The translations under genes and the position numbers were made by a program. From the NCBI GenBank assembly GCA_000619965.1, contig JHVD01000008.1, positions 1 through 64,000 on the forward strand: a stretch of DNA of 64,000 nucleotides, given 5' to 3'. The notes below the pieces were generated by a model, which saw only the letters and a list, made by a program, of their open reading frames with translations, ran no database searches and was not told the DNA's origin. Positions 1 to 64,000 of the stretch are shown here, piece after piece (within the stretch, counting starts at the first letter, position 1; every line of letters begins with the position of its first letter). The stretch comes from Propionibacteriaceae bacterium P6A17. Its GTDB lineage: Bacteria; Actinomycetota; Actinomycetes; Propionibacteriales; Propionibacteriaceae.

Positions 1-317
1 CGACCGGGTCGTCGAGCTTGGCGCAACACCCTCGACGGGAACCGTCGGGGACTCGTATGACAACGCCCTCGCCGAGGCGGTCAACAACCTCTACAAGACC
101 GAGCTGATCCGCCAGCGCGGCCCCTGGAGGACCGTCGAGCAGGTCGAGCTCGCGACGCTCGAATGGGTGTGGTGGTGGAACCATCAACGCCTGCACGGCG
201 AACTCGGCATGCGCACCCCGATCGAGATCGAGGACGCGTACTACGCTGACCTCGAATCAGGCCTCCCGGCGACCGCCGGACAGGGAAACCGATAGGAACG
301 AAACCCAGGCCGATTCA
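1..317 (+). mobile_element. Right end of an IS3-family insertion sequence, cut by the window edge
   Basis: The segment holds the end of an IS3-type transposase and a short tail. A likely right terminal inverted repeat ends GGCCGATTCA at 308-317; IS3 elements typically end in CA. The sequence after 317 reads straight into a HicA-like toxin, so the element appears to have landed at the toxin's 5' end. The left end is outside the window, so the boundary at 317 is inferred. Confidence 0.65.
2..295 (+). CDS. IS3-family transposase OrfB, C-terminal fragment
   Basis: This is the last 97 residues of an rve-type integrase core that moves an IS3-family element. The fragment shows the final part of the DDE active site in GDSYDNALAE, where the Glu at fragment residue 25 would be the third acidic residue. 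It is followed by the usual WWWNHQRLHGEL region and a short tail. The 5' part with the first two Asp residues lies outside the window. The stop at 293-295 is 22 bases before the inferred IS end. Family assignment is secure; whether the whole element is intact cannot be seen. Confidence 0.85.
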   Translation, partial: DRVVELGATPSTGTVGDSYDNALAEAVNNLYKTELIRQRGPWRTVEQVELATLEWVWWWNHQRLHGELGMRTPIEIEDAYYADLESGLPATAGQGNR

Positions 318-484
318 AACTCGTCAAGCTGCTGCGCGAGGCAGGGTTCACCCCTTGGCAAGGCAAGGGCGACCATGAGGTGTGGCGCTGCGGTTCGGTA
401 TCGGTGGTCATCACACAGACTCGTGAGGTATCGCCCAAGGTCACGCGGGATGCGCTCAAGGCGATCGAGAGGAGCAAGGAATGA
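318..484 (+). pseudogene. HicA-like mRNA interferase toxin lacking its start codon
   Basis: The frame just past the IS end encodes about 55 residues resembling HicA/YcfA toxins. It begins with a helix reading KLVKLLREAGF, then a KGDHEVW segment matching the family's KGSHxxF catalytic region, a beta strand VSVVIT, and a final helix DALKAIERS. HicA proteins are about 60 residues, so only the first few residues and the start codon are missing. No ATG, GTG or TTG lies in frame between the IS and the conserved region. The stop TGA (482-484) overlaps the antitoxin ATG (481-483), the usual hicAB coupling. The toxin was probably inactivated by the IS insertion unless a fused or IS-supplied start exists. 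Confidence 0.6.
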
Positions 485-852
485 GCAGGATCGAGGTGAC
501 CGCCAGTCGGTGGGCTGGCGGCTGGGAGTTGGAGATCGGCGAGGACCAACACACGTCCGTTCGCGACCTGCGCAATGCGCGTCAGCAGGTGATCGACTTC
601 CTTGATACGGTCGATGAGGAGGTTGATCACAGCACGTGGGAGGTTGAGATCATCCCCATGATCGGCGAACTTGCTGATGTCGTGGCAGATGCCCGTCGTG
701 CCACCAAGGAGGCTGCCGAAGCCACGGAAGCAGCCGCCCGCCAGTCGCGTGCTGCCGCTCGGAGACTTCGCCAGGCAGGTTACTCGGTGAGTGAGTCGGC
801 CGCGATTCTGGGCGTCTCACGTGGCCGCGTCTCGCAGCTCGTCAATTCATAA
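481..852 (+). CDS. HicB-like antitoxin with C-terminal helix-turn-helix
   Basis: This 123-residue protein has a short beta-rich N-terminus (about residues 1-45) resembling the HicB RNase-H-like antitoxin domain. An alanine/arginine-rich helical stretch follows (about 65-98). The C-terminal helix-turn-helix (about 100-122) reads YSVSESAAILGVSRGRVSQL. HicB antitoxins bind HicA and repress their own operon. The ATG overlaps the toxin stop by ATGA, so this partner was translated by coupling. With the toxin start lost it is now probably an orphan. The domain call rests on context plus the HTH; the N-terminal similarity is weak. Confidence 0.6.
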   Translation: MSRIEVTASRWAGGWELEIGEDQHTSVRDLRNARQQVIDFLDTVDEEVDHSTWEVEIIPMIGELADVVADARRATKEAAEATEAAARQSRAAARRLRQAGYSVSESAAILGVSRGRVSQLVNS

Positions 853-863
853 CCGACGTCGAA

Positions 864-2200
864 CTAGGTGTGATCCTGCGCTGCGCCCTCGACCGCGGCG
901 AGTCCCAGAGGATGGCGCTCACCGGCCTGTCGCAGGCCCGCGTCACGCAGCGGGCACTCCAGCTCGCCGACGTGCACAAGGTTGGGGTCGAGCTCTCCCA
1001 TGGCCCGTTCGACGGCCCCTGCCGCGACGAGGGCCGCGTCGGGCAGTATGTGCCCGTAGGTGCCCACTGTCGACTGGATGGACTCGTGCCCCAAGCGGCA
1101 CTGGATGACCGGCAGCGGCACGCCTTGGTGTATCAGCCATGAGGCGTGGGTGTGGCGCAGGTCGTGGACGCGGGGGCGCTTGAGGATGCCTAACTGCTCG
1201 ACTGCGGCACGCCAGATTCGGGGGGTGGAAGTTCTGGTGTCGGATACGTCCGCCCTCGGGTGCGCAGAATGCGAGCTCGTCACGGGGACCGGATTCGACG
1301 ACGTCGCGGACTGCGGCCAATGTCGAGGGGGAGAGACCGATCGTGCGGATGGAGCGCCGCAATTGGGGCGTGCCGAGATAGACGCCCTGCGCCCCCTTCT
1401 TCCAGGCTCGTGCGACGCGCACGCTGGGCACTTCGCCGTCGAGGTCGAAGACGGCCGGGGCGAGGGCGGTGGCCTCACCGAATCGCATCCCCGTGCCTAC
1501 TGGGAGCGCCACGAACGGGCGGTATCGCTGCGGGGTGGCGCGGTAGACGCGCTGGAACTCGGCCCGCGTGAGGATGCACATCTCGTGCGGGGTCGCGTCC
1601 TGCGGCACCTGCACGCCCTTGGCGCGGTTGCTTGTGCCGTAGCGCTCGTCGGCGGAGGCGAGGACCGTGGAGAGGAGCCGCTGCGCATTCTCGATCGTCG
1701 TGGGGGGAAATGTGCTGCGGTTCTGGCATGGCCGGGCGGGTTTCGCCGTGCTTGGTTGCGGCGATGGCGGCAGCGGCCTTCTCGCGGGCGATCGCCGAGC
1801 GGTGGGTGAGCTGCTGGCGCTGCCATGACACCCACGCCTGAATCTGCTCGCGGGTGAGGAGTTCGAGGGGGATGCGTCCGAGTCGCGGAAGCCAAGTGCG
1901 GGACGCCCCCGCGCGATCCCCGGCGACGGTGCCGGGTGTTGCGTGTGAGGCAAGCGCGTCGAGGTCCTGCTCGAGCCACTCCCCGAGGGCCGGGATCTCG
2001 TCGTCGTGGTAGGCCATGCCGTCGCGGAGCCTGCGCGCCTCGGCCCAACCGAACTGGGTGGCGTAGTCGATGAATCGCTGCGCTTCCTCGGGGCTGTCGA
2101 AGGTCTCGCTGGTGGGGGTCTGCCCGGGGCGCTCACGGACTTGGACGCGCCAGCGGAGGGTACCGGCGCGGAGCTTGACGGGACGTGGGGTGGTGGCCAT
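864..2200 (-). pseudogene. Tyrosine-type site-specific integrase, two frameshifts
   Basis: Three consecutive minus-strand frames together encode one phage/ICE-type tyrosine recombinase. The first runs from ATG at 2200 to about 1735 (N-terminal arm and core-binding domain). The second runs from about 1735 to 1225, with the catalytic Arg in GTGMRFGEA. The third runs from 1225 to 864, with HDLRHTHAS, LGHESIQST and the Tyr in VGTYGHI. All expected catalytic residues remain. Removing one base near 1735 and one from the G6 run at 1220-1225 gives a single 445-codon frame. The gene lies beside the 3' end of tRNA-His and points away from it, the usual layout of an element integrated in a tRNA gene. 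Sequencing error at the homopolymer is possible. Confidence 0.8.
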
Positions 2201-2275
2201 GAGAGCATGACACGCGGATAGTAGCGGCCGGAGTAGCGCTCCAGCGCGTGTAGTTCGCATCACGCCTAGCCACCT

Positions 2276-2352
2276 TGGGGTGAGTAACGGGGCTTGAACC
2301 CGCGACCTTCTGGACCACAACCAGACGCTCTACCAGCTGAGCTATACCCACC
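2276..2352 (-). tRNA. tRNA-His (GTG), CCA encoded
   Basis: On the minus strand the acceptor GTGGGTA (2351-2345) pairs with TACTCAC (2286-2280). There is an extra 5' G at 2352 as in all tRNA-His, and CCA is encoded at 2278-2276. The anticodon loop reads TTGTGGT. Its 3' end faces the integrase and is the likely attachment site. Confidence 0.95.
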
Positions 2353-2451
2353 GTGGCCGCCATTGGCGACGTCGCTGAACTATACCGTACCGCGGCCCTC
2401 GGAGTGAAACTGGGACGAAGGCCCCCCGGCCTCCCCAGGCCTGGCGGGTGG

Positions 2452-3105
2452 TCAGCCCTTGTCGGAGACGGTTTCTGGTGCCTCACCGGCCGCGGTCCCG
2501 AGGCCGGTGAGGGAGCCTTGGTGCCGTCGGGCCATGAGCGTGAGATCCTGCGCCGACGGGCCGGGCGGCGGCACGAACAGCGCCTCCCGGTAGTAGCGCA
2601 GCTCTTCGATCGACTCCTGGATGTCGGCCAGCGCGCGATGGTTGCCCGACTTCGCGGGCGCCTTGTAGAGCGCCTTCGGGTACCAGCGGCGGGCCAGCTC
2701 CTTGATGCTGGAGACGTCGACGTTGCGGTAGTGGAGGTGCTGTTCGAGCGCGGGCATGTACTTCGCGAGGAACATGCGGTCCGTCCCGACGGTATTGCCG
2801 GCCAGAGGCACCCTTCGCTGGGTGGGACAATACTCGCGGACGTAGGCGAGCACCTGAGCCTCCGCCTCCGCGACGCTCACGCCGTCTTCGAGCAGCGGCA
2901 ACAGGCCGGACTTGGTGTGCATGTCGCGGACGAAGTCGCCCATGTTGGCGAGCTGCGCGTTGCTGGGCCGGATCACGATGTCGACGCCCTCACCCAGCAC
3001 GTTGAGCTCGCCGTCGGTGACGAGCGCCGCCACCTCGCAGAGCCCGTCCGCCTCCAGATCGAGGCCCGTCATCTCGCAGTCGATCCACACCAAGTATTCG
3101 CTCAC
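2452..3105 (-). CDS. orn: Oligoribonuclease
   Basis: A 217-residue DEDDh 3'-5' exoribonuclease that degrades short RNA oligomers and pGpG to mononucleotides in the cytoplasm. Motif I is WIDCEMTGLD near the N-terminus. The ExoII region is GNTVGTDRMFL, followed by YRNVDVSSIKELARRW and the His/Asp motif NHRALADIQESI, all as in Orn. Length is slightly above the usual ~180-200 because of a 20-residue C-terminal extension. The GTG start at 3105 is chosen because a TAGGCT -10 lies 7 bases upstream, implying a leaderless mRNA, and because Orn proteins begin just before this motif. The gene is divergent from a lipoprotein gene. Confidence 0.95.
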   Translation of the reverse strand: MSEYLVWIDCEMTGLDLEADGLCEVAALVTDGELNVLGEGVDIVIRPSNAQLANMGDFVRDMHTKSGLLPLLEDGVSVAEAEAQVLAYVREYCPTQRRVPLAGNTVGTDRMFLAKYMPALEQHLHYRNVDVSSIKELARRWYPKALYKAPAKSGNHRALADIQESIEELRYYREALFVPPPGPSAQDLTLMARRHQGSLTGLGTAAGEAPETVSDKG

Positions 3106-3112
3106 CCAGCCG

Positions 3113-3118
3113 AGCCTA
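3113..3118 (-). promoter_or_regulatory. -10 box of orn (leaderless)
   Basis: TAGGCT on the minus strand lies 7 bases before the GTG start, so transcription should begin at or next to the start codon. Confidence 0.6.
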
Positions 3119-3133
3119 CCCCGTCGGCGCCTG

Positions 3134-3162
3134 TTCACCGACAGCACTCCGACGCCTACACT
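3134..3162 (+). promoter_or_regulatory. Promoter of the lipoprotein gene (leaderless)
   Basis: TTCACC at 3134-3139 and TACACT at 3157-3162 are separated by 17 bases. The ATG follows 7 bases after the -10 box. Confidence 0.6.
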
Positions 3163-3169
3163 TGCCCCC

Positions 3170-3868
3170 ATGAGACTCGCCCGACTGGCCCTCGTCGCGG
3201 CCCTGCCCTTCGCACTCGCCGCGTGCAGCTCGGCTGGCCCCGACTCCTCCGACACGCCGTCGGCGCAGGCGTCCGCGTCGCCCGCGCCCACCGGGACGCC
3301 TGTCGCCACCGACGAGCCATCCGGGTCGGTCGTGGCTCCGGAGCCCGTCGAATCCCCCAATACCGACGAGCAGTGGGACGACTGGTCCACGCAGCGGCTC
3401 CCGGCCGTGGGCGAAGTCGACGGCGTCATCCAACTCATCCGGCTGCGCTTCGGTGACGACTCCATCGACGGGCACATCCGCGTCGCGCTGCCCGAGGGCA
3501 TGATCCAGGGGGAGGGTGTCGACTACTGCCCCGACGGGCCCCTGCCGGCCGAGATGGTGGGATTCGGGGAGCACTGGTCGAGCCAGCGAACGCTCGTGGC
3601 CGGGTGGATCGTCTGCGACACGTCCGCGTCCTTCACCCTCGACGAGTGGGGTGCGGAGTCGATCGTCCCGGCGCCCACGCGCGCCGACGGCGTCTGGCGG
3701 GTCGACCTCGGCGAGGCGTTCAGCCCCGAGCCCACCATCGGGCTCTTCCGGCTGCGCCTGGAGTTCGACGGCGCCGTCACCTCCGCCTCCGAGGGCGGCA
3801 ACGTCGACGGCACGACGGTCACCTGGCGTGCCGGCGGCCCCGCCTCGGCCGAGGCCAAGGACTCCTGA
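3170..3868 (+). CDS. Secreted lipoprotein of unknown function
   Basis: A 232-residue protein with a lipoprotein signal peptide: MRLAR, a hydrophobic core, then the lipobox LAAC with Cys at about residue 20. A Ser/Pro/Thr/Ala-rich linker follows to about residue 60, then a roughly 170-residue globular domain with two cysteines (VDYCPDG and IVCDTS). It should be lipidated and anchored on the outer face of the membrane. The domain is not one I recognise; its beta-rich, acidic composition would fit a small binding domain. The ATG at 3170 is set by the signal peptide and by the -10 box 7 bases upstream. Transcribed divergently from orn; the next gene is tRNA-Arg. Confidence 0.8.
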   Translation: MRLARLALVAALPFALAACSSAGPDSSDTPSAQASASPAPTGTPVATDEPSGSVVAPEPVESPNTDEQWDDWSTQRLPAVGEVDGVIQLIRLRFGDDSIDGHIRVALPEGMIQGEGVDYCPDGPLPAEMVGFGEHWSSQRTLVAGWIVCDTSASFTLDEWGAESIVPAPTRADGVWRVDLGEAFSPEPTIGLFRLRLEFDGAVTSASEGGNVDGTTVTWRAGGPASAEAKDS

Positions 3869-3894
3869 CCGAAGACGGTATGCTGCTGGCCCGG

Positions 3895-3967
<73 letters not shown>

Positions 3968-4018
3968 CTCCACCCCGCGACGGGTCGCGGGACGCCGTCG
4001 GGGCCCTCGGGTTGCCGG

Positions 4019-4024
4019 TAGGCT
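4019..4024 (+). promoter_or_regulatory. -10 box of the PrsW-like gene (leaderless)
   Basis: TAGGCT ends 8 bases before the ATG at 4033. No Shine-Dalgarno is visible. Confidence 0.5.
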
Positions 4025-4032
4025 GGGGACCC

Positions 4033-5367
4033 ATGAGCCAGGTCACCGAACGCGAGCGACGTCTCGACGCCGTCCCGTCGGCAGTCCGGCGCCCCTGGTG
4101 GCGGCGCGCGCTGCGCAGCCCGGTGCTGTGGCTCACCTTGGTGCTCGTGCCCGTCTACGTGCTGATGCTGCGTGACCAGTGGCTCATGTTCTCCACCCCG
4201 CAGCAGTTCGAGGACGGGACGGAGACGATCGCGTTCACTCGGCAGACGCTCGAGCAGGCGGCGAAGCTGGCCGCGCCGACCGCGCTCGTGTACTCGCTGC
4301 TGTTCGTCTGGCTCGACCGCTTCCGCCCGCAGCGCCCGCTCGTGTGGCTGCTGACCTTCGGCTGGGGGGCCGCGGTGTCGACGTGGTGCTCGCTGCACAT
4401 CAACACCTGGATGGGTCAGCAGATGGCGACGACGGCCGCCGACGCCGACACGGGCTCGCGGGCAGCCATCTTCTCCGCACCCTTCAGCGAGGAGCTCACC
4501 AAGGCGACCGTGCTGTTCTGGCTCATCATCCTCATGCGCCGACAGATCGTCTCGCGGCTGAGCGTCGTCATGCTCTCCGGGCTGTGCGCCATCGGATTCG
4601 CGTTCGTGGAAAACATCATCTACTACGGTCGTGTGATCAGCTACGCGACGACGAACATCGCCGTAGCCAACCCCGAGGAGGCCGTGCGCGAGCTGGTGCT
4701 GCTGCGCGGCGTCTACACCTCGTTCGGGCACCCCCTGTTCACCATGATGACCGCGACAGGCCTCGTCGTGGCCGTGCAGGCCCGCTCGCGGATCGTGCGC
4801 ATCATGGCGCCCATTGCGGGCTTCCTACTGGCCGTGGCGGGGCACATGCTCTTCAACGGGCTCGCCTCCACCAGGCCCACGGAGGCGCTGAAGCCGCACT
4901 GGATCGTCGCGCTGATCCTCGTCGGGCTCATCACCATCTCGCTCGTCGTGTCCGTGGCCCAGCAGGGCCGGCTCATCCGCCACCGCCTCACCGACCACGT
5001 CCAAGCAGGATGGTTGTCGGAGCGCGACGTGGCGCTGTTCTCCGGGCCGCTCAAGCGCACCAACTACCTGTTCAAGGCGATGTTCTGGGGCCCGAAGCGC
5101 TGGTGGTGGAGCGCTGCGCTGGTGCGCCGGGTCACCGAGCTGGCGCAGCTCCGTGCCGACATGACCCGGGGCCTCGCCGCCGACGGCGCAGCGATGCGCG
5201 CCCACGACCTGATCGAGGAGATCGCGAGGTTGCGGCCCAAGGCGCTGTCCACCGACCCGGACGTGCGGTTCCTCGGCTGGCGTAAACCACGGGCCCGACG
5301 TCGCGACGTGCCGCAGGCCCAGTACCCGGGCCCGGCAGGCCTCGGCGGGAACTGGCCGGCACGATGA
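4033..5367 (+). CDS. PrsW-family intramembrane metalloprotease
   Basis: A 444-residue multi-pass membrane protein of the PrsW/CAAX-protease-like superfamily, which cleaves membrane-embedded substrates such as anti-sigma factors. The family motifs are all present: EELTK at 153-157, FVEN at 191-194, His in FGHP at 233, and HMLFN at 271-275. At least seven hydrophobic segments lie between residues 30 and 310, then a long hydrophilic C-terminal tail (about 315-444). The ATG at 4033 is preferred over an upstream TTG because of the -10 spacing. Its stop overlaps the next ATG as ATGA, so it is translationally coupled to two dynamin-like GTPases. The substrate is unknown; the nearby sigma factor pair at 14 kb has no visible link. 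Confidence 0.85.
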   Translation: MSQVTERERRLDAVPSAVRRPWWRRALRSPVLWLTLVLVPVYVLMLRDQWLMFSTPQQFEDGTETIAFTRQTLEQAAKLAAPTALVYSLLFVWLDRFRPQRPLVWLLTFGWGAAVSTWCSLHINTWMGQQMATTAADADTGSRAAIFSAPFSEELTKATVLFWLIILMRRQIVSRLSVVMLSGLCAIGFAFVENIIYYGRVISYATTNIAVANPEEAVRELVLLRGVYTSFGHPLFTMMTATGLVVAVQARSRIVRIMAPIAGFLLAVAGHMLFNGLASTRPTEALKPHWIVALILVGLITISLVVSVAQQGRLIRHRLTDHVQAGWLSERDVALFSGPLKRTNYLFKAMFWGPKRWWWSAALVRRVTELAQLRADMTRGLAADGAAMRAHDLIEEIARLRPKALSTDPDVRFLGWRKPRARRRDVPQAQYPGPAGLGGNWPAR

Positions 5368-7037
5368 CCCTCGCCGACGCCCTCGACGACCTCCTCGGCG
5401 TCCTGCCCGAGGCCGACTTCCCGCTGCCGCTGCCCAGCGCCGACGAGCACCGTGCGGCCGCCGCCGCTGCCGCTGGCCAGATCCGCGACTACCTCCTCGC
5501 GCGAGCGGAGCGCCTCGACGCGCCGCTGCTGGCCGTCGTCGGCGGCTCCACGGGGGCCGGCAAGTCGACGATCGTCAACTCGCTGCTGCGCGCCCAGGTC
5601 TCCCGCCCCGGAGTGCGCCGCCCGACGACCCGCTCGCCGGTGCTCGTGTGCCACCCCTCCGACGCGGAGTGGTTCCGCTCGGGGCGCGTGCTGCCCGAGC
5701 TCACCCGCACCGCCACCGAGATCCCCGACTCGCGGGCCCTGCTCGTCGTCGAGTCCGCCGACATCCCCGACGGGCTCGCCATCCTCGACGCACCCGACGT
5801 CGACTCGATCGACGACGACAACCGCGCCCTCGCGCGCCAGCTCCTGCAGGCGGCCGACCTGTGGCTGTTCACGACGTCGGCCGCGCGCTACGCCGACGCG
5901 GTGCCCTGGGGGTTCCTCAGGGACGCGGCGGCCCGGGAGCTGTTCCTGGGCGTCGTCGTCAACCGTTGCCCGCCGCAGTCCATCCGCGAGGTGGCGCCGG
6001 ACCTGGCCTCAATGCTCGCCGAGGAGGGGCTTGGGGATGCGCCGCTGTTCGCCATCGAGGAGCAGCCGCTGGTCGACGGGATGTTGCGCGACGCCGACGT
6101 CGCCCCGATCCGCCGCTGGCTCGGACGGCTGGCGTCGGAGTCGGAGGCGCGGACGGCGGTCGTGAAGCAGTCCCTGGGCGGGGCCCTGCGCCAGCTCGAC
6201 GAGACGACGCAGGCCCTGCTGGCAGGGCTTGCCGACCAGCGCGCGGCCAGCTCGGACCTGCGTTCACAGGCGCTGGGCGCCTTCGAGGACGCCGCCGTGC
6301 GCATCGGCACCGCTGTCGGCGACGGTTCCATGCTGCGCGGCGAGATCATCGCGCACTGGCACGACGTCGTCGGCACCACCGAACTGCTTCGGGGCCTCGA
6401 CGACCGCGTCGCCTCCCTGCGCGCGGTCACGAGGCGCTGGCTGCGCGCCGAACCGAAGGCGGAGGAGGCCAACCGGGCGGTCTCGGACCAGCTCGCCGAG
6501 GTGCTCACCGACACCTCCTGGTCCGCGGTGGAGAACGTCGTCGACGCGTGGTCGCGCACGTCGTGGGGGCGCAGTTTCCTCACCGACGAGCTGCGCGCGC
6601 TGTCGCCGGACTTCCGCGAGCGGGCGGAGGCGTCGGTGCGCGGCTGGCAGCAGGACATCCTTGGGCTCGTCACCGAACAGGGGCGCGGCAAGCGCTTTCG
6701 CGCCCGGCTGATGGCGTTCGGCACCAATGCGCTCGGCCTGGCGCTGATGGTGGCGGTGTTCATGTCCACCGGCGGCCTCACCGGCACCGAGGCGGGCATC
6801 GCCGGCGGCACGTCACTGCTGGCGCAGCGGGTGCTCGAGTCCGTGTTCGGGGCGGGCGCCGTCGAGCGTCTGACGAAGGAATCGCGCGGCCTGCTCGACG
6901 CGCGCGTGCAGGAGCTGATCGTCGAGGAGGCGTCGCGCTACACGCGGGCCTTGGACGCCGTCGCGGCGCCGACGGCCGTGGCCGAGCGTCTCGAGTCGGC
7001 GGCGGGAGCGGTGCGGGAAGCGAGGCAGGCGCTGTGA
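5364..7037 (+). CDS. Dynamin-like GTPase, first of a coupled pair
   Basis: A 557-residue protein with a dynamin/YfjP-type GTPase domain. The P-loop GSTGAGKS is at 61-68, a switch region PTTRSPV follows, and the G3 motif is DAPD at 142-145. An Ala-rich helical middle region follows, then a hydrophobic Gly-rich segment (about 450-485) that could insert in or touch the membrane, and a C-terminal helix. Bacterial dynamin-like proteins often occur as adjacent pairs that remodel or repair membranes. The start overlaps the PrsW-like stop (ATGA) and its own stop overlaps the next GTG (GTGA), so the three genes form one coupled operon. The role here is inferred. Confidence 0.75.
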   Translation: MTLADALDDLLGVLPEADFPLPLPSADEHRAAAAAAAGQIRDYLLARAERLDAPLLAVVGGSTGAGKSTIVNSLLRAQVSRPGVRRPTTRSPVLVCHPSDAEWFRSGRVLPELTRTATEIPDSRALLVVESADIPDGLAILDAPDVDSIDDDNRALARQLLQAADLWLFTTSAARYADAVPWGFLRDAAARELFLGVVVNRCPPQSIREVAPDLASMLAEEGLGDAPLFAIEEQPLVDGMLRDADVAPIRRWLGRLASESEARTAVVKQSLGGALRQLDETTQALLAGLADQRAASSDLRSQALGAFEDAAVRIGTAVGDGSMLRGEIIAHWHDVVGTTELLRGLDDRVASLRAVTRRWLRAEPKAEEANRAVSDQLAEVLTDTSWSAVENVVDAWSRTSWGRSFLTDELRALSPDFRERAEASVRGWQQDILGLVTEQGRGKRFRARLMAFGTNALGLALMVAVFMSTGGLTGTEAGIAGGTSLLAQRVLESVFGAGAVERLTKESRGLLDARVQELIVEEASRYTRALDAVAAPTAVAERLESAAGAVREARQAL

Positions 7038-8560
7038 TCGAGGAGGCATTGGGCGGGCTCGAGGCCTACCTTGCGGTGGCCGGAGGCCACATCGATGAGG
7101 CCACCGAGGCGCGCGCGCAGGAGCTGCTGCGGTTCGCCGACCAGCGCCTGCGCGCCGGTGCACAGACCGTCGTGGCGCTGGCCGGGGCGACGGGTTCCGG
7201 CAAATCGTCGCTCACCAACGCCATCTCCGGTACGCAGCACGCCCGCGTCGCGGCGCGTCGCCCGACGACGTCGAGCCCCCTCGCGGTCAGCTTCTCCGCG
7301 ACGAACGCCCCGCTGCTCGACCTGCTCGGCATCGCCACCCGCAGGGAGGCCGCCCCGCCGCTCTCGGGCATGGAGGAGGTCGTGCTCGTGGATCTGCCCG
7401 ACCACGACTCCACGCAGCGCGCCCACCGCGAGGAAGTCGATCGGCTCGTGCGGCTGGTGGACCAGTTCGTGTTCGTCGTCGACCCGCAGAAGTACGCCGA
7501 CAACGCCCTCCATGCCGGCTACCTGCGCCCGCTCGCAGGCCACCGCGAAGTCATCACCGTCGTCCTCAACCACGCCGACGAACTCACCGGCGGCGAACCC
7601 ATCCTCGACGGCGACGAGCTCGACTCGCGCGTCGGCGACGTCGTCGCGCACCTGCGCACGCTCCTCGACGCCGACGGGCTCGCCGGTGTCCCCATCTTCG
7701 CGACCAACGCTTCGACGGGGGAGGGCGTGGACCTGCTGCGCCGCTGGCTCGCCAGGATCGCCACGCGGAAGGCCGCGATGCGTGAGCGCCTCGCCGCAGA
7801 CCTGCGCGGGCTCGTCGCGGACCTCGAGCGCGAGGGCGGTCGGGCCGAGGGGCTGCACGAGTCGGCCATCGTCGAGCTGAAGCGCGACGTCGCCGCCGCG
7901 GCGGGCGTGCCCCGCATGGCCCAGGCGGTCCGTCGGGCCGTCCAGCGCCGGGGTGCGATGCTGCAGCGCATCGGCGGCGGCACCCCCGACGAGCACCTCG
8001 CGCTCCCGAGCCACCGGGTTGCCGGCGCGGGCGACGATGCCCGCGCCGGTCAGGCCGTCCGCAGGTTCGTCACAGAAGCCACCGACTGCCTGCCCCCACG
8101 CTGGCGCGAGGAGGCCCGTCGGGGCATCCTGCAGGGCCCCGCCAAACGGCTGCCCGCAGCCGTCGACCAGGCGATGCGCGACGTCGACCTCTCGGACATG
8201 GAGGCCCCGGTCGGCTGGGGGCTGGTGCGGCTGGTGAAGTGGATGCCCATCGTCGCCGCGCTCGGCATCGCCGGCTGGGTGGCCTACCAGATCTTCTGGG
8301 GCGCAGGCAGCGTCGGCCTGCAGATCGTCACCATCCTGGGAGCCTCCCTCGCCGCGCTCGTGGTGGTCTCGCTGCTGGGCGACGGCATCCTGCGGCTCAC
8401 CGCGCGCAAGGCTGGGCGCACCACTGGGCGCAGGCTCACGTCGGCCGTGGACGAGCAGGTCGAGCGGCTGATCGTCGACGCGGTGCAGCAGGAGCTGGAG
8501 GCGCACGTCGCCGCGGAATCCGCGCTGGGGCGGATGGCTGGCATACTGGCACGCGGCTAG
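7034..8560 (+). CDS. Dynamin-like GTPase, second of the pair, membrane-anchored
   Basis: A 508-residue GTPase with P-loop GATGSGKS (51-58), G3 motif DLPD (120-123) and G4-like NHAD (179-182). An Arg/Glu-rich helical region follows. Two clear transmembrane helices lie at about 402-420 and 428-447 (VGWGLVRLVKWMPIVAALGI and the following VTILGASLAALVVV). The GTG start at 7034 shares GTGA with the upstream stop. Unlike its partner it has strong membrane segments, so one subunit of a hetero-pair may anchor the other. The long open frame running back to 5648 in this frame is a GC-rich shadow and not part of the gene. Confidence 0.75.
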   Translation: MIEEALGGLEAYLAVAGGHIDEATEARAQELLRFADQRLRAGAQTVVALAGATGSGKSSLTNAISGTQHARVAARRPTTSSPLAVSFSATNAPLLDLLGIATRREAAPPLSGMEEVVLVDLPDHDSTQRAHREEVDRLVRLVDQFVFVVDPQKYADNALHAGYLRPLAGHREVITVVLNHADELTGGEPILDGDELDSRVGDVVAHLRTLLDADGLAGVPIFATNASTGEGVDLLRRWLARIATRKAAMRERLAADLRGLVADLEREGGRAEGLHESAIVELKRDVAAAAGVPRMAQAVRRAVQRRGAMLQRIGGGTPDEHLALPSHRVAGAGDDARAGQAVRRFVTEATDCLPPRWREEARRGILQGPAKRLPAAVDQAMRDVDLSDMEAPVGWGLVRLVKWMPIVAALGIAGWVAYQIFWGAGSVGLQIVTILGASLAALVVVSLLGDGILRLTARKAGRTTGRRLTSAVDEQVERLIVDAVQQELEAHVAAESALGRMAGILARG

Positions 8561-8604
8561 GGTTGCCCTCGGGCACCCCCAACTCATCTCCAGAAGGGAC
8601 TTCC

Positions 8605-10284
<1,680 letters not shown>

Positions 10285-10333
10285 CGCCAGCCGGGCTGCG
10301 GAGGCGCGCATGCGCCGACGACGGCCGGCCCGC

Positions 10334-10370
10334 GAGGGGCCCCACCGTCTGGGGACGGGTGGGGCCCCTC
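10334..10370 (+). terminator. Hairpin terminator after ettA
   Basis: A perfect 13-bp stem (10334-10346 with 10358-10370) encloses an 11-base loop, with no T-run. The promoter of the next gene starts 3 bases later. Confidence 0.7.
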
Positions 10371-10372
10371 GC

Positions 10373-10378
10373 TACACT
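10373..10378 (+). promoter_or_regulatory. -10 box of the membrane protein gene (leaderless)
   Basis: TACACT ends 7 bases before the ATG at 10386. Any -35 element must lie inside the ettA terminator stem-loop. Confidence 0.55.
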
Positions 10379-10385
10379 CGTCGCC

Positions 10386-11975
10386 ATGGCTGGCACGAGA
10401 ACCATTGATCGACGCAAACTCTGGATCCGACTCGCGGCAGTGCTGGTGGTGCTGGCCGGGCTGGTGTGGGTGGTGGGCCCGAAGCTCGTCACGGGCCCGC
10501 TCCTGTGGCTCGCCGCGGAGCCCGTGTGGGCGGTGGTCATCGCGGCGGGCGTCGTCGCCACTTGGCTGTTCGCCACGTCGACGGACCGGGCCAGCAAGGT
10601 GCAGAAGGCGCAAGCCGCGCGCAAGGCGGGGAAGTCGTCGGGCCGCTCCAGCGAACAGGACGACGAGCGACTGGTCCGGATGCAGGCGCAGTCGCAGCGC
10701 AATTCGCGCGCAGCCGGGATCGTGGTCGCCGCAGGGCTGCTCGTCGCTGGCTTGGGGTTCACCCTGCTGCCCTACGCGAAGGCGTCCGCATTGGCGGGCA
10801 CCTACGAGCGGATCGACACCGTGCCCGGCTATCAGGATCGCGCCCCCTTCGTCGTGGCCGAACAACTGTCCAACCGTGATCTCGACGAGGTCATTGGCGA
10901 CAGGGTCGGCGTCCATGCCGTGCAGAGCGCGGACCAGCCGAACCAGTACACGACGCTCGTCGTGCGCCGCGGCTGGTTCCAGGGCTACGAGGCGGTGCAG
11001 ACCATCCGCCCGCCGCTGGTGGGTGCGGGCAGCGAGTCGTCGTCGGCGTGCAAGTTCCAGCCCGAGCACGGCCTCAGGTTGGGCGGGGCCGTGCCGTCGA
11101 ACAACCTCGCCCGGGCGATCGCGTTCCAGCGTCCGTTCGCGCTGTTCGACGAGGACGACGCCTACGGCTTCTGCGACGGCGACGAGCCCGTCGTCGTCGT
11201 GCCGCTGAAGCGACTGGGGGGCATCTGGCCGGTGGTCGTCGAGAAGCCCGCCGGCGCGGCCGTCTACCGAGGCGGCGAGCTCACGATCCTCGACTCGGAC
11301 GAGATCGACGAGTCGATCATCGGCCCGACCTACCCGCGCTCGATCGCTGCGCAGCAGCGGGAGGCGAGCCTCGCCAGCGGCACGTTCATGGACTGGCTGT
11401 TCAAGCGCGCCGGCTACGACACCGCCGGGGACACGAGCGACTCGGAGGAGGAGAGCGAGGCCCCCGACGAGCCCAACCGCAGCAACGCGGTCGACTTCTC
11501 CCTGGTGGACACGGACGGGGCCGGGGAGTTCGTGACGGCGCTCACCCCCGTCGGAGCCTCCGAGTCGGTGGTCGCCGCCGGCCACGTGTCATTCCGTCAG
11601 ACGTCCCGCGAGCTCAACCCCTACCGGATCTCGCGCTACGAGCCCGCGTTGCCGGCGCTGTCGACGAGCGAGAATCGACTCCGCAGCGACCTCAGTGACC
11701 TGCCGGGGTGGGCCTCGGGCATGCGGGTGATGGAGATCACGCCGTCCTCCGACGGCACCTACGTGGCGAGCATCGGCCAGAACCAGGTGGTCACCTATCG
11801 GGCTCGGATCGGCGTCGACGGGGCGGTGCAGCTCCTCCAGCGGGATGCGCAGGCGCCCGCCGCGGAGGCGCCGACGCCGTCGGAGCGGGACCTGGAGGAC
11901 ATGTCGTCGAGTGAGATTGCCGAGCAGATCCGCATCCTGACCGAGGAGCTGGCCCGCCGGGCCGAGCACGAGTGA
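10386..11975 (+). CDS. Membrane protein of unknown function with large extracytoplasmic domain
   Basis: A 529-residue protein I do not recognise. Two hydrophobic segments lie near the N-terminus (about 14-32 and 36-57). A short basic Arg/Lys/Gln loop follows, then a third segment at about 103-122, then a ~400-residue hydrophilic region with two cysteines (SACKFQ, GFCDGD). An acidic linker near residues 345-365 separates two parts, and the C-terminus is a charged helix. The topology suggests the large domain faces outward. A leaderless promoter precedes the ATG. The gene is convergent with the HAAS-domain gene, with 3 bases between the stops. It might be a sensor or envelope factor, but nothing in the sequence proves it. 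Confidence 0.7.
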   Translation: MAGTRTIDRRKLWIRLAAVLVVLAGLVWVVGPKLVTGPLLWLAAEPVWAVVIAAGVVATWLFATSTDRASKVQKAQAARKAGKSSGRSSEQDDERLVRMQAQSQRNSRAAGIVVAAGLLVAGLGFTLLPYAKASALAGTYERIDTVPGYQDRAPFVVAEQLSNRDLDEVIGDRVGVHAVQSADQPNQYTTLVVRRGWFQGYEAVQTIRPPLVGAGSESSSACKFQPEHGLRLGGAVPSNNLARAIAFQRPFALFDEDDAYGFCDGDEPVVVVPLKRLGGIWPVVVEKPAGAAVYRGGELTILDSDEIDESIIGPTYPRSIAAQQREASLASGTFMDWLFKRAGYDTAGDTSDSEEESEAPDEPNRSNAVDFSLVDTDGAGEFVTALTPVGASESVVAAGHVSFRQTSRELNPYRISRYEPALPALSTSENRLRSDLSDLPGWASGMRVMEITPSSDGTYVASIGQNQVVTYRARIGVDGAVQLLQRDAQAPAAEAPTPSERDLEDMSSSEIAEQIRILTEELARRAEHE

Positions 11976-11978
11976 GGC

Positions 11979-12698
11979 TCAGAGCACCAAGAGCAGGGCG
12001 GCGACGAGGCCCGTCACCACCGGCACGATCAGGTTCGTGGTCAGGGCGGTGAGCAGGTTGGCGGGGCGTGGCTCGTCGCCCGGCGTGACGATCGGGTCGG
12101 CGTCGGCGCCCCGCTCGCCGCGTTCGATGCCGAGCATGACCCCGACGGCCAGCAGCGCGATCCCCACGCCCAGTGCCCACCAGGCGGAGATCGTCGCGAT
12201 CGTGCCGGGGATGAACGAGGCCGCGACGCCCGCGACGACGAACGCGGCGAAGCCGGCGGCCCCGACGACGGGCCTGCTCATCGCCACGCGCAGGATGGGC
12301 GTCGACCACTTGGCGAGGGCCGCGAAGGCGGCGACGAGGAGCGCCACCAGCGCGATCGTGCCGACGGTCACTGCGAGCGGCTCGTCGGCGCGCAACGCGG
12401 GAACGCACTGCAGCACGGCCATCATGCCGAGCGCCTGGAGTGCCGGGGGCATGACCACCTTCCCCATGCCGGTGCCGGCGGCGGCGTCGGCGGGGAAGTG
12501 GTGGGCGTAGTCCTTCGGATCACCGAATGCCTCTTGGGCACTCTGGCCGGAGTCCACGACGTGGGCGTCCACCTCGGCGAGCGCGTCGCCGATGACCGTG
12601 CCGAGGACGCCGCGCAGCCGGGCCTCGACGACGAACGCCTCCACCCAGGCGGGGTCGACGTGGGGCGCGAGACGCCGTTCGAGGGAGTGGTCGGACAT
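11979..12698 (-). CDS. HAAS-domain membrane protein, PadR partner
   Basis: A 239-residue protein. The N-terminal ~75 residues (VEAFVVEARLRGVLGTVIGD and AQEAFGDPKDYA) match the HAAS signalling domain found in proteins encoded beside PadR regulators. Five or so transmembrane helices follow between residues 85 and 239. In Firmicutes and Actinobacteria, HAAS proteins are thought to transmit envelope state to the adjacent PadR. The ATG at 12698 is one base past the PadR stop, so the two are certainly cotranscribed. Function is inferred from context. Confidence 0.75.
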   Translation of the reverse strand: MSDHSLERRLAPHVDPAWVEAFVVEARLRGVLGTVIGDALAEVDAHVVDSGQSAQEAFGDPKDYAHHFPADAAAGTGMGKVVMPPALQALGMMAVLQCVPALRADEPLAVTVGTIALVALLVAAFAALAKWSTPILRVAMSRPVVGAAGFAAFVVAGVAASFIPGTIATISAWWALGVGIALLAVGVMLGIERGERGADADPIVTPGDEPRPANLLTALTTNLIVPVVTGLVAALLLVL

Positions 12699-12699
12699 G

Positions 12700-13044
12700 T
12701 CAGTGGTCCTTTCGGGTGGGGGAGACGTGTGCGGTGACGGCGCGGGAGAAGTGCTGCCAGACCTCGACGAGCGCGTCGCGTCGCTTCCGGCCCGCGTCGT
12801 TGAGCTCGTAGAACTTGCGTCCCGGGCCGCCGTCGCCAGGGCGCCATTCGACGTCGACGAGCCCGGCCTGCTCGAGGCGTTTGAGCAGCGGGTAGAGCGT
12901 TCCGCCCTTGACCTCGCCGAGGCCCGCGGCGGCGAGCCGGGCGGCGATGTCGTAGCCGTAGGTGGGGCCGTCGCCGATGATGCGCAGCACGCACAGCTCG
13001 AGGATGCCGCGCTGCCAGTCGGCAGGCCATTGGGTTGGCGTCAT
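12700..13044 (-). CDS. PadR-family transcriptional regulator
   Basis: A 114-residue winged-helix repressor. The signature segments are LELCVLRIIGDGPTYGYDI, then GGTLYPLLKRLEQAGLV with the recognition helix, then a wing with GPGRKFYELNDAG. The C-terminal helix (about 95-110) would mediate dimers. It leads a two-gene operon with the HAAS protein and probably represses it. A TACCCT box lies 6 bases before the ATG at 13044. TCTAGA and flanking TATC/GATA half-sites at 13063-13073 are candidate operator sequence. Longer upstream frames lack support. Confidence 0.85.
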   Translation of the reverse strand: MTPTQWPADWQRGILELCVLRIIGDGPTYGYDIAARLAAAGLGEVKGGTLYPLLKRLEQAGLVDVEWRPGDGGPGRKFYELNDAGRKRRDALVEVWQHFSRAVTAHVSPTRKDH

Positions 13045-13050
13045 GCCTAG

Positions 13051-13056
13051 AGGGTA
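13051..13056 (-). promoter_or_regulatory. -10 box of padR (leaderless)
   Basis: TACCCT on the minus strand lies 6 bases before the ATG. The palindromic TCTAGA at 13063-13068 sits just upstream. Confidence 0.45.
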
Positions 13057-13193
13057 ACACACTCTAGATAGATACACGACATAGATCGGGCAACACGAAG
13101 CGCGTGTCCAGACCCCCCGGGTGCCGCCCGCCCGGGACGCCAGGAGCATCGGGACACGCGCTCGAACAGGGGTCGTTGTCGGCCCCGGCCGCG

Positions 13194-14132
13194 CTACCGG
13201 CCCTCGGCCACCCGCTCCAGCCACCGCTGGGCCGAACGGGGGATCGCACACTGCTCCTCGCCGCTACCATCGTCGGGCTCGATGCCGCAGTTGGCGTCCA
13301 TCCCGACGATATCCTCGGAGACCCACAGCACGCGGTCGCCGAGCTGGGCGATGACGACCTGCCCGAAGTGGCCCTCGTCGGAGCCCTCGATCAGGCCGCC
13401 GAAGTTGCCGTAGACGACGTTCGTGGGGTCCGCGTCGATCGCATTGACGTAGATCGGCAGCTCACCCGAGCGATCGAGGAAGCCCACCTCGCGCAGGCCG
13501 TTGGTGCCGTCGATGCGCTGCGGGCACAGCGCATAGCCTCCGCGCAGGTCGTCGAAGCCGACCCTCGCCTCGTCGGCACTCGCGTACTGGAGCACCGTCG
13601 CCTGCTGGGAGGCCGGGTAGCCGTCGGTGCCGTAGGTGCGGGTGAGGATCTGCGTCGGGGAGCCCCAGACGCCGGGGTCGCACATGTCCCGACCAGCCTG
13701 GCCCGCGCCCTCGAACTCCTCCATCACCTTGCTCGGGAAGCCCTCCGCACCCATCTCCTCACCCGTGGGCAGGAGGTCGAACGACAGCGTCGTCCCCGCC
13801 GGGGTGCCGGCGCCCGACGGAGAGTCCGACGTCGTCGGGCTGGGGGCCATCGACTGGGACGGCTCGTGCGACGGCTCGACGGACGGCGCACTGCTGACGG
13901 TGACGGAGGGGCTTGGCGTCGCCGGCACCGCGCGGCCGCCGTCGGCGCGCAGCCACGGGGACTGCGCGATCCCGAATCCGACGGCCGCGACGAGGGCGCA
14001 GGCCCCCACGGCCGCCGCCGCACGCCGCCTCGTCCGACGGCGCTCACCCCGACGGCGCACTTCACTGGCTGGCATCATCGCAATTCCTTCGTAGTCATCG
14101 AGCAGGTGGTCGAAGCGTGGCAACTCAGGCAT
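13194..14132 (-). CDS. Membrane-anchored secreted protein encoded with an ECF sigma factor (anti-sigma-like)
   Basis: A 312-residue single-pass protein. The first ~36 residues are cytoplasmic and basic (RRRGERRRTRRR). One transmembrane helix follows at about 38-57, then a Ser/Pro-rich linker to about residue 118 and a ~190-residue outer domain with five cysteines, which could form disulfides. It overlaps the sigma factor gene by 8 bases, so it is translated from the same message. Position and topology fit an anti-sigma factor or sigma-linked sensor, but the cytoplasmic part is too short for a classical anti-sigma domain and no zinc motif is seen. Confidence 0.65.
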   Translation of the reverse strand: MPELPRFDHLLDDYEGIAMMPASEVRRRGERRRTRRRAAAAVGACALVAAVGFGIAQSPWLRADGGRAVPATPSPSVTVSSAPSVEPSHEPSQSMAPSPTTSDSPSGAGTPAGTTLSFDLLPTGEEMGAEGFPSKVMEEFEGAGQAGRDMCDPGVWGSPTQILTRTYGTDGYPASQQATVLQYASADEARVGFDDLRGGYALCPQRIDGTNGLREVGFLDRSGELPIYVNAIDADPTNVVYGNFGGLIEGSDEGHFGQVVIAQLGDRVLWVSEDIVGMDANCGIEPDDGSGEEQCAIPRSAQRWLERVAEGR

Positions 14133-14616
14133 GACGAACCTCCCTCTCGTCGTCGAGCATCCGTGCGAGCGCCGCTCGCCCCCGGGACAGGCGGGCCTTG
14201 ACCGTCCCCGTCGGTGCGCCCACCTCCCGCGCCACGTCCTCGACCGACAGGTCGCACAGGTGGTGCAGGACGATCACGCGCCGCTGCGGCTCCGGGAGCG
14301 CGTCGAGGGCTCGGGTGAGCATCACCCGATCCGGATTGGGCTCCGCCGGGCCGCGCACCTCCAGCGCTCGGTCCGGGTGACGGAAGCCGCGCGTGGCCTT
14401 GCGCCAGCGGCTCACGGCGAGCCGATAGGCCGTCGTGCGGATCCACGCCTCCGGACTCCTCGCCTGATCGAGCTCTCGACGATGATCCCAGGCGCGGATA
14501 AAGGCCTCCTGCACGGCATCCTGGGCATCCCCCAGGTTGCCGCACATGGCATGGATCTGCCCCACGAGCCGTCCGAACGACGACTCATAGAGCTCGTCGA
14601 ACTCCCCCTCATCCAT
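14125..14616 (-). CDS. SigE-family ECF RNA polymerase sigma factor
   Basis: A 163-residue group IV sigma factor. Region 2 covers about residues 5-70, with FDELYESSFGRLV and the DAVQEAFIRAWDH core-binding segment. Region 4 covers about 100-155, with LPEPQRRVIVLHHL, LSVEDVAREVGAPTGTVKAR and LSRGRAALARML. The short length and lack of a C-terminal domain fit the SigE-like actinobacterial type. The ATG at 14616 is chosen over one at 14637 because AGGAGG (14621-14626) is correctly spaced. The next gene overlaps by 8 bases and is a probable regulator. Confidence 0.9.
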   Translation of the reverse strand: MDEGEFDELYESSFGRLVGQIHAMCGNLGDAQDAVQEAFIRAWDHRRELDQARSPEAWIRTTAYRLAVSRWRKATRGFRHPDRALEVRGPAEPNPDRVMLTRALDALPEPQRRVIVLHHLCDLSVEDVAREVGAPTGTVKARLSRGRAALARMLDDEREVRHA

Positions 14617-14709
14617 GGCCCCTCCTTCGCGCCGCATCCCGTCTACCCCTGATACGCACCGGGCACCCGGTCCGGTTGCATCAGAGCATGACGAACCCGG
14701 CGGCGAGGA

Positions 14710-17454
14710 TCAATGGGTGGCGAGCAGTTCCGCCAGCGACATCGACTCGCGGTCAGCCAGCGAGCGCATCTGCGTGGCGCAGGAGAACCCGTCGGCCAGC
14801 ACGATCGCGTCGGGATGCGCATCGAGTGCCGGCTTGAGGTCGTGCTCGAACACGGCCACGCTCACCTCGTGGTGGCCGCGCTCCACACCGAAGTTGCCGG
14901 CCAGCCCGCAGCATCCGCCGACGACCACGAGCTCGGCGCCCGTCGCCTCGAGGATGCGACGATCGGCCTGCCATCCCGTGACGGAGGCGTGGTGGCAGTG
15001 CGGCTGCGCGACGATCGTGTGACCGCTCAGATCGGGTGGCGTGAAGTCCGGGTCGTCGCCCAGGAATTCGGCCAGGGTGCGCACCTTGCCCACCAGCTTG
15101 GCGACGTTGGCGTCGGCGGGCAGCAGTTCCTTCGCGTCGCCGCGCCACACGGCGGTGCAGCTCGGCTCCATGCCGACGATCGGCACTCCGGTGTCGACGT
15201 AGTCGGCCAGCACCGCCGCCGCGCGCGCGATCTCGCGACGGGCACCGTCGAGCTGGCCGGTCGAGATCCAGGTCAGGCCGCAGCAGGCCGTACGGTCCAA
15301 CACCTCGGGCTCGTAGCCCAGCCGCAGCAACACCCGCACCATCGCGGGGAACGTGCCCGACTCGAAACAGTCGGTGAACGAGTCCACCCACAGCAGGACG
15401 CGGCCCTTGGTGCGGGGCACGGTGTTCTCGGCCCCGATGATCGACGGCAACGCGCGGCGCGCCGAAGCGGTGGCGAAGCGGGGGATCTGTCTGCGGGAGT
15501 CGACGCCGGCGGCGTACTTCAGTGCCGACGACAGGCCCGGCGCCGCACCGACGGCGTTGACGACCGCTCCGAGCCCGGTCACCGTCGTGATCATGCGCCC
15601 CCACCTGGGCAGCCAGCCCAGCGAGTAGTGGTTGCGGGGGCGGAGCCTGCCCTTGTACCGCTCGTGGATGACGCGGGACTTGTAGGCGGCCATGTCGATG
15701 CCCGTGGGGCAGTCGCGTGCGCATCCCTTGCAGGACAGGCACAAGTCGAGTGCCTGGGCGACCTCGGGGGAGCGCCAGCCGGTGGCGATCAGGGAGCCGT
15801 TGACCATCTCCTGCAGGACGCGCGCGCGGCCGCGCGTCGAATCCTTCTGCTCACCGGTGGCCTGGAAGCTGGGGCACATCACGCCCCCGCCGGCGGTGTT
15901 GTCGGCGATGCACTTGCCCACGCCGGTGCACTGGTGGACGGCGCGCACGAACTCCGGGTCCGACAGGTTGAGCGGCGACGACGCGGCCGCGGCCATGCGG
16001 GCATCGGCCTCGACGGGCAGCGGGTCGACGAGGATCCCCGGGTTCAGCAGGTTGTCCGGGTCGAACAGGTGCTTGACCTCGGCGAAGAGCCGAAGGGCGT
16101 CGTCGGAGTACATGTGGTGCAGCAGCGCCGACCGGGCCCGGCCGTCGCCGTGCTCGCCGCTCATCGAGCCGCCGTAGCCGGCGACGATCTGCGCGGCCTC
16201 CTCGACGAAGGCCCGGTAGCGCTGGGGACCGTCGGGCTCGTCGAGGGGGAAGTCGATGCGGCAGTGCACGCAGCCGTCCCCGAAGTGCCCGTAGGGGAGC
16301 CCCTCAAGGCCATGGCGGGCGAGGCAGGCGTCGAAGTCGCGCAGGTAGTCGCCGAGGTGCTCTGGCGGGACCGCCGAGTCCTCCCAGCCGGGGTGGGCCG
16401 GCTTCGCGAGCGACACGCCCGCCAGGCCTGCGCCGTCGGCGCGGATCTGCCACAGCCGGGCGGCCTCGGCGGGGTCCTCGACGACCCACCCGCCGCTGGC
16501 ACGGGCCGCGGCGAGCAGCCTCGTCGCTCGGGCGTGGACCTCCGCGGCGTCGTCGCCGACGAGCTCGAGGAACATCCAGCCATCACCGGGGGGCAGCGTC
16601 CCGACGGCGTCCGCGCCCTTCTTGCGCACGACCACGTCGACGATGCGCCGGTCGAGGCCCTCGCAGGCGGTGGGCTTGAACTGGAGGAGGTTGGCGATGT
16701 CGTCGCCGGCGTCGGCCATCGTCGGATAGCCGAGGGCCACCATGGTGCGGTGGGGCGCGTCGGCGACGAGCTGCACCGTTGCGCGCGTGATGATGCCGAG
16801 GGTGCCCTCCGTGCCGGCGAAGAACTTCGCGACGTCGAAGCGCCGCTCCGGCAGCAGGTGCTCGAGCGAGTAGCCCGACACCTGCCGGGAGAAGCGCCCG
16901 AATTCGGTGCGGATCGTGCCGAGGTTCGCGGCGACGAGCGCCTGCAGCTCGGGGAACTCGTCGCGCCCGAGCACGCGCAGCCGACCAGTGCCGTCGATGA
17001 TCTCCAGCTCGACGACGTTGTCGGCCATGCGGCCGTAGCCGAGGGCGCGCGGGCCGCAGGCGTTGTTGCCGATCATGCCGCCGACGGTGCAGCGCGACGA
17101 GGTCGACGGGTCGGGGCCGAGTCGCAGCCCGTGGGGCTTGGCCGCGCGCTGCAGGTGGTCCTGGACCACGCCCGGGTCGATGACCGCGGTGCGCGTGGCG
17201 GGGTCGATGGAGTGGATGCGGGTGAGGTGCCTGGACACGTCGATGATGAGGCCCGTGCCGATGGCGTTGCCGGCGCACGACGTGCCCGCCCCGCGGACGG
17301 TGATCGGCAGGCGTTCGCGCAGCGCCCAGCGGACGGTCTCGATGAGCTCGTCGACGGTGCGCGGCACCGCCACGCCGGCAGGCTCGACGCGGTACAGGGA
17401 GCCGTCCGAGGTGTAGAGGGCCCGGGTGAGGGTGGAGGTGTCGACGAGGTTCAC
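14710..17454 (-). CDS. FAD-linked and Fe-S dehydrogenase (D-lactate or D-2-hydroxyacid type)
   Basis: A 914-residue fusion. An N-terminal FAD_binding_4 domain (about 30-240) has RGAGTSCAGNAIG and STSSRCTVGGMIGNNACGPR. A FAD-oxidase C-terminal domain runs to about 530. A ferredoxin-like region has CTGVGKCIADN and CLSCKGCARDCP, and a CCG heterodisulfide-reductase-type region has TACCGL and GGCCGLAGNFG. YdiJ-like and Dld-like enzymes with this layout oxidise D-2-hydroxyacids and feed electrons to quinones. Substrate cannot be fixed from sequence. The GTG at 17454 lies 19 bases after the MarR stop, so it is the second gene of a MarR-led operon. Confidence 0.85.
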   Translation of the reverse strand: MNLVDTSTLTRALYTSDGSLYRVEPAGVAVPRTVDELIETVRWALRERLPITVRGAGTSCAGNAIGTGLIIDVSRHLTRIHSIDPATRTAVIDPGVVQDHLQRAAKPHGLRLGPDPSTSSRCTVGGMIGNNACGPRALGYGRMADNVVELEIIDGTGRLRVLGRDEFPELQALVAANLGTIRTEFGRFSRQVSGYSLEHLLPERRFDVAKFFAGTEGTLGIITRATVQLVADAPHRTMVALGYPTMADAGDDIANLLQFKPTACEGLDRRIVDVVVRKKGADAVGTLPPGDGWMFLELVGDDAAEVHARATRLLAAARASGGWVVEDPAEAARLWQIRADGAGLAGVSLAKPAHPGWEDSAVPPEHLGDYLRDFDACLARHGLEGLPYGHFGDGCVHCRIDFPLDEPDGPQRYRAFVEEAAQIVAGYGGSMSGEHGDGRARSALLHHMYSDDALRLFAEVKHLFDPDNLLNPGILVDPLPVEADARMAAAASSPLNLSDPEFVRAVHQCTGVGKCIADNTAGGGVMCPSFQATGEQKDSTRGRARVLQEMVNGSLIATGWRSPEVAQALDLCLSCKGCARDCPTGIDMAAYKSRVIHERYKGRLRPRNHYSLGWLPRWGRMITTVTGLGAVVNAVGAAPGLSSALKYAAGVDSRRQIPRFATASARRALPSIIGAENTVPRTKGRVLLWVDSFTDCFESGTFPAMVRVLLRLGYEPEVLDRTACCGLTWISTGQLDGARREIARAAAVLADYVDTGVPIVGMEPSCTAVWRGDAKELLPADANVAKLVGKVRTLAEFLGDDPDFTPPDLSGHTIVAQPHCHHASVTGWQADRRILEATGAELVVVGGCCGLAGNFGVERGHHEVSVAVFEHDLKPALDAHPDAIVLADGFSCATQMRSLADRESMSLAELLATH

Positions 17455-17473
17455 GGTGACAGCACCCCGCGGC

Positions 17474-17968
17474 TCAACGCTTGGTGGCGGCCTCGTCGGC
17501 GACGGCGAGCACCCGGCTCATCGCCCGGCCGAGCGCCTCGTAGTCGTCGGCGCCGATCGCGTCGACGAACACCTCCCGCACCGCGTCGACGTGGCTCGGT
17601 GCCGCCTCGACCAGCAGGTTCCAGCCGGCCTCAGTGAGCACGGCCTGCACCCCGCGGCCGTCGCAGACGCAAGGCTCTCGTCGGATCAGGCCACGCTTTT
17701 CCATGCGGGCGACGGTGTGCGTGAGGCGTGAGCGCGAGTGGCGCACGCTCGAGGCGAGCTCCCCCATGCGTAGCGTGCGCTCCTCCGCCTCCGACAGGCG
17801 CACGAGCAATTCGTACTCGTCGAGGCGCAGCTCGAAGGGAGCCAGTGCGGTGTCGAGATATTCGTCGACGCGTGTCTTCCCCAGCAGGTAGCTGCGCCAG
17901 ATCCGCTGTTGGTCGGCGTTGAGCCATCCCCGGGCAGGGGCGGCGGGTGCTGTCTGGGGCGGAGTCAT
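17474..17968 (-). CDS. MarR-family transcriptional regulator
   Basis: A 164-residue winged-helix regulator. Helices at about 20-60 are followed by the HTH LRMGELASSVRHSRSRLTHT and a wing with KRGLIRREPCVCDGRGVQAV. The CVC motif in the wing is unusual and could be a redox-sensing pair. The ATG at 17968 has a strong TACAAT -10 box 7 bases upstream, giving a leaderless message. A perfect CTTGA-4-TCAAG palindrome lies just upstream. It is cotranscribed with the FAD/Fe-S dehydrogenase and divergent from the acyl-CoA synthetase, so either or both could be its targets. Confidence 0.85.
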   Translation of the reverse strand: MTPPQTAPAAPARGWLNADQQRIWRSYLLGKTRVDEYLDTALAPFELRLDEYELLVRLSEAEERTLRMGELASSVRHSRSRLTHTVARMEKRGLIRREPCVCDGRGVQAVLTEAGWNLLVEAAPSHVDAVREVFVDAIGADDYEALGRAMSRVLAVADEAATKR

Positions 17969-17975
17969 GGGCCTG

Positions 17976-17981
17976 ATTGTA
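17976..17981 (-). promoter_or_regulatory. -10 box of the MarR operon (leaderless)
   Basis: TACAAT, the best match to TATAAT in the window, lies 7 bases before the ATG. Confidence 0.65.
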
Positions 17982-17988
17982 GTGACCG

Positions 17989-18002
17989 CTTGATCGTTCA
18001 AG
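17989..18002. promoter_or_regulatory. Candidate MarR operator
   Basis: CTTGA and TCAAG flank TCGT, a 14-base palindrome typical in form of MarR sites. It overlaps the spacer of the MarR promoter, so binding would block transcription. The remaining 265 bases up to 18268 show no other clear element. Confidence 0.55.
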
Positions 18003-18267
18003 ATCGTCGGGTGGGGGTAGTCGACGGGCCTCGGCGCGCGGGGACCGGCCGTTGGTCCTCGCCGACAAGCGCAGGCTGCGGCGGTTGGAGGAGCCCGACA
18101 AATGACTCGGCAGCAGACTGGGCCTCCGTTAGGGTGGGCGTTGTCAGATCGTGACCAAACGGCCGTCCCGACGAGCAGCCCCGGCCTCGCGGACGTCGCC
18201 CGGTCGAACGACCGCCGCGCCACCGTGCCCAGCCTGCTGGTGCGTGGCGGAGGAGAGGAGCCCCAGG

Positions 18268-20094
18268 ATGTCCCAGGACGTCAACTTCGATGCTGCCCCG
18301 GCCAGCTTCGCCGCGTACTTCCGCAAGCGGGTGGCCGAGACGCCGGATTCTCCGGCCTTCAGCGAGCCGGACTACGCGCCGGAGGGGCCCAACACGTGGA
18401 CCACCCACACGTGGGCGCAGACGCGGGAGATCGTCGACGAGCTGGCCGCCGGCCTCATCGCCCGCGGCATCAAGCCCGAGGAGCGCGTCGCCATCTGTTC
18501 CACGACGCGCATCGAGTGGGTGTTCGCCGACCTCGCCGTCTCCTGCGCTGCCGCCGCGACGACCACGATCTACCCCAACACCGGGGCCGAGGACGTGAAG
18601 TTCATCATCACCGACTCCGACTCCAAGGTCGTCGTCGTCGAGGATGCGGACCAGCTCGCGAAGATCATCGACGACGCCGACATCACCGCGCAGGTGCACA
18701 CGATCGTCGTGATCCGCCCCGAGGAGGTCGCGTTCTCCGAGCGCGTGCTGTCCTTCGAGCAGCTTCGTGAGGCCGGCCGCGCCCTGCTCGCCGAGCAGCC
18801 GGGAGTCGTCGACGACGCCATCGCAGGCGTCGGCCGCGACCACCTCTCGACGCTCATCTACACCTCCGGCACCACCGGCCGCCCGAAGGGCGTGCGGCTG
18901 CCGAACCGCTGCTGGATCGCCGAAGGCGTGGGGCTGCTCGAGCGAGACCTCATTCCCGTCGGCTCGCGCATGTACCTGTGGCTGCCGCTCAGCCACGTCT
19001 TCGGCAAGACGCTGTTGGCGGCATCGATGGCCTACAACCTCCACAACTTCGTCGACGGGCGCATCCCGCGCATCGTCGAGGGCCTCGGCGAGACGAAGCC
19101 GCACGTCATGTGCGGGGCACCCCGGATCTTCGAGAAGGTGCGCGCTGCCGTCGTCGCAGGGCGCGGCATCAAGGGCCGCATCTCGCACTGGGCCTTCGCG
19201 GTGGGGCGCGACGCGCTCGCGGCCGAGCGGGAGGGGAAGCTCTCGGGCCTGCTCAAGGCGAAGCGGGCCGTCGCCGACAAGCTCGTGTACTCGAAGCTCA
19301 AGGAGAAGCTGGGCGGGGACCTGCTGTTCCTCATCTCGGGCTCGGCGCAGCTCAACCCGCAGGTCCAGTCGTGGTTCGCCGCCGCCGGCATCACCATCAT
19401 CGAGGGCTACGGCTCCACCGAGGTGTCCGCGATCGCCACCGTCGACCAGCCCCAGAACCCGAGGCTCGGCACGGTCGGGCTGCCGCTGCCGCGCCTTGAG
19501 ATGCGGCTCGCCCCCGACGGCGAGCTGCTGCTGCGCGGGCCTTCGGTGTTCGACGGCTACCACAACCTCCCCGAGAAGACCGCCGAGGCGCTCGAGCCGG
19601 ACGGCTGGTACCACACCGGCGACATCGCCGTCATCGACGAGACGGGCCGCGTGCGGATCACCGACCGCAAGAAGGACCTGTTCAAGACCTCCGGCGGCAA
19701 GTACGTCGCGCCGCAGAAGGTGGAGGCCGCCCTCACCACGAACATTCCCTACATCTCGCAGGCGGTGGCCGTCGGCGACGGGCAGAAGTACGTGTCCGCA
19801 CTGGTCGTGATGGACCCGGACCTGCTGCAGTCCTGGGCCGAGCGCCGCAACCTCGGGCACCTGTCCTACGCCGAGCTCACCCAACTGCCCGAGATCAAGG
19901 CCTCGGTGGAGAAGCACCTCGCCAAGGCCAACTCGCGGCTCGAGCACTGGGAGACGGTGAAGAAGATCGCCATCCTCGACCACGAGCTCACCGTCGAGAA
20001 CGGGCTGGCCACGGCCAACATGAAGATCCGACGTGGCCAGGTGACGAAGGAGCATCAGGACCTCGTCGACGCCCTGTACCCCAAGGAGGGGTGA
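18268..20094 (+). CDS. Long-chain acyl-CoA synthetase (AMP-forming)
   Basis: A 608-residue adenylate-forming enzyme that activates fatty acids to acyl-CoA through acyl-AMP. The P-loop-like motif YTSGTTGRPKGVR is at about 198-210. The A5 motif is EGYGSTEVS. DGWYHTGDIAVIDETG and the ITDRKKDLFKTSGGKYVAPQ region mark the mobile C-terminal domain. It has the longer FadD15-type architecture. The ATG at 18268 follows a GGAGAGGAG ribosome-binding site, unlike the leaderless neighbours. The thioesterase gene begins one base after the stop, so the pair can form and hydrolyse acyl-CoA in one unit. The divergent MarR may control it. Confidence 0.9.
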   Translation: MSQDVNFDAAPASFAAYFRKRVAETPDSPAFSEPDYAPEGPNTWTTHTWAQTREIVDELAAGLIARGIKPEERVAICSTTRIEWVFADLAVSCAAAATTTIYPNTGAEDVKFIITDSDSKVVVVEDADQLAKIIDDADITAQVHTIVVIRPEEVAFSERVLSFEQLREAGRALLAEQPGVVDDAIAGVGRDHLSTLIYTSGTTGRPKGVRLPNRCWIAEGVGLLERDLIPVGSRMYLWLPLSHVFGKTLLAASMAYNLHNFVDGRIPRIVEGLGETKPHVMCGAPRIFEKVRAAVVAGRGIKGRISHWAFAVGRDALAAEREGKLSGLLKAKRAVADKLVYSKLKEKLGGDLLFLISGSAQLNPQVQSWFAAAGITIIEGYGSTEVSAIATVDQPQNPRLGTVGLPLPRLEMRLAPDGELLLRGPSVFDGYHNLPEKTAEALEPDGWYHTGDIAVIDETGRVRITDRKKDLFKTSGGKYVAPQKVEAALTTNIPYISQAVAVGDGQKYVSALVVMDPDLLQSWAERRNLGHLSYAELTQLPEIKASVEKHLAKANSRLEHWETVKKIAILDHELTVENGLATANMKIRRGQVTKEHQDLVDALYPKEG

Positions 20095-20095
20095 G

Positions 20096-20923
20096 GTGCT
20101 CGTCGACGTCCAACTGCGCTGGTCCGACATGGACGCGCAGCGGCATGTCAACAACGCCCGCATCGCCGACTACCTGCAGGAGGCGCGCGTCGGCCTCCTC
20201 GGGGATTCCGGGCTGCTGGAGCACGGGGTGGTCGTCACGGGCCAGCAGGTGCAGTTCCGGCGGTCCGTGGACTATGCCGACGAGCCGCTCGCCGTCGAGA
20301 TCGTGGTCACCGCACTCGGTGCGGCTCGGGTCGAGGTGGGCTATCTGCTGCGGCAGCGCGACGAGCCCGTCGCGGAGGCGCGCACCCAGCTCACGCCGTT
20401 CTCCTTCGACGAGCAGCGCCCCGTCCGCCTCCAGCCGGCGACGCGGGCGGCGTTGGAGCGGCACCTGGCCGACTGGGAGCCCTTTGAACCACTCGCGGCG
20501 CCGGAGGTGCGCCGTCGGGGCATTCGGACCCTGCACCACACCCGGTGGACCGACTTGGACCGCTACGGGCACGTCAACAACATGCTCGCCTTCGAATACC
20601 TGCAGCAGGCGCGCATCGAGGTGTCGCCGCAGTGGGATCCGACGATGGCCCGCACCGGGTCCGGGGAGGCCGAGCACCTGTGGCTGGTGGCGCGGCAGGA
20701 CGTCGACTACGTCGCCCAGATCGAATACCAGGCCGAGCCGCTCGAGGTGCACACGGCACCGGTGAGGCTGGGGCGCACGTCCATCACTTCCGCGGCGGAG
20801 ATCCATGCCCCCGACGGCACCCTGCTGGCCCGCGGGCGCACCGTCGTGGTCTGCGCAGGCCCGGACTTCCGCCCTCGCGAGCTGCCGAATCGTGACCGCC
20901 TCGAGGGGTTCCTCATCGCCTGA
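20096..20923 (+). CDS. Double hot-dog acyl-CoA thioesterase
   Basis: A 275-residue protein made of two 4-hydroxybenzoyl-CoA thioesterase-like folds. Repeat one begins LRWSDMDAQRHVNNARIADY and repeat two TRWTDLDRYGHVNNMLAFEY. Each has the conserved D-x-x-x-H-V-N-N motif with catalytic Asp. This tandem form is common in Actinobacteria. It should hydrolyse acyl-CoA in the cytoplasm. The GTG at 20096 is preceded by AAGGAGGGG in the end of the acyl-CoA synthetase gene, one base after that gene's stop. Chain-length preference is unknown. Confidence 0.85.
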   Translation: MLVDVQLRWSDMDAQRHVNNARIADYLQEARVGLLGDSGLLEHGVVVTGQQVQFRRSVDYADEPLAVEIVVTALGAARVEVGYLLRQRDEPVAEARTQLTPFSFDEQRPVRLQPATRAALERHLADWEPFEPLAAPEVRRRGIRTLHHTRWTDLDRYGHVNNMLAFEYLQQARIEVSPQWDPTMARTGSGEAEHLWLVARQDVDYVAQIEYQAEPLEVHTAPVRLGRTSITSAAEIHAPDGTLLARGRTVVVCAGPDFRPRELPNRDRLEGFLIA

Positions 20924-20964
20924 CCCGGCCCTGGCTGGGGTCCTGCCGGTGGAAGGATGGAGTC

Positions 20965-21669
20965 ATGGCCCGCATCGTCATCCTCACCGGCGCCGGCATC
21001 TCCGCGGAGTCCGGCATCCGCACCTTCCGAGCCGTCGACGGGCTCTGGGAGGAGCATCGCGTCGAGGACGTCGCCACCCCCGAGGGGTTTGCCGCCGATC
21101 CCGGTCTCGTCCACCGCTTCTACAATGCGCGACGACGTCAGCTTCTGTCGGCGGAGGTGCAGCCGAACGCGGCCCATCGCGCCCTCGCGCGGCTCGAGGC
21201 GGCGCTGCCGGGCGAGGTGTTCGTCGTGACGCAGAACATCGATGACCTCCATGAGCGCGCTGGCTCCACGAACGTGCACCACATGCACGGGCGGCTGCTC
21301 ACCTCGTGGTGTCGGGCCTGCGATGCGCGGGTGCCGACGATGGGCGACGTCGGCGTCGACAGTGTCTGCCCGCAGTGCGGGGTGCGGGGAAGTCTGCGGC
21401 CCGACGTGGTGTGGTTCGGGGAGATCCCGTACGGGATGGACGTGATCGAGCGCGAACTGCGTGACTGCAGGATCTTCGCGGCGATCGGCACCTCGGGCAA
21501 CGTCTACCCGGCGGCAGGTTTCGTGCAGTTCGCGACGGCGATGGGCGCCCACACCGTCGAACTCAACCTCGAGGCGTCGCTCACGCACAGCTTGTTTCGT
21601 GAGGTGCGTCAAGGTCCGGCGACGGTCGTCGTCCCGGAGTGGGTCGACGACATCCTCGCCGACGTCTGA
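20965..21669 (+). CDS. cobB: NAD-dependent protein deacylase, sirtuin
   Basis: A 234-residue Sir2 enzyme that removes acyl groups from lysines using NAD. The NAD motif GAGISAESGIRTFR is at about 9-22. QNIDDLH is at 90-96 and the catalytic His at 108 in HMHG. The zinc ligands are Cys116, 119, 135 and 138. Tyr53 and Arg56 form the Y-x-x-R pair seen in SIRT5-like class III enzymes, which favours desuccinylase/demalonylase as well as deacetylase activity. GGAAGGA precedes the ATG at 20965. Being next to acyl-CoA enzymes fits control by acylation, but that is context only. Confidence 0.9.
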   Translation: MARIVILTGAGISAESGIRTFRAVDGLWEEHRVEDVATPEGFAADPGLVHRFYNARRRQLLSAEVQPNAAHRALARLEAALPGEVFVVTQNIDDLHERAGSTNVHHMHGRLLTSWCRACDARVPTMGDVGVDSVCPQCGVRGSLRPDVVWFGEIPYGMDVIERELRDCRIFAAIGTSGNVYPAAGFVQFATAMGAHTVELNLEASLTHSLFREVRQGPATVVVPEWVDDILADV

Positions 21670-21684
21670 CCGGCCGTGCCGCCC

Positions 21685-21757
21685 GTTCGTCGAGTGGTCG
21701 TCGGGCGTTTCCTTGTTCGTCGAGTGGCGGTCTGGCGTTTCCTTGTTCGTCGAGTGG
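21685..21757. repeat. Array of GTTCGTCGAGTGG half-repeats, 30-bp period
   Basis: Copies of GTTCGTCGAGTGG start at 21685, 21715 and 21745, exactly 30 bases apart, with similar GCGTTTCCTT fillers. They match one arm of the type A palindrome described in the next entry. Confidence 0.8.
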
Positions 21758-21830
21758 CCGCCGTAGGCGGCTGATCGAGACGTGGTGAGCTTGATCTCGA
21801 TACGCAGGCTGCGCCTGCTACTCGATCATC
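21745..21830. repeat. REP-like composite, copy 1 (palindrome A plus palindrome B)
   Basis: Palindrome A has stem GCCGCC-GTA-GGCGGC inside CGTCGAGTG...TGATCGAGACG. Palindrome B (21793-21830) has stem GCAGGC-TGC-GCCTGC inside GATCTCGATA...TACTCGATCATC. B in reverse complement aligns to A, so they are head-to-head members of one family. A near-identical composite is at 22445-22530, on the other side of the GIY-YIG gene. Confidence 0.85.
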
Positions 21831-21847
21831 TGTCGGGGCGTTTCCCG

Positions 21848-21949
21848 GTTCGTCGAGTGGCCGTCTGGGGTTTCCGGTTCGTCGAGTGGCGGTCTGGCGT
21901 TTCCTTGTTCGTCGAGTGGCCGCCGTAGGCGGCTGATCGAGACGTGGTG
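21848..21949. repeat. Half-repeats and a full type A palindrome before the GIY-YIG gene
   Basis: GTTCGTCGAGTGG recurs at 21848, 21877 and 21907 (29- and 30-base spacing). The last copy extends into a full type A palindrome to 21949. The 70 bases to the GIY-YIG start show no strong promoter. Confidence 0.8.
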
Positions 21950-22023
21950 AGCTTCCGCGGGGATTTGTCCACAGTTCATCTCGTGCGCGGGAATGTGCAA
22001 CCTGCCACGCCAACACTGATGGC

Positions 22024-22308
22024 ATGGCATGGATGTACATCTTGGAATGCAAGGACGGGACGTTCTACGTCGGGAGCACACGAGACCTCCACGGGCGGGT
22101 GGAGATGCACATGGCAGGCAACGGCGCTGCCTACACACGACGGCGACTGCCGGTGAAGCTGGTGCACGCCGTCGAATTCGAGAGCGTGGCTGAGGCCTTT
22201 GCCTTCGAGAAGCAGGTGCAGGGCTGGAGCCACGCCAAGCGCCAGGCGCTGATCGACGGTGACTGGGAGCGGATCAAACAGCTGTCGAAGAAGAAGCGGC
22301 GTGGCTAG
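22024..22308 (+). CDS. GIY-YIG nuclease (UPF0213-like) embedded in REP-like repeats
   Basis: A 94-residue single-domain GIY-YIG protein. The motif appears as MYILECKDG followed by FYVGSTRDL. A conserved Arg/His region (GRVEMHMAGNGAAYTRRR) comes next, then the metal-binding Glu in AFAFEKQVQGWSHAKRQAL. The C-terminus is a Lys/Arg-rich tail. Stand-alone proteins of this size are close to the UPF0213/YhbQ group, whose function is unclear. The gene lies alone inside about 950 bp of palindromic repeats, with one full composite copy on each side. The ATG at 22024 is the first in frame and gives the standard N-terminus. The repeat context suggests a REP-associated nuclease, by analogy with RAYT transposases; that is inference. 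Confidence 0.85.
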   Translation: MAWMYILECKDGTFYVGSTRDLHGRVEMHMAGNGAAYTRRRLPVKLVHAVEFESVAEAFAFEKQVQGWSHAKRQALIDGDWERIKQLSKKKRRG

Positions 22309-22323
22309 CCTGCAAGTTCGGCT

Positions 22324-22427
22324 GATCTCGATACGCAGGCTTCGCCTGCTACTCGATCATCTGGTGGGGTCGGGTGGCCTGCTACTCGATCATCGGGTGG
22401 GGGCGGGTGGCCTGCTACTCGATCATC
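22324..22427. repeat. Type B palindrome and two half-B repeats after the GIY-YIG gene
   Basis: A full type B palindrome is at 22324-22360. Half copies GGGTGGCCTGCTACTCGATCATC-like follow at 22372-22394 and 22405-22427, 33 bases apart. Confidence 0.8.
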
Positions 22428-22444
22428 TGGTGGGGTGTGGTCCC

Positions 22445-22530
22445 GTTCGTCGAGTGGCCGCCGTAGGCGGCTGATCGAGACGTGGTGGGGTTGATCTCGA
22501 TACGCAGGCTTCGCCTGCTACTCGATCATC
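22445..22530. repeat. REP-like composite, copy 2
   Basis: Palindrome A plus palindrome B in the same order and orientation as 21745-21830. The differences are mainly GTGGTGGGG for GTGGTGAGC in the linker and TTC for TGC in the B loop. The pair forms 86-bp direct repeats around the nuclease gene. Confidence 0.85.
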
Positions 22531-22542
22531 GGGGTGGGGCGG

Positions 22543-22630
22543 GGCGGTCTGCTACTCGATCTTCGGGTGAGGCGGGTGGCCTGCTACTCGATCAACTGGT
22601 GAGGCGGGTGGCCTGCTGATCGATCATCGG
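22543..22630. repeat. Half-B repeat array, about 32-bp period
   Basis: Three degenerate copies of the CTGCTACTCGATCATC arm occur at about 22543, 22574 and 22606, each next to GGGTG(A/G)GGCGGG filler. The array ends 25 bases before the exonuclease stop. Confidence 0.7.
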
Positions 22631-22655
22631 GTGGGGCGGGGCGGGCGTGCGAGGG

Positions 22656-23336
22656 TCAACGCGAGTACGCCTGTTTGAGCGTGCCGAGGCCCAGCTCGTC
22701 GGTGAGCGCAAGGTAGAGCTCGGCACACGACAGCGCATCGGTCAGCGCGTTGTGGGCCTTGTAGCGCGGCAGCCGAAACCGGTCACGCAACGACCACAAC
22801 CGCAGGTGGCCGCGGGGGATGGCGTCGAGGCTGTGCTCCAACCACTCCTGGCCCAGCCACAGCGTGTCCACGACGGTGAACACCGGCTCCGCGCCGAACT
22901 CGGCCCTGCACGCGGCCGCGAGGAACTCCGTCTCCACCCGCGCATAGTGTGCGAGCAGCGCCCTTCCGCGAAGCGCCTCCAGCGTCCGCACCAAGGCCTC
23001 CCGCAGCGGCACCCCGGTGGAGAGTGCATCGTCGGTGATGCCGTGGATCGTGGCCGACTGGCCCACCTCCAGCTCGGAGCGCACCAGCAGATGGCACGCG
23101 CCGCCGAGGCGGATCTCGCGCCCGTCGACCGGCACGAAGCCGATGCTCAGGATGCGGTCGCCGGACGGATCGAGGCCCGTCGTCTCCAGGTCGAGCGCGA
23201 GCAGTGGCACCTCGTCGAGGCGGCTGCGCAGCGAGGGGAAGGGCACGCCGAGATACTCGGACACCGGGCCCGCCGGCGCATCCCGGAACGAAGCCGCGCG
23301 CACCTCGTCGGGTGTCTTGCGTAGCCAGCCCATCAT
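22656..23336 (-). CDS. DnaQ-like 3'-5' exonuclease
   Basis: A 226-residue DEDDh exonuclease. Motif ExoI is ALDLETTGLD (Asp49, Glu51). A central segment with HGITDDAL is followed by the ExoIII motif HNALTDALSCAEL with His and Asp. The N-terminal 40 residues are a short extension with no recognised domain. The ATG at 23336 shares its A with the TGA of the upstream cNMP-CBS-DUF294 gene, so the two are translationally coupled. This neighbour pairing recurs in bacteria and hints that the nuclease acts with the nucleotidyltransferase-like partner. It is not a polymerase III epsilon subunit, which would be part of a different context. Confidence 0.85.
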   Translation of the reverse strand: MMGWLRKTPDEVRAASFRDAPAGPVSEYLGVPFPSLRSRLDEVPLLALDLETTGLDPSGDRILSIGFVPVDGREIRLGGACHLLVRSELEVGQSATIHGITDDALSTGVPLREALVRTLEALRGRALLAHYARVETEFLAAACRAEFGAEPVFTVVDTLWLGQEWLEHSLDAIPRGHLRLWSLRDRFRLPRYKAHNALTDALSCAELYLALTDELGLGTLKQAYSR

Positions 23337-25189
23337 CAATTCATCAGGTGGGTCTGGAATTGGTATTCGAGCCCGCGCTGCGCACGCCGGATCACACCGA
23401 ACGCCTCCCGCAGATGCCTTCGCTGCCCCGGGGTGAGCTGGTCGGGGTCGATGAAGTTGTCCGGCCGCTCCCCGCGCAGCGTGTGCTCGACGTGGTTGCG
23501 GATCCGCAGCAGCGCGATGAAGTGGAACGCATCCAACAGCTCGGCGGCCTGCTCGTCGCCGATCCTCCCCAGCGTGCGCAGCCCCTCGATGCGGCTGGCC
23601 GTCCCTGTCTCCGTGACGCCCGCGGCCAGCGCCATCGCCCGCACTGCCTCGATCACGGCATGCAACCCGCCCGCCTTGATGTCGAGCTGGTCCTTGTGAT
23701 CCCCCGAACGCTCCACGACGAAACCGCGGAAGAACCCAATCGGCGGCTCCCGACGCACCGCCATCGCGGCGAGGTGCCCGAGGAAGCGCGTCGAACGTCG
23801 CGCCATCGGCACGACGACGTCCCTCAGCTCCACGTGCAGCGACGCCTCCCCGGCCACCGCACGCATGTCGAAGAAGATCTGCGAATGGAGGATCGCCTCG
23901 GACTCCGGCTCCGAAAGCCACTGCCCGAACTGACGCTTCCACTCGTCGAGCCTCAGACACCACTTCGACGCCATGGCCTCGCCGGCACAGCGCGGATAGC
24001 CACACTCGGCCAAGCCCGCCACCACACGCTCCGCCAAAGCCAGGTGCCAGTCCAGCGCGGGGGCGTCGTCGGCGACGATCATCGCGTGGTCCTGATCGGA
24101 GCCGAGCGCCAGCTCCCTGCGCGCCTGCGAACCCAGCGCCACCCAACACCACGGCGCCGGAGCCGGACCCAGCTCGACGAGCGCGAGCTCGATGAGCCGC
24201 TGCGTCGCGGCGTCGGCGACGGCGGTCAGCACGGCCGAGACGTCGTCGGCCTCCGCCCCCTGGGCGAGCAGTTGGGACGCCAACTTCGGCGCACGGGACA
24301 CCACCTGCGCGATGCCGGCCACATCATCCTGCTTGCCGATGTCGCCGACGAGGAACGCCGGGTTGGACGTCTCCAAGCGCATCAGGTCCCCGGCCGAGAC
24401 GAGTCCAACCACCCGCTCCCCGACGACGACCGGCAGGTGATGCACACCCCGGCCGGTCATCACCATCAGCAACTCGAACGCCCTCGTCTCCGGGCCGACG
24501 GTCACCGGCCGCTTCGTCATCACCTCGCTGATCGGCGCCTCGACGTCGGCGCCCGTGACGACCACCCGCGAGCGCAGGTCCCTGTCGGTGACGATGCCGC
24601 GCAGCAGCTCCCCGTCGGTGAGGAGCAGCGCCGAGATGCGATGCTGCGTCATGACCTTCGCGGCCTCGCGGATCGACACGGTCGGCGCGGCGGTGATCGG
24701 TGCCCGCGTGACCAAATCCATCGCGCTCAGCCGCAGGATCGGCGACGACGCCTCCTGCATCTGCTCCGTCGCCCGCCGCAGCCGGCCGCGCTGGCGGGGC
24801 GCGAAGTGGTCGGCCACCACCCTGTGCTCCTCGAACAGCCGGACGAACCGCGCACCGGGAAGCATGAGCACCAGCGTGTCCTCGATCGCGCTCGCCCGGT
24901 AGGGGGCGGGCTGCTCCCGCATCAGCGTGAGCGTGCCGAACGTGTCGCCGGTGGCGTTGCGGTCGATGAGCAGCCCATCGCCGTCGACGATGTCGACCGC
25001 ACCCGAGCGGATGAGGTACAGCGAGTCGTTGCGCGCGCCCAACTCGATGATGATGCTCCCACGTCGGAAGTAGCGCACCGTCATCTGCTGCGCCAGGTCG
25101 ATCAACTCCGCGCGCGGCAGCTCCGAAAAGGGGGGCTGCCCGGCGAGGAAGTCCACGACCTCCGAGACCTCGATGTCCATGCCGACCAT
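23336..25189 (-). CDS. cNMP-binding, CBS and DUF294 nucleotidyltransferase-like protein
   Basis: A 617-residue cytoplasmic regulatory protein. A cyclic-nucleotide-binding-like domain spans about 1-125 (YFRRGSIIIELGARNDSLYL, GDTFGTLTLM). Two CBS domains span about 150-275 and probably bind adenine nucleotides. A DUF294 nucleotidyltransferase-like domain starts near 300 with LGSQARRELALGSDQDHAMI, which keeps the G-S and DxD-type residues. DUF294_C runs to the end. The ATG at 25189 follows GGGGAG; an ATG at 25180 is also possible. It is coupled to the exonuclease gene. It may use nucleotide status to modify a partner, but the substrate is unknown. Confidence 0.8.
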   Translation of the reverse strand: MVGMDIEVSEVVDFLAGQPPFSELPRAELIDLAQQMTVRYFRRGSIIIELGARNDSLYLIRSGAVDIVDGDGLLIDRNATGDTFGTLTLMREQPAPYRASAIEDTLVLMLPGARFVRLFEEHRVVADHFAPRQRGRLRRATEQMQEASSPILRLSAMDLVTRAPITAAPTVSIREAAKVMTQHRISALLLTDGELLRGIVTDRDLRSRVVVTGADVEAPISEVMTKRPVTVGPETRAFELLMVMTGRGVHHLPVVVGERVVGLVSAGDLMRLETSNPAFLVGDIGKQDDVAGIAQVVSRAPKLASQLLAQGAEADDVSAVLTAVADAATQRLIELALVELGPAPAPWCWVALGSQARRELALGSDQDHAMIVADDAPALDWHLALAERVVAGLAECGYPRCAGEAMASKWCLRLDEWKRQFGQWLSEPESEAILHSQIFFDMRAVAGEASLHVELRDVVVPMARRSTRFLGHLAAMAVRREPPIGFFRGFVVERSGDHKDQLDIKAGGLHAVIEAVRAMALAAGVTETGTASRIEGLRTLGRIGDEQAAELLDAFHFIALLRIRNHVEHTLRGERPDNFIDPDQLTPGQRRHLREAFGVIRRAQRGLEYQFQTHLMN

Positions 25190-25250
25190 GGTGTCGGACT
25201 CCCCGCCGGGGGGCAAGGGGCGGCGGGGAATCGTCGGGGCGCCAGACAGC

Positions 25251-26507
25251 TCAGCGCTGGTGCGTGATCCGCCCGCGGTACATCGTCAGCCGCACCGGGT
25301 CGGGCAGATCGAGCCCGTCGTAGGGGTTGTTGCGGCTCAGCGACGCGGACTCGCGCTTGTCGACGACGGCCCGCGCGGAGGGGTCGACGAGCACCAGGTT
25401 GGCGGGCTCACCCGGCGCGAGGGGCCGCCCCTGGCCGGCGATGCCGGCGATCCGGGCGGGTGCGACGCTCATGCGGTCGGCGATGCCGCCCCAGCCGAGC
25501 TCCTCGCCGGCCACCTCCATGACGACCGCCAGCGCCTGCTCGAGGCCGAGCATGCCCGGGCGCGCGTCGACGAACGCGTGGTCCTTGTCCTGGGGGGCGT
25601 GGGGCGCGTGATCCGTGCCGACGACGTCGATCGTCCCGTCGATCAGCGCCTCACGGATGGCCTCGCGGTGCTCGCTGGTGCGCAGCGGCGGATTCACCTT
25701 GAACGTCGTGTCGTAGCCTTCGAGCAGCTCCGTGCCGAGCAGGAGGTGGTGCGGGGTGACCTCGGCGGTGACCTGGATGCCGCGCCGCTTCGCCCAGCGC
25801 ACCACGTCGACGCCCTCGGCCGTCGAGATGTGGCAGACGTGGACCCGCGAGCCCGTCGCCTCGGCGAGCATCACGTCGCGGGCGACGATGACCGCCTCCG
25901 CCACCGGCGGCCAGCCGCCGAGCCCCAACCTCCCGGAAATCTCCGACTCGTGGCAGCAGGCACCGGGCCCGGCGAGCTGCGAGTCCTGCGAATGCTGCGC
26001 GATCAGCCCGCCGAACGGCTTGACCCACTCGAGCGCCCGACGCATGAGCTGCGCATCCATCAGGCACATGCCGTCGTCGGAGAACATGCGCACGTTCGCG
26101 CGTGAGCGGTGCATGAGAGCCAGCTCGGCGAGCCTCTCGCCCTTCAGCCCCTCGGAGATGGCGCCGATCGGCACCACCTGCGCGTGCCCGGCCTGCTCAC
26201 CCAGATCCAAGATGTGCTCGGCCTTCTCCGCGGTGTCGGTGACGGGCTGGGTGTTCGCCATCGCGCACACCGCGGTGAAGCCGCCGCGCGCGGCAGCCAG
26301 CGTACCGGACTCGACGGTCTCGGCATCCTCCCGGCCGGGCTCGCGCAAGTGCGTGTGCATGTCGACGAGGCCGGGCAGCACGACGAGCCCCTGCGCGTCG
26401 ATCGTCTGCGCGCCGGAGGGTGCCTCGTCGACGAGGACCCCGTCGGCCACGAACAGGTCGGTGATGGTGCCGTCGGGCAGCATTGCCCCGGAGATGATGT
26501 GGTTCAT
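25251..26507 (-). CDS. pyrC: Dihydroorotase
   Basis: A 418-residue class I dihydroorotase catalysing the reversible cyclisation of carbamoyl aspartate in pyrimidine synthesis. It shows the zinc motif [10 protein letters not shown], the NTQP substrate segment, His residues in HVCHIST and [11 protein letters not shown], and the catalytic Asp in GTDHAPH. Length fits the type. The ATG at 26507 overlaps the pyrB stop by ATGA, so it is the third gene of pyrR-pyrB-pyrC. carA, carB and pyrF, often next in Actinobacteria, are absent here. Confidence 0.95.
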
Positions 26508-27406
26508 TCGTTGCCTGCCAACAAGTGATAGAGGACGCTCATCCGGACGGCGACGCCGCCGGAGACCTGGTCGAGGACGATGGAACGGTGATCGTCGGCG
26601 GCAGCCGACGAAATCTCGAGGCCGCGGTTCATCGGCCCGGGGTGGGCGATCACGGCGGTGGGCTTCAGCTTCGCGAGACGCCGTGCGGTGAGCCCGTAGA
26701 GGGCGGTGTACTCCCGCTCGCTGGGGAAATAGCCGCCGGCCATGCGCTCGCGCTGCACGCGCAGCATCATGCACACGTCCACGTCGGGCAGGACGGCGTC
26801 GAAGTCCGTCGTCACCTCCGCCGGCCAGGCATCCACGCCTGCGGGCAGGAGCGTGTGCGGCGCGACGAGCACCACCCTCGCGCCCAGCTTCTGCAGCAGG
26901 AGCACATTGGACCGCACGACGCGCGAATGGGCGAGGTCCCCGGTGATCGAGACCACCTTGCCCTCGACGTCGATGCCCATCGTGTACGCGTCGAGCAGGG
27001 CCTGCGTCGGGTGCTCGTGGGTGCCGTCGCCGGCGTTGACCACCGACGCGTCGACCCAGCCGCGCACCTGCTGGGCCGCGCCGGAGCCCGGGTGGCGCAT
27101 GACGATCGCGTCGATGCCCATGGAGTCGAGGGTGCGCACCGTGTCGCGCAGCGACTCGCCCTTGCTCACGCTCGAACCCTTCGCGGAGACGTTGATGGCG
27201 TCCGCGGACAGCCACTTGGCTGCGATCTCGAACGACGAGCGGGTGCGCGTCGAGTCCTCGAAGAACAGGTTGACGACCGTTCGTCCGCGCAACGCCGGCA
27301 GCTTCTTGACGGGCCGGCGCTGCACGTCGTGCATCTCGCGGGCCATCTCAAGGATGGACAGGGCGTCGTCGCGGGACAGGTCGTTGATGCTGGTGAGGTG
27401 CTTCAT
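26504..27406 (-). CDS. pyrB: Aspartate carbamoyltransferase catalytic chain
   Basis: A 300-residue transcarbamylase joining carbamoyl phosphate and aspartate. The carbamoyl-phosphate motif is [12 protein letters not shown] (about 49-60). [14 protein letters not shown] and the aspartate-domain motif [10 protein letters not shown] are present. The [11 protein letters not shown] loop contributes the active-site Ser/Lys. No regulatory chain gene is nearby, as usual for Actinobacteria. The ATG at 27406 overlaps the pyrR stop, and its own stop overlaps pyrC, so all three are coupled. Confidence 0.97.
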
Positions 27407-27918
27407 CGGGTCTCCGATTCGATGAGGACCGCGTCCTCGCCGTCAGTCTCGGCCAGTCGGACGATGATGCGCTCGTCCTTGGCCGTGGGAATCCTACGCC
27501 CGACGACGTCGGCCTGGATGGGAAACTCACGGTGACCGCGGTCGACGAGCGCCACCAGCTCGATACGGCGCGGTCGGCCCAGATCTGCGAGCGCGGTGAG
27601 TGCGGCGTTGACGGTGCGGCCCGAGTAGAGGACGTCGTCGACGAGGACGACGACCTTGTCGTCGATGCGTTGGGGCAGTTCGGAGCGGCTGCCGCGACGG
27701 GTGGGGTGTTCGCGCAGGTCGTCGCGGTAGAGGGTGATGTCGAGTGCGTGCGACTCGATGCCGAGCTGCGCCCCGAGCCGACGGGCCAGCGGCACGCCCC
27801 TGGTGACGATGCCGACGAGCAGGAAGTCCCGGCCCCTGTTGCGCTCGACCAATTCATGGGCCATGCGCGTGAGAGCCAAGCTGACCTCTTCCGCGTTCAT
27901 CAGGTACGATGCCGCCAT
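27403..27918 (-). CDS. pyrR: PyrR bifunctional pyrimidine regulator / uracil phosphoribosyltransferase
   Basis: A 171-residue phosphoribosyltransferase-fold protein that senses UMP and controls pyr mRNA, with weak uracil phosphoribosyltransferase activity. The PRPP motif is [15 protein letters not shown], and the N-terminal [20 protein letters not shown] and YRDDLREHP regions are typical. The ATG at 27918 gives the usual N-terminal length; an ATG at 27900 would trim the first helix. AGGAGG lies 3 bases upstream. The start codon overlaps, on the opposite strand, that of the small membrane protein, so the pyr mRNA leader must cross that gene in antisense. Confidence 0.92.
27905..27910 (+). promoter_or_regulatory. 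-10 box of the small membrane protein gene (leaderless), inside pyrR
   Basis: TACGAT ends 6 bases before the ATG at 27917. It lies within the first codons of pyrR on the other strand. Confidence 0.5.
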
Positions 27919-28066
27919 GATCCTCCTCGAGACCCTTCCGGGCTGGCCTGAGGCCGAGCCCCTGTCCGGACTGTACTACTGGTTCCTGCTGTTCATCGGC
28001 CCGGTCGCGCTGAGCGCCGTCATCGCCGCCATCGTGCTGGCCAAGGGCTGGCTCGACAAGAAGTAG
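27917..28066 (+). CDS. 49-residue single-pass membrane protein
   Basis: A short protein with a hydrophilic N-terminus (about 1-17), one strong transmembrane helix (about 18-43, [20 protein letters not shown]) and a Lys-rich end GWLDKK. The TM-then-positive tail suggests the C-terminus is cytoplasmic. The ATG at 27917 has a -10 box 6 bases before it. The gene is head-to-head with pyrR, with start codons overlapping by two bases. A strong terminator follows 26 bases after the stop, which supports it being a real transcription unit. I do not recognise the family. Confidence 0.65.
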
Positions 28067-28091
28067 GCTCGCGGCTTCCGACCGCTTGCAG

Positions 28092-28138
28092 ACGCCCGTC
28101 GGGGCCCGGACGACGACAGTCCGGGCCCCGACGGGCGT
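28092..28138. terminator. Bidirectional terminator between the small membrane gene and pepN
   Basis: A perfect 20-bp GC-rich stem (28092-28111 with 28119-28138) has a 7-base loop and TTT on the plus-strand side. It sits between converging genes. Confidence 0.85.
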
Positions 28139-28203
28139 TTGCGCGGGCGTGGCCTCGGCGCCCCGGGCCGGGTCCACCACGGCAGGCCCCGGCCCGGCTG
28201 GCG

Positions 28204-30756
28204 TCAGGCGCGCGAGCGCTCCTGGGCGCGGAGTGCGCGCTTGGCGTCGTCGAGGCGCTCGACGAGCAGCCTGCGCACCTGCGTGCTGGCGGTGTGCTCG
28301 CCCATCCACGCCTCGATGCGTTCCACGACCTCGGCCGAGGCGATCGGCGCGGGGAACAGGAAGCGGGTCGCCGCCGCGATGGCCGCGTAGCCGCGCTCGG
28401 CCCACGAGCCGCGGCGCTCGGAGATGTCGGACAGCAGCTCGAGGTACTGCTCGGTGTAGTCGAAGTCCTGGCCGTACTGCCAAAATCCGCCGCACACCTT
28501 GCGATGCGTCTCGTTGGGCACGTCGACGTCCTGGGTGGCGAGGTGCCAGGCGCGCGCCTTCTCCTCGGCGACGGGCAGCGCGGCCCGAGCGCCCGCGGCC
28601 TGCTCGGCGCCCGCCGACGTGTTGTCGTGCGACTCCCGCTCGGCCTCGATCTCCTCGGCCGAGATCTGCCCGAGCCTCGCCAGGGCCCCGACGATCAGCC
28701 AGCGCATCGCGGTGTCGATGGCCAGCCCCGACGGTACCTCCTCGCCCGCGAGCCAGCCGCGGATCAGGGTGACGGCCTGCTCGGAGCGGGCGCCGTTGAT
28801 GAGCGCCTTCGCGATCATCACCTGGCGGTCGGAGCCGGGCTCCACCGACTGCAGCAGCCGAGCGAGGCCCGACTCGAGCTGCGCACCCACCGGGCCGCGA
28901 AGCTCGGGGGCGGTGTAGGCGTTGGCGGCGTGCAGGGCTTGGTTGAGCAGCGCCGACGTCGCGGCCATGTCGCGCTCGGTGGGGAGCCCCGCGAGCACCA
29001 GATCGATGTAGTCGCGCGAGGCGAGCTCCCCGTCGCGCGTCATGTCCCACATCGCGCTCCAGCACACCGCGCGCGTCAGCGGATCGACGAGCGGGGTGCG
29101 CAGCGCCTCGAGGGAGGCGTCGTCGAGACGCACCTTCGCGAACGTGAGGTCGCCGTCGTTGACGAGCACGACGTCGTGGCGTGCCACTCCGACGAGCTCC
29201 GGCACGTCGGTGCGCTCTCCGCGCACCTCGGTCTCGACGTAGCTGGTGCGCTCGGTGCCGCGATAGATGCCGATCCCGACGCGGTGGGTGCGCAGCGTCG
29301 GCCAATCCGGGTGCGCGCTCTGCACGATCGCGAAGCGGGTGAAGCAGCCATCGGCGTCCACGTCGAAGTCGGCGCGCAGCGTGTTGACGCCCGCGGTCTC
29401 GAGCCACTCGGACGTGAACCACGACAGGTCCTTGCCCGACGTCGCCTCCAGCTCGACGAGCAGGTCGCGCAGCGTGGTGTTGCCGAACGCGTGCTTGCGG
29501 AAGTACTCGGCCACGCCAGCGACGAAGGCGTCCCTGCCCACGAAGCCGACGAGCAGCATCAGCACCGACGCCCCCTTGGCGTAGGTGATGCCGTCGAAGT
29601 TCTGCTCCACCTTCTCCAGGTCCGACGAGTCGGAGGCGATCGGGTGGGTGGTGGGGTACTGGTCCTGTGAGTAGGCCCATGCCTTGCGCTCGCTCGAGAA
29701 CGACGCCCACGGGTGCGCCTCCACGCCGGTGCGACGGGCGATCTCGTCCTGCGCGAAGTGCGACGCCCACTCGGCGAACGACTCGTTGAGCCAGAGGTCG
29801 TCCCACCACTGCATCGTCACCAGGTCGCCGAACCACATGTGGGCCAGCTCGTGCAGGATCGTGTTGTCGCGCGCATCCAGTTCGCGGGAGGTGACGCGTG
29901 AGCGGAACAGGTATTCGTCGCGGAATGTCACGCAGCCGGCGTTCTCCATCGCGCCGGCGTTGTACTCGGGGACGAAGATCTGGTCGTAGGTGCCGAACGC
30001 GTAGGGCACGCCGAACGTGTCCTCGAACACCGCGAAGCCGCGCTGGGTCGTGTCGAGGATCCGCTCGTGGTCGAGATGCTCGACGAGGGACTGCCGGCAG
30101 GCGACGCGCGCCGGCACCTCGCCCGCGACCGACCGCAGCGTCGAGCGCACGACGTGGTACTCGCCGGCGACCAGCGCCGTGATGTAGGTGGAGATGCGCG
30201 GCGTGGGCTCGTGGATCCACCGGCCGAAGCCGTCGCCCAGATCTTCGGGCTGCACCTCGGCCGCGTTCGAGAACACCTGCCAGCCGATGGGCGCATCGAC
30301 GGTGAGCTGGAACGTCGCCTTCTGGTCGGGCTGCTCGAACGTCGCGTAGACGCGGCGGGCGTCCGGCGCCTCGAACTGGGAGTACAGGTAGGTGCGGCCG
30401 TCGGCCGGGTCCACGAACCGGTGCAGTCCCTCGCCGGAGCGCGAGTAGCGCATGACCGCGGTGACCTCCAGCACGTGCTCGCCCTCGGCGAGCTGCAGCG
30501 GCAGCCGGGTGCCGTCGAAGGTGGACGCATCGAGCCGGGCGCCGTCGAGGGTGGCGGAGCGCAGCTCGTCGGCGATGAGGTCGACGTGGGTCTCGCCGTC
30601 GCGGGAGTCGAAGGTGAATCTGGTGGTGCTCAGGAACTGGCGCTCGGGGTCGGCGACGGCGCGCCCCGTGAGGTCGAGGGCCACCTCGTAGGAGCGGGCG
30701 GTGGCCACTGCGGAACGTGCACGGGCTTCGTCGCGGGTGATGTTGGTCGTGGACAT
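28204..30756 (-). CDS. pepN: Aminopeptidase N, M1 family
   Basis: An 850-residue zinc metallopeptidase that removes N-terminal residues from cytoplasmic peptides. The exopeptidase motif is GAMENAG. The zinc motif is HELAHMWFGDLVTMQWWDDLWLNES split over HExxH and a Glu 18 residues later. A downstream Tyr-containing ERAP1-like C-terminal domain is present. Length matches actinobacterial PepN. The ATG at 30756 has TAGGCT 7 bases upstream. It is convergent with the small membrane gene across a terminator and divergent from rpiB, with 51 bases between start codons. Confidence 0.95.
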   Translation of the reverse strand: MSTTNITRDEARARSAVATARSYEVALDLTGRAVADPERQFLSTTRFTFDSRDGETHVDLIADELRSATLDGARLDASTFDGTRLPLQLAEGEHVLEVTAVMRYSRSGEGLHRFVDPADGRTYLYSQFEAPDARRVYATFEQPDQKATFQLTVDAPIGWQVFSNAAEVQPEDLGDGFGRWIHEPTPRISTYITALVAGEYHVVRSTLRSVAGEVPARVACRQSLVEHLDHERILDTTQRGFAVFEDTFGVPYAFGTYDQIFVPEYNAGAMENAGCVTFRDEYLFRSRVTSRELDARDNTILHELAHMWFGDLVTMQWWDDLWLNESFAEWASHFAQDEIARRTGVEAHPWASFSSERKAWAYSQDQYPTTHPIASDSSDLEKVEQNFDGITYAKGASVLMLLVGFVGRDAFVAGVAEYFRKHAFGNTTLRDLLVELEATSGKDLSWFTSEWLETAGVNTLRADFDVDADGCFTRFAIVQSAHPDWPTLRTHRVGIGIYRGTERTSYVETEVRGERTDVPELVGVARHDVVLVNDGDLTFAKVRLDDASLEALRTPLVDPLTRAVCWSAMWDMTRDGELASRDYIDLVLAGLPTERDMAATSALLNQALHAANAYTAPELRGPVGAQLESGLARLLQSVEPGSDRQVMIAKALINGARSEQAVTLIRGWLAGEEVPSGLAIDTAMRWLIVGALARLGQISAEEIEAERESHDNTSAGAEQAAGARAALPVAEEKARAWHLATQDVDVPNETHRKVCGGFWQYGQDFDYTEQYLELLSDISERRGSWAERGYAAIAAATRFLFPAPIASAEVVERIEAWMGEHTASTQVRRLLVERLDDAKRALRAQERSRA

Positions 30757-30763
30757 GGCTCGC

Positions 30764-30769
30764 AGCCTA
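30764..30769 (-). promoter_or_regulatory. -10 box of pepN (leaderless)
   Basis: TAGGCT on the minus strand, 7 bases before the ATG. Confidence 0.55.
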
Positions 30770-30795
30770 GTGCACCGCGAACGGGTACGTCGTGA

Positions 30796-30801
30796 CATAG
30801 T
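30796..30801 (+). promoter_or_regulatory. -10 box of rpiB (leaderless)
   Basis: CATAGT ends 6 bases before the ATG at 30808. It lies back-to-back with the pepN promoter. Confidence 0.5.
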
Positions 30802-30807
30802 GGGGCC

Positions 30808-31251
30808 ATGCGAGTCCACATTGCCACCGACCATGCGGCCTTCGAGACCAAGCACTTCCTCGTGGAGCGGCTCCGCGAGGCCGGCCACGAGGTCGTCGAC
30901 CACGGCGCCCACACCTACGACGCCCTCGACGACTATCCGACGTTCGTCCTGCCGTGCGCGGAGGCCGTGGCCGCCAGCGGCGAGCTGGGGATCGTGCTCG
31001 GAGGCTCGGGCAACGGCGAGCAGATCGCGGCCAACAAGGTGCGCGGCATCCGCGCGGCCCTGGCCTACAATCCGCAGCTGGCGCAGCTCGCGCGCGAACA
31101 CAACGACGCGAACATCCTCTCCGTCGGGGGGCGCATGCACAGCCTCGAGGAGTCGTGGGCGATCGTCGCGGCCTTCCTCGAGACGCCCTTCAGCGGCGAC
31201 GAGCGCCACGCCCGCCGCATCGCCGCGATCGCGGAGTACGAGGCCCGCTGA
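30808..31251 (+). CDS. rpiB: Ribose-5-phosphate isomerase B
   Basis: A 147-residue RpiB/LacAB-type isomerase interconverting ribose-5-phosphate and ribulose-5-phosphate. It begins MRVHIATDHAAFETK and has the phosphate/active-site loop GGSGNGEQIAANKVRG, the actinobacterial form in which Glu replaces the Cys base of other RpiB proteins. The R-x-x-H near the end (DERHARRI) fits the family. No ribosome-binding site is seen; the message should be leaderless. An Nei glycosylase follows 89 bases downstream. Confidence 0.93.
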   Translation: MRVHIATDHAAFETKHFLVERLREAGHEVVDHGAHTYDALDDYPTFVLPCAEAVAASGELGIVLGGSGNGEQIAANKVRGIRAALAYNPQLAQLAREHNDANILSVGGRMHSLEESWAIVAAFLETPFSGDERHARRIAAIAEYEAR

Positions 31252-31340
31252 TCTGCAGCCCGCCCGCGTCGCCGCGCAGTGGGCCAGCTGGCCCTCGTCG
31301 GCGTTGCGGGCGCGGTGCGGTTCGCCCGCCTTGGAGACCC

Positions 31341-32174
31341 ATGCCCGAGGGCCACGTCATCCACCGTCTCGCGCGCGACGTCGCCGCCACGTTCGGCGGC
31401 GGCGCGGTGCGCGTCTCGTCCCCGCAGGGGCGCTTCGCCGAGGAGGCCGGCGCGCTCGACGGCTGTGAGCTGGTCGGCACGGATGCCGTCGGCAAGCACC
31501 TGTTCATCCGCTTCGACGCGCCGGGCGCTGCCGTCGTCCACATCCATCTCGGCCTGATCGGCAAGCTGCGCCTGCACCCGCTGGCCGCACCCCAGGGCGC
31601 GGTCCGGCTGCGCATCGACGACGGCGCCACCGCCGCCGACCTCCACGGTCCGCAGTGGTGCCGACTCGTGGACGACGACGAGGTCGCGCGCGTGATCGCA
31701 GCGTCTGGGCCCGACCCGCTGCGTGACGACGCCGATCCGGCGGTGGGCTTCGCGCGCATCCATCGCTCGGGCAAGCCCCTGGCCGCGCTGCTGATGGATC
31801 AGCGTGTGGCCGCCGGCGTGGGCAACATCTTCCGCGCCGAGGTGCTGTTCCGCCATCGCCTCCGGCCCGACACCCCCGGCCGCGAGACCACCGCGCGCAC
31901 CTGGGACACGATCTGGGCGGACCTCGTGGGCCTCATGGCCACCGCCACCGACGTGGGGCGCATCGACACCGTCTTCGAGGAGCACTCGCCGGCGGTGCAG
32001 CACCGCCCCCCGCGCGTCGACCCGCACGGCGGGGAGGTGTACGTCTACCGTCGCGCCGGGCAGCCGTGCCTGGTCTGCGGCAGTGAGGTGAAGGTGGCGC
32101 CGCTCGAGGGCCGCAACCTCTACTGGTGTCCCCGCTGCCAGCGGCGGCGCAACGTCGCTAGGGGCGCGTCGTGA
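31341..32174 (+). CDS. nei: Fpg/Nei-family DNA glycosylase (Nei1-like)
   Basis: A 277-residue base-excision glycosylase/AP lyase. It begins MPEGHVIHRLA, with the catalytic Pro2 and Glu3 and the MPEGH form typical of actinobacterial Nei. Further features are the conserved Lys in GKHLF, the helix-two-turn-helix region with MDQRVAAGVGNIFRAEVLF, and a C-terminal zinc finger (CLVCG ... WCPRCQ). It should remove oxidised pyrimidines. GGAG lies a few bases before the ATG. Its stop overlaps the next gene's GTG, so they are coupled. Confidence 0.9.
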   Translation: MPEGHVIHRLARDVAATFGGGAVRVSSPQGRFAEEAGALDGCELVGTDAVGKHLFIRFDAPGAAVVHIHLGLIGKLRLHPLAAPQGAVRLRIDDGATAADLHGPQWCRLVDDDEVARVIAASGPDPLRDDADPAVGFARIHRSGKPLAALLMDQRVAAGVGNIFRAEVLFRHRLRPDTPGRETTARTWDTIWADLVGLMATATDVGRIDTVFEEHSPAVQHRPPRVDPHGGEVYVYRRAGQPCLVCGSEVKVAPLEGRNLYWCPRCQRRRNVARGAS

Positions 32175-33343
32175 TCGTCCACCTGCCGGGCCTCGACGTC
32201 GACGTGCGGGTGCCGCACGAGTGGCAGCCGGTGCCCGACGAGGACCTCCACAGGTTCGTCCACCCCAGCGGCCTGCAGCTCACGATCCGCCACTTCGACG
32301 GTGAGCGCGGCCGGCTCGACGTGGCCGTCCTGCCCGCCGAGGAGGTGGCCTCCGCGCCGGCTCCGAGGCTCGCCTTCACGTCCGCGCACCCGCTCATCGG
32401 ATGGTTCGGCGGGGCCAGCGGCGAGGTCGTCGCAGTCACCCCCGACGGGCCGGTGCTGGCCAGGCAGCGGCGCGGGTTCACCGTCGGCTCCCCGACGGAG
32501 GCGAGCCTGTTCCCGGAGCCGCTCGTGGTGGTGCCGGGCCACCCGCTGACGAGCGTGTGGATCGTCGAGCCGTCTGCCGGGGACCTCCTCGACCTGCCCG
32601 CCGAACCGTCGTGGGTCCCCGAGCGGCGTCACGTGCCCTGGGGCGACGAGATCGCACTGCGGCTGCCCGACGGCGTGGTCTCGGGGGTGCCCTACCAAGA
32701 ACTCGACGACGGCTTCCTGCTGGTGGGCGAACCGGGCCTGCACGTCGCCGAGGTGGGCGGCCCGACGGGCATCTCGCGCCTCGAAGTGGGCTGGCATCGC
32801 GACTGGGGCGAGCTGGTGGCCGAGGCGTCCGAGGACGCGCCCGACGACCTGTGGTGCCACCTCGCCACGCTCGGGCCGGAGGTCGACGTCGACACCTTCG
32901 ACGTGCGCCTGGCCAGGGCCATCGAACGCCCGACGATCTGGTCGGCGCTGGCTGCGGCGCACGGCGCGCAGCTCGGACTGTGTGGCATCGACGAGGCGCG
33001 TCGCCTCGCGCAGGAGGTGCTGCCCGACGCCGACGTGCCCACCCGGGTAGCGCTGCTGGCCAGGGGGCTCACGGAGGTGTCGAGCCTCGTGGGGGTGCAG
33101 TTGGGGCGGGTCGCCTACGACGGCCTGCTGCGGTTCGGTCTGGGGCGCGTCATGTCCGACTACCCCGAGGGTGCGGAGCGTTGGCTGGTGCCCGGCTGGT
33201 TCTGGGTGGCGGGCATGGGGGAGACGCCGCTGGCGGCGCGCGTCGGCGGGATGCTGGCGCGCGCCCATGCCAGGGCGCTGTGCCGGGCGTCTGAGTCGAG
33301 GGACCCGGAGGCGGTGGCCTGGCTGTCCCTGTTTGCCGGTTGA
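32171..33343 (+). CDS. Protein of unknown function, coupled to Nei
   Basis: A 390-residue protein with no domain I recognise. The first ~220 residues are rich in beta strands (VIVHLPGLDVDVRVPHEW, LTIRHFDGERGRLDVAVLP) and resemble repeated small beta domains. The last ~130 residues are mainly helical, ending in ARAHARALCRASESRD. No signal peptide or transmembrane helix is evident, so it is probably cytoplasmic. The GTG at 32171 overlaps the Nei stop (GTGA), and a leaderless hydrolase gene follows after 22 bases. Coupling suggests a link to Nei, but no motif supports a DNA-repair role. Confidence 0.65.
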   Translation: MIVHLPGLDVDVRVPHEWQPVPDEDLHRFVHPSGLQLTIRHFDGERGRLDVAVLPAEEVASAPAPRLAFTSAHPLIGWFGGASGEVVAVTPDGPVLARQRRGFTVGSPTEASLFPEPLVVVPGHPLTSVWIVEPSAGDLLDLPAEPSWVPERRHVPWGDEIALRLPDGVVSGVPYQELDDGFLLVGEPGLHVAEVGGPTGISRLEVGWHRDWGELVAEASEDAPDDLWCHLATLGPEVDVDTFDVRLARAIERPTIWSALAAAHGAQLGLCGIDEARRLAQEVLPDADVPTRVALLARGLTEVSSLVGVQLGRVAYDGLLRFGLGRVMSDYPEGAERWLVPGWFWVAGMGETPLAARVGGMLARAHARALCRASESRDPEAVAWLSLFAG

Positions 33344-33352
33344 CGCGGAGCC

Positions 33353-33358
33353 TATCCT
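33353..33358 (+). promoter_or_regulatory. -10 box of the hydrolase gene (leaderless)
   Basis: TATCCT ends 7 bases before the ATG at 33366. Confidence 0.55.
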
Positions 33359-33365
33359 TGACCCC

Positions 33366-34094
33366 ATGGGACGCCCGCTGCTGGTGCTCGCGCATGGCAC
33401 CCGCGCCACTCGGCACATCTGGGACGGCTACGACGAGCTGCTCCCGGACGCCGACGTGCTGGCGATCGACCTGCCCGGCCACGGCGACCTGCTCGACGTC
33501 GAGTGCACCCGCGACGCGGTGATGGGTGCGTTCGACGACGCGGTGGCCCAGGCAGCCCAGGACCAGCCGGTGGTGCTCGTCGGGCATTCCCTCGGCGGCT
33601 ACCTGTCGGCGCTGTGGGCGCGCGACGCGGCCGCGTCGGGGCGGGCGGTGCCCGATGCGCTGGTGCTCGTCGGCACCACGGGGGACCCGGCGAGTGCGAT
33701 GGCGCTCGTCTACAAGGCGTTCATGCCGATCCTGCGCAAGGTGGGTCCCGAGCGCATGACGGTGGTCGCCAACGCGATGTACCGCCTGCTGGGGGAGCGT
33801 GGCGACCTGCCCGGCCCGGAGGCCTACCGGGCGCTCGAGCAGGCGTGGCGGATCGTGTTCGCCGAGTGCGGGCCCGACAACCTCCGCGAGCTGAGGTGCC
33901 CCGTCGTGCTCGTCAACGGCCAATTCGACCAGATGCGCATCCACGCCAAGCAGTTCGAGGCTGCCGCCGTCCATGCCGAGCGCCACCTCGTGCCAGGGGC
34001 GACGCACCTGCTGCCGGTGACGCACGCGCTGGCACTGGCCGAGATCCTCACGGCCGTGGTCCGGGACCTCGACGCCCGCGGCCCCGTCCGCTGA
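33366..34094 (+). CDS. Alpha/beta-hydrolase fold protein
   Basis: A 242-residue serine hydrolase. The oxyanion strand LLVLAHGTRATRHIW is near the start, DLPGHGD follows, and the nucleophile elbow GHSLGGYLSALW holds the Ser. An Asp in VNGQFDQMRIHA and a His in GATHLLPVTH complete the triad. No signal peptide is seen, so the enzyme is cytoplasmic. The substrate cannot be told; esterase or lipase-like activity is likely. Its own TATCCT promoter separates it from the upstream gene. Confidence 0.85.
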   Translation: MGRPLLVLAHGTRATRHIWDGYDELLPDADVLAIDLPGHGDLLDVECTRDAVMGAFDDAVAQAAQDQPVVLVGHSLGGYLSALWARDAAASGRAVPDALVLVGTTGDPASAMALVYKAFMPILRKVGPERMTVVANAMYRLLGERGDLPGPEAYRALEQAWRIVFAECGPDNLRELRCPVVLVNGQFDQMRIHAKQFEAAAVHAERHLVPGATHLLPVTHALALAEILTAVVRDLDARGPVR

Positions 34095-34171
34095 CCCACC
34101 ACCACACGACGAGCACCCGCGGCGTGGACGTCTGCCACGCGGACGCCCGTGGGTTGGTCCGCATCCGGGGG

Positions 34172-34177
34172 TACCGT
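34172..34177 (+). promoter_or_regulatory. -10 box of the diiron protein gene (leaderless)
   Basis: TACCGT ends 6 bases before the ATG at 34184. Confidence 0.5.
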
Positions 34178-34183
34178 CGGGTC

Positions 34184-35083
34184 ATGGCGCGCGCTCGCAT
34201 CACCGACACGTCCCTGAGGGAGTTCGTCCTGCGTCTCGGGCAGGACCACCCGCCGATCCAGCTCGGTTCGGTGGACCGTACCGTGCACGACCCTGCCGCG
34301 GTCGTCAGCCGCTTCGGCGGCGTCATCAACTACCTCGCCCGCGTCGAGCTCGAGGTGGATCGCAACGTGCTTGAGCTGCTGACGCTCCTGCCCGAGGCAT
34401 CGGAGACCGACCGCATCTTCTACCAGGACATCTGGTACCACCAAGAGATGGCGCACGGCGACATCCTCGACCAACTCCAGCGCGACATCGGCATGGTCGC
34501 GGCCGAGCCGTACATGGAGGTCTCCAACGAGATGCGGCTGCTGGGCGCGCTGTCTCGGCTGTCGCCCATCCACGACGTCGTGCGCATGCTCTACTACCTC
34601 ACCGGCGCCGCCACCGAGCGGCAGGCCGTGCTCGCCTACAGCCAGTTCATCAAGGGCCTCGACGAGATGGGCGAGCGTGCGATCTCGGAGACGATCATCC
34701 ACCCGATCAAGCGCCAGGAGCCCGGCCACTTCGCCTTCTACCGCATGTCCGCGGAGCAGATGGTGCAAGACGGGCTGCTTCGACCGTGGCAGCGGTTCCT
34801 CGTCCGGGTGCTGCGACGACACAGCTTCAGCCTCGTCGGCACCAACGGCCGCGAGGACTGGCGGGCGCAGATGGGCGAGGTGATCACCGCGCTCAACTTC
34901 GACGACGAGCTCCAGCTCTACGCCCGCGACATCGGGCGGGTCGAACAGCAGATCCTCTACGCGCAGGCCCAGGGCATGCACTTTCCCCCGTACATCCTCG
35001 AGGCGTTGCGCGAGTCGGTCGACCTCTACCGGGGGCAGCGCGGCTGGGAACGGCCCGGCGAGTCGGTGGTGTTGTCGGGCTGA
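34184..35083 (+). CDS. Putative diiron ferritin-like protein, uncharacterised
   Basis: A 299-residue, largely helical protein. Carboxylate and histidine spacing suggests a four-helix diiron site: Glu55 or Glu57, then E88-M-A-H91, Glu145, then E179-P-G-H182. That E, ExxH, E, ExxH order is the class shared by ferritin-like oxygenases, desaturases and ribonucleotide reductase R2. The remaining C-terminal ~110 residues are helical too. I recall similar actinobacterial proteins carrying the misleading label of GTP-binding protein, but no nucleotide motif is present here. A leaderless promoter precedes it. Its neighbour downstream is tyrosine phenol-lyase. Confidence 0.6.
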   Translation: MARARITDTSLREFVLRLGQDHPPIQLGSVDRTVHDPAAVVSRFGGVINYLARVELEVDRNVLELLTLLPEASETDRIFYQDIWYHQEMAHGDILDQLQRDIGMVAAEPYMEVSNEMRLLGALSRLSPIHDVVRMLYYLTGAATERQAVLAYSQFIKGLDEMGERAISETIIHPIKRQEPGHFAFYRMSAEQMVQDGLLRPWQRFLVRVLRRHSFSLVGTNGREDWRAQMGEVITALNFDDELQLYARDIGRVEQQILYAQAQGMHFPPYILEALRESVDLYRGQRGWERPGESVVLSG

Positions 35084-35203
35084 CCGCTGGTTGCCCCGAC
35101 GATCAGCCCGGGGCCGCGGACGGGTGTGCAGCGCGGCCTTGTGTCCGACGGGCCGGACACCGGGTGGGCTCAACGACGCAGGTGGACCGTCGGGCGCCCC
35201 TAG

Positions 35204-36670
<1,467 letters not shown>

Positions 36671-36679
36671 GCCTGGAGG

Positions 36680-37711
36680 TCACAGCAGCGCTACGACGAC
36701 CGCCGCGACGAGCAGCGCGAGCCCCGCGGACACCATCACGACGGGTCCGCGGGGCGACGCGTGCCCGGGACGTCGGGCCGGCCGCACGACGGTGTGCGTC
36801 AGCGCAGCGACACCCTGCGGCGCCTGCGGCGGGGACGGGACCGTCGCCGCGCCCGACGCGATCTCGCTCGGCCTCGTCGTGGGGAGCTGGTCGCGGACCT
36901 CGAACGGGGCACCGCTGGCGAACCGGTAGCTCGTCGCCCGGGTTGCGGGCGCCAGCAGCGTCGGGGCCTGGGCTGCCGCCGCGTGGCGGGCGGAGGGGTC
37001 GTCGTCGGTGAGTCCCAGCACCGCGTCGGCGAGCGGACTGGGCAGCGACGAGTGGGGCAGCGTCGCGCGTGCCCAGCGCAGGGCCTCGTCCCCCTTGACT
37101 GCGGGGTTGAGCATCCTGATGCCGACGATCCCGAGCGCGTAGAGGTCTTGCGCGGGCGACGGGCCCGATCCCCGCAGCGCCTCGGGCGGGAGGTAGCCGG
37201 GCGTGCCGTGGACGAACCCCATCTCGGTGAAGCGTGGCTCGTCCTCGCGCAGGGCGGTCCCGAAGTCGGCCAGCCGGGCGTGTGGCCTGCCATGACCGGT
37301 GGGTTCGAGCAGCACGTTGGCGGGCTTCACGTCGCGGTGCATCCATCCGGCGTCGTGTACATGCCGCAGCCCCTCGAGCAGTTGCAGGAGGATCGTCGCG
37401 GTCAGTTCGGGGGAGAGGGCGCCGTCGGCGCGCAGGTGGGCGTCGAGCGTGCCGCCGCGCACCAGCGGCATGGCGATGGCGACGTCGTCGTCCTCGGCGG
37501 CCCAGCCGTAGGGGGTGACCAGGTGGGGGTGGTCGAGTCGGACTCCCTGCTCCCGCGCGAAGCGCAGCAGCTCACCCGAGTCCTTCTGGCGCAGCACCTT
37601 GGCCGCGCAGTCGTGGCCGAGCCGACGGTCGAACGCACGCCACACGGCGCCCGAGGTGCCGGAGCCGATGTGGTCGAGCAGTTCGAAGCGTCCCGCGATC
37701 ACCTGTCCCAC
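36680..37711 (-). CDS. Membrane-anchored Ser/Thr protein kinase
   Basis: A 343-residue Hanks-type kinase. The glycine loop IGSGTSGAVW is at about 15-24, followed by the ATP Lys in CAAKVL. The catalytic loop HRDVKPANVL has Asp and Asn, DFGTA is the magnesium motif, and GTPGYLPPE is the activation-loop end. A Pro-rich juxtamembrane stretch and one C-terminal transmembrane helix (about 322-343) end the protein with no external sensor domain. Substrate and signal are unknown. The GTG at 37711 has TAGGCT 7 bases upstream. It is divergent from a secreted proline/threonine-rich protein, with 97 bases between starts. Confidence 0.9.
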   Translation of the reverse strand: MGQVIAGRFELLDHIGSGTSGAVWRAFDRRLGHDCAAKVLRQKDSGELLRFAREQGVRLDHPHLVTPYGWAAEDDDVAIAMPLVRGGTLDAHLRADGALSPELTATILLQLLEGLRHVHDAGWMHRDVKPANVLLEPTGHGRPHARLADFGTALREDEPRFTEMGFVHGTPGYLPPEALRGSGPSPAQDLYALGIVGIRMLNPAVKGDEALRWARATLPHSSLPSPLADAVLGLTDDDPSARHAAAAQAPTLLAPATRATSYRFASGAPFEVRDQLPTTRPSEIASGAATVPSPPQAPQGVAALTHTVVRPARRPGHASPRGPVVMVSAGLALLVAAVVVALL

Positions 37712-37718
37712 CCGAGGC

Positions 37719-37724
37719 AGCCTA
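37719..37724 (-). promoter_or_regulatory. -10 box of the kinase gene (leaderless)
   Basis: TAGGCT on the minus strand, 7 bases before the GTG. Confidence 0.55.
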
Positions 37725-37808
37725 GAGTGCGACGGGGCCAGTGCGCGATCGGCGACCTCCCGCGCGGCTAGGGTGTTGGGCGGCAGTCACCGAGAGGGAG
37801 GCGGTTCG

Positions 37809-39176
37809 ATGCGTCGCTGGTTGTGGGTCCCGACGATGATGCTGGCGTCCGTGATGGCAGCGTGGCCCGCCCCGTCGCAGGTGGCCGGAGCGGATGAGGC
37901 GGGGGAGCCGCTGATGCTCGTCGCGGGGCAGCGGCGCGTCACACTCGAATCACTCGACGCGGGCGCCGGCGGCGGGGCTGCGACGAGTCGACGACTGGTG
38001 GCCGTGCCCCAGCACGACGGCTGGGACGTCGAGGTGTCCGCCCGGCTGGTCCCGCCGGCGGGAGCGGCCGGGAAGCCGGACGGGCTGCGTCGGCTGGTCA
38101 TCGAGGAGTCGCGCCCCGACGGCACCCCCTGCGGCCGACGCACTTCTGGTCAGCAGCGCGGGGAGCTGGAAACCACGGATCTGACGGTCAACCTGCAGCT
38201 GGGCAGCGCTGGCCGCACCTGCGGCCGGGAGGCCGGGGAGCCGGCGCTGTTCGCGGTGACGCGCAGCGGCGACGCCTGGGCCGGACGGGGAGTGGAGGTG
38301 GAGATCAGCGTCGCCCACGTCCGGGCGGGCGACGCCGGGACGCTGCGCTCGCCGGGTGGCGCGACGGGCGACCTGCAGCCTGGCGCGCCGCGCACCCTCG
38401 CCGGGGGCAGTGGCTTCTCGGATGCCCGGGCACTGGAGCCCGGGACGACGATCGCCGACGAGGTCGGGCCCATGGGTAGGCGCTACTTCTCCATCCCCGT
38501 TGAGTACGGGCAGAGTCTGCGGGTGCGCCTCGACGTCGAGGGGCAGGCCGAGCGACGACGCCTCGGCGTCACGCCGTACAACCCGCTGCGGCAGACCCTC
38601 GCCTTCGACGGGCCGGGGGTGTCGTCGTCGGGCACCCTGTCCGTCACATGGTCCGACGAGCAGGCCTCGGCGACGGCGGCGCTGCGCCATCCGATCATGC
38701 CGGCCGCTGCGGGCTCGCTGGGGGCGCAGCGAGCTGCCGGAGTCCCGGGGACGCAGTACCTCGTCGTCGGGCTGGGCGGGGAGGGCGCGGGAGGCAACGC
38801 AGTGCGCTATGCGCTCACGGTCGACGTGTGGGGGGAGCCGCAGCAGGGCGGCTTCGAACTGGTGGCCACGCCGGAGCAGTACGAGGCCCAGTTCGGCGCC
38901 AGCCCGACGGCCAGCCCGACGCTCACCGAATCGGCGGGCACTACGCCGAGCCCGACGCCCACCGGCACCTCGACGGCGACCGAACCGACGCCGACTGAAC
39001 CCACGGGTCCGACGGCGAGCCCGACGTCCACCGAGGGCCCGACGTCTGGGCCGGAGGCGTCGCGTGCCCGGAGCGGAGCTGGCTCGACGCCGCTGGCGTT
39101 GGGACTTGGCACGGTGGGGGCCGTGCTGGTGGTCGCGGGCCTGGCCTGGGGGAGACTCAGGCGCGGCAGGGGCTGA
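37809..39176 (+). CDS. Secreted type I membrane protein with Thr/Pro-rich stalk
   Basis: A 455-residue surface protein. It has a signal peptide (about 1-28), a ~340-residue extracytoplasmic region, a stalk of Thr/Pro/Ser/Glu repeats (about 365-420), a transmembrane helix (about 428-446) and the basic tail RLRRGRG. Two cysteines in PCGRRTSGQ and TCGREAGE may pair. The ectodomain has beta-rich segments such as YFSIPVEYGQSLRVRLDVEG, the type found in pre-peptidase-like beta domains. The ATG at 37809 follows GGGAGG. The gene is back-to-back with the kinase and may be its outside partner, but there is no direct evidence. Confidence 0.75.
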   Translation: MRRWLWVPTMMLASVMAAWPAPSQVAGADEAGEPLMLVAGQRRVTLESLDAGAGGGAATSRRLVAVPQHDGWDVEVSARLVPPAGAAGKPDGLRRLVIEESRPDGTPCGRRTSGQQRGELETTDLTVNLQLGSAGRTCGREAGEPALFAVTRSGDAWAGRGVEVEISVAHVRAGDAGTLRSPGGATGDLQPGAPRTLAGGSGFSDARALEPGTTIADEVGPMGRRYFSIPVEYGQSLRVRLDVEGQAERRRLGVTPYNPLRQTLAFDGPGVSSSGTLSVTWSDEQASATAALRHPIMPAAAGSLGAQRAAGVPGTQYLVVGLGGEGAGGNAVRYALTVDVWGEPQQGGFELVATPEQYEAQFGASPTASPTLTESAGTTPSPTPTGTSTATEPTPTEPTGPTASPTSTEGPTSGPEASRARSGAGSTPLALGLGTVGAVLVVAGLAWGRLRRGRG

Positions 39177-39191
39177 GCCGCCCGGGGCCGG

Positions 39192-39662
39192 TCAGCGGCC
39201 GAAGTGCGTCTCGTCCATCGTCGCCTCGAGCGCTTGCGGCTCCTTGGGGCGACGCGTGACGAGACGGTGCGGCACCCGATCGCGCTTGTAGCTCACCGAC
39301 GAGTAGCCGTGCGGCTTCGGGTTGCCGTCCTCGTCGAGCGAGACCATCACGATCTTGTCGATCGTGATGATGTTCTCGCCGGTGAAGACGTTGCGGACGA
39401 CGGCCTTCAGCGTGAGGCTGGTGGTGCCCCAGTGCACCACCTCGAGGCCCATCTCGATGATGTCGCCCTGGCGGGCGGACGAGACGAAGTTGATCTCGCT
39501 CATGTACTTGGTGACCGTGCGCTCGTTGCCGAGCTGGATGATCGAGTAGATCGCGGCCTCCTCATCGATCCAGCGAAGGAGGCTGCCGCCGAACAGCGTC
39601 AGATTGGCGTTGAGATCCTCGGGCTTGACCCACTTGCGCGAATGGAAGTTCATCTTGGGCAC
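39192..39662 (-). CDS. YciA-like hot-dog acyl-CoA thioesterase
   Basis: A 156-residue single hot-dog thioesterase. It shows the family start FHSRKWVKPEDLN followed by TLFGGSLLRWIDEEAA, where the catalytic Asp lies, and then INFVSSARQGDIIE and a strand with NPKPHGYSS. Such enzymes form trimers of dimers and hydrolyse short to long acyl-CoA. The GTG at 39662 is preferred over ATG at 39653 because a TAGGCT box lies 8 bases before it. The open frame continues much further upstream, but that part is the remnant described at 39793. Confidence 0.85.
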   Translation of the reverse strand: MPKMNFHSRKWVKPEDLNANLTLFGGSLLRWIDEEAAIYSIIQLGNERTVTKYMSEINFVSSARQGDIIEMGLEVVHWGTTSLTLKAVVRNVFTGENIITIDKIVMVSLDEDGNPKPHGYSSVSYKRDRVPHRLVTRRPKEPQALEATMDETHFGR

Positions 39663-39670
39663 GAGGTCCA

Positions 39671-39676
39671 AGCCTA
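39671..39676 (-). promoter_or_regulatory. -10 box of the thioesterase gene (leaderless)
   Basis: TAGGCT on the minus strand, 8 bases before the GTG. Confidence 0.5.
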
Positions 39677-39792
39677 GCCGTTGCCGAAGCCCCGACGAAG
39701 TCCTCGTGACTCGTCGGTGGTCTGAGCGTTCCTGGCGTGGAGTTGTCCCGGTTGATTCGGGACAACTCCACGCCGTGCGCGAAGGCACGCCG

Positions 39793-40172
39793 TCAGGCGA
39801 AGCGCTCGCGGATCCGCGCGTACTTGCGCACGGCGACCAGCGCGTCGACCGCTCGCTCGGCCGTCCGGTAGGAGGGGAAGCCGGCCCGGGGCAGGACCAC
39901 CAGAAGCCGGTCCAGTTGGCGGTGGGGTCGGTGGGGCGTTCGGTGGCGGCGATGGATTCGTCGGCGAGGAGTTTGTCGCGTTCTTGCAGTAGGGAGGGGG
40001 AGTCGTCGGGTTCGGGGACGTCGTCCCATTGCAGGGCCCACTGGCCATCGAGCGGGGCGGGCGTGGCCCACCAGAGTGCGGCGGAGGAGGCGGCGACCTG
40101 CTCGGCGACGCGCACGAGCGCGTCGCGGACCGGGGCGGTGGCGGCGAGGAGGTCGTCGGCGGTGACTGGCAG
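39793..40172 (-). pseudogene. Decayed composite of two gene fragments
   Basis: Minus strand from 40172 to about 39890 encodes an N-terminal piece (VAEQVAASSAALWWATP, ATERPTDPTANWTGFWWSCP). It resembles the start of an uncharacterised actinobacterial family of roughly 300 residues, by recollection only. From about 39890 to 39793 a different frame gives RAGFPSYRTAERAVDALVAV and a stop, which looks like the end of another protein, possibly an ATP-grasp acyl-CoA synthetase. An AGGAGG site (40177-40182) remains, but the codon after it is CTG, not ATG. It is most simply a deletion scar. Confidence in either family is low. Confidence 0.45.
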
Positions 40173-40228
40173 GGGTCCTCCTTTGGACAGGGGCCGCCAA
40201 GTCTACGGGCGGCGGTGGGGCAAGGGGG

Positions 40229-40234
40229 TACCGT
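40229..40234 (+). promoter_or_regulatory. -10 box of the PF04020-like gene
   Basis: TACCGT ends 6 bases before the ATG at 40241. A GGAGG also lies in the short gap, so both leaderless and leadered reading are possible. Confidence 0.4.
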
Positions 40235-40240
40235 GGAGGT

Positions 40241-40618
40241 ATGAACACCGTGCTGCGCATCGTCGCGATCGCCGTCGCCACCGGCGTCGCGGTCTGGCTC
40301 GTACCGGGGCTCACGCTGACCGGCGGGGACACCGTCGGGCAGATCATGACGCTCCTGCTCGTGGCGGTGGTGATCGCGCTCGTCAACGCGATCGTGAAGC
40401 CGTTCGTGACGGCGATGAGCGCCTGTCTGGTGCTACTGACGTTCGGGTTGTTCCTGCTCGTCGTGAACGCGCTGATGCTCATGCTCTCGGGCTGGATCGC
40501 TGGCCAGGTGGGACTCGGCTTCGAGGTGGCGGGCTTCTGGCCTGCGTTGTGGGGATCGATCGTCATCTCCATCGTCAGCGCCTTGACCGGCGGTGTCCTG
40601 GGCGTCGACCGGGACTGA
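40241..40618 (+). CDS. Four-helix membrane protein of the PF04020 (phage holin IV-like) family
   Basis: A 125-residue protein with four transmembrane helices at about 4-22, 32-56, 60-84 and 92-118. The conserved VVIALVNAIVKPFV segment lies between helices two and three. The fold family is named after holins but occurs widely on chromosomes without phage genes, and no phage genes are nearby. Function is unknown, with a membrane or envelope stress role likely. Downstream is tRNA-Pro with its own promoter. Confidence 0.8.
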   Translation: MNTVLRIVAIAVATGVAVWLVPGLTLTGGDTVGQIMTLLLVAVVIALVNAIVKPFVTAMSACLVLLTFGLFLLVVNALMLMLSGWIAGQVGLGFEVAGFWPALWGSIVISIVSALTGGVLGVDRD

Positions 40619-40642
40619 CCCCGCTGGGTGCGCCGGCTCGTC

Positions 40643-40672
40643 GTGACTGCCCGCTGCGGCGTGCTGTACGAT
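40643..40672 (+). promoter_or_regulatory. Promoter of tRNA-Pro
   Basis: GTGACT (40643-40648) and TACGAT (40667-40672) are separated by 18 bases. The tRNA starts 21 bases after the -10 box. Confidence 0.6.
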
Positions 40673-40693
40673 GGGCGGGCCCGCGTGCGGGAC

Positions 40694-40769
40694 CGGGGCG
40701 TAGCGTAGTGGCTAGCGCGCCTGCTTTGGGAGCAGGAGACCGCAGGTTCGAGTCCTGTCGCCCCGACCA
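40694..40769 (+). tRNA. tRNA-Pro (TGG), CCA encoded
   Basis: Acceptor CGGGGCG (40694-40700) pairs with CGCCCCG (40759-40765), then A and CCA (40767-40769). The anticodon loop is CTTTGGG and the T-loop GGTTCGAGTCC is present. Confidence 0.95.
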
Positions 40770-40951
40770 TCGGCGCTCCCGGCCAGCGGCCAAGCTTGGG
40801 TGCTCGTCCCGGCCGGCAGCCGGGCCGGGGCTTCCTTGACGGGCCGAGCCCTCGTCGGGTGATCCCCTCCGAAATGCCCGACGAGACCCCCGCGTCTGAC
40901 GCGCCCGACAAGCTGCAACGCCTCTACCCTTGCGAGCCGAGGCGTTCGTCG

Positions 40952-41022
40952 AGCGGATGACGGGAATCGAACCCGCGTAGCCAGTTTGGAAGACTGGGGC
41001 TCTACCATTGAGCTACATCCGC
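40952..41022 (-). tRNA. tRNA-Gly (TCC)
   Basis: On the minus strand GCGGATG (41022-41016) pairs with CATCCGC (40959-40953). The anticodon loop is CTTCCAA and the T-loop GGTTCGATTCC is present. The 180 bases between this gene and tRNA-Pro hold no recognisable gene. Confidence 0.95.
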
Positions 41023-41131
41023 AGTGCCGAACGATCATAGCAGCGTCGCAGGCTTCGCGCGATCCTGCCGTGATCGCCCGTCGCGTCGAGCAGGGGCTCC
41101 CGGCCGGGATGCCACAGTTGACATCGGTCGC

Positions 41132-41137
41132 TAGGAT
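41132..41137 (+). promoter_or_regulatory. -10 box of tig
   Basis: TAGGAT lies about 38 bases before the GTG, leaving a leader of roughly 31 bases with AGGAGA at 41162-41167. TTGACA at 41118-41123 is too close to be its -35. Confidence 0.5.
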
Positions 41138-41174
41138 TGCACAGTCACATTCGTCAGTATCAGGAGACATTTTC

Positions 41175-42563
41175 GTGCCCAGCACCATTGAGCAGCTCAG
41201 CTCCACCCGGGTGAAGCTGACCGTCGAGATCCCCTTCGCCGATCTCAAGCCGCACCTCGACAAGGCCTACAAGGACATCGCCGGTCAGGTGAACATCCCC
41301 GGCTTCCGCAAGGGCAAGGTGCCGGCCGCGGTCATCGACCAGCGCTTCGGACGTGGCGTCGTGCTGCAGGAAGCCATCAACGCGGCCCTGCCCGTGGCCT
41401 ACTCCGCCGCAGTGCAGGAGCACGAACTGCTGCCGCTGGGCCAGCCCGAGATCGACGTGACGAAGCTCGAGGACGGTGACCTCGTCGAGTTCACGGCCGA
41501 GGTCGACGTGCGCCCCGACTTCACGATGCCCGTCTTCGAGGACATCGCCGTCGAGGTTGACGCCGTCGAGGCCGCCGACGACGAGCTCGAGGAGCGTCTG
41601 GAGATGCTGCGCAAGCGCTTCGCCACCACCAAGGAGGTGGGCCGCAAGGCCAAGAAGGGCGACCTGCTCACCATCGACCTCGTCGCCTCCCAGGACGGCA
41701 AGGAGCTCGACGACGCCACCGCCGAGGGCATCACCTACGAGATCGGCGACGACAAGAACATGCTCGAGGGCCTCAAGAAGGCCGTCACCGGCACCAAGGC
41801 CGGCGAGACCGTCACCTTCACGTCGAAGCTGCTGGGCGGCGCCCACCGCGGCGAGGAGGCGGAGATCACCGTCACCGTGCACAAGGTGGAGGAGCAGCAG
41901 CTCCCCGACGTCGACGACGAGTTCGCGCAGATGGTCTCCGAGTTCGACACCGTCGACGAGATGAAGGACGACCTGCGCAAGGCCGTCGAAGCGCAGGCCA
42001 AGCAGGCCCAGATCGCCGACGCCCGCGACAAGGTCGTGGAGGCCGTCGTCGAGGCCACCGAGTTCGAGCTGCCCGAGAAGCTCCTCGCCGACGACCTCGC
42101 CGCACGCCGCCAGCAGGTCGAGCAGCAGCTCGCCCGCGCGGGCCTCACGCTGCAGCAGTACCTCGAGGACTCCGAGGAGGAGGTCGACACCGAGGAGGAG
42201 TTCTGGGCCGAGCTCGACAAGCGCGGCGAGCAGGCCCTCCGCGCCCAGATCATTCTCGACAAGTACGCCGAGGAGCAGGCCGTCGAGGTGTCCCAGCAGG
42301 ATCTCACCGAGCTCATCTTCCAGAAGGCGCAGATGAACGGCACGTCGCCGCAGGATGAGATCAACCACATGATGGAGCACAACCACATGGGTGAGTGGAT
42401 GGCCGAGATTCGTCGCGGCAAGGCACTCGCGCAGATCTGCGCCCTCGCCGTCGTGAAGGATGCCGACGGCAACACCGTCGAAATGCCGCAGCCGGTGTCC
42501 GCAGAGGAGCCGGTCGTCGTCGAGGCCGACGAGGACACCACCGACGAGGCCGAGCAGGCCTGA
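41175..42563 (+). CDS. tig: Trigger factor
   Basis: A 462-residue ribosome-associated chaperone and prolyl isomerase that receives nascent chains at the exit tunnel. The ribosome-binding tail has the signature GFRKGKVPAAVIDQRFG. A FKBP-like PPIase domain follows (about 160-245, KGDLLTIDLVA, FTSKLLGG). The long helical C-terminal cradle ends in an acidic tail typical of Actinobacteria. The GTG at 41175 has AGGAGA 7 bases upstream. It precedes the Clp genes, the common order tig-clpP-clpX, but here a foreign-looking gene and repeats lie between. Confidence 0.97.
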   Translation: MPSTIEQLSSTRVKLTVEIPFADLKPHLDKAYKDIAGQVNIPGFRKGKVPAAVIDQRFGRGVVLQEAINAALPVAYSAAVQEHELLPLGQPEIDVTKLEDGDLVEFTAEVDVRPDFTMPVFEDIAVEVDAVEAADDELEERLEMLRKRFATTKEVGRKAKKGDLLTIDLVASQDGKELDDATAEGITYEIGDDKNMLEGLKKAVTGTKAGETVTFTSKLLGGAHRGEEAEITVTVHKVEEQQLPDVDDEFAQMVSEFDTVDEMKDDLRKAVEAQAKQAQIADARDKVVEAVVEATEFELPEKLLADDLAARRQQVEQQLARAGLTLQQYLEDSEEEVDTEEEFWAELDKRGEQALRAQIILDKYAEEQAVEVSQQDLTELIFQKAQMNGTSPQDEINHMMEHNHMGEWMAEIRRGKALAQICALAVVKDADGNTVEMPQPVSAEEPVVVEADEDTTDEAEQA

Positions 42564-42578
42564 CGGCCCAAGCCTGAT

Positions 42579-42612
42579 TCGGGGCGGTCCGGGGTTTCCC
42601 GGGCCGCCCCGA
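42579..42612 (+). terminator. Hairpin terminator after tig
   Basis: CGGGGCGG at 42580-42587 pairs with CCGCCCCG at 42604-42611, with further pairing inside and no T-run. Confidence 0.65.
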
Positions 42613-42623
42613 TTGCGTCTGCC

Positions 42624-42762
42624 CGCGGTGGGCCGGAGGGTGTCGTCGGGGTGGCTGGTTTGCGTTAGTCCGCGGTGGGCCGGAGGGTGTCGTCGGGGTG
42701 GCTCGTGGGCGTCAGTCCGCGGTGGGCCGGGGTGTGTCGTCGGGGTGGCTCGTGGGCGGCGT
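42624..42762. repeat. 47-bp tandem repeat, three copies
   Basis: CGCGGTGGGCCGG starts at 42624, 42671 and 42718, exactly 47 bases apart. Each is followed by GTGTCGTCGGGGTGGCT. The third copy diverges at its end. The 477 bases between tig and the next gene hold only repeats. Confidence 0.85.
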
Positions 42763-42794
42763 GCTCGAGCCCGGAGGCCTGTCGGGCCTTGCGG

Positions 42795-42942
42795 GGCGTG
42801 TTCGGTCTTGCCGGGTCTGTCCGAGTTCGTGGGGCGTGTTCGGGTTTGTGGGGCGTGCTCGCGTTTGTGCGGCTTGTTCGCCGGTTTGCCCGCGTTCTTC
42901 GATTTCGCCCGCTCCATAGCCCGGGCAAAACCGAAGAAGACG
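42795..42942. repeat. Short TTTGTGGGGCGTGTTCG repeats and upstream hairpin copy
   Basis: Degenerate ~20-bp units (GGGGCGTGTTCGG, GGGGCGTGCTCGC, GCGGCTTGTTCGC) lead into an imperfect palindrome at 42897-42936, stem CTTCG-TTT-GCCCG. The segment 42864-42942 aligns to 44013-44089 after the next gene, in the same direction. Confidence 0.75.
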
Positions 42943-43027
42943 CGCCAGGCGCGGGACCCGGCGGCGGGCCGTGGGCGAGTTTTCCACAGGTTTGGACGGG
43001 CCCCTTGGCGGAACGTCGCGTTTCGGC

Positions 43028-43033
43028 TGGAAT
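43028..43033 (+). promoter_or_regulatory. Weak -10 box of the AbiEi-like gene
   Basis: TGGAAT ends 7 bases before the ATG at 43041. No ribosome-binding site is seen. Confidence 0.35.
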
Positions 43034-43040
43034 CTAGGCC

Positions 43041-43997
43041 ATGGACAAGACGCTGCTGACGCACGCCGAGTTGCTCGCCACCGGTCTGACCCCAGACGAC
43101 ATCACTCGCCTGCGCCGGGCGGGGACGTTGCACCGCGTCTGCCGCGGGGTCTACGCCCGTCACGTGCCTGAGGACGAGGAGGGGAGGCACCTGCAGCTCG
43201 TCGCGGCCTGTGCCCGACGACACCCCTCGGCCCTCGTCGCCAGCCACGTGTCGGCGGCGGTCATCCACGGATTGCCCGTGCGACGGGGAGCGCTCGGCCG
43301 GGCGTCGTTCATCCGCCCAGAGGGAGGGCACGCGGGGCGCTCGCAGGCGACGTGCATCCGCGCGCTGTCGCTGCAGGAGCAGGAGTACACGACGGTCAAC
43401 GGCCAGTTGGTGACCTCCCTGGCCCGCACGGTCGCCGACATCGCGCGCACCGAGCCCCAGGTGTGGGGCGTGGCCGCCGTCGACGTGGCGCTGCGCAGAG
43501 GCATCCAGCGAGAGGAGATCGTCGCGATCCTCGACGCCGACCCCACTCGCCACGGAACATGGAAGGCGAGGGCCGTCGTCGAGTTTGGGGACGCGCGCGC
43601 CGAGTCGCCGCTCGAGTCGATCAGCCGGTTCCACATGGCGACGCTGGGGCTGCCGGCGCCCGAGCTACAGGTCGAGTTCTTCGACGAGCAGGGGGACTTC
43701 GTCGCACGCTCCGAGTTCTTCTGGCGGGACAGGAGCGTCGTCGGCGAGTGCCACGGGGTCAGCAAGTACACGACGCTCGTCGCGGAGGGGTCATCGGCCG
43801 AGTCGGTGCTCAGGGCGCAGCTCGCCCGGACGGCTCGACTGCGCGCGCTCGGCCTGCATGTGGTCGAGTGGGGCTGGGACGTCGCCCAGGACCAGGACGC
43901 GCTCGGTGCCGTGCTCGGACCGGCGCTGGTACAGGGCACCGGTCGATCGTGGCCCAGGGCCGGGGCGCAGGCGTGGTGCAGGCCCTCGTCGCAATGA
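43041..43997 (+). CDS. AbiEi-like winged-helix protein with C-terminal restriction-fold-like domain
   Basis: A 318-residue protein. The N-terminal part (about 1-60) looks like the AbiEi-type winged helix (LLATGLTPDDITRLRRAGTL, VCRGVYAR). A middle region has SHVSAAVIHGLPV and TSLARTVADIAR. The C-terminal part (about 185-290) has spaced acidic and Lys residues: SPLESISRFHMA, PELQVEFFDEQGDFVARSEF, then VVGECHGVSKY. That is the pattern of DUF559/Vsr-like nuclease folds, with E, then D/E, then E-x-K-like, although the usual Lys is replaced by Cys-His here. Such proteins are common orphans in Actinobacteria. It sits between related hairpin repeats. No toxin partner gene (AbiEii) is adjacent. Confidence 0.65.
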   Translation: MDKTLLTHAELLATGLTPDDITRLRRAGTLHRVCRGVYARHVPEDEEGRHLQLVAACARRHPSALVASHVSAAVIHGLPVRRGALGRASFIRPEGGHAGRSQATCIRALSLQEQEYTTVNGQLVTSLARTVADIARTEPQVWGVAAVDVALRRGIQREEIVAILDADPTRHGTWKARAVVEFGDARAESPLESISRFHMATLGLPAPELQVEFFDEQGDFVARSEFFWRDRSVVGECHGVSKYTTLVAEGSSAESVLRAQLARTARLRALGLHVVEWGWDVAQDQDALGAVLGPALVQGTGRSWPRAGAQAWCRPSSQ

Positions 43998-44012
43998 CGG
44001 CGGCTGTCCGAT

Positions 44013-44089
44013 TTCGTGGGGCTTGTTCGGGGATTTGCACGGGGTCTTCGAACTTGCCCGGCTTATAGGGTGGGCAAGCTCGAAGAACG
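44013..44089. repeat. Downstream hairpin copy flanking the AbiEi-like gene
   Basis: The imperfect palindrome CTTCGA...GCCC / GGGC...TCGAAG lies at 44046-44085. Together with TTCGTGGGGCTTGTTCGGGG before it, it aligns in direct orientation to 42864-42942. Confidence 0.75.
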
Positions 44090-44157
44090 CCTCGGCGCGT
44101 GCCGTCGGCCCACCGCGAACATGCACGTCGGTCCTTGGGTGGGCTTGTCGAGGCCGC

Positions 44158-44163
44158 TAAGTT
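44158..44163 (+). promoter_or_regulatory. -10 box of clpP1P2 (leaderless)
   Basis: TAAGTT ends 6 bases before the GTG at 44170. No Clp-type heat-shock or ClgR repeat is obvious nearby. Confidence 0.5.
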
Positions 44164-44169
44164 GGGTGC

Positions 44170-44790
44170 GTGAGTGATATCAGAATCCCGACGGCGGCCG
44201 CGCCGGGGGCCGGGGGTCTCGGCATGACCGACAACGTCTACCAGGCGCTGTTGGCCAACCGGATCATCTTCCTGGGCTCCGAGGTGCGCGACGAGAACGC
44301 CAACGCCATCTGCGCCCAGATGCTCCTCCTCAATGCGGAGGATCCCCACAAGGACATCTACCTCTACATCAACTCGCCCGGCGGCTCGGTCGACTCCGGC
44401 ATGGCGATCTTCGACACCATGCAGTGGATCAGCAACGACGTGGCCACCGTCGCGATGGGCCTCGCCGCATCGATGGGTCAGTTTTTGCTGTCCGCCGGCA
44501 CGCCGGGCAAGCGATACGCCCTGCCGCACAGCCGCATCATGATGCACCAGCCTTCGGGCGGGCTCGGCGGCACGGCCTCGGACATCCGTATCCAGGCCGA
44601 GCAGTCGCTGCACATCAAGAAGACGATGGCGAGGCTGATCGCCCAGCACACCGGTCAGTCGCTGGAGCAGATCGAAGCCGACTCGGATCGGGACCGCTGG
44701 TTCACCGCCGAGCAGGCACTCGAGTACGGCTTCATCGACCACGTGTACGAGCGCGCGTCGCAGATCAAGACGGAGGGCCCCAACCAGTGA
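44170..44790 (+). CDS. clpP1: ATP-dependent Clp protease proteolytic subunit 1
   Basis: A 206-residue serine peptidase forming part of the ClpP1P2 tetradecamer. The catalytic Ser is in [12 protein letters not shown], the His in MMHQPSGG, and an Asp in the following ADSDRDRWF region. The oxyanion motif [10 protein letters not shown] is present. The actinobacterial N-terminus is short. The GTG start at 44170 is supported by a -10 box 6 bases upstream, and the stop overlaps the clpP2 start by GTGA. Substrates are delivered by ClpX, encoded downstream. Confidence 0.95.
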
Positions 44791-45431
44791 ACACGCTGAA
44801 TCTGCCCGGCGGCATGGCTCCGGCCGGGCCGTCGATGGACTATTACATTCCCCAGTGGGAGGAGCGCACCAGCTACGGTGTGCGGCGGGTCGATCCGTAC
44901 ACGAAGTTGTTCGAGGACCGGATCATCTTCCTCGGCACGCCCATCACCGACGACATCGCGAACGCGGTCATGGCGCAGCTGCTGTGCCTGCAGTCGATGG
45001 ACGCCGAGCGCCCCATCTCGATCTACATCAACTCGCCCGGCGGCTCGTTCACCGCGTTGACCGCGATCTACGACACCATGCGCTACATCAAGCCCGAGGT
45101 GCAGACGGTGTGCCTCGGCCAGGCGGCATCAGCCGCAGCGGTCATCCTCGCGGCGGGCACCAAGGGCAAGCGTTTCGCGCTGCCGAACTCGCGCATCCTG
45201 ATCCACCAGCCGGCCACGGAGGGAGGCCACGGGCAGTCGTCGGACCTCGAGATCCAGGCCCGGGAGATCCTGCGCATCCGCTCGCTGATGGAGCAGATGC
45301 TGGCCGAGGACACCGGCCAGAGCGTCGAGAAGATCTCGAAGGACATCGAGCGCGACAAGTTCCTGACCGCCGAGGAGGCAAAGGAATACGGCATCATCGA
45401 CGACATCTTCACGACGATGAAGCAGATCTGA
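44787..45431 (+). CDS. clpP2: ATP-dependent Clp protease proteolytic subunit 2
   Basis: A 214-residue second ClpP subunit; Actinobacteria need both for an active mixed complex. [12 protein letters not shown] gives the oxyanion region, the Ser is in [11 protein letters not shown] and the His in [14 protein letters not shown], with DIERDKFL near the end. The longer N-terminus ([20 protein letters not shown]) is typical of ClpP2. The GTG at 44787 overlaps the clpP1 TGA. A 10-bp hairpin follows the stop. Confidence 0.95.
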
Positions 45432-45444
45432 ATCCCCTCTCGTC

Positions 45445-45475
45445 GAGGCCCGGGATCGGTTCGGCCCCGGGCCTC
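45445..45475 (+). terminator. Hairpin terminator after clpP2
   Basis: GAGGCCCGGG (45445-45454) pairs with CCCGGGCCTC (45466-45475) around an 11-base loop. It separates clpP2 from clpX transcription. Confidence 0.7.
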
Positions 45476-45596
45476 ACTCATGCAGTGGCTGCCCGGTGCA
45501 TGCCTACGGCAGGGTCTCGGGGTGACGGCTGCCGTCGGTGAGCATGCGGGAGTTCGTGTGCGGGTGGGCGCTTCGTCCTCCCGCACACGAGTCGGC

Positions 45597-45851
45597 TCAT
45601 ACTCGAAGCCACACGGTGTCGAACAGCGCCGACAAATCGTCGCTTGGGTCGGATACTCCTGTGGATGGCAGTTTCGGCCCGCACAGTTCGGGTGGGCAAT
45701 CGCCGTTGGGCCAGTCCTGGGTCCCATCGCAGATGTACTTGCCGTTGTCGGGGTCGCAAGGATTCTCGTCCTCCATCGGAGCGGCTCCCACTGGGGTTGC
45801 CACGACCGACAGGCAGAGAATGAGTGCGGCCAGCAGTTTCTTGATGTGCAT
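45597..45851 (-). CDS. Small secreted cysteine-containing peptide
   Basis: An 84-residue protein. A signal peptide spans about 1-24 (MHIKKLLAALILCLSVVATP, cleavage near VGA-AP). The mature part of about 60 residues is acidic, with four cysteines in PCDPDNGKYICDG and GDCPPELCG, enough for two disulfides. A well-placed GGAGG lies 6 bases before the ATG at 45851. The gene is on the opposite strand between clpP2 and clpX, where other Actinobacteria usually have nothing. I do not recognise the family. A candidate -10 TACACT lies at 45907-45912, and a run of nine G (minus strand) lies in the leader. Confidence 0.6.
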   Translation of the reverse strand: MHIKKLLAALILCLSVVATPVGAAPMEDENPCDPDNGKYICDGTQDWPNGDCPPELCGPKLPSTGVSDPSDDLSALFDTVWLRV

Positions 45852-45885
45852 GATGCACCTCCGTTGCTGCTGCCGGGGAGGCCCG

Positions 45886-45894
45886 CCCCCCCCC
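45886..45894. repeat. Nine-base C/G homopolymer in the leader of the secreted peptide gene
   Basis: A run of nine C on the plus strand falls between the candidate -10 box and the GGAGG of the secreted peptide gene. Such tracts are prone to slippage. Confidence 0.7.
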
Positions 45895-46063
45895 GGGATG
45901 ACGCCAGTGTACGACGTGCTGTAATATTCGCGCACCGTTTTCGTGGCATTCGTTCCTGTGGCATTCGTTCCTCGGGCGGCCTCCGGCCCGAGGGGGTGCC
46001 TCGTCGGCGTTGGGTCCTGGCGGTCGGCGGCGCGCCTGTCATTGTGCGAGCTCCTGGCGCGGG

Positions 46064-46069
46064 TAGGGT
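46064..46069 (+). promoter_or_regulatory. -10 box of clpX
   Basis: TAGGGT, with TTGTGC 16 bases upstream at 46042-46047. The leader is about 30 bases and contains AAGGAG before the ATG. A second possible -10, TAATAT, is at 45922-45927. Confidence 0.45.
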
Positions 46070-46106
46070 GGTGTGAAAGCACCGACGATGAGGGAAGGAG
46101 CACGTC

Positions 46107-47384
46107 ATGCCACGGAGCAGCGAGTCCCGTGACGTCTTCAAGTGCAACTTCTGCGGCAAGACCCAGAAGCAGGTCAAGCGCCTGATCGCCGGCCCCGGCG
46201 TGTACATCTGCGACGAGTGCGTCGCGCTGTGTCAGGAGATGATCGACGAGGAGTTCCCGTTTCCCACGGAAGCCCCGGCGCTCGAGGAGCTGCCGAAGCC
46301 GCGCGAGATCCGCGACTTCCTCGACACCTACGTCATCGGCCAGGACAGCGCCAAGAAGGCACTCTCGGTGGCCGTCTACAACCACTACAAGCGCATCCGC
46401 GCCGAGCAGCGCAAGCCCCGTCGGGGAGACGCGGACGACGTCGAGCTGTCGAAGTCGAACATCCTGCTCATCGGCCCGACGGGCTGCGGCAAGACCTATC
46501 TCGCGCAGACACTCGCCCGGATGCTGAACGTACCCTTCGCCATGTGCGACGCGACGGCGCTCACGGAGGCCGGGTACGTCGGCGAAGACGTGGAGAACAT
46601 CCTCCTCAAGCTCATCCAGGCCGCAGACTTCGACATCAAGCGCGCCGAGACGGGCATCATCTACATCGACGAGATCGACAAGGTGGCCCGCAAGTCCGAG
46701 AACCCGTCGATCACCCGCGACGTCTCCGGCGAGGGAGTACAGCAGGCCCTGCTGAAAATCATCGAGGGCACCGTCGCGTCGGTCCCGCCGCAAGGCGGCC
46801 GCAAGCACCCACATCAGGAATTCCTGGAGATTGACACCACGAAGGTGTTGTTCATCGTCGGCGGCGCGTTCGCCGGGCTCGAGGACATCGTCGAGCAGCG
46901 CATCGGCAAGCGGGCCGTCGGATTCACCAACGAGCAGGAGCGCACCCCCGGCCACGCGGATCCGTTCGCGGCCGTCCAGCCGGAGGACCTGCACAAGTTC
47001 GGCCTCATCCCGGAGTTCATCGGCCGCCTGCCCATCATCACCACCGTCGCTCCACTCGACGAAGTCGATCTGGCGCGCGTACTGCGTGAGCCGCGCAACG
47101 CGCTGACCAAGCAGTATGCGAAGTTGCTGCATCTCGATGGTGTGGAATTGGAGTTCACCGACGACGCCATCGTCGCCATCGCACGGCAGGCCATCGAGCG
47201 GCGCACCGGGGCCCGCGCGCTGCGCTCCATCCTCGACCAACTGCTGCTGGACGTCATGTTCGACGTGCCCTCCGACGACGACATCACCCTCGTGCGGATC
47301 ACGGCCGAGGCAGTGCAGGGGCTCGAGCCGCCGGAGGTCGTCACCCGCACGGAGATCGAGGCCCGACGGGGGCTCTCGGCCTAG
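46107..47384 (+). CDS. clpX: ATP-dependent Clp protease ATP-binding subunit ClpX
   Basis: A 425-residue AAA+ unfoldase that feeds substrates to ClpP1P2. A C4 zinc-binding domain lies at the N-terminus ([18 protein letters not shown]). The Walker A is GPTGCGKT, Walker B is [10 protein letters not shown], and pore loops are at GYVGED and [11 protein letters not shown]. The IGF-type ClpP-contact loop appears as a variant after the GF of AVGFTNEQ. The C-terminal small domain is complete. AAGGAG is 6 bases before the ATG at 46107. It has its own promoter, separated from clpP2 by a terminator and a gene on the other strand. Confidence 0.96.
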
Positions 47385-47465
47385 TCAGTGGCCATCGGCG
47401 ATCGGGGGCTGCCCGTCGGGGGAGGCGTCGTCGGGCAGGGGATCGAACGGAGCCGAATCGGTGGC

Positions 47466-47471
47466 TAAGCT
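47466..47471 (+). promoter_or_regulatory. -10 box of the tricorn gene (leaderless)
   Basis: TAAGCT ends 8 bases before the ATG at 47480. Confidence 0.5.
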
Positions 47472-47479
47472 TTGACCTC

Positions 47480-50400
47480 ATGACCCATGGCTACCGACGC
47501 TACCCCCATCTCCACGGCAACTCCGTCGTCTTCGTCGCCGACGACGACCTCTGGCTGGGAGACACGGCGGGAGGCCGGGCGCACCGTCTCACACGCGGCG
47601 AGGAGACACCGCGCAGCCCCCGATTCTCGCCCGACGGGCAGCGCGTCGCCTTCGTCGCGACGACGGGGGGCGGCTTCGACCTGTACGTCGTCGACGTCGA
47701 CGGCGAGACCCGGCGCCTCACTTGGATCAGCGCGACGCGCATGCACGTCTCCGGTTGGCTCGACGTCAGCCACGTCCTGATCGCCTCATCCCACGCGACG
47801 GTCTCCCGCGGCCTCACCGAGCTCTATTCGGTGGCCCTCGACGGGCACGTGCGCCGTCTCGAGTTGGGGCTCGCCATGGACGCCGCCGTCGGCCGCAGGG
47901 GCACCGTCGTGGCCAGCCCCAACTTCCGCGGCCCCCAGGACTGGAAGCGCTACCGCGGCGGCATGGCCATCCGGCTGTGGGTCTCCGCCGACGGGACCAC
48001 CGACTGGAAACGGATCCTGCCCGACGAGCAGGCCAGCCTCGCGGGCCCGAGCTGGTTCGGCGACCGCATCATCTTCACCTCCGACCGTGGCGAGGGCAGC
48101 CGGGTGCAGGCGCAGCTCTGGTCGGTGACCGCCACCGGCCGTGACCCCCGCCAGCACACCTTCCACACGCCCGAGCAGGGCTACGTGCGCGACGCCACCA
48201 CCGACGGCAAGGGCATCGTCTACCACGCCCACGGCCAGATCTACTACATGACCTCGCTGGAGGGGCGCCCCGAGCGGCTCGACCTGCGCACCGCCGTCGG
48301 CCGCCCGCAGCCCGCGCCGATCGCTCCACAGGATCGGCTGGAGGCCGTCGTGCCGGACCACGGTGGCGACGGTTCCCTCGTCGAGTGGCGCGGGGCGGCC
48401 TACTTCCTCACCCACCGCTTCGGCCCGGTGCGTGCGCTGGCCGACACCGCCGGTGTGCGCATCCGCGAGCCGCGGCTGCTCGGCAAGTCCGGGAAGGCCA
48501 TCTGGGCCAGCGACGTCGACGGGGAGGACTGCCTCGAGATCAAGGCCGTCGACGGCGACGGCCCCAGCCGGCGGATCGCCCAGGGCCGTGTCGGGCGGGT
48601 GCTCGACATGGAGTCCAACGAGGCCGGCACCAAGGTGGCCATCGCCTCCCACGACGGCAGTGTCTACCTGCTGGACGTGGCCCGCGGGTCCATCAAGCGC
48701 ATCGGACGCTCGCCCGGCGGCGAGGTCACCGGATTCGCGTTCTCGCCCGATGGCCGCTACCTCGTCTGGCGGGAGGCTCTCGCGCTGGAGGGCATGCGCG
48801 GCCGCCTCGTCGGCTACGACGTGCGCGACGACAAGCCGTTCGTGCTCACCAGGGGGCAATTCAACGACTTCGCGCCCCGCTTCACCTCCGACGGCCGCTA
48901 CTTGGCGTTCCTGTCGTCCAGGACGATCGACCCGTCCTACGACGAGCTCACGTTCGACCTGTCGTTCACCAACACCGTGCGGCCCTGGCTCGCGCCCCTG
49001 AGCCCGGAGGAACCGTCGCCGTTCGGGGTGAGCGCCGACGGCTGGCAGATCAGCGAGCCCGACGAGGATTCCGACAAGGCCGGCGAGACGTCGGACAAGG
49101 GCGACGACGGGCAGGACAAGCCCGATGAGCAGCCCTCCGTCGTCCTCGACGTGGATGGCTTCGAGGACCGGCTCGCGGTGTTTCCTGTGCCGAGCGGCCA
49201 GTACCGCGAGCTGTTCGCGGTGCGCGACGGGGTCGTCTGGACCCGCTCCACCTCCGGCAGCGCGGTCCTTGGCGACGGACGCGTCGGCACCGAGGAGGCC
49301 AAGGACGTGGCCGAACACTTCTCGTTCAAGCACCGCAAGGCGACGGTGGTCGTCGACGCCTGCGACGGCGTGGCCGTCTCGGGCGACGGGCAGCAGCTCG
49401 TCGTGCGCTCCGCCGACGAACTCTGGGTGCAGCCCGCCGACAGCAAGCCCGAGGACGAGGACCGCATCGTCGTCGACACCTCCCGCATGCGCCGCGAGGT
49501 GGACCCGGCCGCCGAGTGGCGGCAGATGTTCGACGAGACCGTGCGGCTCATGTCGAGCCACTTCTGGCGCGAGGACATGGACGGCGTCGACTGGGACGGC
49601 GCCGTGGCCCGATACCGCCCAATCGTCGAGCGCATCGCCACCCACGACGACCTCGTCGACCTCCTGTGGGAGACGATCGGGGAGCTGAACACCTCGCACG
49701 CCTACGTGATCCCGCACGGGGCGGTGGACGCTCCACGCGTCGGCTGGCTGGGTGCGGAGTTCCGGCGCAACTCGAAGAAGGAGCTCGTCATCGAGCGGAT
49801 CCTGCCGGGGGAGTCGTCCGACCCGCACGCCCGATCCCCCCTGCGCGCGGCAGGCGTGGGCGCGGAGCCGGGGGACGTGATCCTCGCCATCGACGGCCGG
49901 CCCACCGCCGAGGCGCCCTCCGTGGGGGCGCTGCTGCTCGGCTCGGCGGAGAAGGTGGTGGAGCTGACCCTCGCCCGCGGCCGCATGAAGCGAAGGGTGG
50001 CCGTCGTGCCCGTGGCCAGCGAGGTACCGCTGCGCTACCACGAGTGGGTCCGACGCAACGTCGCCTACGTCGACCGCGCCTCTGGCGGGCGTCTGGGCTA
50101 CGTGCACGTCCCCGACATGGTGGCCAGTGGTTGGGCCGAGTTCCATCGACTGATCGGGGAGGCGTCGCGGCGCGACGGGGTGATCGTCGACGTGCGCTTC
50201 AACAACGGCGGACACACCTCCGAGCTCGTCATCGAGCGGCTGATGCGCAACGTGATCGCCTTCACCGGCGCGCGCCACCTGGACGTCGTCGAGACCTACC
50301 CGAATCAGGGGATGCGCGGCCCGGTCGTGTTCGTGACGAACGCGTTCGCGGGCTCGGATGGCGACATCGTCTGCCTCGCAGCCCAAGAACGCGGGCTCGG

Positions 50401-50692
50401 CCCCGTCGTGGGGGAGCGCAGTTGGGGTGGCGTCATCGGCATCGACGGGCGCTTCCAGCTCGTCGACGGTACCGAGGTGACGCAGCCGCGCTACTGGATC
50501 CAGTTCGAGCGCTCCGGGTTGGCCGTGGAGAACCACGGCGTCGACCCGGACGTGCCCGTCGAGATGACGCCGGCGGATTGGGAATCCGACGCCGACCCGC
50601 AGCTCGACGCAGCGATCGCGGAGGCCTTGGAGCGTCTCCGCCAGGTGCCGGCCAAGCAGCCCAAGCCGCTCGGGCCACCCAGGTTCGCCTGA
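47480..50692 (+). CDS. Tricorn protease homologue, S41 family
   Basis: A 1070-residue cytoplasmic protease. Two N-terminal beta-propellers span about 1-320 and 330-660, with repeated RFSPDGQRVAFVA-like and FSPDGRYLVW-like blades. An acidic Lys/Asp insertion near 530-555 interrupts the second. A helical C1 domain follows (EWRQMFDETVRLMSSHFWRE) with the catalytic His in ELNTSHAY. A PDZ-like domain comes next (LGAEFRR, PGDVILAIDG), then the S41 core with the nucleophile Ser in NAFAGSDGD. Tricorn takes peptides made by the proteasome or Clp and cuts them further. Its place next to clpX fits that flow. No signal peptide is seen. Confidence 0.9.
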   Translation: MTHGYRRYPHLHGNSVVFVADDDLWLGDTAGGRAHRLTRGEETPRSPRFSPDGQRVAFVATTGGGFDLYVVDVDGETRRLTWISATRMHVSGWLDVSHVLIASSHATVSRGLTELYSVALDGHVRRLELGLAMDAAVGRRGTVVASPNFRGPQDWKRYRGGMAIRLWVSADGTTDWKRILPDEQASLAGPSWFGDRIIFTSDRGEGSRVQAQLWSVTATGRDPRQHTFHTPEQGYVRDATTDGKGIVYHAHGQIYYMTSLEGRPERLDLRTAVGRPQPAPIAPQDRLEAVVPDHGGDGSLVEWRGAAYFLTHRFGPVRALADTAGVRIREPRLLGKSGKAIWASDVDGEDCLEIKAVDGDGPSRRIAQGRVGRVLDMESNEAGTKVAIASHDGSVYLLDVARGSIKRIGRSPGGEVTGFAFSPDGRYLVWREALALEGMRGRLVGYDVRDDKPFVLTRGQFNDFAPRFTSDGRYLAFLSSRTIDPSYDELTFDLSFTNTVRPWLAPLSPEEPSPFGVSADGWQISEPDEDSDKAGETSDKGDDGQDKPDEQPSVVLDVDGFEDRLAVFPVPSGQYRELFAVRDGVVWTRSTSGSAVLGDGRVGTEEAKDVAEHFSFKHRKATVVVDACDGVAVSGDGQQLVVRSADELWVQPADSKPEDEDRIVVDTSRMRREVDPAAEWRQMFDETVRLMSSHFWREDMDGVDWDGAVARYRPIVERIATHDDLVDLLWETIGELNTSHAYVIPHGAVDAPRVGWLGAEFRRNSKKELVIERILPGESSDPHARSPLRAAGVGAEPGDVILAIDGRPTAEAPSVGALLLGSAEKVVELTLARGRMKRRVAVVPVASEVPLRYHEWVRRNVAYVDRASGGRLGYVHVPDMVASGWAEFHRLIGEASRRDGVIVDVRFNNGGHTSELVIERLMRNVIAFTGARHLDVVETYPNQGMRGPVVFVTNAFAGSDGDIVCLAAQERGLGPVVGERSWGGVIGIDGRFQLVDGTEVTQPRYWIQFERSGLAVENHGVDPDVPVEMTPADWESDADPQLDAAIAEALERLRQVPAKQPKPLGPPRFA

Positions 50693-50713
50693 CCGTCGCA
50701 CGGCCGTCTGCCC

Positions 50714-50738
50714 GCCCCAGCCTTGCCCGGGCTGGGGC
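50714..50738 (+). terminator. Hairpin terminator after the tricorn gene
   Basis: GCCCCAGCC (50714-50722) pairs with GGCTGGGGC (50730-50738) around a 7-base loop. Confidence 0.65.
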
Positions 50739-50745
50739 GATGCTG

Positions 50746-50751
50746 TACGGT
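50746..50751 (+). promoter_or_regulatory. -10 box of the rtcB leader transcript
   Basis: TACGGT lies 52 bases before the leader ORF and about 220 bases before rtcB, directly after the tricorn terminator. Confidence 0.4.
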
Positions 50752-50803
50752 GACGACGGCAGGCTCCCGCCTGCGCAGGCGAGAGGACCGAAAGGAGATG
50801 GAG

Positions 50804-50878
50804 ATGTCGAAGCAGCCGCGACTGCAGCGCGAATCCTTCGCATCCACCATCGACCGGTCCCGTGTGCCGAGAATCTGA
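50804..50878 (+). CDS. 24-residue leader ORF upstream of rtcB
   Basis: A short frame beginning MSKQPRLQRESF and ending SRVPRI, with five Arg in 24 codons. It has an excellent AAAGGAG 6 bases before the ATG, better than most genes here. There is no signal or domain. A 13-bp hairpin follows 22 bases after its stop and rtcB starts 91 bases after it. It could be a leader peptide whose translation affects the hairpin, or simply an unrelated small gene. Real expression is unproven. Confidence 0.45.
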   Translation: MSKQPRLQRESFASTIDRSRVPRI

Positions 50879-50900
50879 CGCACACTCACAACTCTTCGTT

Positions 50901-50933
50901 CGAAGGCCCGGTCAGCGCGCGACCGGGCCTTCG
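50901..50933 (+). terminator. Hairpin between the leader ORF and rtcB (terminator or attenuator)
   Basis: CGAAGGCCCGGTC (50901-50913) pairs perfectly with GACCGGGCCTTCG (50921-50933) around a 7-base loop, followed by TCGTGCC. Its position between leader ORF and rtcB would allow attenuation. Confidence 0.6.
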
Positions 50934-50969
50934 TCGTGCCTGCACAGCTCATCAGAAAGGAACCACACC

Positions 50970-52181
50970 ATGGTCACCACCCTGCCCACGGCACTGCCCG
51001 GCTCCGATGCCGACGTGCTCCTGTGGGCCGACCCGTCGGAGGTCGAGGACGCAGCCCTGCAGCAGTTGCGCAACATCGCGGCGCTCCCGTGGGTCGATCG
51101 AGTCCGCGTCATGCCCGACGTGCACCTCGGCAAGGGCGCCACCGTCGGATCCGTCATCGCCATGCGCGATGCCGTCGCCCCCTCCGCGGTGGGCGTCGAC
51201 ATCGGCTGCGGCATGATCGGGATCCGCACGAGCCTGACGGCCGCCGACCTGCCCGACGACCTCGCCGCGCTGCGCAGCGACATCGAGCGGGCCGTACCCG
51301 TCGGCTGGCACCAGCACGCCGGTCACGCCCCAATTCTCGACGAGGACCCACGCCTCGCCGCGCTCTTCGACCCGCTCGTTCGGCGCTTCGACGAGGTGCG
51401 CGCGCCGAAGGTGTTGGATCGTCGCGAGAAGATGGTCGCCCAGTGCGGCACGCTGGGCGGCGGCAACCACTTCATCGAGGTCACACTCGACGACGAGGAC
51501 CAGGTGTGGCTCATGCTGCACTCGGGGTCGCGCAACATCGGCAAGGAGATCGCGGAGCGGCACATCGCCACGGCGAAGACCCTCGAGCACAACCTCGACC
51601 TGCCCGACCGGGATCTCGCCGTGTTCCTCGCCGACACCGACGAGATGAGCGCCTACCTGCACGATCTCTACTGGGCGCAGGCCTACGCGAAGGCCAACCG
51701 CGAGGTCATGATGGCGCTCGTGCGCGGCGTCATCGCCCGGCACTTCCCGACGGTGCGGTTCGACGAGACGATCAACTGCCACCACAACTATGTCTCCGAG
51801 GAGACGTACGACGGTGTCGGCCTCGTCGTGACGCGCAAGGGGGCAATCCGGGCCGGACGCGGTGACCTCGGGCTCATCCCGGGCTCGATGGGCACCGGCT
51901 CCTACGTGGTGCGCGGGCTCGGCAACGAGCTCGGCCTCAACTCCGCATCCCACGGGGCGGGACGCCGCATGTCCAGGCGGGCCGCGAAGCGAGCGTTCAC
52001 CGTCGCGGACCTGGCAGCGCAGACCGCCGGGATCGAGTGCCGCAAGGATGAGGGCGTACTCGACGAGATCCCCGGCGCGTACAAGGACCTCGGGCAGGTC
52101 ATCGCGACCCAGACTTCGGGCGAGCAGCCGCTCGTCGAGGTGGTTGCGAGGCTGCGCACGATCCTCTGCGTGAAGGGGTGA
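50970..52181 (+). CDS. rtcB: RNA-splicing ligase RtcB
   Basis: A 403-residue GTP-dependent RNA ligase that joins 2',3'-cyclic phosphate or 3'-phosphate to 5'-OH ends, used in tRNA or rRNA repair. Metal ligands lie in GVDIGCGMIG (Asp77, Cys80), GGGNHFIE and NCHHNYV. The guanylylated His is in ASHGAGRRMSR. Length and order fit the standard RtcB1-type family. AGAAAGGA precedes the ATG at 50970. No archease or rtcA is adjacent. The unusual leader (ORF plus hairpin) suggests damage-responsive control, but this is a guess. Confidence 0.95.
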   Translation: MVTTLPTALPGSDADVLLWADPSEVEDAALQQLRNIAALPWVDRVRVMPDVHLGKGATVGSVIAMRDAVAPSAVGVDIGCGMIGIRTSLTAADLPDDLAALRSDIERAVPVGWHQHAGHAPILDEDPRLAALFDPLVRRFDEVRAPKVLDRREKMVAQCGTLGGGNHFIEVTLDDEDQVWLMLHSGSRNIGKEIAERHIATAKTLEHNLDLPDRDLAVFLADTDEMSAYLHDLYWAQAYAKANREVMMALVRGVIARHFPTVRFDETINCHHNYVSEETYDGVGLVVTRKGAIRAGRGDLGLIPGSMGTGSYVVRGLGNELGLNSASHGAGRRMSRRAAKRAFTVADLAAQTAGIECRKDEGVLDEIPGAYKDLGQVIATQTSGEQPLVEVVARLRTILCVKG

Positions 52182-52185
52182 CGCC

Positions 52186-52226
52186 GACGGCGCCTCGATG
52201 CGGGAGGAACGCATCGAGGCGCCGTC
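52186..52226. terminator. Bidirectional terminator between rtcB and the glycosidase gene
   Basis: A perfect 17-bp stem (52186-52202 with 52210-52226) has a 7-base loop and lies between converging genes. Confidence 0.85.
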
Positions 52227-52241
52227 GCGCGCCGGGCCCGG

Positions 52242-55200
52242 TCAGCGGCCGGTACGAGGCAACCCGGGGCGTGGCACCGACGGGGGTGCGCTGACCGTCG
52301 GCTCGCCGGTCGGCCTCACGGTGGGCTCACTGCTCGGCCTGAGCGTCGGCTCCGCCGTCGGCTCGGCGGTTGGTTGGGCCGTCGGCTCGGCGGTTGGTTG
52401 GGCCGTCGGCTCGGCGGTTGGTTGGGCCGTGGGCTCGGCGGTGGGCTGGGCCGTGGGCGTGGCGGTCGGCTCGCCCGTCGGCTCCTGCGTGGGCTCCTGG
52501 GCGATGTCGAAGACGAGCGTCCATTCGCTCACCGCGCCCTCCGCGAGTCGATAGCCCGACGCCGGCTCGGCGACGACGAGCACCTGCTGCGTGCCCGCGG
52601 CCACGGGGTGCCGCCCGGGGGCCAGCACGTTGCCGTTGACCAGGTAGCGCACGTTGGCGACCTCGGGGATGACGTACGCATCGTTGCCCGTGCCGGGCTG
52701 GTCATCGAGGGTGGGTGCCTCCGGCGTCACGGTGGCGTAGGCGCCGCGGATTGCGACGTCGGCAGCGGACGCGAATGGCCGACCGTTCTGCGTCGAGCGC
52801 ACCTCCAGGCGCACGAAGCGCGCCAGTTGCGGGGCGAACGTGACGTCGTCGGGAGTGGCCGAGGTCCAGGTGCCGTCGGCGACGGGCGTCCACGACTGAC
52901 CGTCGGTCGACAACGAGATGGTGTAGTCACCGATGGTGCCATTCGCATCCCGGACCTGCCGGCCCAGGTAGCCCAGTCCCTCGACGGTGGCGAGGCCACC
53001 GAGGTCGATGTCGAGGTGCTGCGGCAGGCCCGGATTCGTCGGGTTGTACTGCGAATGCCAGTAGGTGGCCACCCCGCAGTCGATCGCGTTCGACGCGCGA
53101 CCCGGCTCGCCCTGCGTCTCCTCCGACGAGGCACTGGCCGTCCACGTGTCGCGTGCGAGGTACGGGGACGTGGCAGAGCGCTGCCCGTACAGGGCGATCT
53201 CCGCGGCCGCAGCGAACGCCTGCCCGTTGTGGGCATTCAATGCGCGCAGCTGCCAGTACCGCGCCGTGCGGTGCGCCTCCGGCACCTCGATCGTCTGCTC
53301 GCCGGCGTCATCCGGGAAACTCCCGCTGGCCACGGTGGTCCACTCGGTGCCGTCCGGCGAGGCGAGGAGTTCGTAGTCGCGAATGTTGCCATTGGAGGCG
53401 CCGTCCTGGCGACGAAGGTAGGTCACCTTGTCCACGTCGAGGACGTCCCTGGCGTCGATGGTGACGTGGTGGGGGAACGGGGCCACGCCGGACGAGTAGC
53501 CCGTGTGCCACTTGGTGTCGGGGTTGCCGTCGAAGGCGTTGGCGAGACGGCCGTCCTCACCGCTGGTCTCCTGGGAGTCCGTCGTCGTCAGGAAGGCGCA
53601 CGACGACAGCGGGCGCAGGCTCGGATCGGGGAGCACCTCGGTCGAGTCCGTGACGGGGTCGGTCGTGGGAGTGCCCTCGAACAGCAGCACTTCCATCGGC
53701 TCCAGCGTGACGTGCTGGACGGTGCCGGCCTCCGCGACGAATCCCTCGCGCTGACCGTCACGTTCGCTGAAGCGATAGCGCACGGGCGCTCCGTCGGGGA
53801 GCTCGAGATCGCGTCCCAGCTCGAGCGGGAAACTGATGCGTTCCTTGCCGGGGTTGCGGAGCATGACCATGGCCTTGGGGGCTCCGTCCTCAGCGCTCCA
53901 GGCAGCGGTGCCGTAGATGGCGCCCGCCGCCGGGTCGCCGCCGATCCAGTGCGTGTCCTCCAGCAGGTCGAACTCCTCGCGCGACCACTTCGCGTTGTGC
54001 GCCAGCGTGTCCCAGAACCACTCGGCATTCGCCTCGCCGACCCGCTCGGGATCGACGATGGTGTGCTTGGTGTAGAGCTCCTGCAGCTCGAGACCCATGG
54101 CGAAGTAGTTGCGCAGGTCGTCCGCCACCTTCTTGCGCACATCCTCACGGGAGAGGTCCACCGAGTCGACGACCTGGCCGGCGGTGCTCGTCGAGAAGAT
54201 GAACCCGTGGTTCATCAGCGACGTGATCGGCACCAGGGGGGCCTCGGTCACGAAGTTCTTGTAGACCTCGGCGTCCCGGTAGTTGACGTACTTCTGCTGC
54301 CCCGTGCCGTTGCCGATCATGCGCGCATCGTGGCCGTCGCGCCAGATGGAGTCGACGTACCACATCCAGTAGGGAGAGCCGTAGGTGCCGACCGTCGCGT
54401 TGATCCACGCGTCGGCGCGGTGGTCGCGCATCTCGGTGGTGAGCGACAGCAGACTCTCGTAGTCGGCCCGGTAGGTCTCGTTCGGGCCCCGCTGGTAGAG
54501 GCCGCCGCCGATGCCGTCGAACTTGAAGCCCTGCACGTCGTAGCGGTCCATCAGCCCGAAGATCGTGTTGCGGAAGTGGGCATGGTAACGCTCGCCGGAG
54601 AGCTTGAACTGGTAGCCGCCGTGGGTCTCCAGCCGCTGGTCGGCAGGCTTGCTCGCGTTGAGTTCGGCTCGGCGCGCCGCCGAGGTGCCGTAGCCGCCGA
54701 AGGGACGCATCCACACCGACAGGCTGCCCCCGTACCGTTCAGCGAGCGCGCTGTGCTCCGCGAACCCGTTGGGGTAGTGCGTCGGATCGAGTGACCAGGG
54801 CATCAGCTCGCTCTCGTCACTCACCGCCGGATCGCGCAGGTAGTCCCACCCGTCGTCGATCCAGTAGCTGTCGAGACTCGCGCCGCGGGAGGTGAGCTGC
54901 GAGCCGAACAGTTCGATCGCGTCCGCCAAGCCGACGGGATCGATGTTGAGCTTCCCGTTCGGGTCGGGGGTCAGGTCGAACCACGACTGGTAGTGCAGGT
55001 AGGGGCGCCGCTCGTGCGCGCGTTCGCGCTGGAAGTAGAACTGGAAGGCTCGCCGGATCTGGCCCTCGGGTGCCACGCCGTAGGCGATGGTGTACGAGCC
55101 GGGCGCCGTCGCGGTCACCGCCGACGACCGCGGCACGTGGATCGTGGCGCGGCCGCCGTCGACGGACGCCTTCGACAGGGGCGTCTCGACGCCGACCCAG

Positions 55201-55856
55201 CCGAGCTCCGCGCCCGACGCGCCCAGGACCACCGGGTAGCCGTCGTCTCGACCGTCGAGACGGCCGTTGGTGGCGTCGGCGCTCAGCAGGACGAAGTCGG
55301 TGATCGACGATGACCCATCCAACGGGGTGACGGACCAGGACTCCTGGACGTAGTTCGAATCGGCCCTCAGCACCGCGCGCCACTGGACGTCCAGGGCCGG
55401 CCCGCTGGCCGGGGTCAGCCGCCACGTGGCCGTGATCGCCTTGCCGGGGTCGCGATGCGAGCGCTTGGGGGCGTCGGCGTCCGCCGCGAGGTCGCTGATC
55501 GTCGGCGGCGACGTCAGGGTGCCGTCGGCGAGACGGTGGGTCGCGCCGCCGATCACGAGCGCGAGCCCTCGGTGCCCGCTCAGCCCCAGCGACCCCCGGC
55601 CGACTGCCGTGACGTCGTCGAGCTGGTAGCCGGAGGCGTCGATGCGCCAGCTGGCACGGACGACGGCGTTGCCGAGCGAGACGGTACCCGCCTCGACGGA
55701 GGCGCTCGGCGCTCCCGGGCGCAGACCTGGGTAGCCGATCGCGAAGCCGCTGGTGGGGGCATCCGCCGTGGCGGGCGTCGCGCCGAGCGCGCCGAGTCCG
55801 AGGGCCAGCGCGGCGGAGGCGACGGCCGCAGTGGTGCGGCGCCAGAAGGTGGTCAT
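52242..55856 (-). CDS. Secreted clan-D (GH27/GH36-like) glycoside hydrolase with two F5/8-type C domains
   Basis: A 1204-residue exported enzyme. It has a signal peptide (about 1-32, cleaved near ATADA), a beta-sandwich domain (about 40-270) and a TIM barrel (about 280-640) with YWIDDGWDY, SVWMRPFGG and the probable nucleophile Asp447 in GFKFDGIGGG. A C-terminal beta domain and two discoidin/CBM32-like domains follow (about 780-920 and 930-1060), with paired NAFDGNPDTKWHT and NAIDCGVATYWHS motifs. Then come an ill-defined beta domain, about five PTAEPTAQ repeats and the end RPGLPRTGR with no membrane anchor. Alpha-galactosidase or alpha-N-acetylgalactosaminidase activity on host or plant glycans is plausible. 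The ATG at 55856 follows CGGAG. Confidence 0.8.
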   Translation of the reverse strand: MTTFWRRTTAAVASAALALGLGALGATPATADAPTSGFAIGYPGLRPGAPSASVEAGTVSLGNAVVRASWRIDASGYQLDDVTAVGRGSLGLSGHRGLALVIGGATHRLADGTLTSPPTISDLAADADAPKRSHRDPGKAITATWRLTPASGPALDVQWRAVLRADSNYVQESWSVTPLDGSSSITDFVLLSADATNGRLDGRDDGYPVVLGASGAELGWVGVETPLSKASVDGGRATIHVPRSSAVTATAPGSYTIAYGVAPEGQIRRAFQFYFQRERAHERRPYLHYQSWFDLTPDPNGKLNIDPVGLADAIELFGSQLTSRGASLDSYWIDDGWDYLRDPAVSDESELMPWSLDPTHYPNGFAEHSALAERYGGSLSVWMRPFGGYGTSAARRAELNASKPADQRLETHGGYQFKLSGERYHAHFRNTIFGLMDRYDVQGFKFDGIGGGLYQRGPNETYRADYESLLSLTTEMRDHRADAWINATVGTYGSPYWMWYVDSIWRDGHDARMIGNGTGQQKYVNYRDAEVYKNFVTEAPLVPITSLMNHGFIFSTSTAGQVVDSVDLSREDVRKKVADDLRNYFAMGLELQELYTKHTIVDPERVGEANAEWFWDTLAHNAKWSREEFDLLEDTHWIGGDPAAGAIYGTAAWSAEDGAPKAMVMLRNPGKERISFPLELGRDLELPDGAPVRYRFSERDGQREGFVAEAGTVQHVTLEPMEVLLFEGTPTTDPVTDSTEVLPDPSLRPLSSCAFLTTTDSQETSGEDGRLANAFDGNPDTKWHTGYSSGVAPFPHHVTIDARDVLDVDKVTYLRRQDGASNGNIRDYELLASPDGTEWTTVASGSFPDDAGEQTIEVPEAHRTARYWQLRALNAHNGQAFAAAAEIALYGQRSATSPYLARDTWTASASSEETQGEPGRASNAIDCGVATYWHSQYNPTNPGLPQHLDIDLGGLATVEGLGYLGRQVRDANGTIGDYTISLSTDGQSWTPVADGTWTSATPDDVTFAPQLARFVRLEVRSTQNGRPFASAADVAIRGAYATVTPEAPTLDDQPGTGNDAYVIPEVANVRYLVNGNVLAPGRHPVAAGTQQVLVVAEPASGYRLAEGAVSEWTLVFDIAQEPTQEPTGEPTATPTAQPTAEPTAQPTAEPTAQPTAEPTAQPTAEPTAEPTLRPSSEPTVRPTGEPTVSAPPSVPRPGLPRTGR
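52355..52450. repeat. 24-bp tandem repeat encoding the PTAEPTAQ stalk
   Basis: Units beginning GCCGTCGGCTCGGCGG recur every 24 bases from 52355, near-identical for three copies and then degenerate. They encode the octapeptide stalk of the glycosidase. Confidence 0.85.
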
Positions 55857-55915
55857 GGGATCTCCGGTGGGGTGGATGGAGGCTGTGGAGGGGACGGGGG
55901 CGCCGTGACGCCGGT

Positions 55916-55946
55916 GGGGGAGGGTCACCGCGGTGGGCCCTCCCCC
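55916..55946 (-). terminator. Hairpin after the GH95 pseudogene
   Basis: GGGGGAGGG (55916-55924) pairs with CCCTCCCCC (55938-55946). It lies between the fucosidase stop and the downstream glycosidase start, so the two are probably separate transcripts. Confidence 0.55.
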
Positions 55947-55953
55947 CGCCGGG

Positions 55954-58936
55954 TCAGCGCCCGGGGCTGGGCAGGCCGGGACGCGGCCCCGCCGGAGCCG
56001 ATGTGGTCGGCGCAGGGGCGGTCGGTTCGCCGGTTGGGTCATCCGTCGGGTCACCGGTGGGTTCGTCGTTGGGGTCATCCGTCGGGTCGCCAGTCGGTTC
56101 GTCGGTGGGGTCCTCCGTCGGGTCGTCGGTCGGCTCCGGGGCCGGCGGCGTCGGGAGCTCGACGAGGGGGGTGGCGCTGGTGAACGAGATTTCGGCGGCG
56201 TTGGAGAAGCCGCCGTGGCCGGCCAGCGCGGTCACCCGTACATAGCGTGCGCCCACGGCCTCCGAGAACTCCACGAGCTTCGCGTCGTGGCTCTTCTCCC
56301 AGGTGCCCTCGGCGACCGGTACCCACTCGACGCCCGCAGGTTCCGGATACGCTGCGTCGTCGAGCTGATCGGTCGTCGGAGCCACGAAGTCACCCTCGGT
56401 GGCCACCTCGACCCGATACTCGGTGACGGTGCCGTTGTAGACCCCACCGTTGCCAGGCGTGCCCTGGCGGGGAAGGAACGTCATCGCGGCCAGCGCGTAC
56501 TCGTCGGCGAGGTCGATCACCAAGCTGTGCGGATGCGGATCGCTGCCCGTGCTCCAGCGCGAGTGCCAGAAGGAGCTGGGATCACCGTCGACGACGTTGA
56601 TCGCCCAACCCTGCGGCGCCCCCTTACCGGAGGGTTCCTGGGTGCTCCACGCGGCAAGCTGCAGCCCGTCCTGCGGAATCAGGTTGGGATCCACGAGGGT
56701 CAAGGTGATGCCGACGGTGAGCTCGCCCCCGTCGTGGTGCAGCCGGGCGACGATGCGCCCGCCGGCAGCACCGCGACGGAGTCCGCCTCGTTCTGCACCA
56801 GCATCTCGTTGACACCCGAGGTGGCACCGAAATTGCCATCGATCTGGAACGGAGGATGGACATCCCACAGGTTGGGGTAGGTCGAGTTGGAGATCATGTT
56901 GCGCAGCATCCGGTGGGCGTGGTCGCCGTCGAGCAGGTGCGCCCAGAAGTTCACCTTGCACGCCATCGACCAGCCGGTGCCGCCGTCGCCGCGATCGTTC
57001 AACGACGCCTCGGCGGCCTTCGCGAGCTGAGGGGTCGCCGTCGGGGAATTGGCTCGGCCCGGGAACAGCGCATACAGGTGGCTCGAGTGGCGGTGCTGCG
57101 CTTCGCCAGCGACGCCATCGGCCTTCCACTCCCGCAGCAGGCCGTCGTCGCCGATGTGGAGGCCGTCGTCGATCTGCGCCCGAGCGGCAGCGACGTCGGC
57201 CACCTCCGCATCCTTGCCCAGGATGCTGGCCGCGGCGAGCACCGTGTCGAACGCCTCCGTCGCGATCTGCTGCGACATGGCTGCACCGGCGGTGAAGGGG
57301 CCGTGCTCGGGGGAGTAGGACGGGTTCGCGACGAGGCTGCCGTCGCGCGGGTCCTCGCTCAGGTAGTCCACCCAGAAGTCGGCGGCGCCCTTCAACACCG
57401 GCCAAGCCTGCTCGCGCAGGAACTCTTCGTCACCACCGTAGAGGTATTCCCACCAGAACGCCTGCGCAGTCCACGCGTTGGCCTCGGGGAACCAGAACGC
57501 CGTCGACCAGTCGAACAGGCCCGTGAAGCCGAACGGCGTCGTCTCGTTCATCACCATCCAGCCGTCGTGACCGAATACGTTGCGCGCGGAGTCCGCACCG
57601 GCGCGGGCCAGATCCGCGACGTAGGCCAAGTACGGCTTCGTGGTCTCGGCGAGGTTCGACGACAGCGCCGGCCAGTAGTTCATCTGCAGGTTGATGTTCG
57701 TGTGGTAGTCGGCCGACCACGGGGGATTGTTGCGGTTGTTCCACACGCCCTGCAGGTTGGCAGGCAGCGAGCCCTCGCGCGACGACGAGATGAGCAGGTA
57801 GCGGCCGAACTGGTAGTACAGCGTCTCCAGAGCCCGGTCGGCCCCACCCTGCCCGCGGTAGGCCGCGAGGGCGTCGTCGGTGTGCGTGGTCAGCGGTGTC
57901 GCGTCGAGGTCGAGCGTCACGCGGTCGAACAGTTCGCGGTAGTCGGCGACGTGATCCGCGCGGACGGCGTCGTAGCCCTTTGCCGCGGCGGCGTCGACCC
58001 TGGACTGGATGCGCGCCCGCAACGCGTCGGCGCTTTCGCCGGTGCGGTAGTCGGGGTAGGAGAGCTCGTAGTCGGTGCCGCCACTCCAAAACAGCGTGAC
58101 CGAGTCCGCGCCGGTGACGCGGATGCCGTCGGGCACCTCTGTGACGTCGCCACCGGCGGCGTCGATCCGAGTGTCGGCGTGGTAGCGCAGACCGTTGTCG
58201 GCGAGGGCGCCGTCGACGGCGATGCCTCCGTCCGCGCTGGTGGTGATGGCCGCCTGCGCCAGGCCCTGCTTGTCGAGCGCGGCACTCGTGGAGGCGTTTC
58301 GGTCGAACGTCGTCGTGACACTCACCTGCCCCGGCTTGTCCGCGCTGATGCGCAGCGCGATCACGCCGTCGGGTTCGGAGGCCAGGTACTCCCGGGTGAA
58401 CGTGGTGCCGTTGGCCTCGTAGGACACCGTCGCCAGCGCCTGCTCCAGATCCAGCGACCGCTCGTAGCCGACGGCACCGTCGACGCCATCGAACTGCATC
58501 CGCAGCTTGCCGAAGCTCTGGTATGAGCCGTAGCCGACCTTGGGCTGTCCCAGGAGGCTCGCGACCGCGCCCGGATCCATCGAGCCCTGCTGGTTGATGG
58601 TCTCACGCACGCGTTCGAGGTTCGCGCGTCGGCTCTCGATCTCGGACTCCGGATAGTTGCCGTAGCGGTAGCCACTGGAGCCGGGCCCGCCAGTCCAGAG
58701 TGTCTTCTCGTTGAGCAGGACCTCGTCGGTGGCGAGCTGCCCGAACACGGACGCTCCCATCGCCCGTTGCCGATCGGCAACGAGCGCTGCTCCCACTGGT
58801 TCAGCGGCGCGGGTTCGTCATAGACCAGCCGCAGCGCCGACGGCGCCTCCTCGGCTTTGGCCTCGACCCGGGGCGCGGAGAGCGCACCCGTGATGGCCAG
58901 AGTCGCTGCCAACGTAGGAGCGAGCCACTTGCGCAC
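55954..58936 (-). pseudogene. Secreted GH95 alpha-L-fucosidase, two frameshifts
   Basis: The frame from the GTG at 58936 encodes a signal peptide (VRKWLAPTLAATLAITGAL) and the first strand up to LPIGNGR. There one missing base at about 58763 moves the GH95 enzyme to another frame, starting MGASVFGQLATDEVLLNEKT. That frame carries NINLQMNYWPA, HRHSSHLYALFPG and DGNFGATSGVNEML as in GH95. A second missing base near 56750 ends it after SVAVLPA. The last frame then gives a shortened beta domain, an F5/8-type C domain, a (PTDDPTDEPTG)-type stalk and the tail RPGLPSPGR. Restoring both bases yields one 995-codon frame. Substrate would be alpha-1,2-fucosyl glycans. Decay or sequencing error are both possible. 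Confidence 0.8.
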
Positions 58937-59051
58937 ACGATCACCTTGACTTCTTCGACATCGGAGATGGACGAGCGAGAGATTTCCACACGAGGCCCGG
59001 CAACGGAACCACTCCGGGCACGTTCGTGCAGCAGCGGTGAGCGAACCGCGC

Positions 59052-59699
59052 TCAGTGCCCGCGTTCGTTGCGGTGCGTGCGGCCCGAGACGGTCGGGTCC
59101 CCGTCGAGCCAGAACCGCAGCCAAAGGTGCTCGGGATCGGTGGCCTCGGGACGGAGCCCGATGCGCGGGCCCTGACGGATTTGCCCCACGGGCGCCTGCC
59201 GGTCGGCGACGAACACCCGCGCCCCCTGCGCGCACAGGTCGAGGCCGTCGTCGAGCACCGTGATCCCCAACGCCACGGTGAGCCGGCCCGGCCCCTGCGC
59301 CAGGTCGACGTCGGTGCGCGACACGCCGGCGGCCCGGCGTCGGGCGCGCGCCTCGTCCACGCCGTGGACCACCTCACCGGCCCTCAGCAGGCACCCGTTG
59401 GCGTGATCGCGGGTGGAGGCGACGACGTTCATGCAGGAGTGCAGCCCCATGTGGCGGTACACGTACAGGTGTCCGGCGGGGCCGAACATCGTCGCGTTGC
59501 GGGCCGTGCGTCCACGGCGGGCGTGACTGCCGGGGTCCGAGGCGCCCTCATAGGCCTCCACCTCGGTGATCCGCAGCCACACGTCGCCGGCGACGACGAG
59601 GCAGCCGAGCAGACGCCCGGCGAGCTCGCGGGCCGGCCGTTCGAAGAAACTGCGGGAAAGTGGGGTGGGCACGGTACCCACCCCACCGGTTGCCGTCAC
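59052..59699 (-). CDS. mpg: 3-methyladenine DNA glycosylase, AAG/Mpg family
   Basis: A 215-residue alkyl-base glycosylase that starts base-excision repair. It shows SFFERPARELAGRLLGCLV, the catalytic Glu in RITEVEAYEGASDPGSHARRG, then MFGPAGHLYVYRHMGLHSCMN and a product-site GPGRL. Length is typical. The GTG at 59699 overlaps the valS TGA as GTGA, so it is coupled to valS; two further GTG codons lie within the next 30 bases. The 115 bases between mpg and the fucosidase start hold no gene. Confidence 0.9.
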   Translation of the reverse strand: MTATGGVGTVPTPLSRSFFERPARELAGRLLGCLVVAGDVWLRITEVEAYEGASDPGSHARRGRTARNATMFGPAGHLYVYRHMGLHSCMNVVASTRDHANGCLLRAGEVVHGVDEARARRRAAGVSRTDVDLAQGPGRLTVALGITVLDDGLDLCAQGARVFVADRQAPVGQIRQGPRIGLRPEATDPEHLWLRFWLDGDPTVSGRTHRNERGH

Positions 59700-62239
59700 C
59701 CCTGCGCGGCGAGCTCCACGTCGACGGCGAGCTGCTCCTCGGGCTCGGCGGCCCAGGTGACCTCGCCGACGATGCGGCCCACGGCGCGCAGGTCCTCCTC
59801 GATGGCCTGCAGGCGCTCGACGACGTCCTCCGGCCCGCGGAAGGCGGCCTTCGTGACCTCGGTGCGCATGCTCACCTTCGCCTGGGACTTGGCGCCGCGG
59901 ATCGCGATGAGCGCGTCTGCCACGTCGGCCATGAGGTCGGTGCTCGCCTCGGGCAGCTCGTCGACGACCGGCCACGATGCGCGGTGGATCGAGCCGTCGC
60001 GGAACCAGCTCCACGTCTCCTCCGTGACGTAGGGCAGGAACGGTGCGAGCAGCCGCAGCTGCACGTCGAGTGCGTGCTGCAGCGCCGCCTTCGCGGACTT
60101 CGCGCCGTCACCGTCGGAGTAGGCGCGCTCCTTGACGAGCTCGATGTAGTCGTCGCAGAAGGTCCAGAAGAACTGCTCGGCGGTCTCCAGCGCCGACGTG
60201 TAGTCGTAGGCCTCGAAGGCCGAGGTGGCGTCGGCCACGACGTTGCGCAGCGTGGCAAGCATCGCCACGTCGAGCGGGTTGGTGACCAGCTCGACGGGAT
60301 ACTCGCCCTCGGCGCGCGACAGCGCGAACTTGCTGGCGTTCAGCACCTTCATCGCCAGGCGGCGTCCCACCTTCATCTGCGACTCGTCGAACGGGGAGTC
60401 GAGCCCCGGACGAGCCATCGCGGCCCGCCAGCGCACCGCGTCGGAGCCGAACTTGTCGAGGATCTCGGTGGGCACCACGACGTTGCCCTTCGACTTGGAC
60501 ATCTTCTTGCGGTCCGGGTCCACGACGAAACCCGAGATCGTCGCGCGCTTCCACGGCAGCGCGTCGAACTCGAAGTGTGAACGCACCACCCGCGAGAACA
60601 GCCACGTGCGGATGATGTCGTGGGCCTGCGGCGCCACGTCCATGGGGAATGTCAGCCGGAAGAGCTCCTCGTCGCGCTCCCACCCGCAGGCCAGCTCGGG
60701 AGTGAGCGACGACGTCGCCCACGTGTCCATGACGTCGGGATCGGCGACGAAGCCCCCCGCCTGGCCCCGCTGGGACTCGTCGTAGCCGGCGGGCGCCTGC
60801 GACATGGGGTCGACGGGCAGCTGCGCCTCGTCGGGGAGGATCGGGTGGTCGTAGTCGGGCTCGAGCTCGTCGTCGAGCGGGTACCACACGGGGAACGGCA
60901 CACCGAAGAACCGCTGGCGGGAGATCAGCCAATCGCCGTTGAGGCCCTGCACCCAGTTGTCGTAGCGATGCCGCATGTGGGCAGGCACCCACTCGAGCTC
61001 CTCGCCGCGGGCGACGAGCTTGGCCTTCAGCTCCTCGTCACGGCCGCCGTTGGCGATGTACCACTGGCGGGTGGCGACGATCTCCAGCGGCTTGTCGCCC
61101 TTCTCGAAGAAGTTGGTCTTGCGGGTGGTGGGCTTCGGATCCTCCGTCATCGCGCCGCAGGCGCGCAGGAGTTCGACGGTGGCCTCGCGCGCCCCGAACG
61201 CGGTCTTGCCGGCGAGCTGCTCGTACGGCTCGGCATTGACGAGCCAGGCGGGGGTCTCGCGCGTGAAGCGTCCGTCGCGGCCGATGACCGTGCGCGTGGG
61301 CAGGTTCAGTTCGCGCCACCAGGTGACGTCGGTCAAGTCGCCGAAGGTGCAGCACATGGCGATGCCGGCGCCCTTGTCGGGCTCGGCGTCGCGGTGGGCG
61401 AGCACCGGGATCTCGACGCCGAAGATGGGCGACGTGACCGTCTGGCCGAACAGGTCCTGGTAGCGCTCGTCGTCAGGGTGGGCGATCAGCGCACACACGC
61501 TGACCAGCAGCTCCGGGCGGGTGGTCTCGATGAACACCGGCTGGCCGTCGGCCTTCGTGAAAGCGACGCGGTGGTAGGCGCCGGGGTAGTCGCGCGCCTC
61601 CAGCTCGGCCTGCGCGACGGCGGTCTGGAACGTGACGTCCCATAGCGTCGGTGCGTGGTTCATGTAGGCCTCGCCGCGGGCGAGGTTGCGCAGGAAGGCC
61701 TTCTGCGCGATGGCCTGCGTGTCCTGCCCGATCGTCGTGTAGAGCAGGCTCCAGTCGACGGACAGGCCCAAGCGACGCCACAGCGCCTCGAACACCTGCT
61801 CGTCGATGCGCGTGAGCTCCTCGCACAGCTCGATGAAGTTGCGGCGCGAGATCGCCACCTGCTGCTTCGCGTCCGGTTTGGCGGGGGGCTGGAAATCGGG
61901 GTCGTAGGGCAGCGCGGGATCGCAGCGCACGCCGTAGTAGTTCTGCACCCGACGCTCCGTGGGCAGGCCGTTGTCGTCCCAGCCCATCGGGTAGAACACC
62001 TCCTTGCCGCGCATCCGCTGGTAGCGGGCGACGACGTCGGTGTGCGTGTAGCTGAACACGTGACCGACGTGCAGCGACCCGGAGACGGTCGGCGGGGGAG
62101 TGTCGATGGAGAACACGTCGTCGCGCGAGGCGGGCCGACGGAACGCGTAGGTGCCCTCGTCGCTCCATACCTTGCCCCACTTCTCCTCGAGGCCCTCGAG
62201 GATCGGCTTGTCGGGGATGCGGGAATGCAGTTCGGTCAT
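59696..62239 (-). CDS. valS: Valyl-tRNA synthetase
   Basis: An 847-residue class I aminoacyl-tRNA synthetase charging tRNA-Val. The HIGH motif is GSLHVGHVF, KMSKS is in DPDRKKMSKSKGNVV, and a CP1 editing domain (about 200-370) lies between. An anticodon-binding helical domain and a short C-terminal coiled coil end the protein. It is of the form with MTELHSRIPDKPILEGLEEKW at the start. The ATG at 62239 has TAAGAT 7 bases upstream and no T-box leader. mpg is coupled to its stop. Confidence 0.96.
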   Translation of the reverse strand: MTELHSRIPDKPILEGLEEKWGKVWSDEGTYAFRRPASRDDVFSIDTPPPTVSGSLHVGHVFSYTHTDVVARYQRMRGKEVFYPMGWDDNGLPTERRVQNYYGVRCDPALPYDPDFQPPAKPDAKQQVAISRRNFIELCEELTRIDEQVFEALWRRLGLSVDWSLLYTTIGQDTQAIAQKAFLRNLARGEAYMNHAPTLWDVTFQTAVAQAELEARDYPGAYHRVAFTKADGQPVFIETTRPELLVSVCALIAHPDDERYQDLFGQTVTSPIFGVEIPVLAHRDAEPDKGAGIAMCCTFGDLTDVTWWRELNLPTRTVIGRDGRFTRETPAWLVNAEPYEQLAGKTAFGAREATVELLRACGAMTEDPKPTTRKTNFFEKGDKPLEIVATRQWYIANGGRDEELKAKLVARGEELEWVPAHMRHRYDNWVQGLNGDWLISRQRFFGVPFPVWYPLDDELEPDYDHPILPDEAQLPVDPMSQAPAGYDESQRGQAGGFVADPDVMDTWATSSLTPELACGWERDEELFRLTFPMDVAPQAHDIIRTWLFSRVVRSHFEFDALPWKRATISGFVVDPDRKKMSKSKGNVVVPTEILDKFGSDAVRWRAAMARPGLDSPFDESQMKVGRRLAMKVLNASKFALSRAEGEYPVELVTNPLDVAMLATLRNVVADATSAFEAYDYTSALETAEQFFWTFCDDYIELVKERAYSDGDGAKSAKAALQHALDVQLRLLAPFLPYVTEETWSWFRDGSIHRASWPVVDELPEASTDLMADVADALIAIRGAKSQAKVSMRTEVTKAAFRGPEDVVERLQAIEEDLRAVGRIVGEVTWAAEPEEQLAVDVELAAQG

Positions 62240-62246
62240 GCGGGCG

Positions 62247-62252
62247 ATCTTA
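62247..62252 (-). promoter_or_regulatory. -10 box of valS (leaderless)
   Basis: TAAGAT on the minus strand, 7 bases before the ATG. A hairpin (62272-62279 with 62288-62295) lies just upstream, where the -35 would be. Confidence 0.6.
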
Positions 62253-62330
62253 GTCGGAACCGCACCCGACGAGCACCTCGCGAAACGGAGGTGCTGCCGG
62301 GCGCGGGTGACGACGGCCGCGAAGACGCAG

Positions 62331-62371
62331 CGACGCGGCCGGGCCCCGTCTCAGGGGCCGCAGCCGCGTCG
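62331..62371 (-). terminator. Hairpin terminator after the DsbA-like gene
   Basis: CGACGCGGC (62331-62339) pairs with GCCGCGTCG (62363-62371), with an inner GGGCCCC/GGGGCC helix. It lies between the DsbA-like stop and valS. Confidence 0.7.
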
Positions 62372-62397
62372 ATGATGGTGGGCCGAAGCCGTCCGGC

Positions 62398-63219
62398 TCA
62401 GGCGCCGAGGGGCTGGTTGGAGGGGGCGTCCTCCTCGTTGTAGGCCTTCGTGATGGCGTCGAGCATCGATTCCTCGGTGGGCTGGATGTACACCTCGTTG
62501 GTCTCGGGGTTCGCGAACACCAGCTCGCGGTCGCCGATGCGGAAGGTGGGCGTGGAGCCGGCGCCACTGGCGGTGAAGCCCTCGTCGGACTTCTTGGCGA
62601 AGTCGAGGTAGGCGCGCGTGCGGAACTCCTCCTGGAACTTCGTCAGCGCGTCTCCGGTGATGCCCGCCTCCTCGGCGAAGGTCTCGCGCAGCTGCTTGTC
62701 GGTGTAGCTGCTGGCCTGGTTCTGGAAGAGCACCTTCTTGTACTCGCTGAACTTGCCGGCGGCATCCGCGGCGAGCGCGGCGATCGTCGCGCGCTGCGAG
62801 TTGTCCGAGTTGTCGTGGGTGTCGAGGAAGTAGGTGGGCCGGAACTCGACGGTGATCTTGCCGTCGTCGGCCAGCTTCTCGTAGACCGCGCCGTAGGTGG
62901 CCTCGCGCGAGGCGCAGCCGGGGCAGCGGAAGTCCTCGTAGAGGATGACGTGCGGGACGCCGTCGACGGGGGCCTTGCCCTTGTAGAGGATGCCGTACTC
63001 GGCGGTGGCATTGGGCGGGGTGAGCTGGTTGGCCGTCACCTCGACGCCACGATTGCGCAGCAGGGGCGGGATGGCCACGATCGCGATCACGGCGAGGATG
63101 GCCACGACGAGGATGCCGGCGCTGATCCCGATGATGCGGTTGGTGCGCTTCTGGCGCTGCTCGAGCTCCTGCTGCTGGCGCAGCGCGGCACGGCGGCTGA
63201 GATTTTGCTGGTTGGCCAT
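62398..63219 (-). CDS. Membrane-anchored DsbA-like thioredoxin-fold protein
   Basis: A 273-residue protein with a basic, Gln/Arg-rich cytoplasmic N-terminus (about 1-28), one transmembrane helix (about 29-51) and an extracytoplasmic DsbA-like thioredoxin domain. The active site is CPGC (Cys99, Cys102) in YEDFRCPGCASR. The cis-Pro loop is near GSTPTFRIGD. It should catalyse disulfide formation or isomerisation in secreted proteins, which fits the many exported Cys-containing proteins in this window. The ATG at 63219 is preceded by AGAAAGA. Upstream lies a 163-base divergent region shared with folC. Confidence 0.88.
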   Translation of the reverse strand: MANQQNLSRRAALRQQQELEQRQKRTNRIIGISAGILVVAILAVIAIVAIPPLLRNRGVEVTANQLTPPNATAEYGILYKGKAPVDGVPHVILYEDFRCPGCASREATYGAVYEKLADDGKITVEFRPTYFLDTHDNSDNSQRATIAALAADAAGKFSEYKKVLFQNQASSYTDKQLRETFAEEAGITGDALTKFQEEFRTRAYLDFAKKSDEGFTASGAGSTPTFRIGDRELVFANPETNEVYIQPTEESMLDAITKAYNEEDAPSNQPLGA

Positions 63220-63367
63220 GGGCGTCTTTCTGGGGGGGCGATGATGCAGTATTCAACCGGGACGAACGAGCGCGGGACGCGAATTGTTCCCGCGTGTTCG
63301 CTACACAGTGTAATTGAGACGAAATCGTGACCCGCGCGCTCGGGTGGCCCCGCGTCGCGACGACGAC

Positions 63368-63373
63368 TACGCT
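63368..63373 (+). promoter_or_regulatory. -10 box of folC
   Basis: TACGCT ends 9 bases before the ATG at 63383, consistent with a leaderless or near-leaderless start. Confidence 0.4.
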
Positions 63374-63382
63374 CGAGGCATC

Positions 63383-64000
63383 ATGCACGACACCTACGAC
63401 GAGCTCGTCTCGCAGCTCACCGCGCGCTGGCCGGAGCACCGCGTCGCGCCCAGCCTGAGCCGGATCACCGCCCTGATGGACCTTCTCGGCGAGCCCCAGC
63501 GTTGCGTCCCGGTCATCCAGATCGCGGGCACCAACGGCAAGGGCTCCACGGCGATCATGGTGGAGGCGCTCCTGCGCGCCGCGGGGCTGCGGACCGGCCG
63601 GTTCTCGTCGCCGCACCTTGCCGACGTGCGCGAACGCATCGTCATCGACGGCGAGCCGATCTCGCGCGAGGCCTTCCAGGCGTGCTGGGCGGACATCCGG
63701 CCCTACGTCGAGATGGTCGACGAGCAGGCGCACGACGGCGTCGCGATGACGTTCTTCGAGGTCATCACCGGGATGGCCTACGCGGCCTTCGCGGACGCGC
63801 CGGTCGACGTCGCCGTCATGGAGGTGGGGCTGGGCGGCCGCTGGGACGCCACGAGCGTCGCCGAAGCGCAGGTCGCCGTCGTGTGCCCCGTCGGGCTCGA
63901 CCACACCCACATCCTCGGCGACTCGCTCGCCGAAATCGCGGGGGAGAAGGCCGGGATCATCAAGGAGCATGCGACGGCAGTCCTCGCCGGGCAGGACCCG
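63383..64000 (+). CDS. folC: Folylpolyglutamate synthase / dihydrofolate synthase, N-terminal part
   Basis: The first 206 residues of a Mur-ligase-type enzyme adding glutamate to folates. The P-loop is IAGTNGKGSTA (about 47-57), then FSSPHLADVRERI, MTFFEVITGMAYAAFA and the conserved EVGLGGRWDAT. The carbamoylated-Lys region begins at GEKAGIIKEH. The rest lies beyond the window. It is divergent from the DsbA-like gene. valS and folC are commonly adjacent in the same direction in Actinobacteria; here valS is inverted relative to folC. Confidence 0.93.
   Translation, partial: MHDTYDELVSQLTARWPEHRVAPSLSRITALMDLLGEPQRCVPVIQIAGTNGKGSTAIMVEALLRAAGLRTGRFSSPHLADVRERIVIDGEPISREAFQACWADIRPYVEMVDEQAHDGVAMTFFEVITGMAYAAFADAPVDVAVMEVGLGGRWDATSVAEAQVAVVCPVGLDHTHILGDSLAEIAGEKAGIIKEHATAVLAGQDP

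Follow-up and report, generated by a model that had tools for sequence, protein, structure and literature searches.

Some palindromes that are very abundant in many bacterial genomes have so far been without a known enzyme; for the CGTC-tagged REPs this is stated as an open question in the section of PMC3733652 that deals with them. The same question is raised by the window, i.e. the whole stretch of 64,000 nucleotides analysed here (Propionibacteriaceae bacterium P6A17, contig JHVD01000008.1, positions 1 to 64,000), in which a gene for a small GIY-YIG protein lies among two kinds of palindromes. Does this gene belong to the palindromes, and does its product spread them?

A GIY-YIG gene in the spacer of a palindrome composite

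The genome containing the window consists of 2.73 Mb in 48 contigs. The palindrome mosaic occupies the entire gap between the end of a SIR2 gene (21669) and the end of a convergent exonuclease gene (22656). The initial annotation had described a 94-residue GIY-YIG gene within about 950 bp made of two related palindromes, with an 86-bp composite repeated directly around the gene. Both observations were borne out: hairpins A and B could be located in a mosaic of about 986 bp, and the two composites are 97% identical. The features are listed below, where the strand of a palindrome is the one on which TCGA...CTC is read.

21670 to 22655, no strand: whole mosaic, about 986 bp, between the convergent SIR2 and exonuclease genes; not present between these two genes in four same-genus genomes
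21687 to 21888, minus strand: zone of four orphan half-palindromes, each a CTC-side arm of A (21687-21696, 21717-21726, 21850-21859, 21879-21888)
21745 to 21830, plus strand: A+B composite without gene, a REPIN-like doublet of 86 bp (repeat comparison)
21748 to 21782, minus strand: palindrome A1 (motif scan, fold)
21792 to 21828, plus strand: palindrome B1 (motif scan, fold)
21910 to 21944, minus strand: palindrome A2, upstream flank of the gene (motif scan)
21955 to 22322, plus strand: putative gene cassette inside the A2/B2 spacer, ends approximate (placed by comparison with the intact A1/B1 spacer)
22024 to 22308, plus strand: small GIY-YIG nuclease gene, 94 aa, clade I (PF01541, E 6.7e-16)
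22323 to 22359, plus strand: palindrome B2, downstream flank of the gene (motif scan, fold)
22382 to 22593, plus strand: zone of four orphan half-palindromes, each a CTC-side arm of B (starting at 22382, 22415, 22552, 22584)
22445 to 22530, plus strand: second A+B composite, 97% identical to the first (repeat comparison)
22448 to 22482, minus strand: palindrome A3 (motif scan)
22492 to 22528, plus strand: palindrome B3 (motif scan)

The elements follow each other in the order A-, B+, A-, gene, B+, A-, B+, and therefore the gene sits in the A/B spacer. In the intact composite this spacer is 9 bp long (TGGTGAGCT); a third copy of the composite, starting at 21907, is split by the gene cassette. 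The folds of A1, B1 and B2 were better than those of nearly all dinucleotide shuffles (z -2.8 to -3.0; 1-4 of 200 shuffles equally good). A loose motif had 29 matches in the window, six of them being the full hairpins A1-A3 and B1-B3, and the other 23, which are outside the mosaic or long, look like chance. The generic pattern P1 was found at 40 sites of the genome, compared to 2 sites for a reversed-pattern control. Rfam gave no match.

All eight orphan half-palindromes in the window are CTC-side arms, with A halves upstream and B halves downstream of the gene, and this one-sidedness suggests a polar loss of the TCGA-side arm. When orphan arms were counted over many loci, allowing for the short hairpin form that would otherwise confound the counts, right-only arms had densities of 2.51/kb near and 1.53/kb far from the gene, and left-only arms 0.46 and 0.30/kb, respectively.

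The gene product is a single-domain GIY-YIG protein

The gene is intact, and PF01541 (E 6.7e-16) was the only Pfam domain found in its product. The catalytic residues of GIY-YIG nucleases are Tyr, Tyr, Arg and Glu, and the profile, the alignment and the structure model showed these residues and the fold of the superfamily in the window protein. In an alignment of 40 sequences including the window protein, Y5, Y15, G17, R25 and E62 were invariant. The predicted structure (pLDDT 94.5) was closest to UPF0213, followed by HIGLE, SLX1, I-TevI and UvrC domains, with the UPF0213 structure 1zg2 as the nearest solved one (E 4.8e-23). Although the small UPF0213/YazA proteins are the nearest in structure, their genes have a different neighborhood: the four loci studied lie behind a tRNA1(Val) methyltransferase gene, with rsmI next in three of them, and none of the four has such a hairpin. 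Nine phage records matched, each with less than 60% identity.

The hairpins accompany the gene across phyla

We scanned the loci of 80 named relatives, the best 80 of 572, which span actinobacteria, chloroflexi, cyanobacteria, Bacteroidota and others. The motif consisted of TCG[AG]...CTC enclosed by four or more outer pairs; "near" means at most 600 bp from the gene and "far" more than 2 kb. The hairpin density was 3.71/kb near the gene and 0.50/kb far from it. At this four-pair threshold, at least one hairpin was present within 600 bp at 73 of the 80 loci and none was found within this distance at the remaining 7, which answers in the affirmative the earlier question whether the repeats cluster near the gene. 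Six scrambled motifs gave near/far ratios of only 0.5-1.1 at the same loci. With a five-pair threshold the ratio was 10.6 for the true motif and 0-2.9 for seven scrambled ones, the highest of these coming from 1 and 4 matches. In a motif-free test for local repeats, 68 of the 80 loci ranked in the top 5% when compared with control positions of the same locus. A de novo test with dispersed 13-mers, which used loci of at most 20 kb, was mixed (no control position scored as high in only 25 of the 80 loci), probably since a second copy is often missing within 17 kb; the local-repeat test and the structural motif scan took its place.

The signature of the family is outer stem-TCGA...CTC-outer stem, with covarying pairs. 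Among 199 long-form palindromes from 61 of 130 loci, which had been found without requiring pairing, the base after TCGA was complementary to its partner before CTC (N-N') in 185, against 101.6 expected, and complementarity at the first outer pair was seen in 192, against 97.5 expected. This covariation shows that the hairpin is conserved across phyla as a structure and not only as a sequence. There is also a short form without the inner stem, TCGACAAGCTC; the pattern YTCGACRRGCTCR had a high background and was left out of the statistics.

The arrangement around the gene was similarly regular. Out of 93 loci examined for geometry, 77 were flanked on both sides, and the nearest hairpins were oriented -+ in 55 of these 77, +- in 8, ++ in 8 and -- in 6, with a median distance from the matched region of 78 bp for the preceding and 41 bp for the following hairpin. 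Hairpins were present at 28 of 28 class-level loci (4.97/kb) and at 13 of 13 family loci (5.85/kb), where the class, family and named sets partly overlap. No enrichment was seen in the controls, namely in SIR2 flanks (0.37/kb; at least one hairpin at 11 of 29 loci) and in 28 whole loci of UvrC and other GIY-YIG proteins (0.30/kb), and hairpins were present at none of four Y1_Tnp flanks and none of the four UPF0213/YazA loci. We regard the association between the gene and the hairpin as secure.

In two Methylobacterium loci (L257, L261) small GIY-YIG genes lie between an inverted TCCTTCGAGG...CACCTCAGGA pair, suggesting that the hairpin family extends into alphaproteobacteria. A Cupriavidus locus with a small GIY-YIG gene (L259) had one long motif match, on one side only. 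A different sequence, GTTTCACGTGAAA, presumably a parS-like ParB site, occurs in several copies within 500 bp of the GIY-YIG gene at four loci (L039, L063, L067, L085), three of them titled Microbacterium or Microbacteriaceae and one Stenotrophomonas.

The hairpin subtype tends to follow the protein

Some genomes contain several paralogs of the gene. One of them, G272, has five paralogs with five hairpin subtypes (four if the two-base core alone is counted), three of which are dispersed over the contigs (216 sites, of which about the first 100 are listed). We compared 19 paralogs from seven such multi-copy genomes, permuting the labels inside each genome. The nearest paralog in another multi-copy genome had the same two-base core in 14 cases and a differing one in 5; the mean of the permutations was 4.4, and 4 of 10000 reached 14 matches. 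On a tree of 129 proteins, the core base, mapped for 113 labelled loci, changed 26 times, compared to 48.1 times after shuffling (minimum 41 in 500 shuffles). The tree left out seven clade II or partial loci, 14 duplicates and one too-short sequence, and 16 of the 130 loci were dropped as they had no clear subtype label. Shuffling on the tree keeps shared ancestry in, whereas the permutation within genomes removes it.

Two pairs of loci (L161/L178 and L183/L186) share a flanking gene, yet their GIY-YIG clades and their subtypes both differ; only one same-subtype pair, L174/L181, has flanking-gene homology. In multi-paralog genomes the hairpin subtype thus tends to follow the protein more than the site.

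Copy number and presence of the gene

The gene is patchily distributed, being present in 18 of 117 genomes of the family and in 40 of 394 genomes of the class. The initial annotation had asked whether genomes with many palindromes always carry the gene, and this holds as a tendency only. At least 30 P1 sites were found in 24 of the 40 gene-positive and in 5 of the 354 gene-negative class genomes (Fisher 3.9e-23, ignoring phylogeny; the copy-number thresholds of at least 30, 40 and 20 were chosen after the tables had been inspected), and fewer than 30 in 16 of the 40 positives, which include one weak partial match (G378). In family f1, from which four genomes with clade II matches were excluded, repeat-rich genomes made up 12 of the 14 with a clade I gene and 12 of the 99 without one (p 3.9e-8, ignoring phylogeny); the two positives outside the repeat-rich set (G002, G020) have variant hairpins beside the gene. 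The median number of P1 sites in family f2 was 55.5 with the gene (n=24) and 14 without it (n=12; p 0.0024, ignoring phylogeny), and no difference in P1 sites was seen in family f37 (n=11 and 9, p 0.52). A copy-number difference was thus seen in the class, f1 and f2, and not in f37. One of the observations that the initial annotation had named as counting against the link, abundance of the repeats in genomes lacking the gene, applies in part, namely in 12 of 99 gene-negative genomes of f1 and 5 of 354 of the class.

The 12 repeat-rich, gene-negative genomes of f1 are exceptions to an "always". A PF01541 search that also covered G082, G071 and G000 did not find a divergent clade I gene in these 12 genomes; its matches were only longer, partial or contig-edge GIY-YIG sequences, and reading eight such places in seven genomes gave no clade I gene. 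These genomes may be relics, reflect assembly gaps or be signs of other drivers. One genome of the same genus as the window (G095, one contig) has 311 sites of TTCGACRRGCTCA, and the search for a small GIY-YIG gene of clade I found none there.

Empty sites and a natural insertion

We compared the content of the gap in nine same-genus relatives with a close SIR2 locus. In four of them the exonuclease gene lies within about 190 bp of SIR2, a gap that is too short for a GIY-YIG gene and contains no palindrome; the two motif matches in these relatives fall within coding sequences. For the other five, no exonuclease gene could be found in the stretch available beside SIR2. Since four genomes of the genus have adjoining SIR2 and exonuclease genes with an empty gap, it appears that the mosaic entered the gap in the window.

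A second insertion was found in a Cytophagales MAG (L088), where a hairpin-GIY-hairpin unit lies in frame inside an HsdR reading frame. Residues 23-287 of the solved homologue 3h1t align with residues 6-283 of this HsdR, and residues 287-577 with 405-684; the gap in the alignment therefore corresponds to a 121-residue insert with hairpins at both ends. These comparisons show that a given site may or may not contain the unit of gene and palindromes.

Comparison with known systems

In the part of PMC6006769 that describes them, REPtrons have inverted palindromes round the enzyme gene, an enzyme-specific palindrome family, dispersed gene-less doublets and a patchy distribution. The system in the window resembles these REP/RAYT (TnpA-REP) REPtrons and REPINs, as it has the gene between inverted copies, a private palindrome family, dispersed doublets and patchiness. 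It differs in the hairpin, which has a TCGA/CTC internal mismatch instead of an unpaired GTAG foot; GTAG was seen only within the arm of one subtype, on the other strand. It also differs in the enzyme: no Y1 (HUH, RAYT-type) transposase (PF01797) was found in the window genome, and one is present in 6 of the 117 family genomes. This agrees with the initial annotation, where the GIY-YIG protein was the only candidate enzyme. The system would work like REP/RAYT, but we do not count it as a member, since a search of the window genome for the defining enzyme found none.

Free-standing GIY-YIG homing endonucleases share the catalytic domain and the patchiness with the window gene. In contrast to them, the latter encodes a single domain, lies in no visible intron, has inverted hairpins of its own and is accompanied by dispersed gene-less copies. 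Among the titles listed in our searches of the open-access literature, none reports a link between a small GIY-YIG gene and REP-type palindromes, and the accessible parts of two bacterial studies (PMC9465073, PMC10928387) do not link GIY-YIG and RAYT.

A probable REPtron-like element with a nuclease

We consider it probable that the gene and the palindromes form one REPtron-like mobile-element system, in which a hairpin-directed GIY-YIG nuclease would replace the RAYT transposase. The initial annotation had called a nuclease-driven spread of palindromes conceivable; the link itself is well supported by flanking, subtype congruence, copy number, empty sites or insertions and the failure to find a Y1 transposase in the window genome, whereas we infer that the nuclease drives the spread. 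The nuclease would recognise its cognate hairpin, probably through the TCGA/CTC mismatch loop together with the N-N' pair next to it and while the DNA is single-stranded or a cruciform during replication, and would cut it. New copies of hairpins, of doublets or of the unit with the gene could then arise, mostly at intergenic sites, through repair or replication restart. Since the enzyme would work in trans on gene-less copies, these would outnumber the gene. The GIY-YIG domain is a hydrolytic nuclease, and for this reason strand joining would be supplied by host repair; we know of no GIY-YIG nuclease that rejoins strands. If the unit is mobile in this way, it looks as though no known transposase is needed for its spread. 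It would then be a mobile element operating by cutting alone. With a nuclease of one domain and some 94 residues, and a cognate hairpin that can be predicted, direct tests of how such repeats arise and spread would come within reach.

The alternative that survives best, although we think it unlikely, is a homing-type selfish gene that lands in pre-existing palindromes and moves by break-induced gene conversion between arrays, the palindromes being made otherwise. GIY-YIG is indeed a class of homing nucleases, and the position within the A/B spacer, the patchy distribution (18 of 117 and 40 of 394 genomes), the repeat-rich genomes without the gene and a Sphingobium allele with a gene-less hairpin at a clade II site (see below) would all suit such a gene. 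However, the empty sites of the four relatives offer no palindrome as a landing place, the HsdR insertion carried its own hairpins, and the subtype tracks the protein in two of the three shared-flank pairs (in the third, both agree).

Still less probable is that a structure-specific host nuclease polices hairpins or cruciforms by trimming or resolving them, and sits among them via autoregulation or selection. After UPF0213, the nearest solved folds include the structure-specific nuclease SLX1, and the orphan half-palindromes beside the gene in the window are CTC-side in 8 of 8 cases, but gene-positive genomes have more hairpins, not fewer, and paralogs within one genome retain different subtypes. 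Finally, the convergent genes around the gap in the window and the existence of gene-less arrays would fit hitch-hiking, i.e. palindromes (perhaps terminators) and a small dispensable gene gathering in convergent gaps, but we regard this as very improbable, as there was no enrichment at random positions (mostly coding) or at SIR2, UvrC, YazA and Y1_Tnp loci, and the inverted geometry and the congruence of enzyme and subtype would be left unexplained.

Clade II genes and CGTC-REPs

A second clade of small GIY-YIG genes is flanked by CGTC-tagged REPs. The CGTC-REPs, including Neisseria dRS3, are treated in a section of PMC3733652 as REP-like hairpins occurring as inverted dimers, with no associated transposase gene, and in these features they resemble the window system. 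Their traits are a CGTC/TGTC foot, an 8-9 bp stem starting with AT and a CCA tail; clade II hairpins fit this description and the window hairpins fail it, making the TCGA...CTC hairpin a distinct family.

We studied 18 plasmid-collection loci with clade II genes, picked for diversity from 33 records and partly non-independent (three Shinella, three related Sphingobium, two Rhizobium and two Sinorhizobium). CGTC-type hairpins were near the gene at 9 of the 18 loci with a strict tag and at 16 with a relaxed one. Their density was 3.09/kb near and 0.20/kb far from the gene, and of the 14 loci flanked on both sides 10 had the orientation +-. With five scrambled tags the near matches numbered 0, 10, 2, 2 and 0; the ten were confined to 3 loci, where they may overlap these very hairpins. 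A GTCA scan of 18 actinobacterial clade II loci gave a weak signal (2.12 vs 0.95/kb).

The same gap of Sphingobium plasmids was filled in three aligned records, in one of which the match is in two pieces, as after a frameshift. A fourth record has a gene-less double-foot hairpin in the gap, and a fifth neither gene nor hairpin. A double-foot REP could, according to the pertinent section of PMC6006769, result from a central deletion in an inverted dimer.

More tentatively, and with slightly less than even confidence, we propose that bacterial palindromic repeats have a second general enzymatic engine in the small GIY-YIG nucleases, with clade I acting on TCGA...CTC hairpins (actinobacteria, chloroflexi, cyanobacteria and others) and clade II on CGTC-REPs including Neisseria dRS3. 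These repeats would spread by hairpin cutting and host repair, as a class of mobile elements without transposase or recombinase.

Two clade II loci have neighbors of some interest. In Azospirillum lipoferum (L275:4986-5279) the GIY-YIG gene lies with CGTC hairpins between sufB and sufC, and its neighbors on a Planktothrix plasmid (L262:4989-5273) are a gene for a type IIL restriction enzyme (MmeI) on one side and drmA, encoding the DISARM helicase, on the other.
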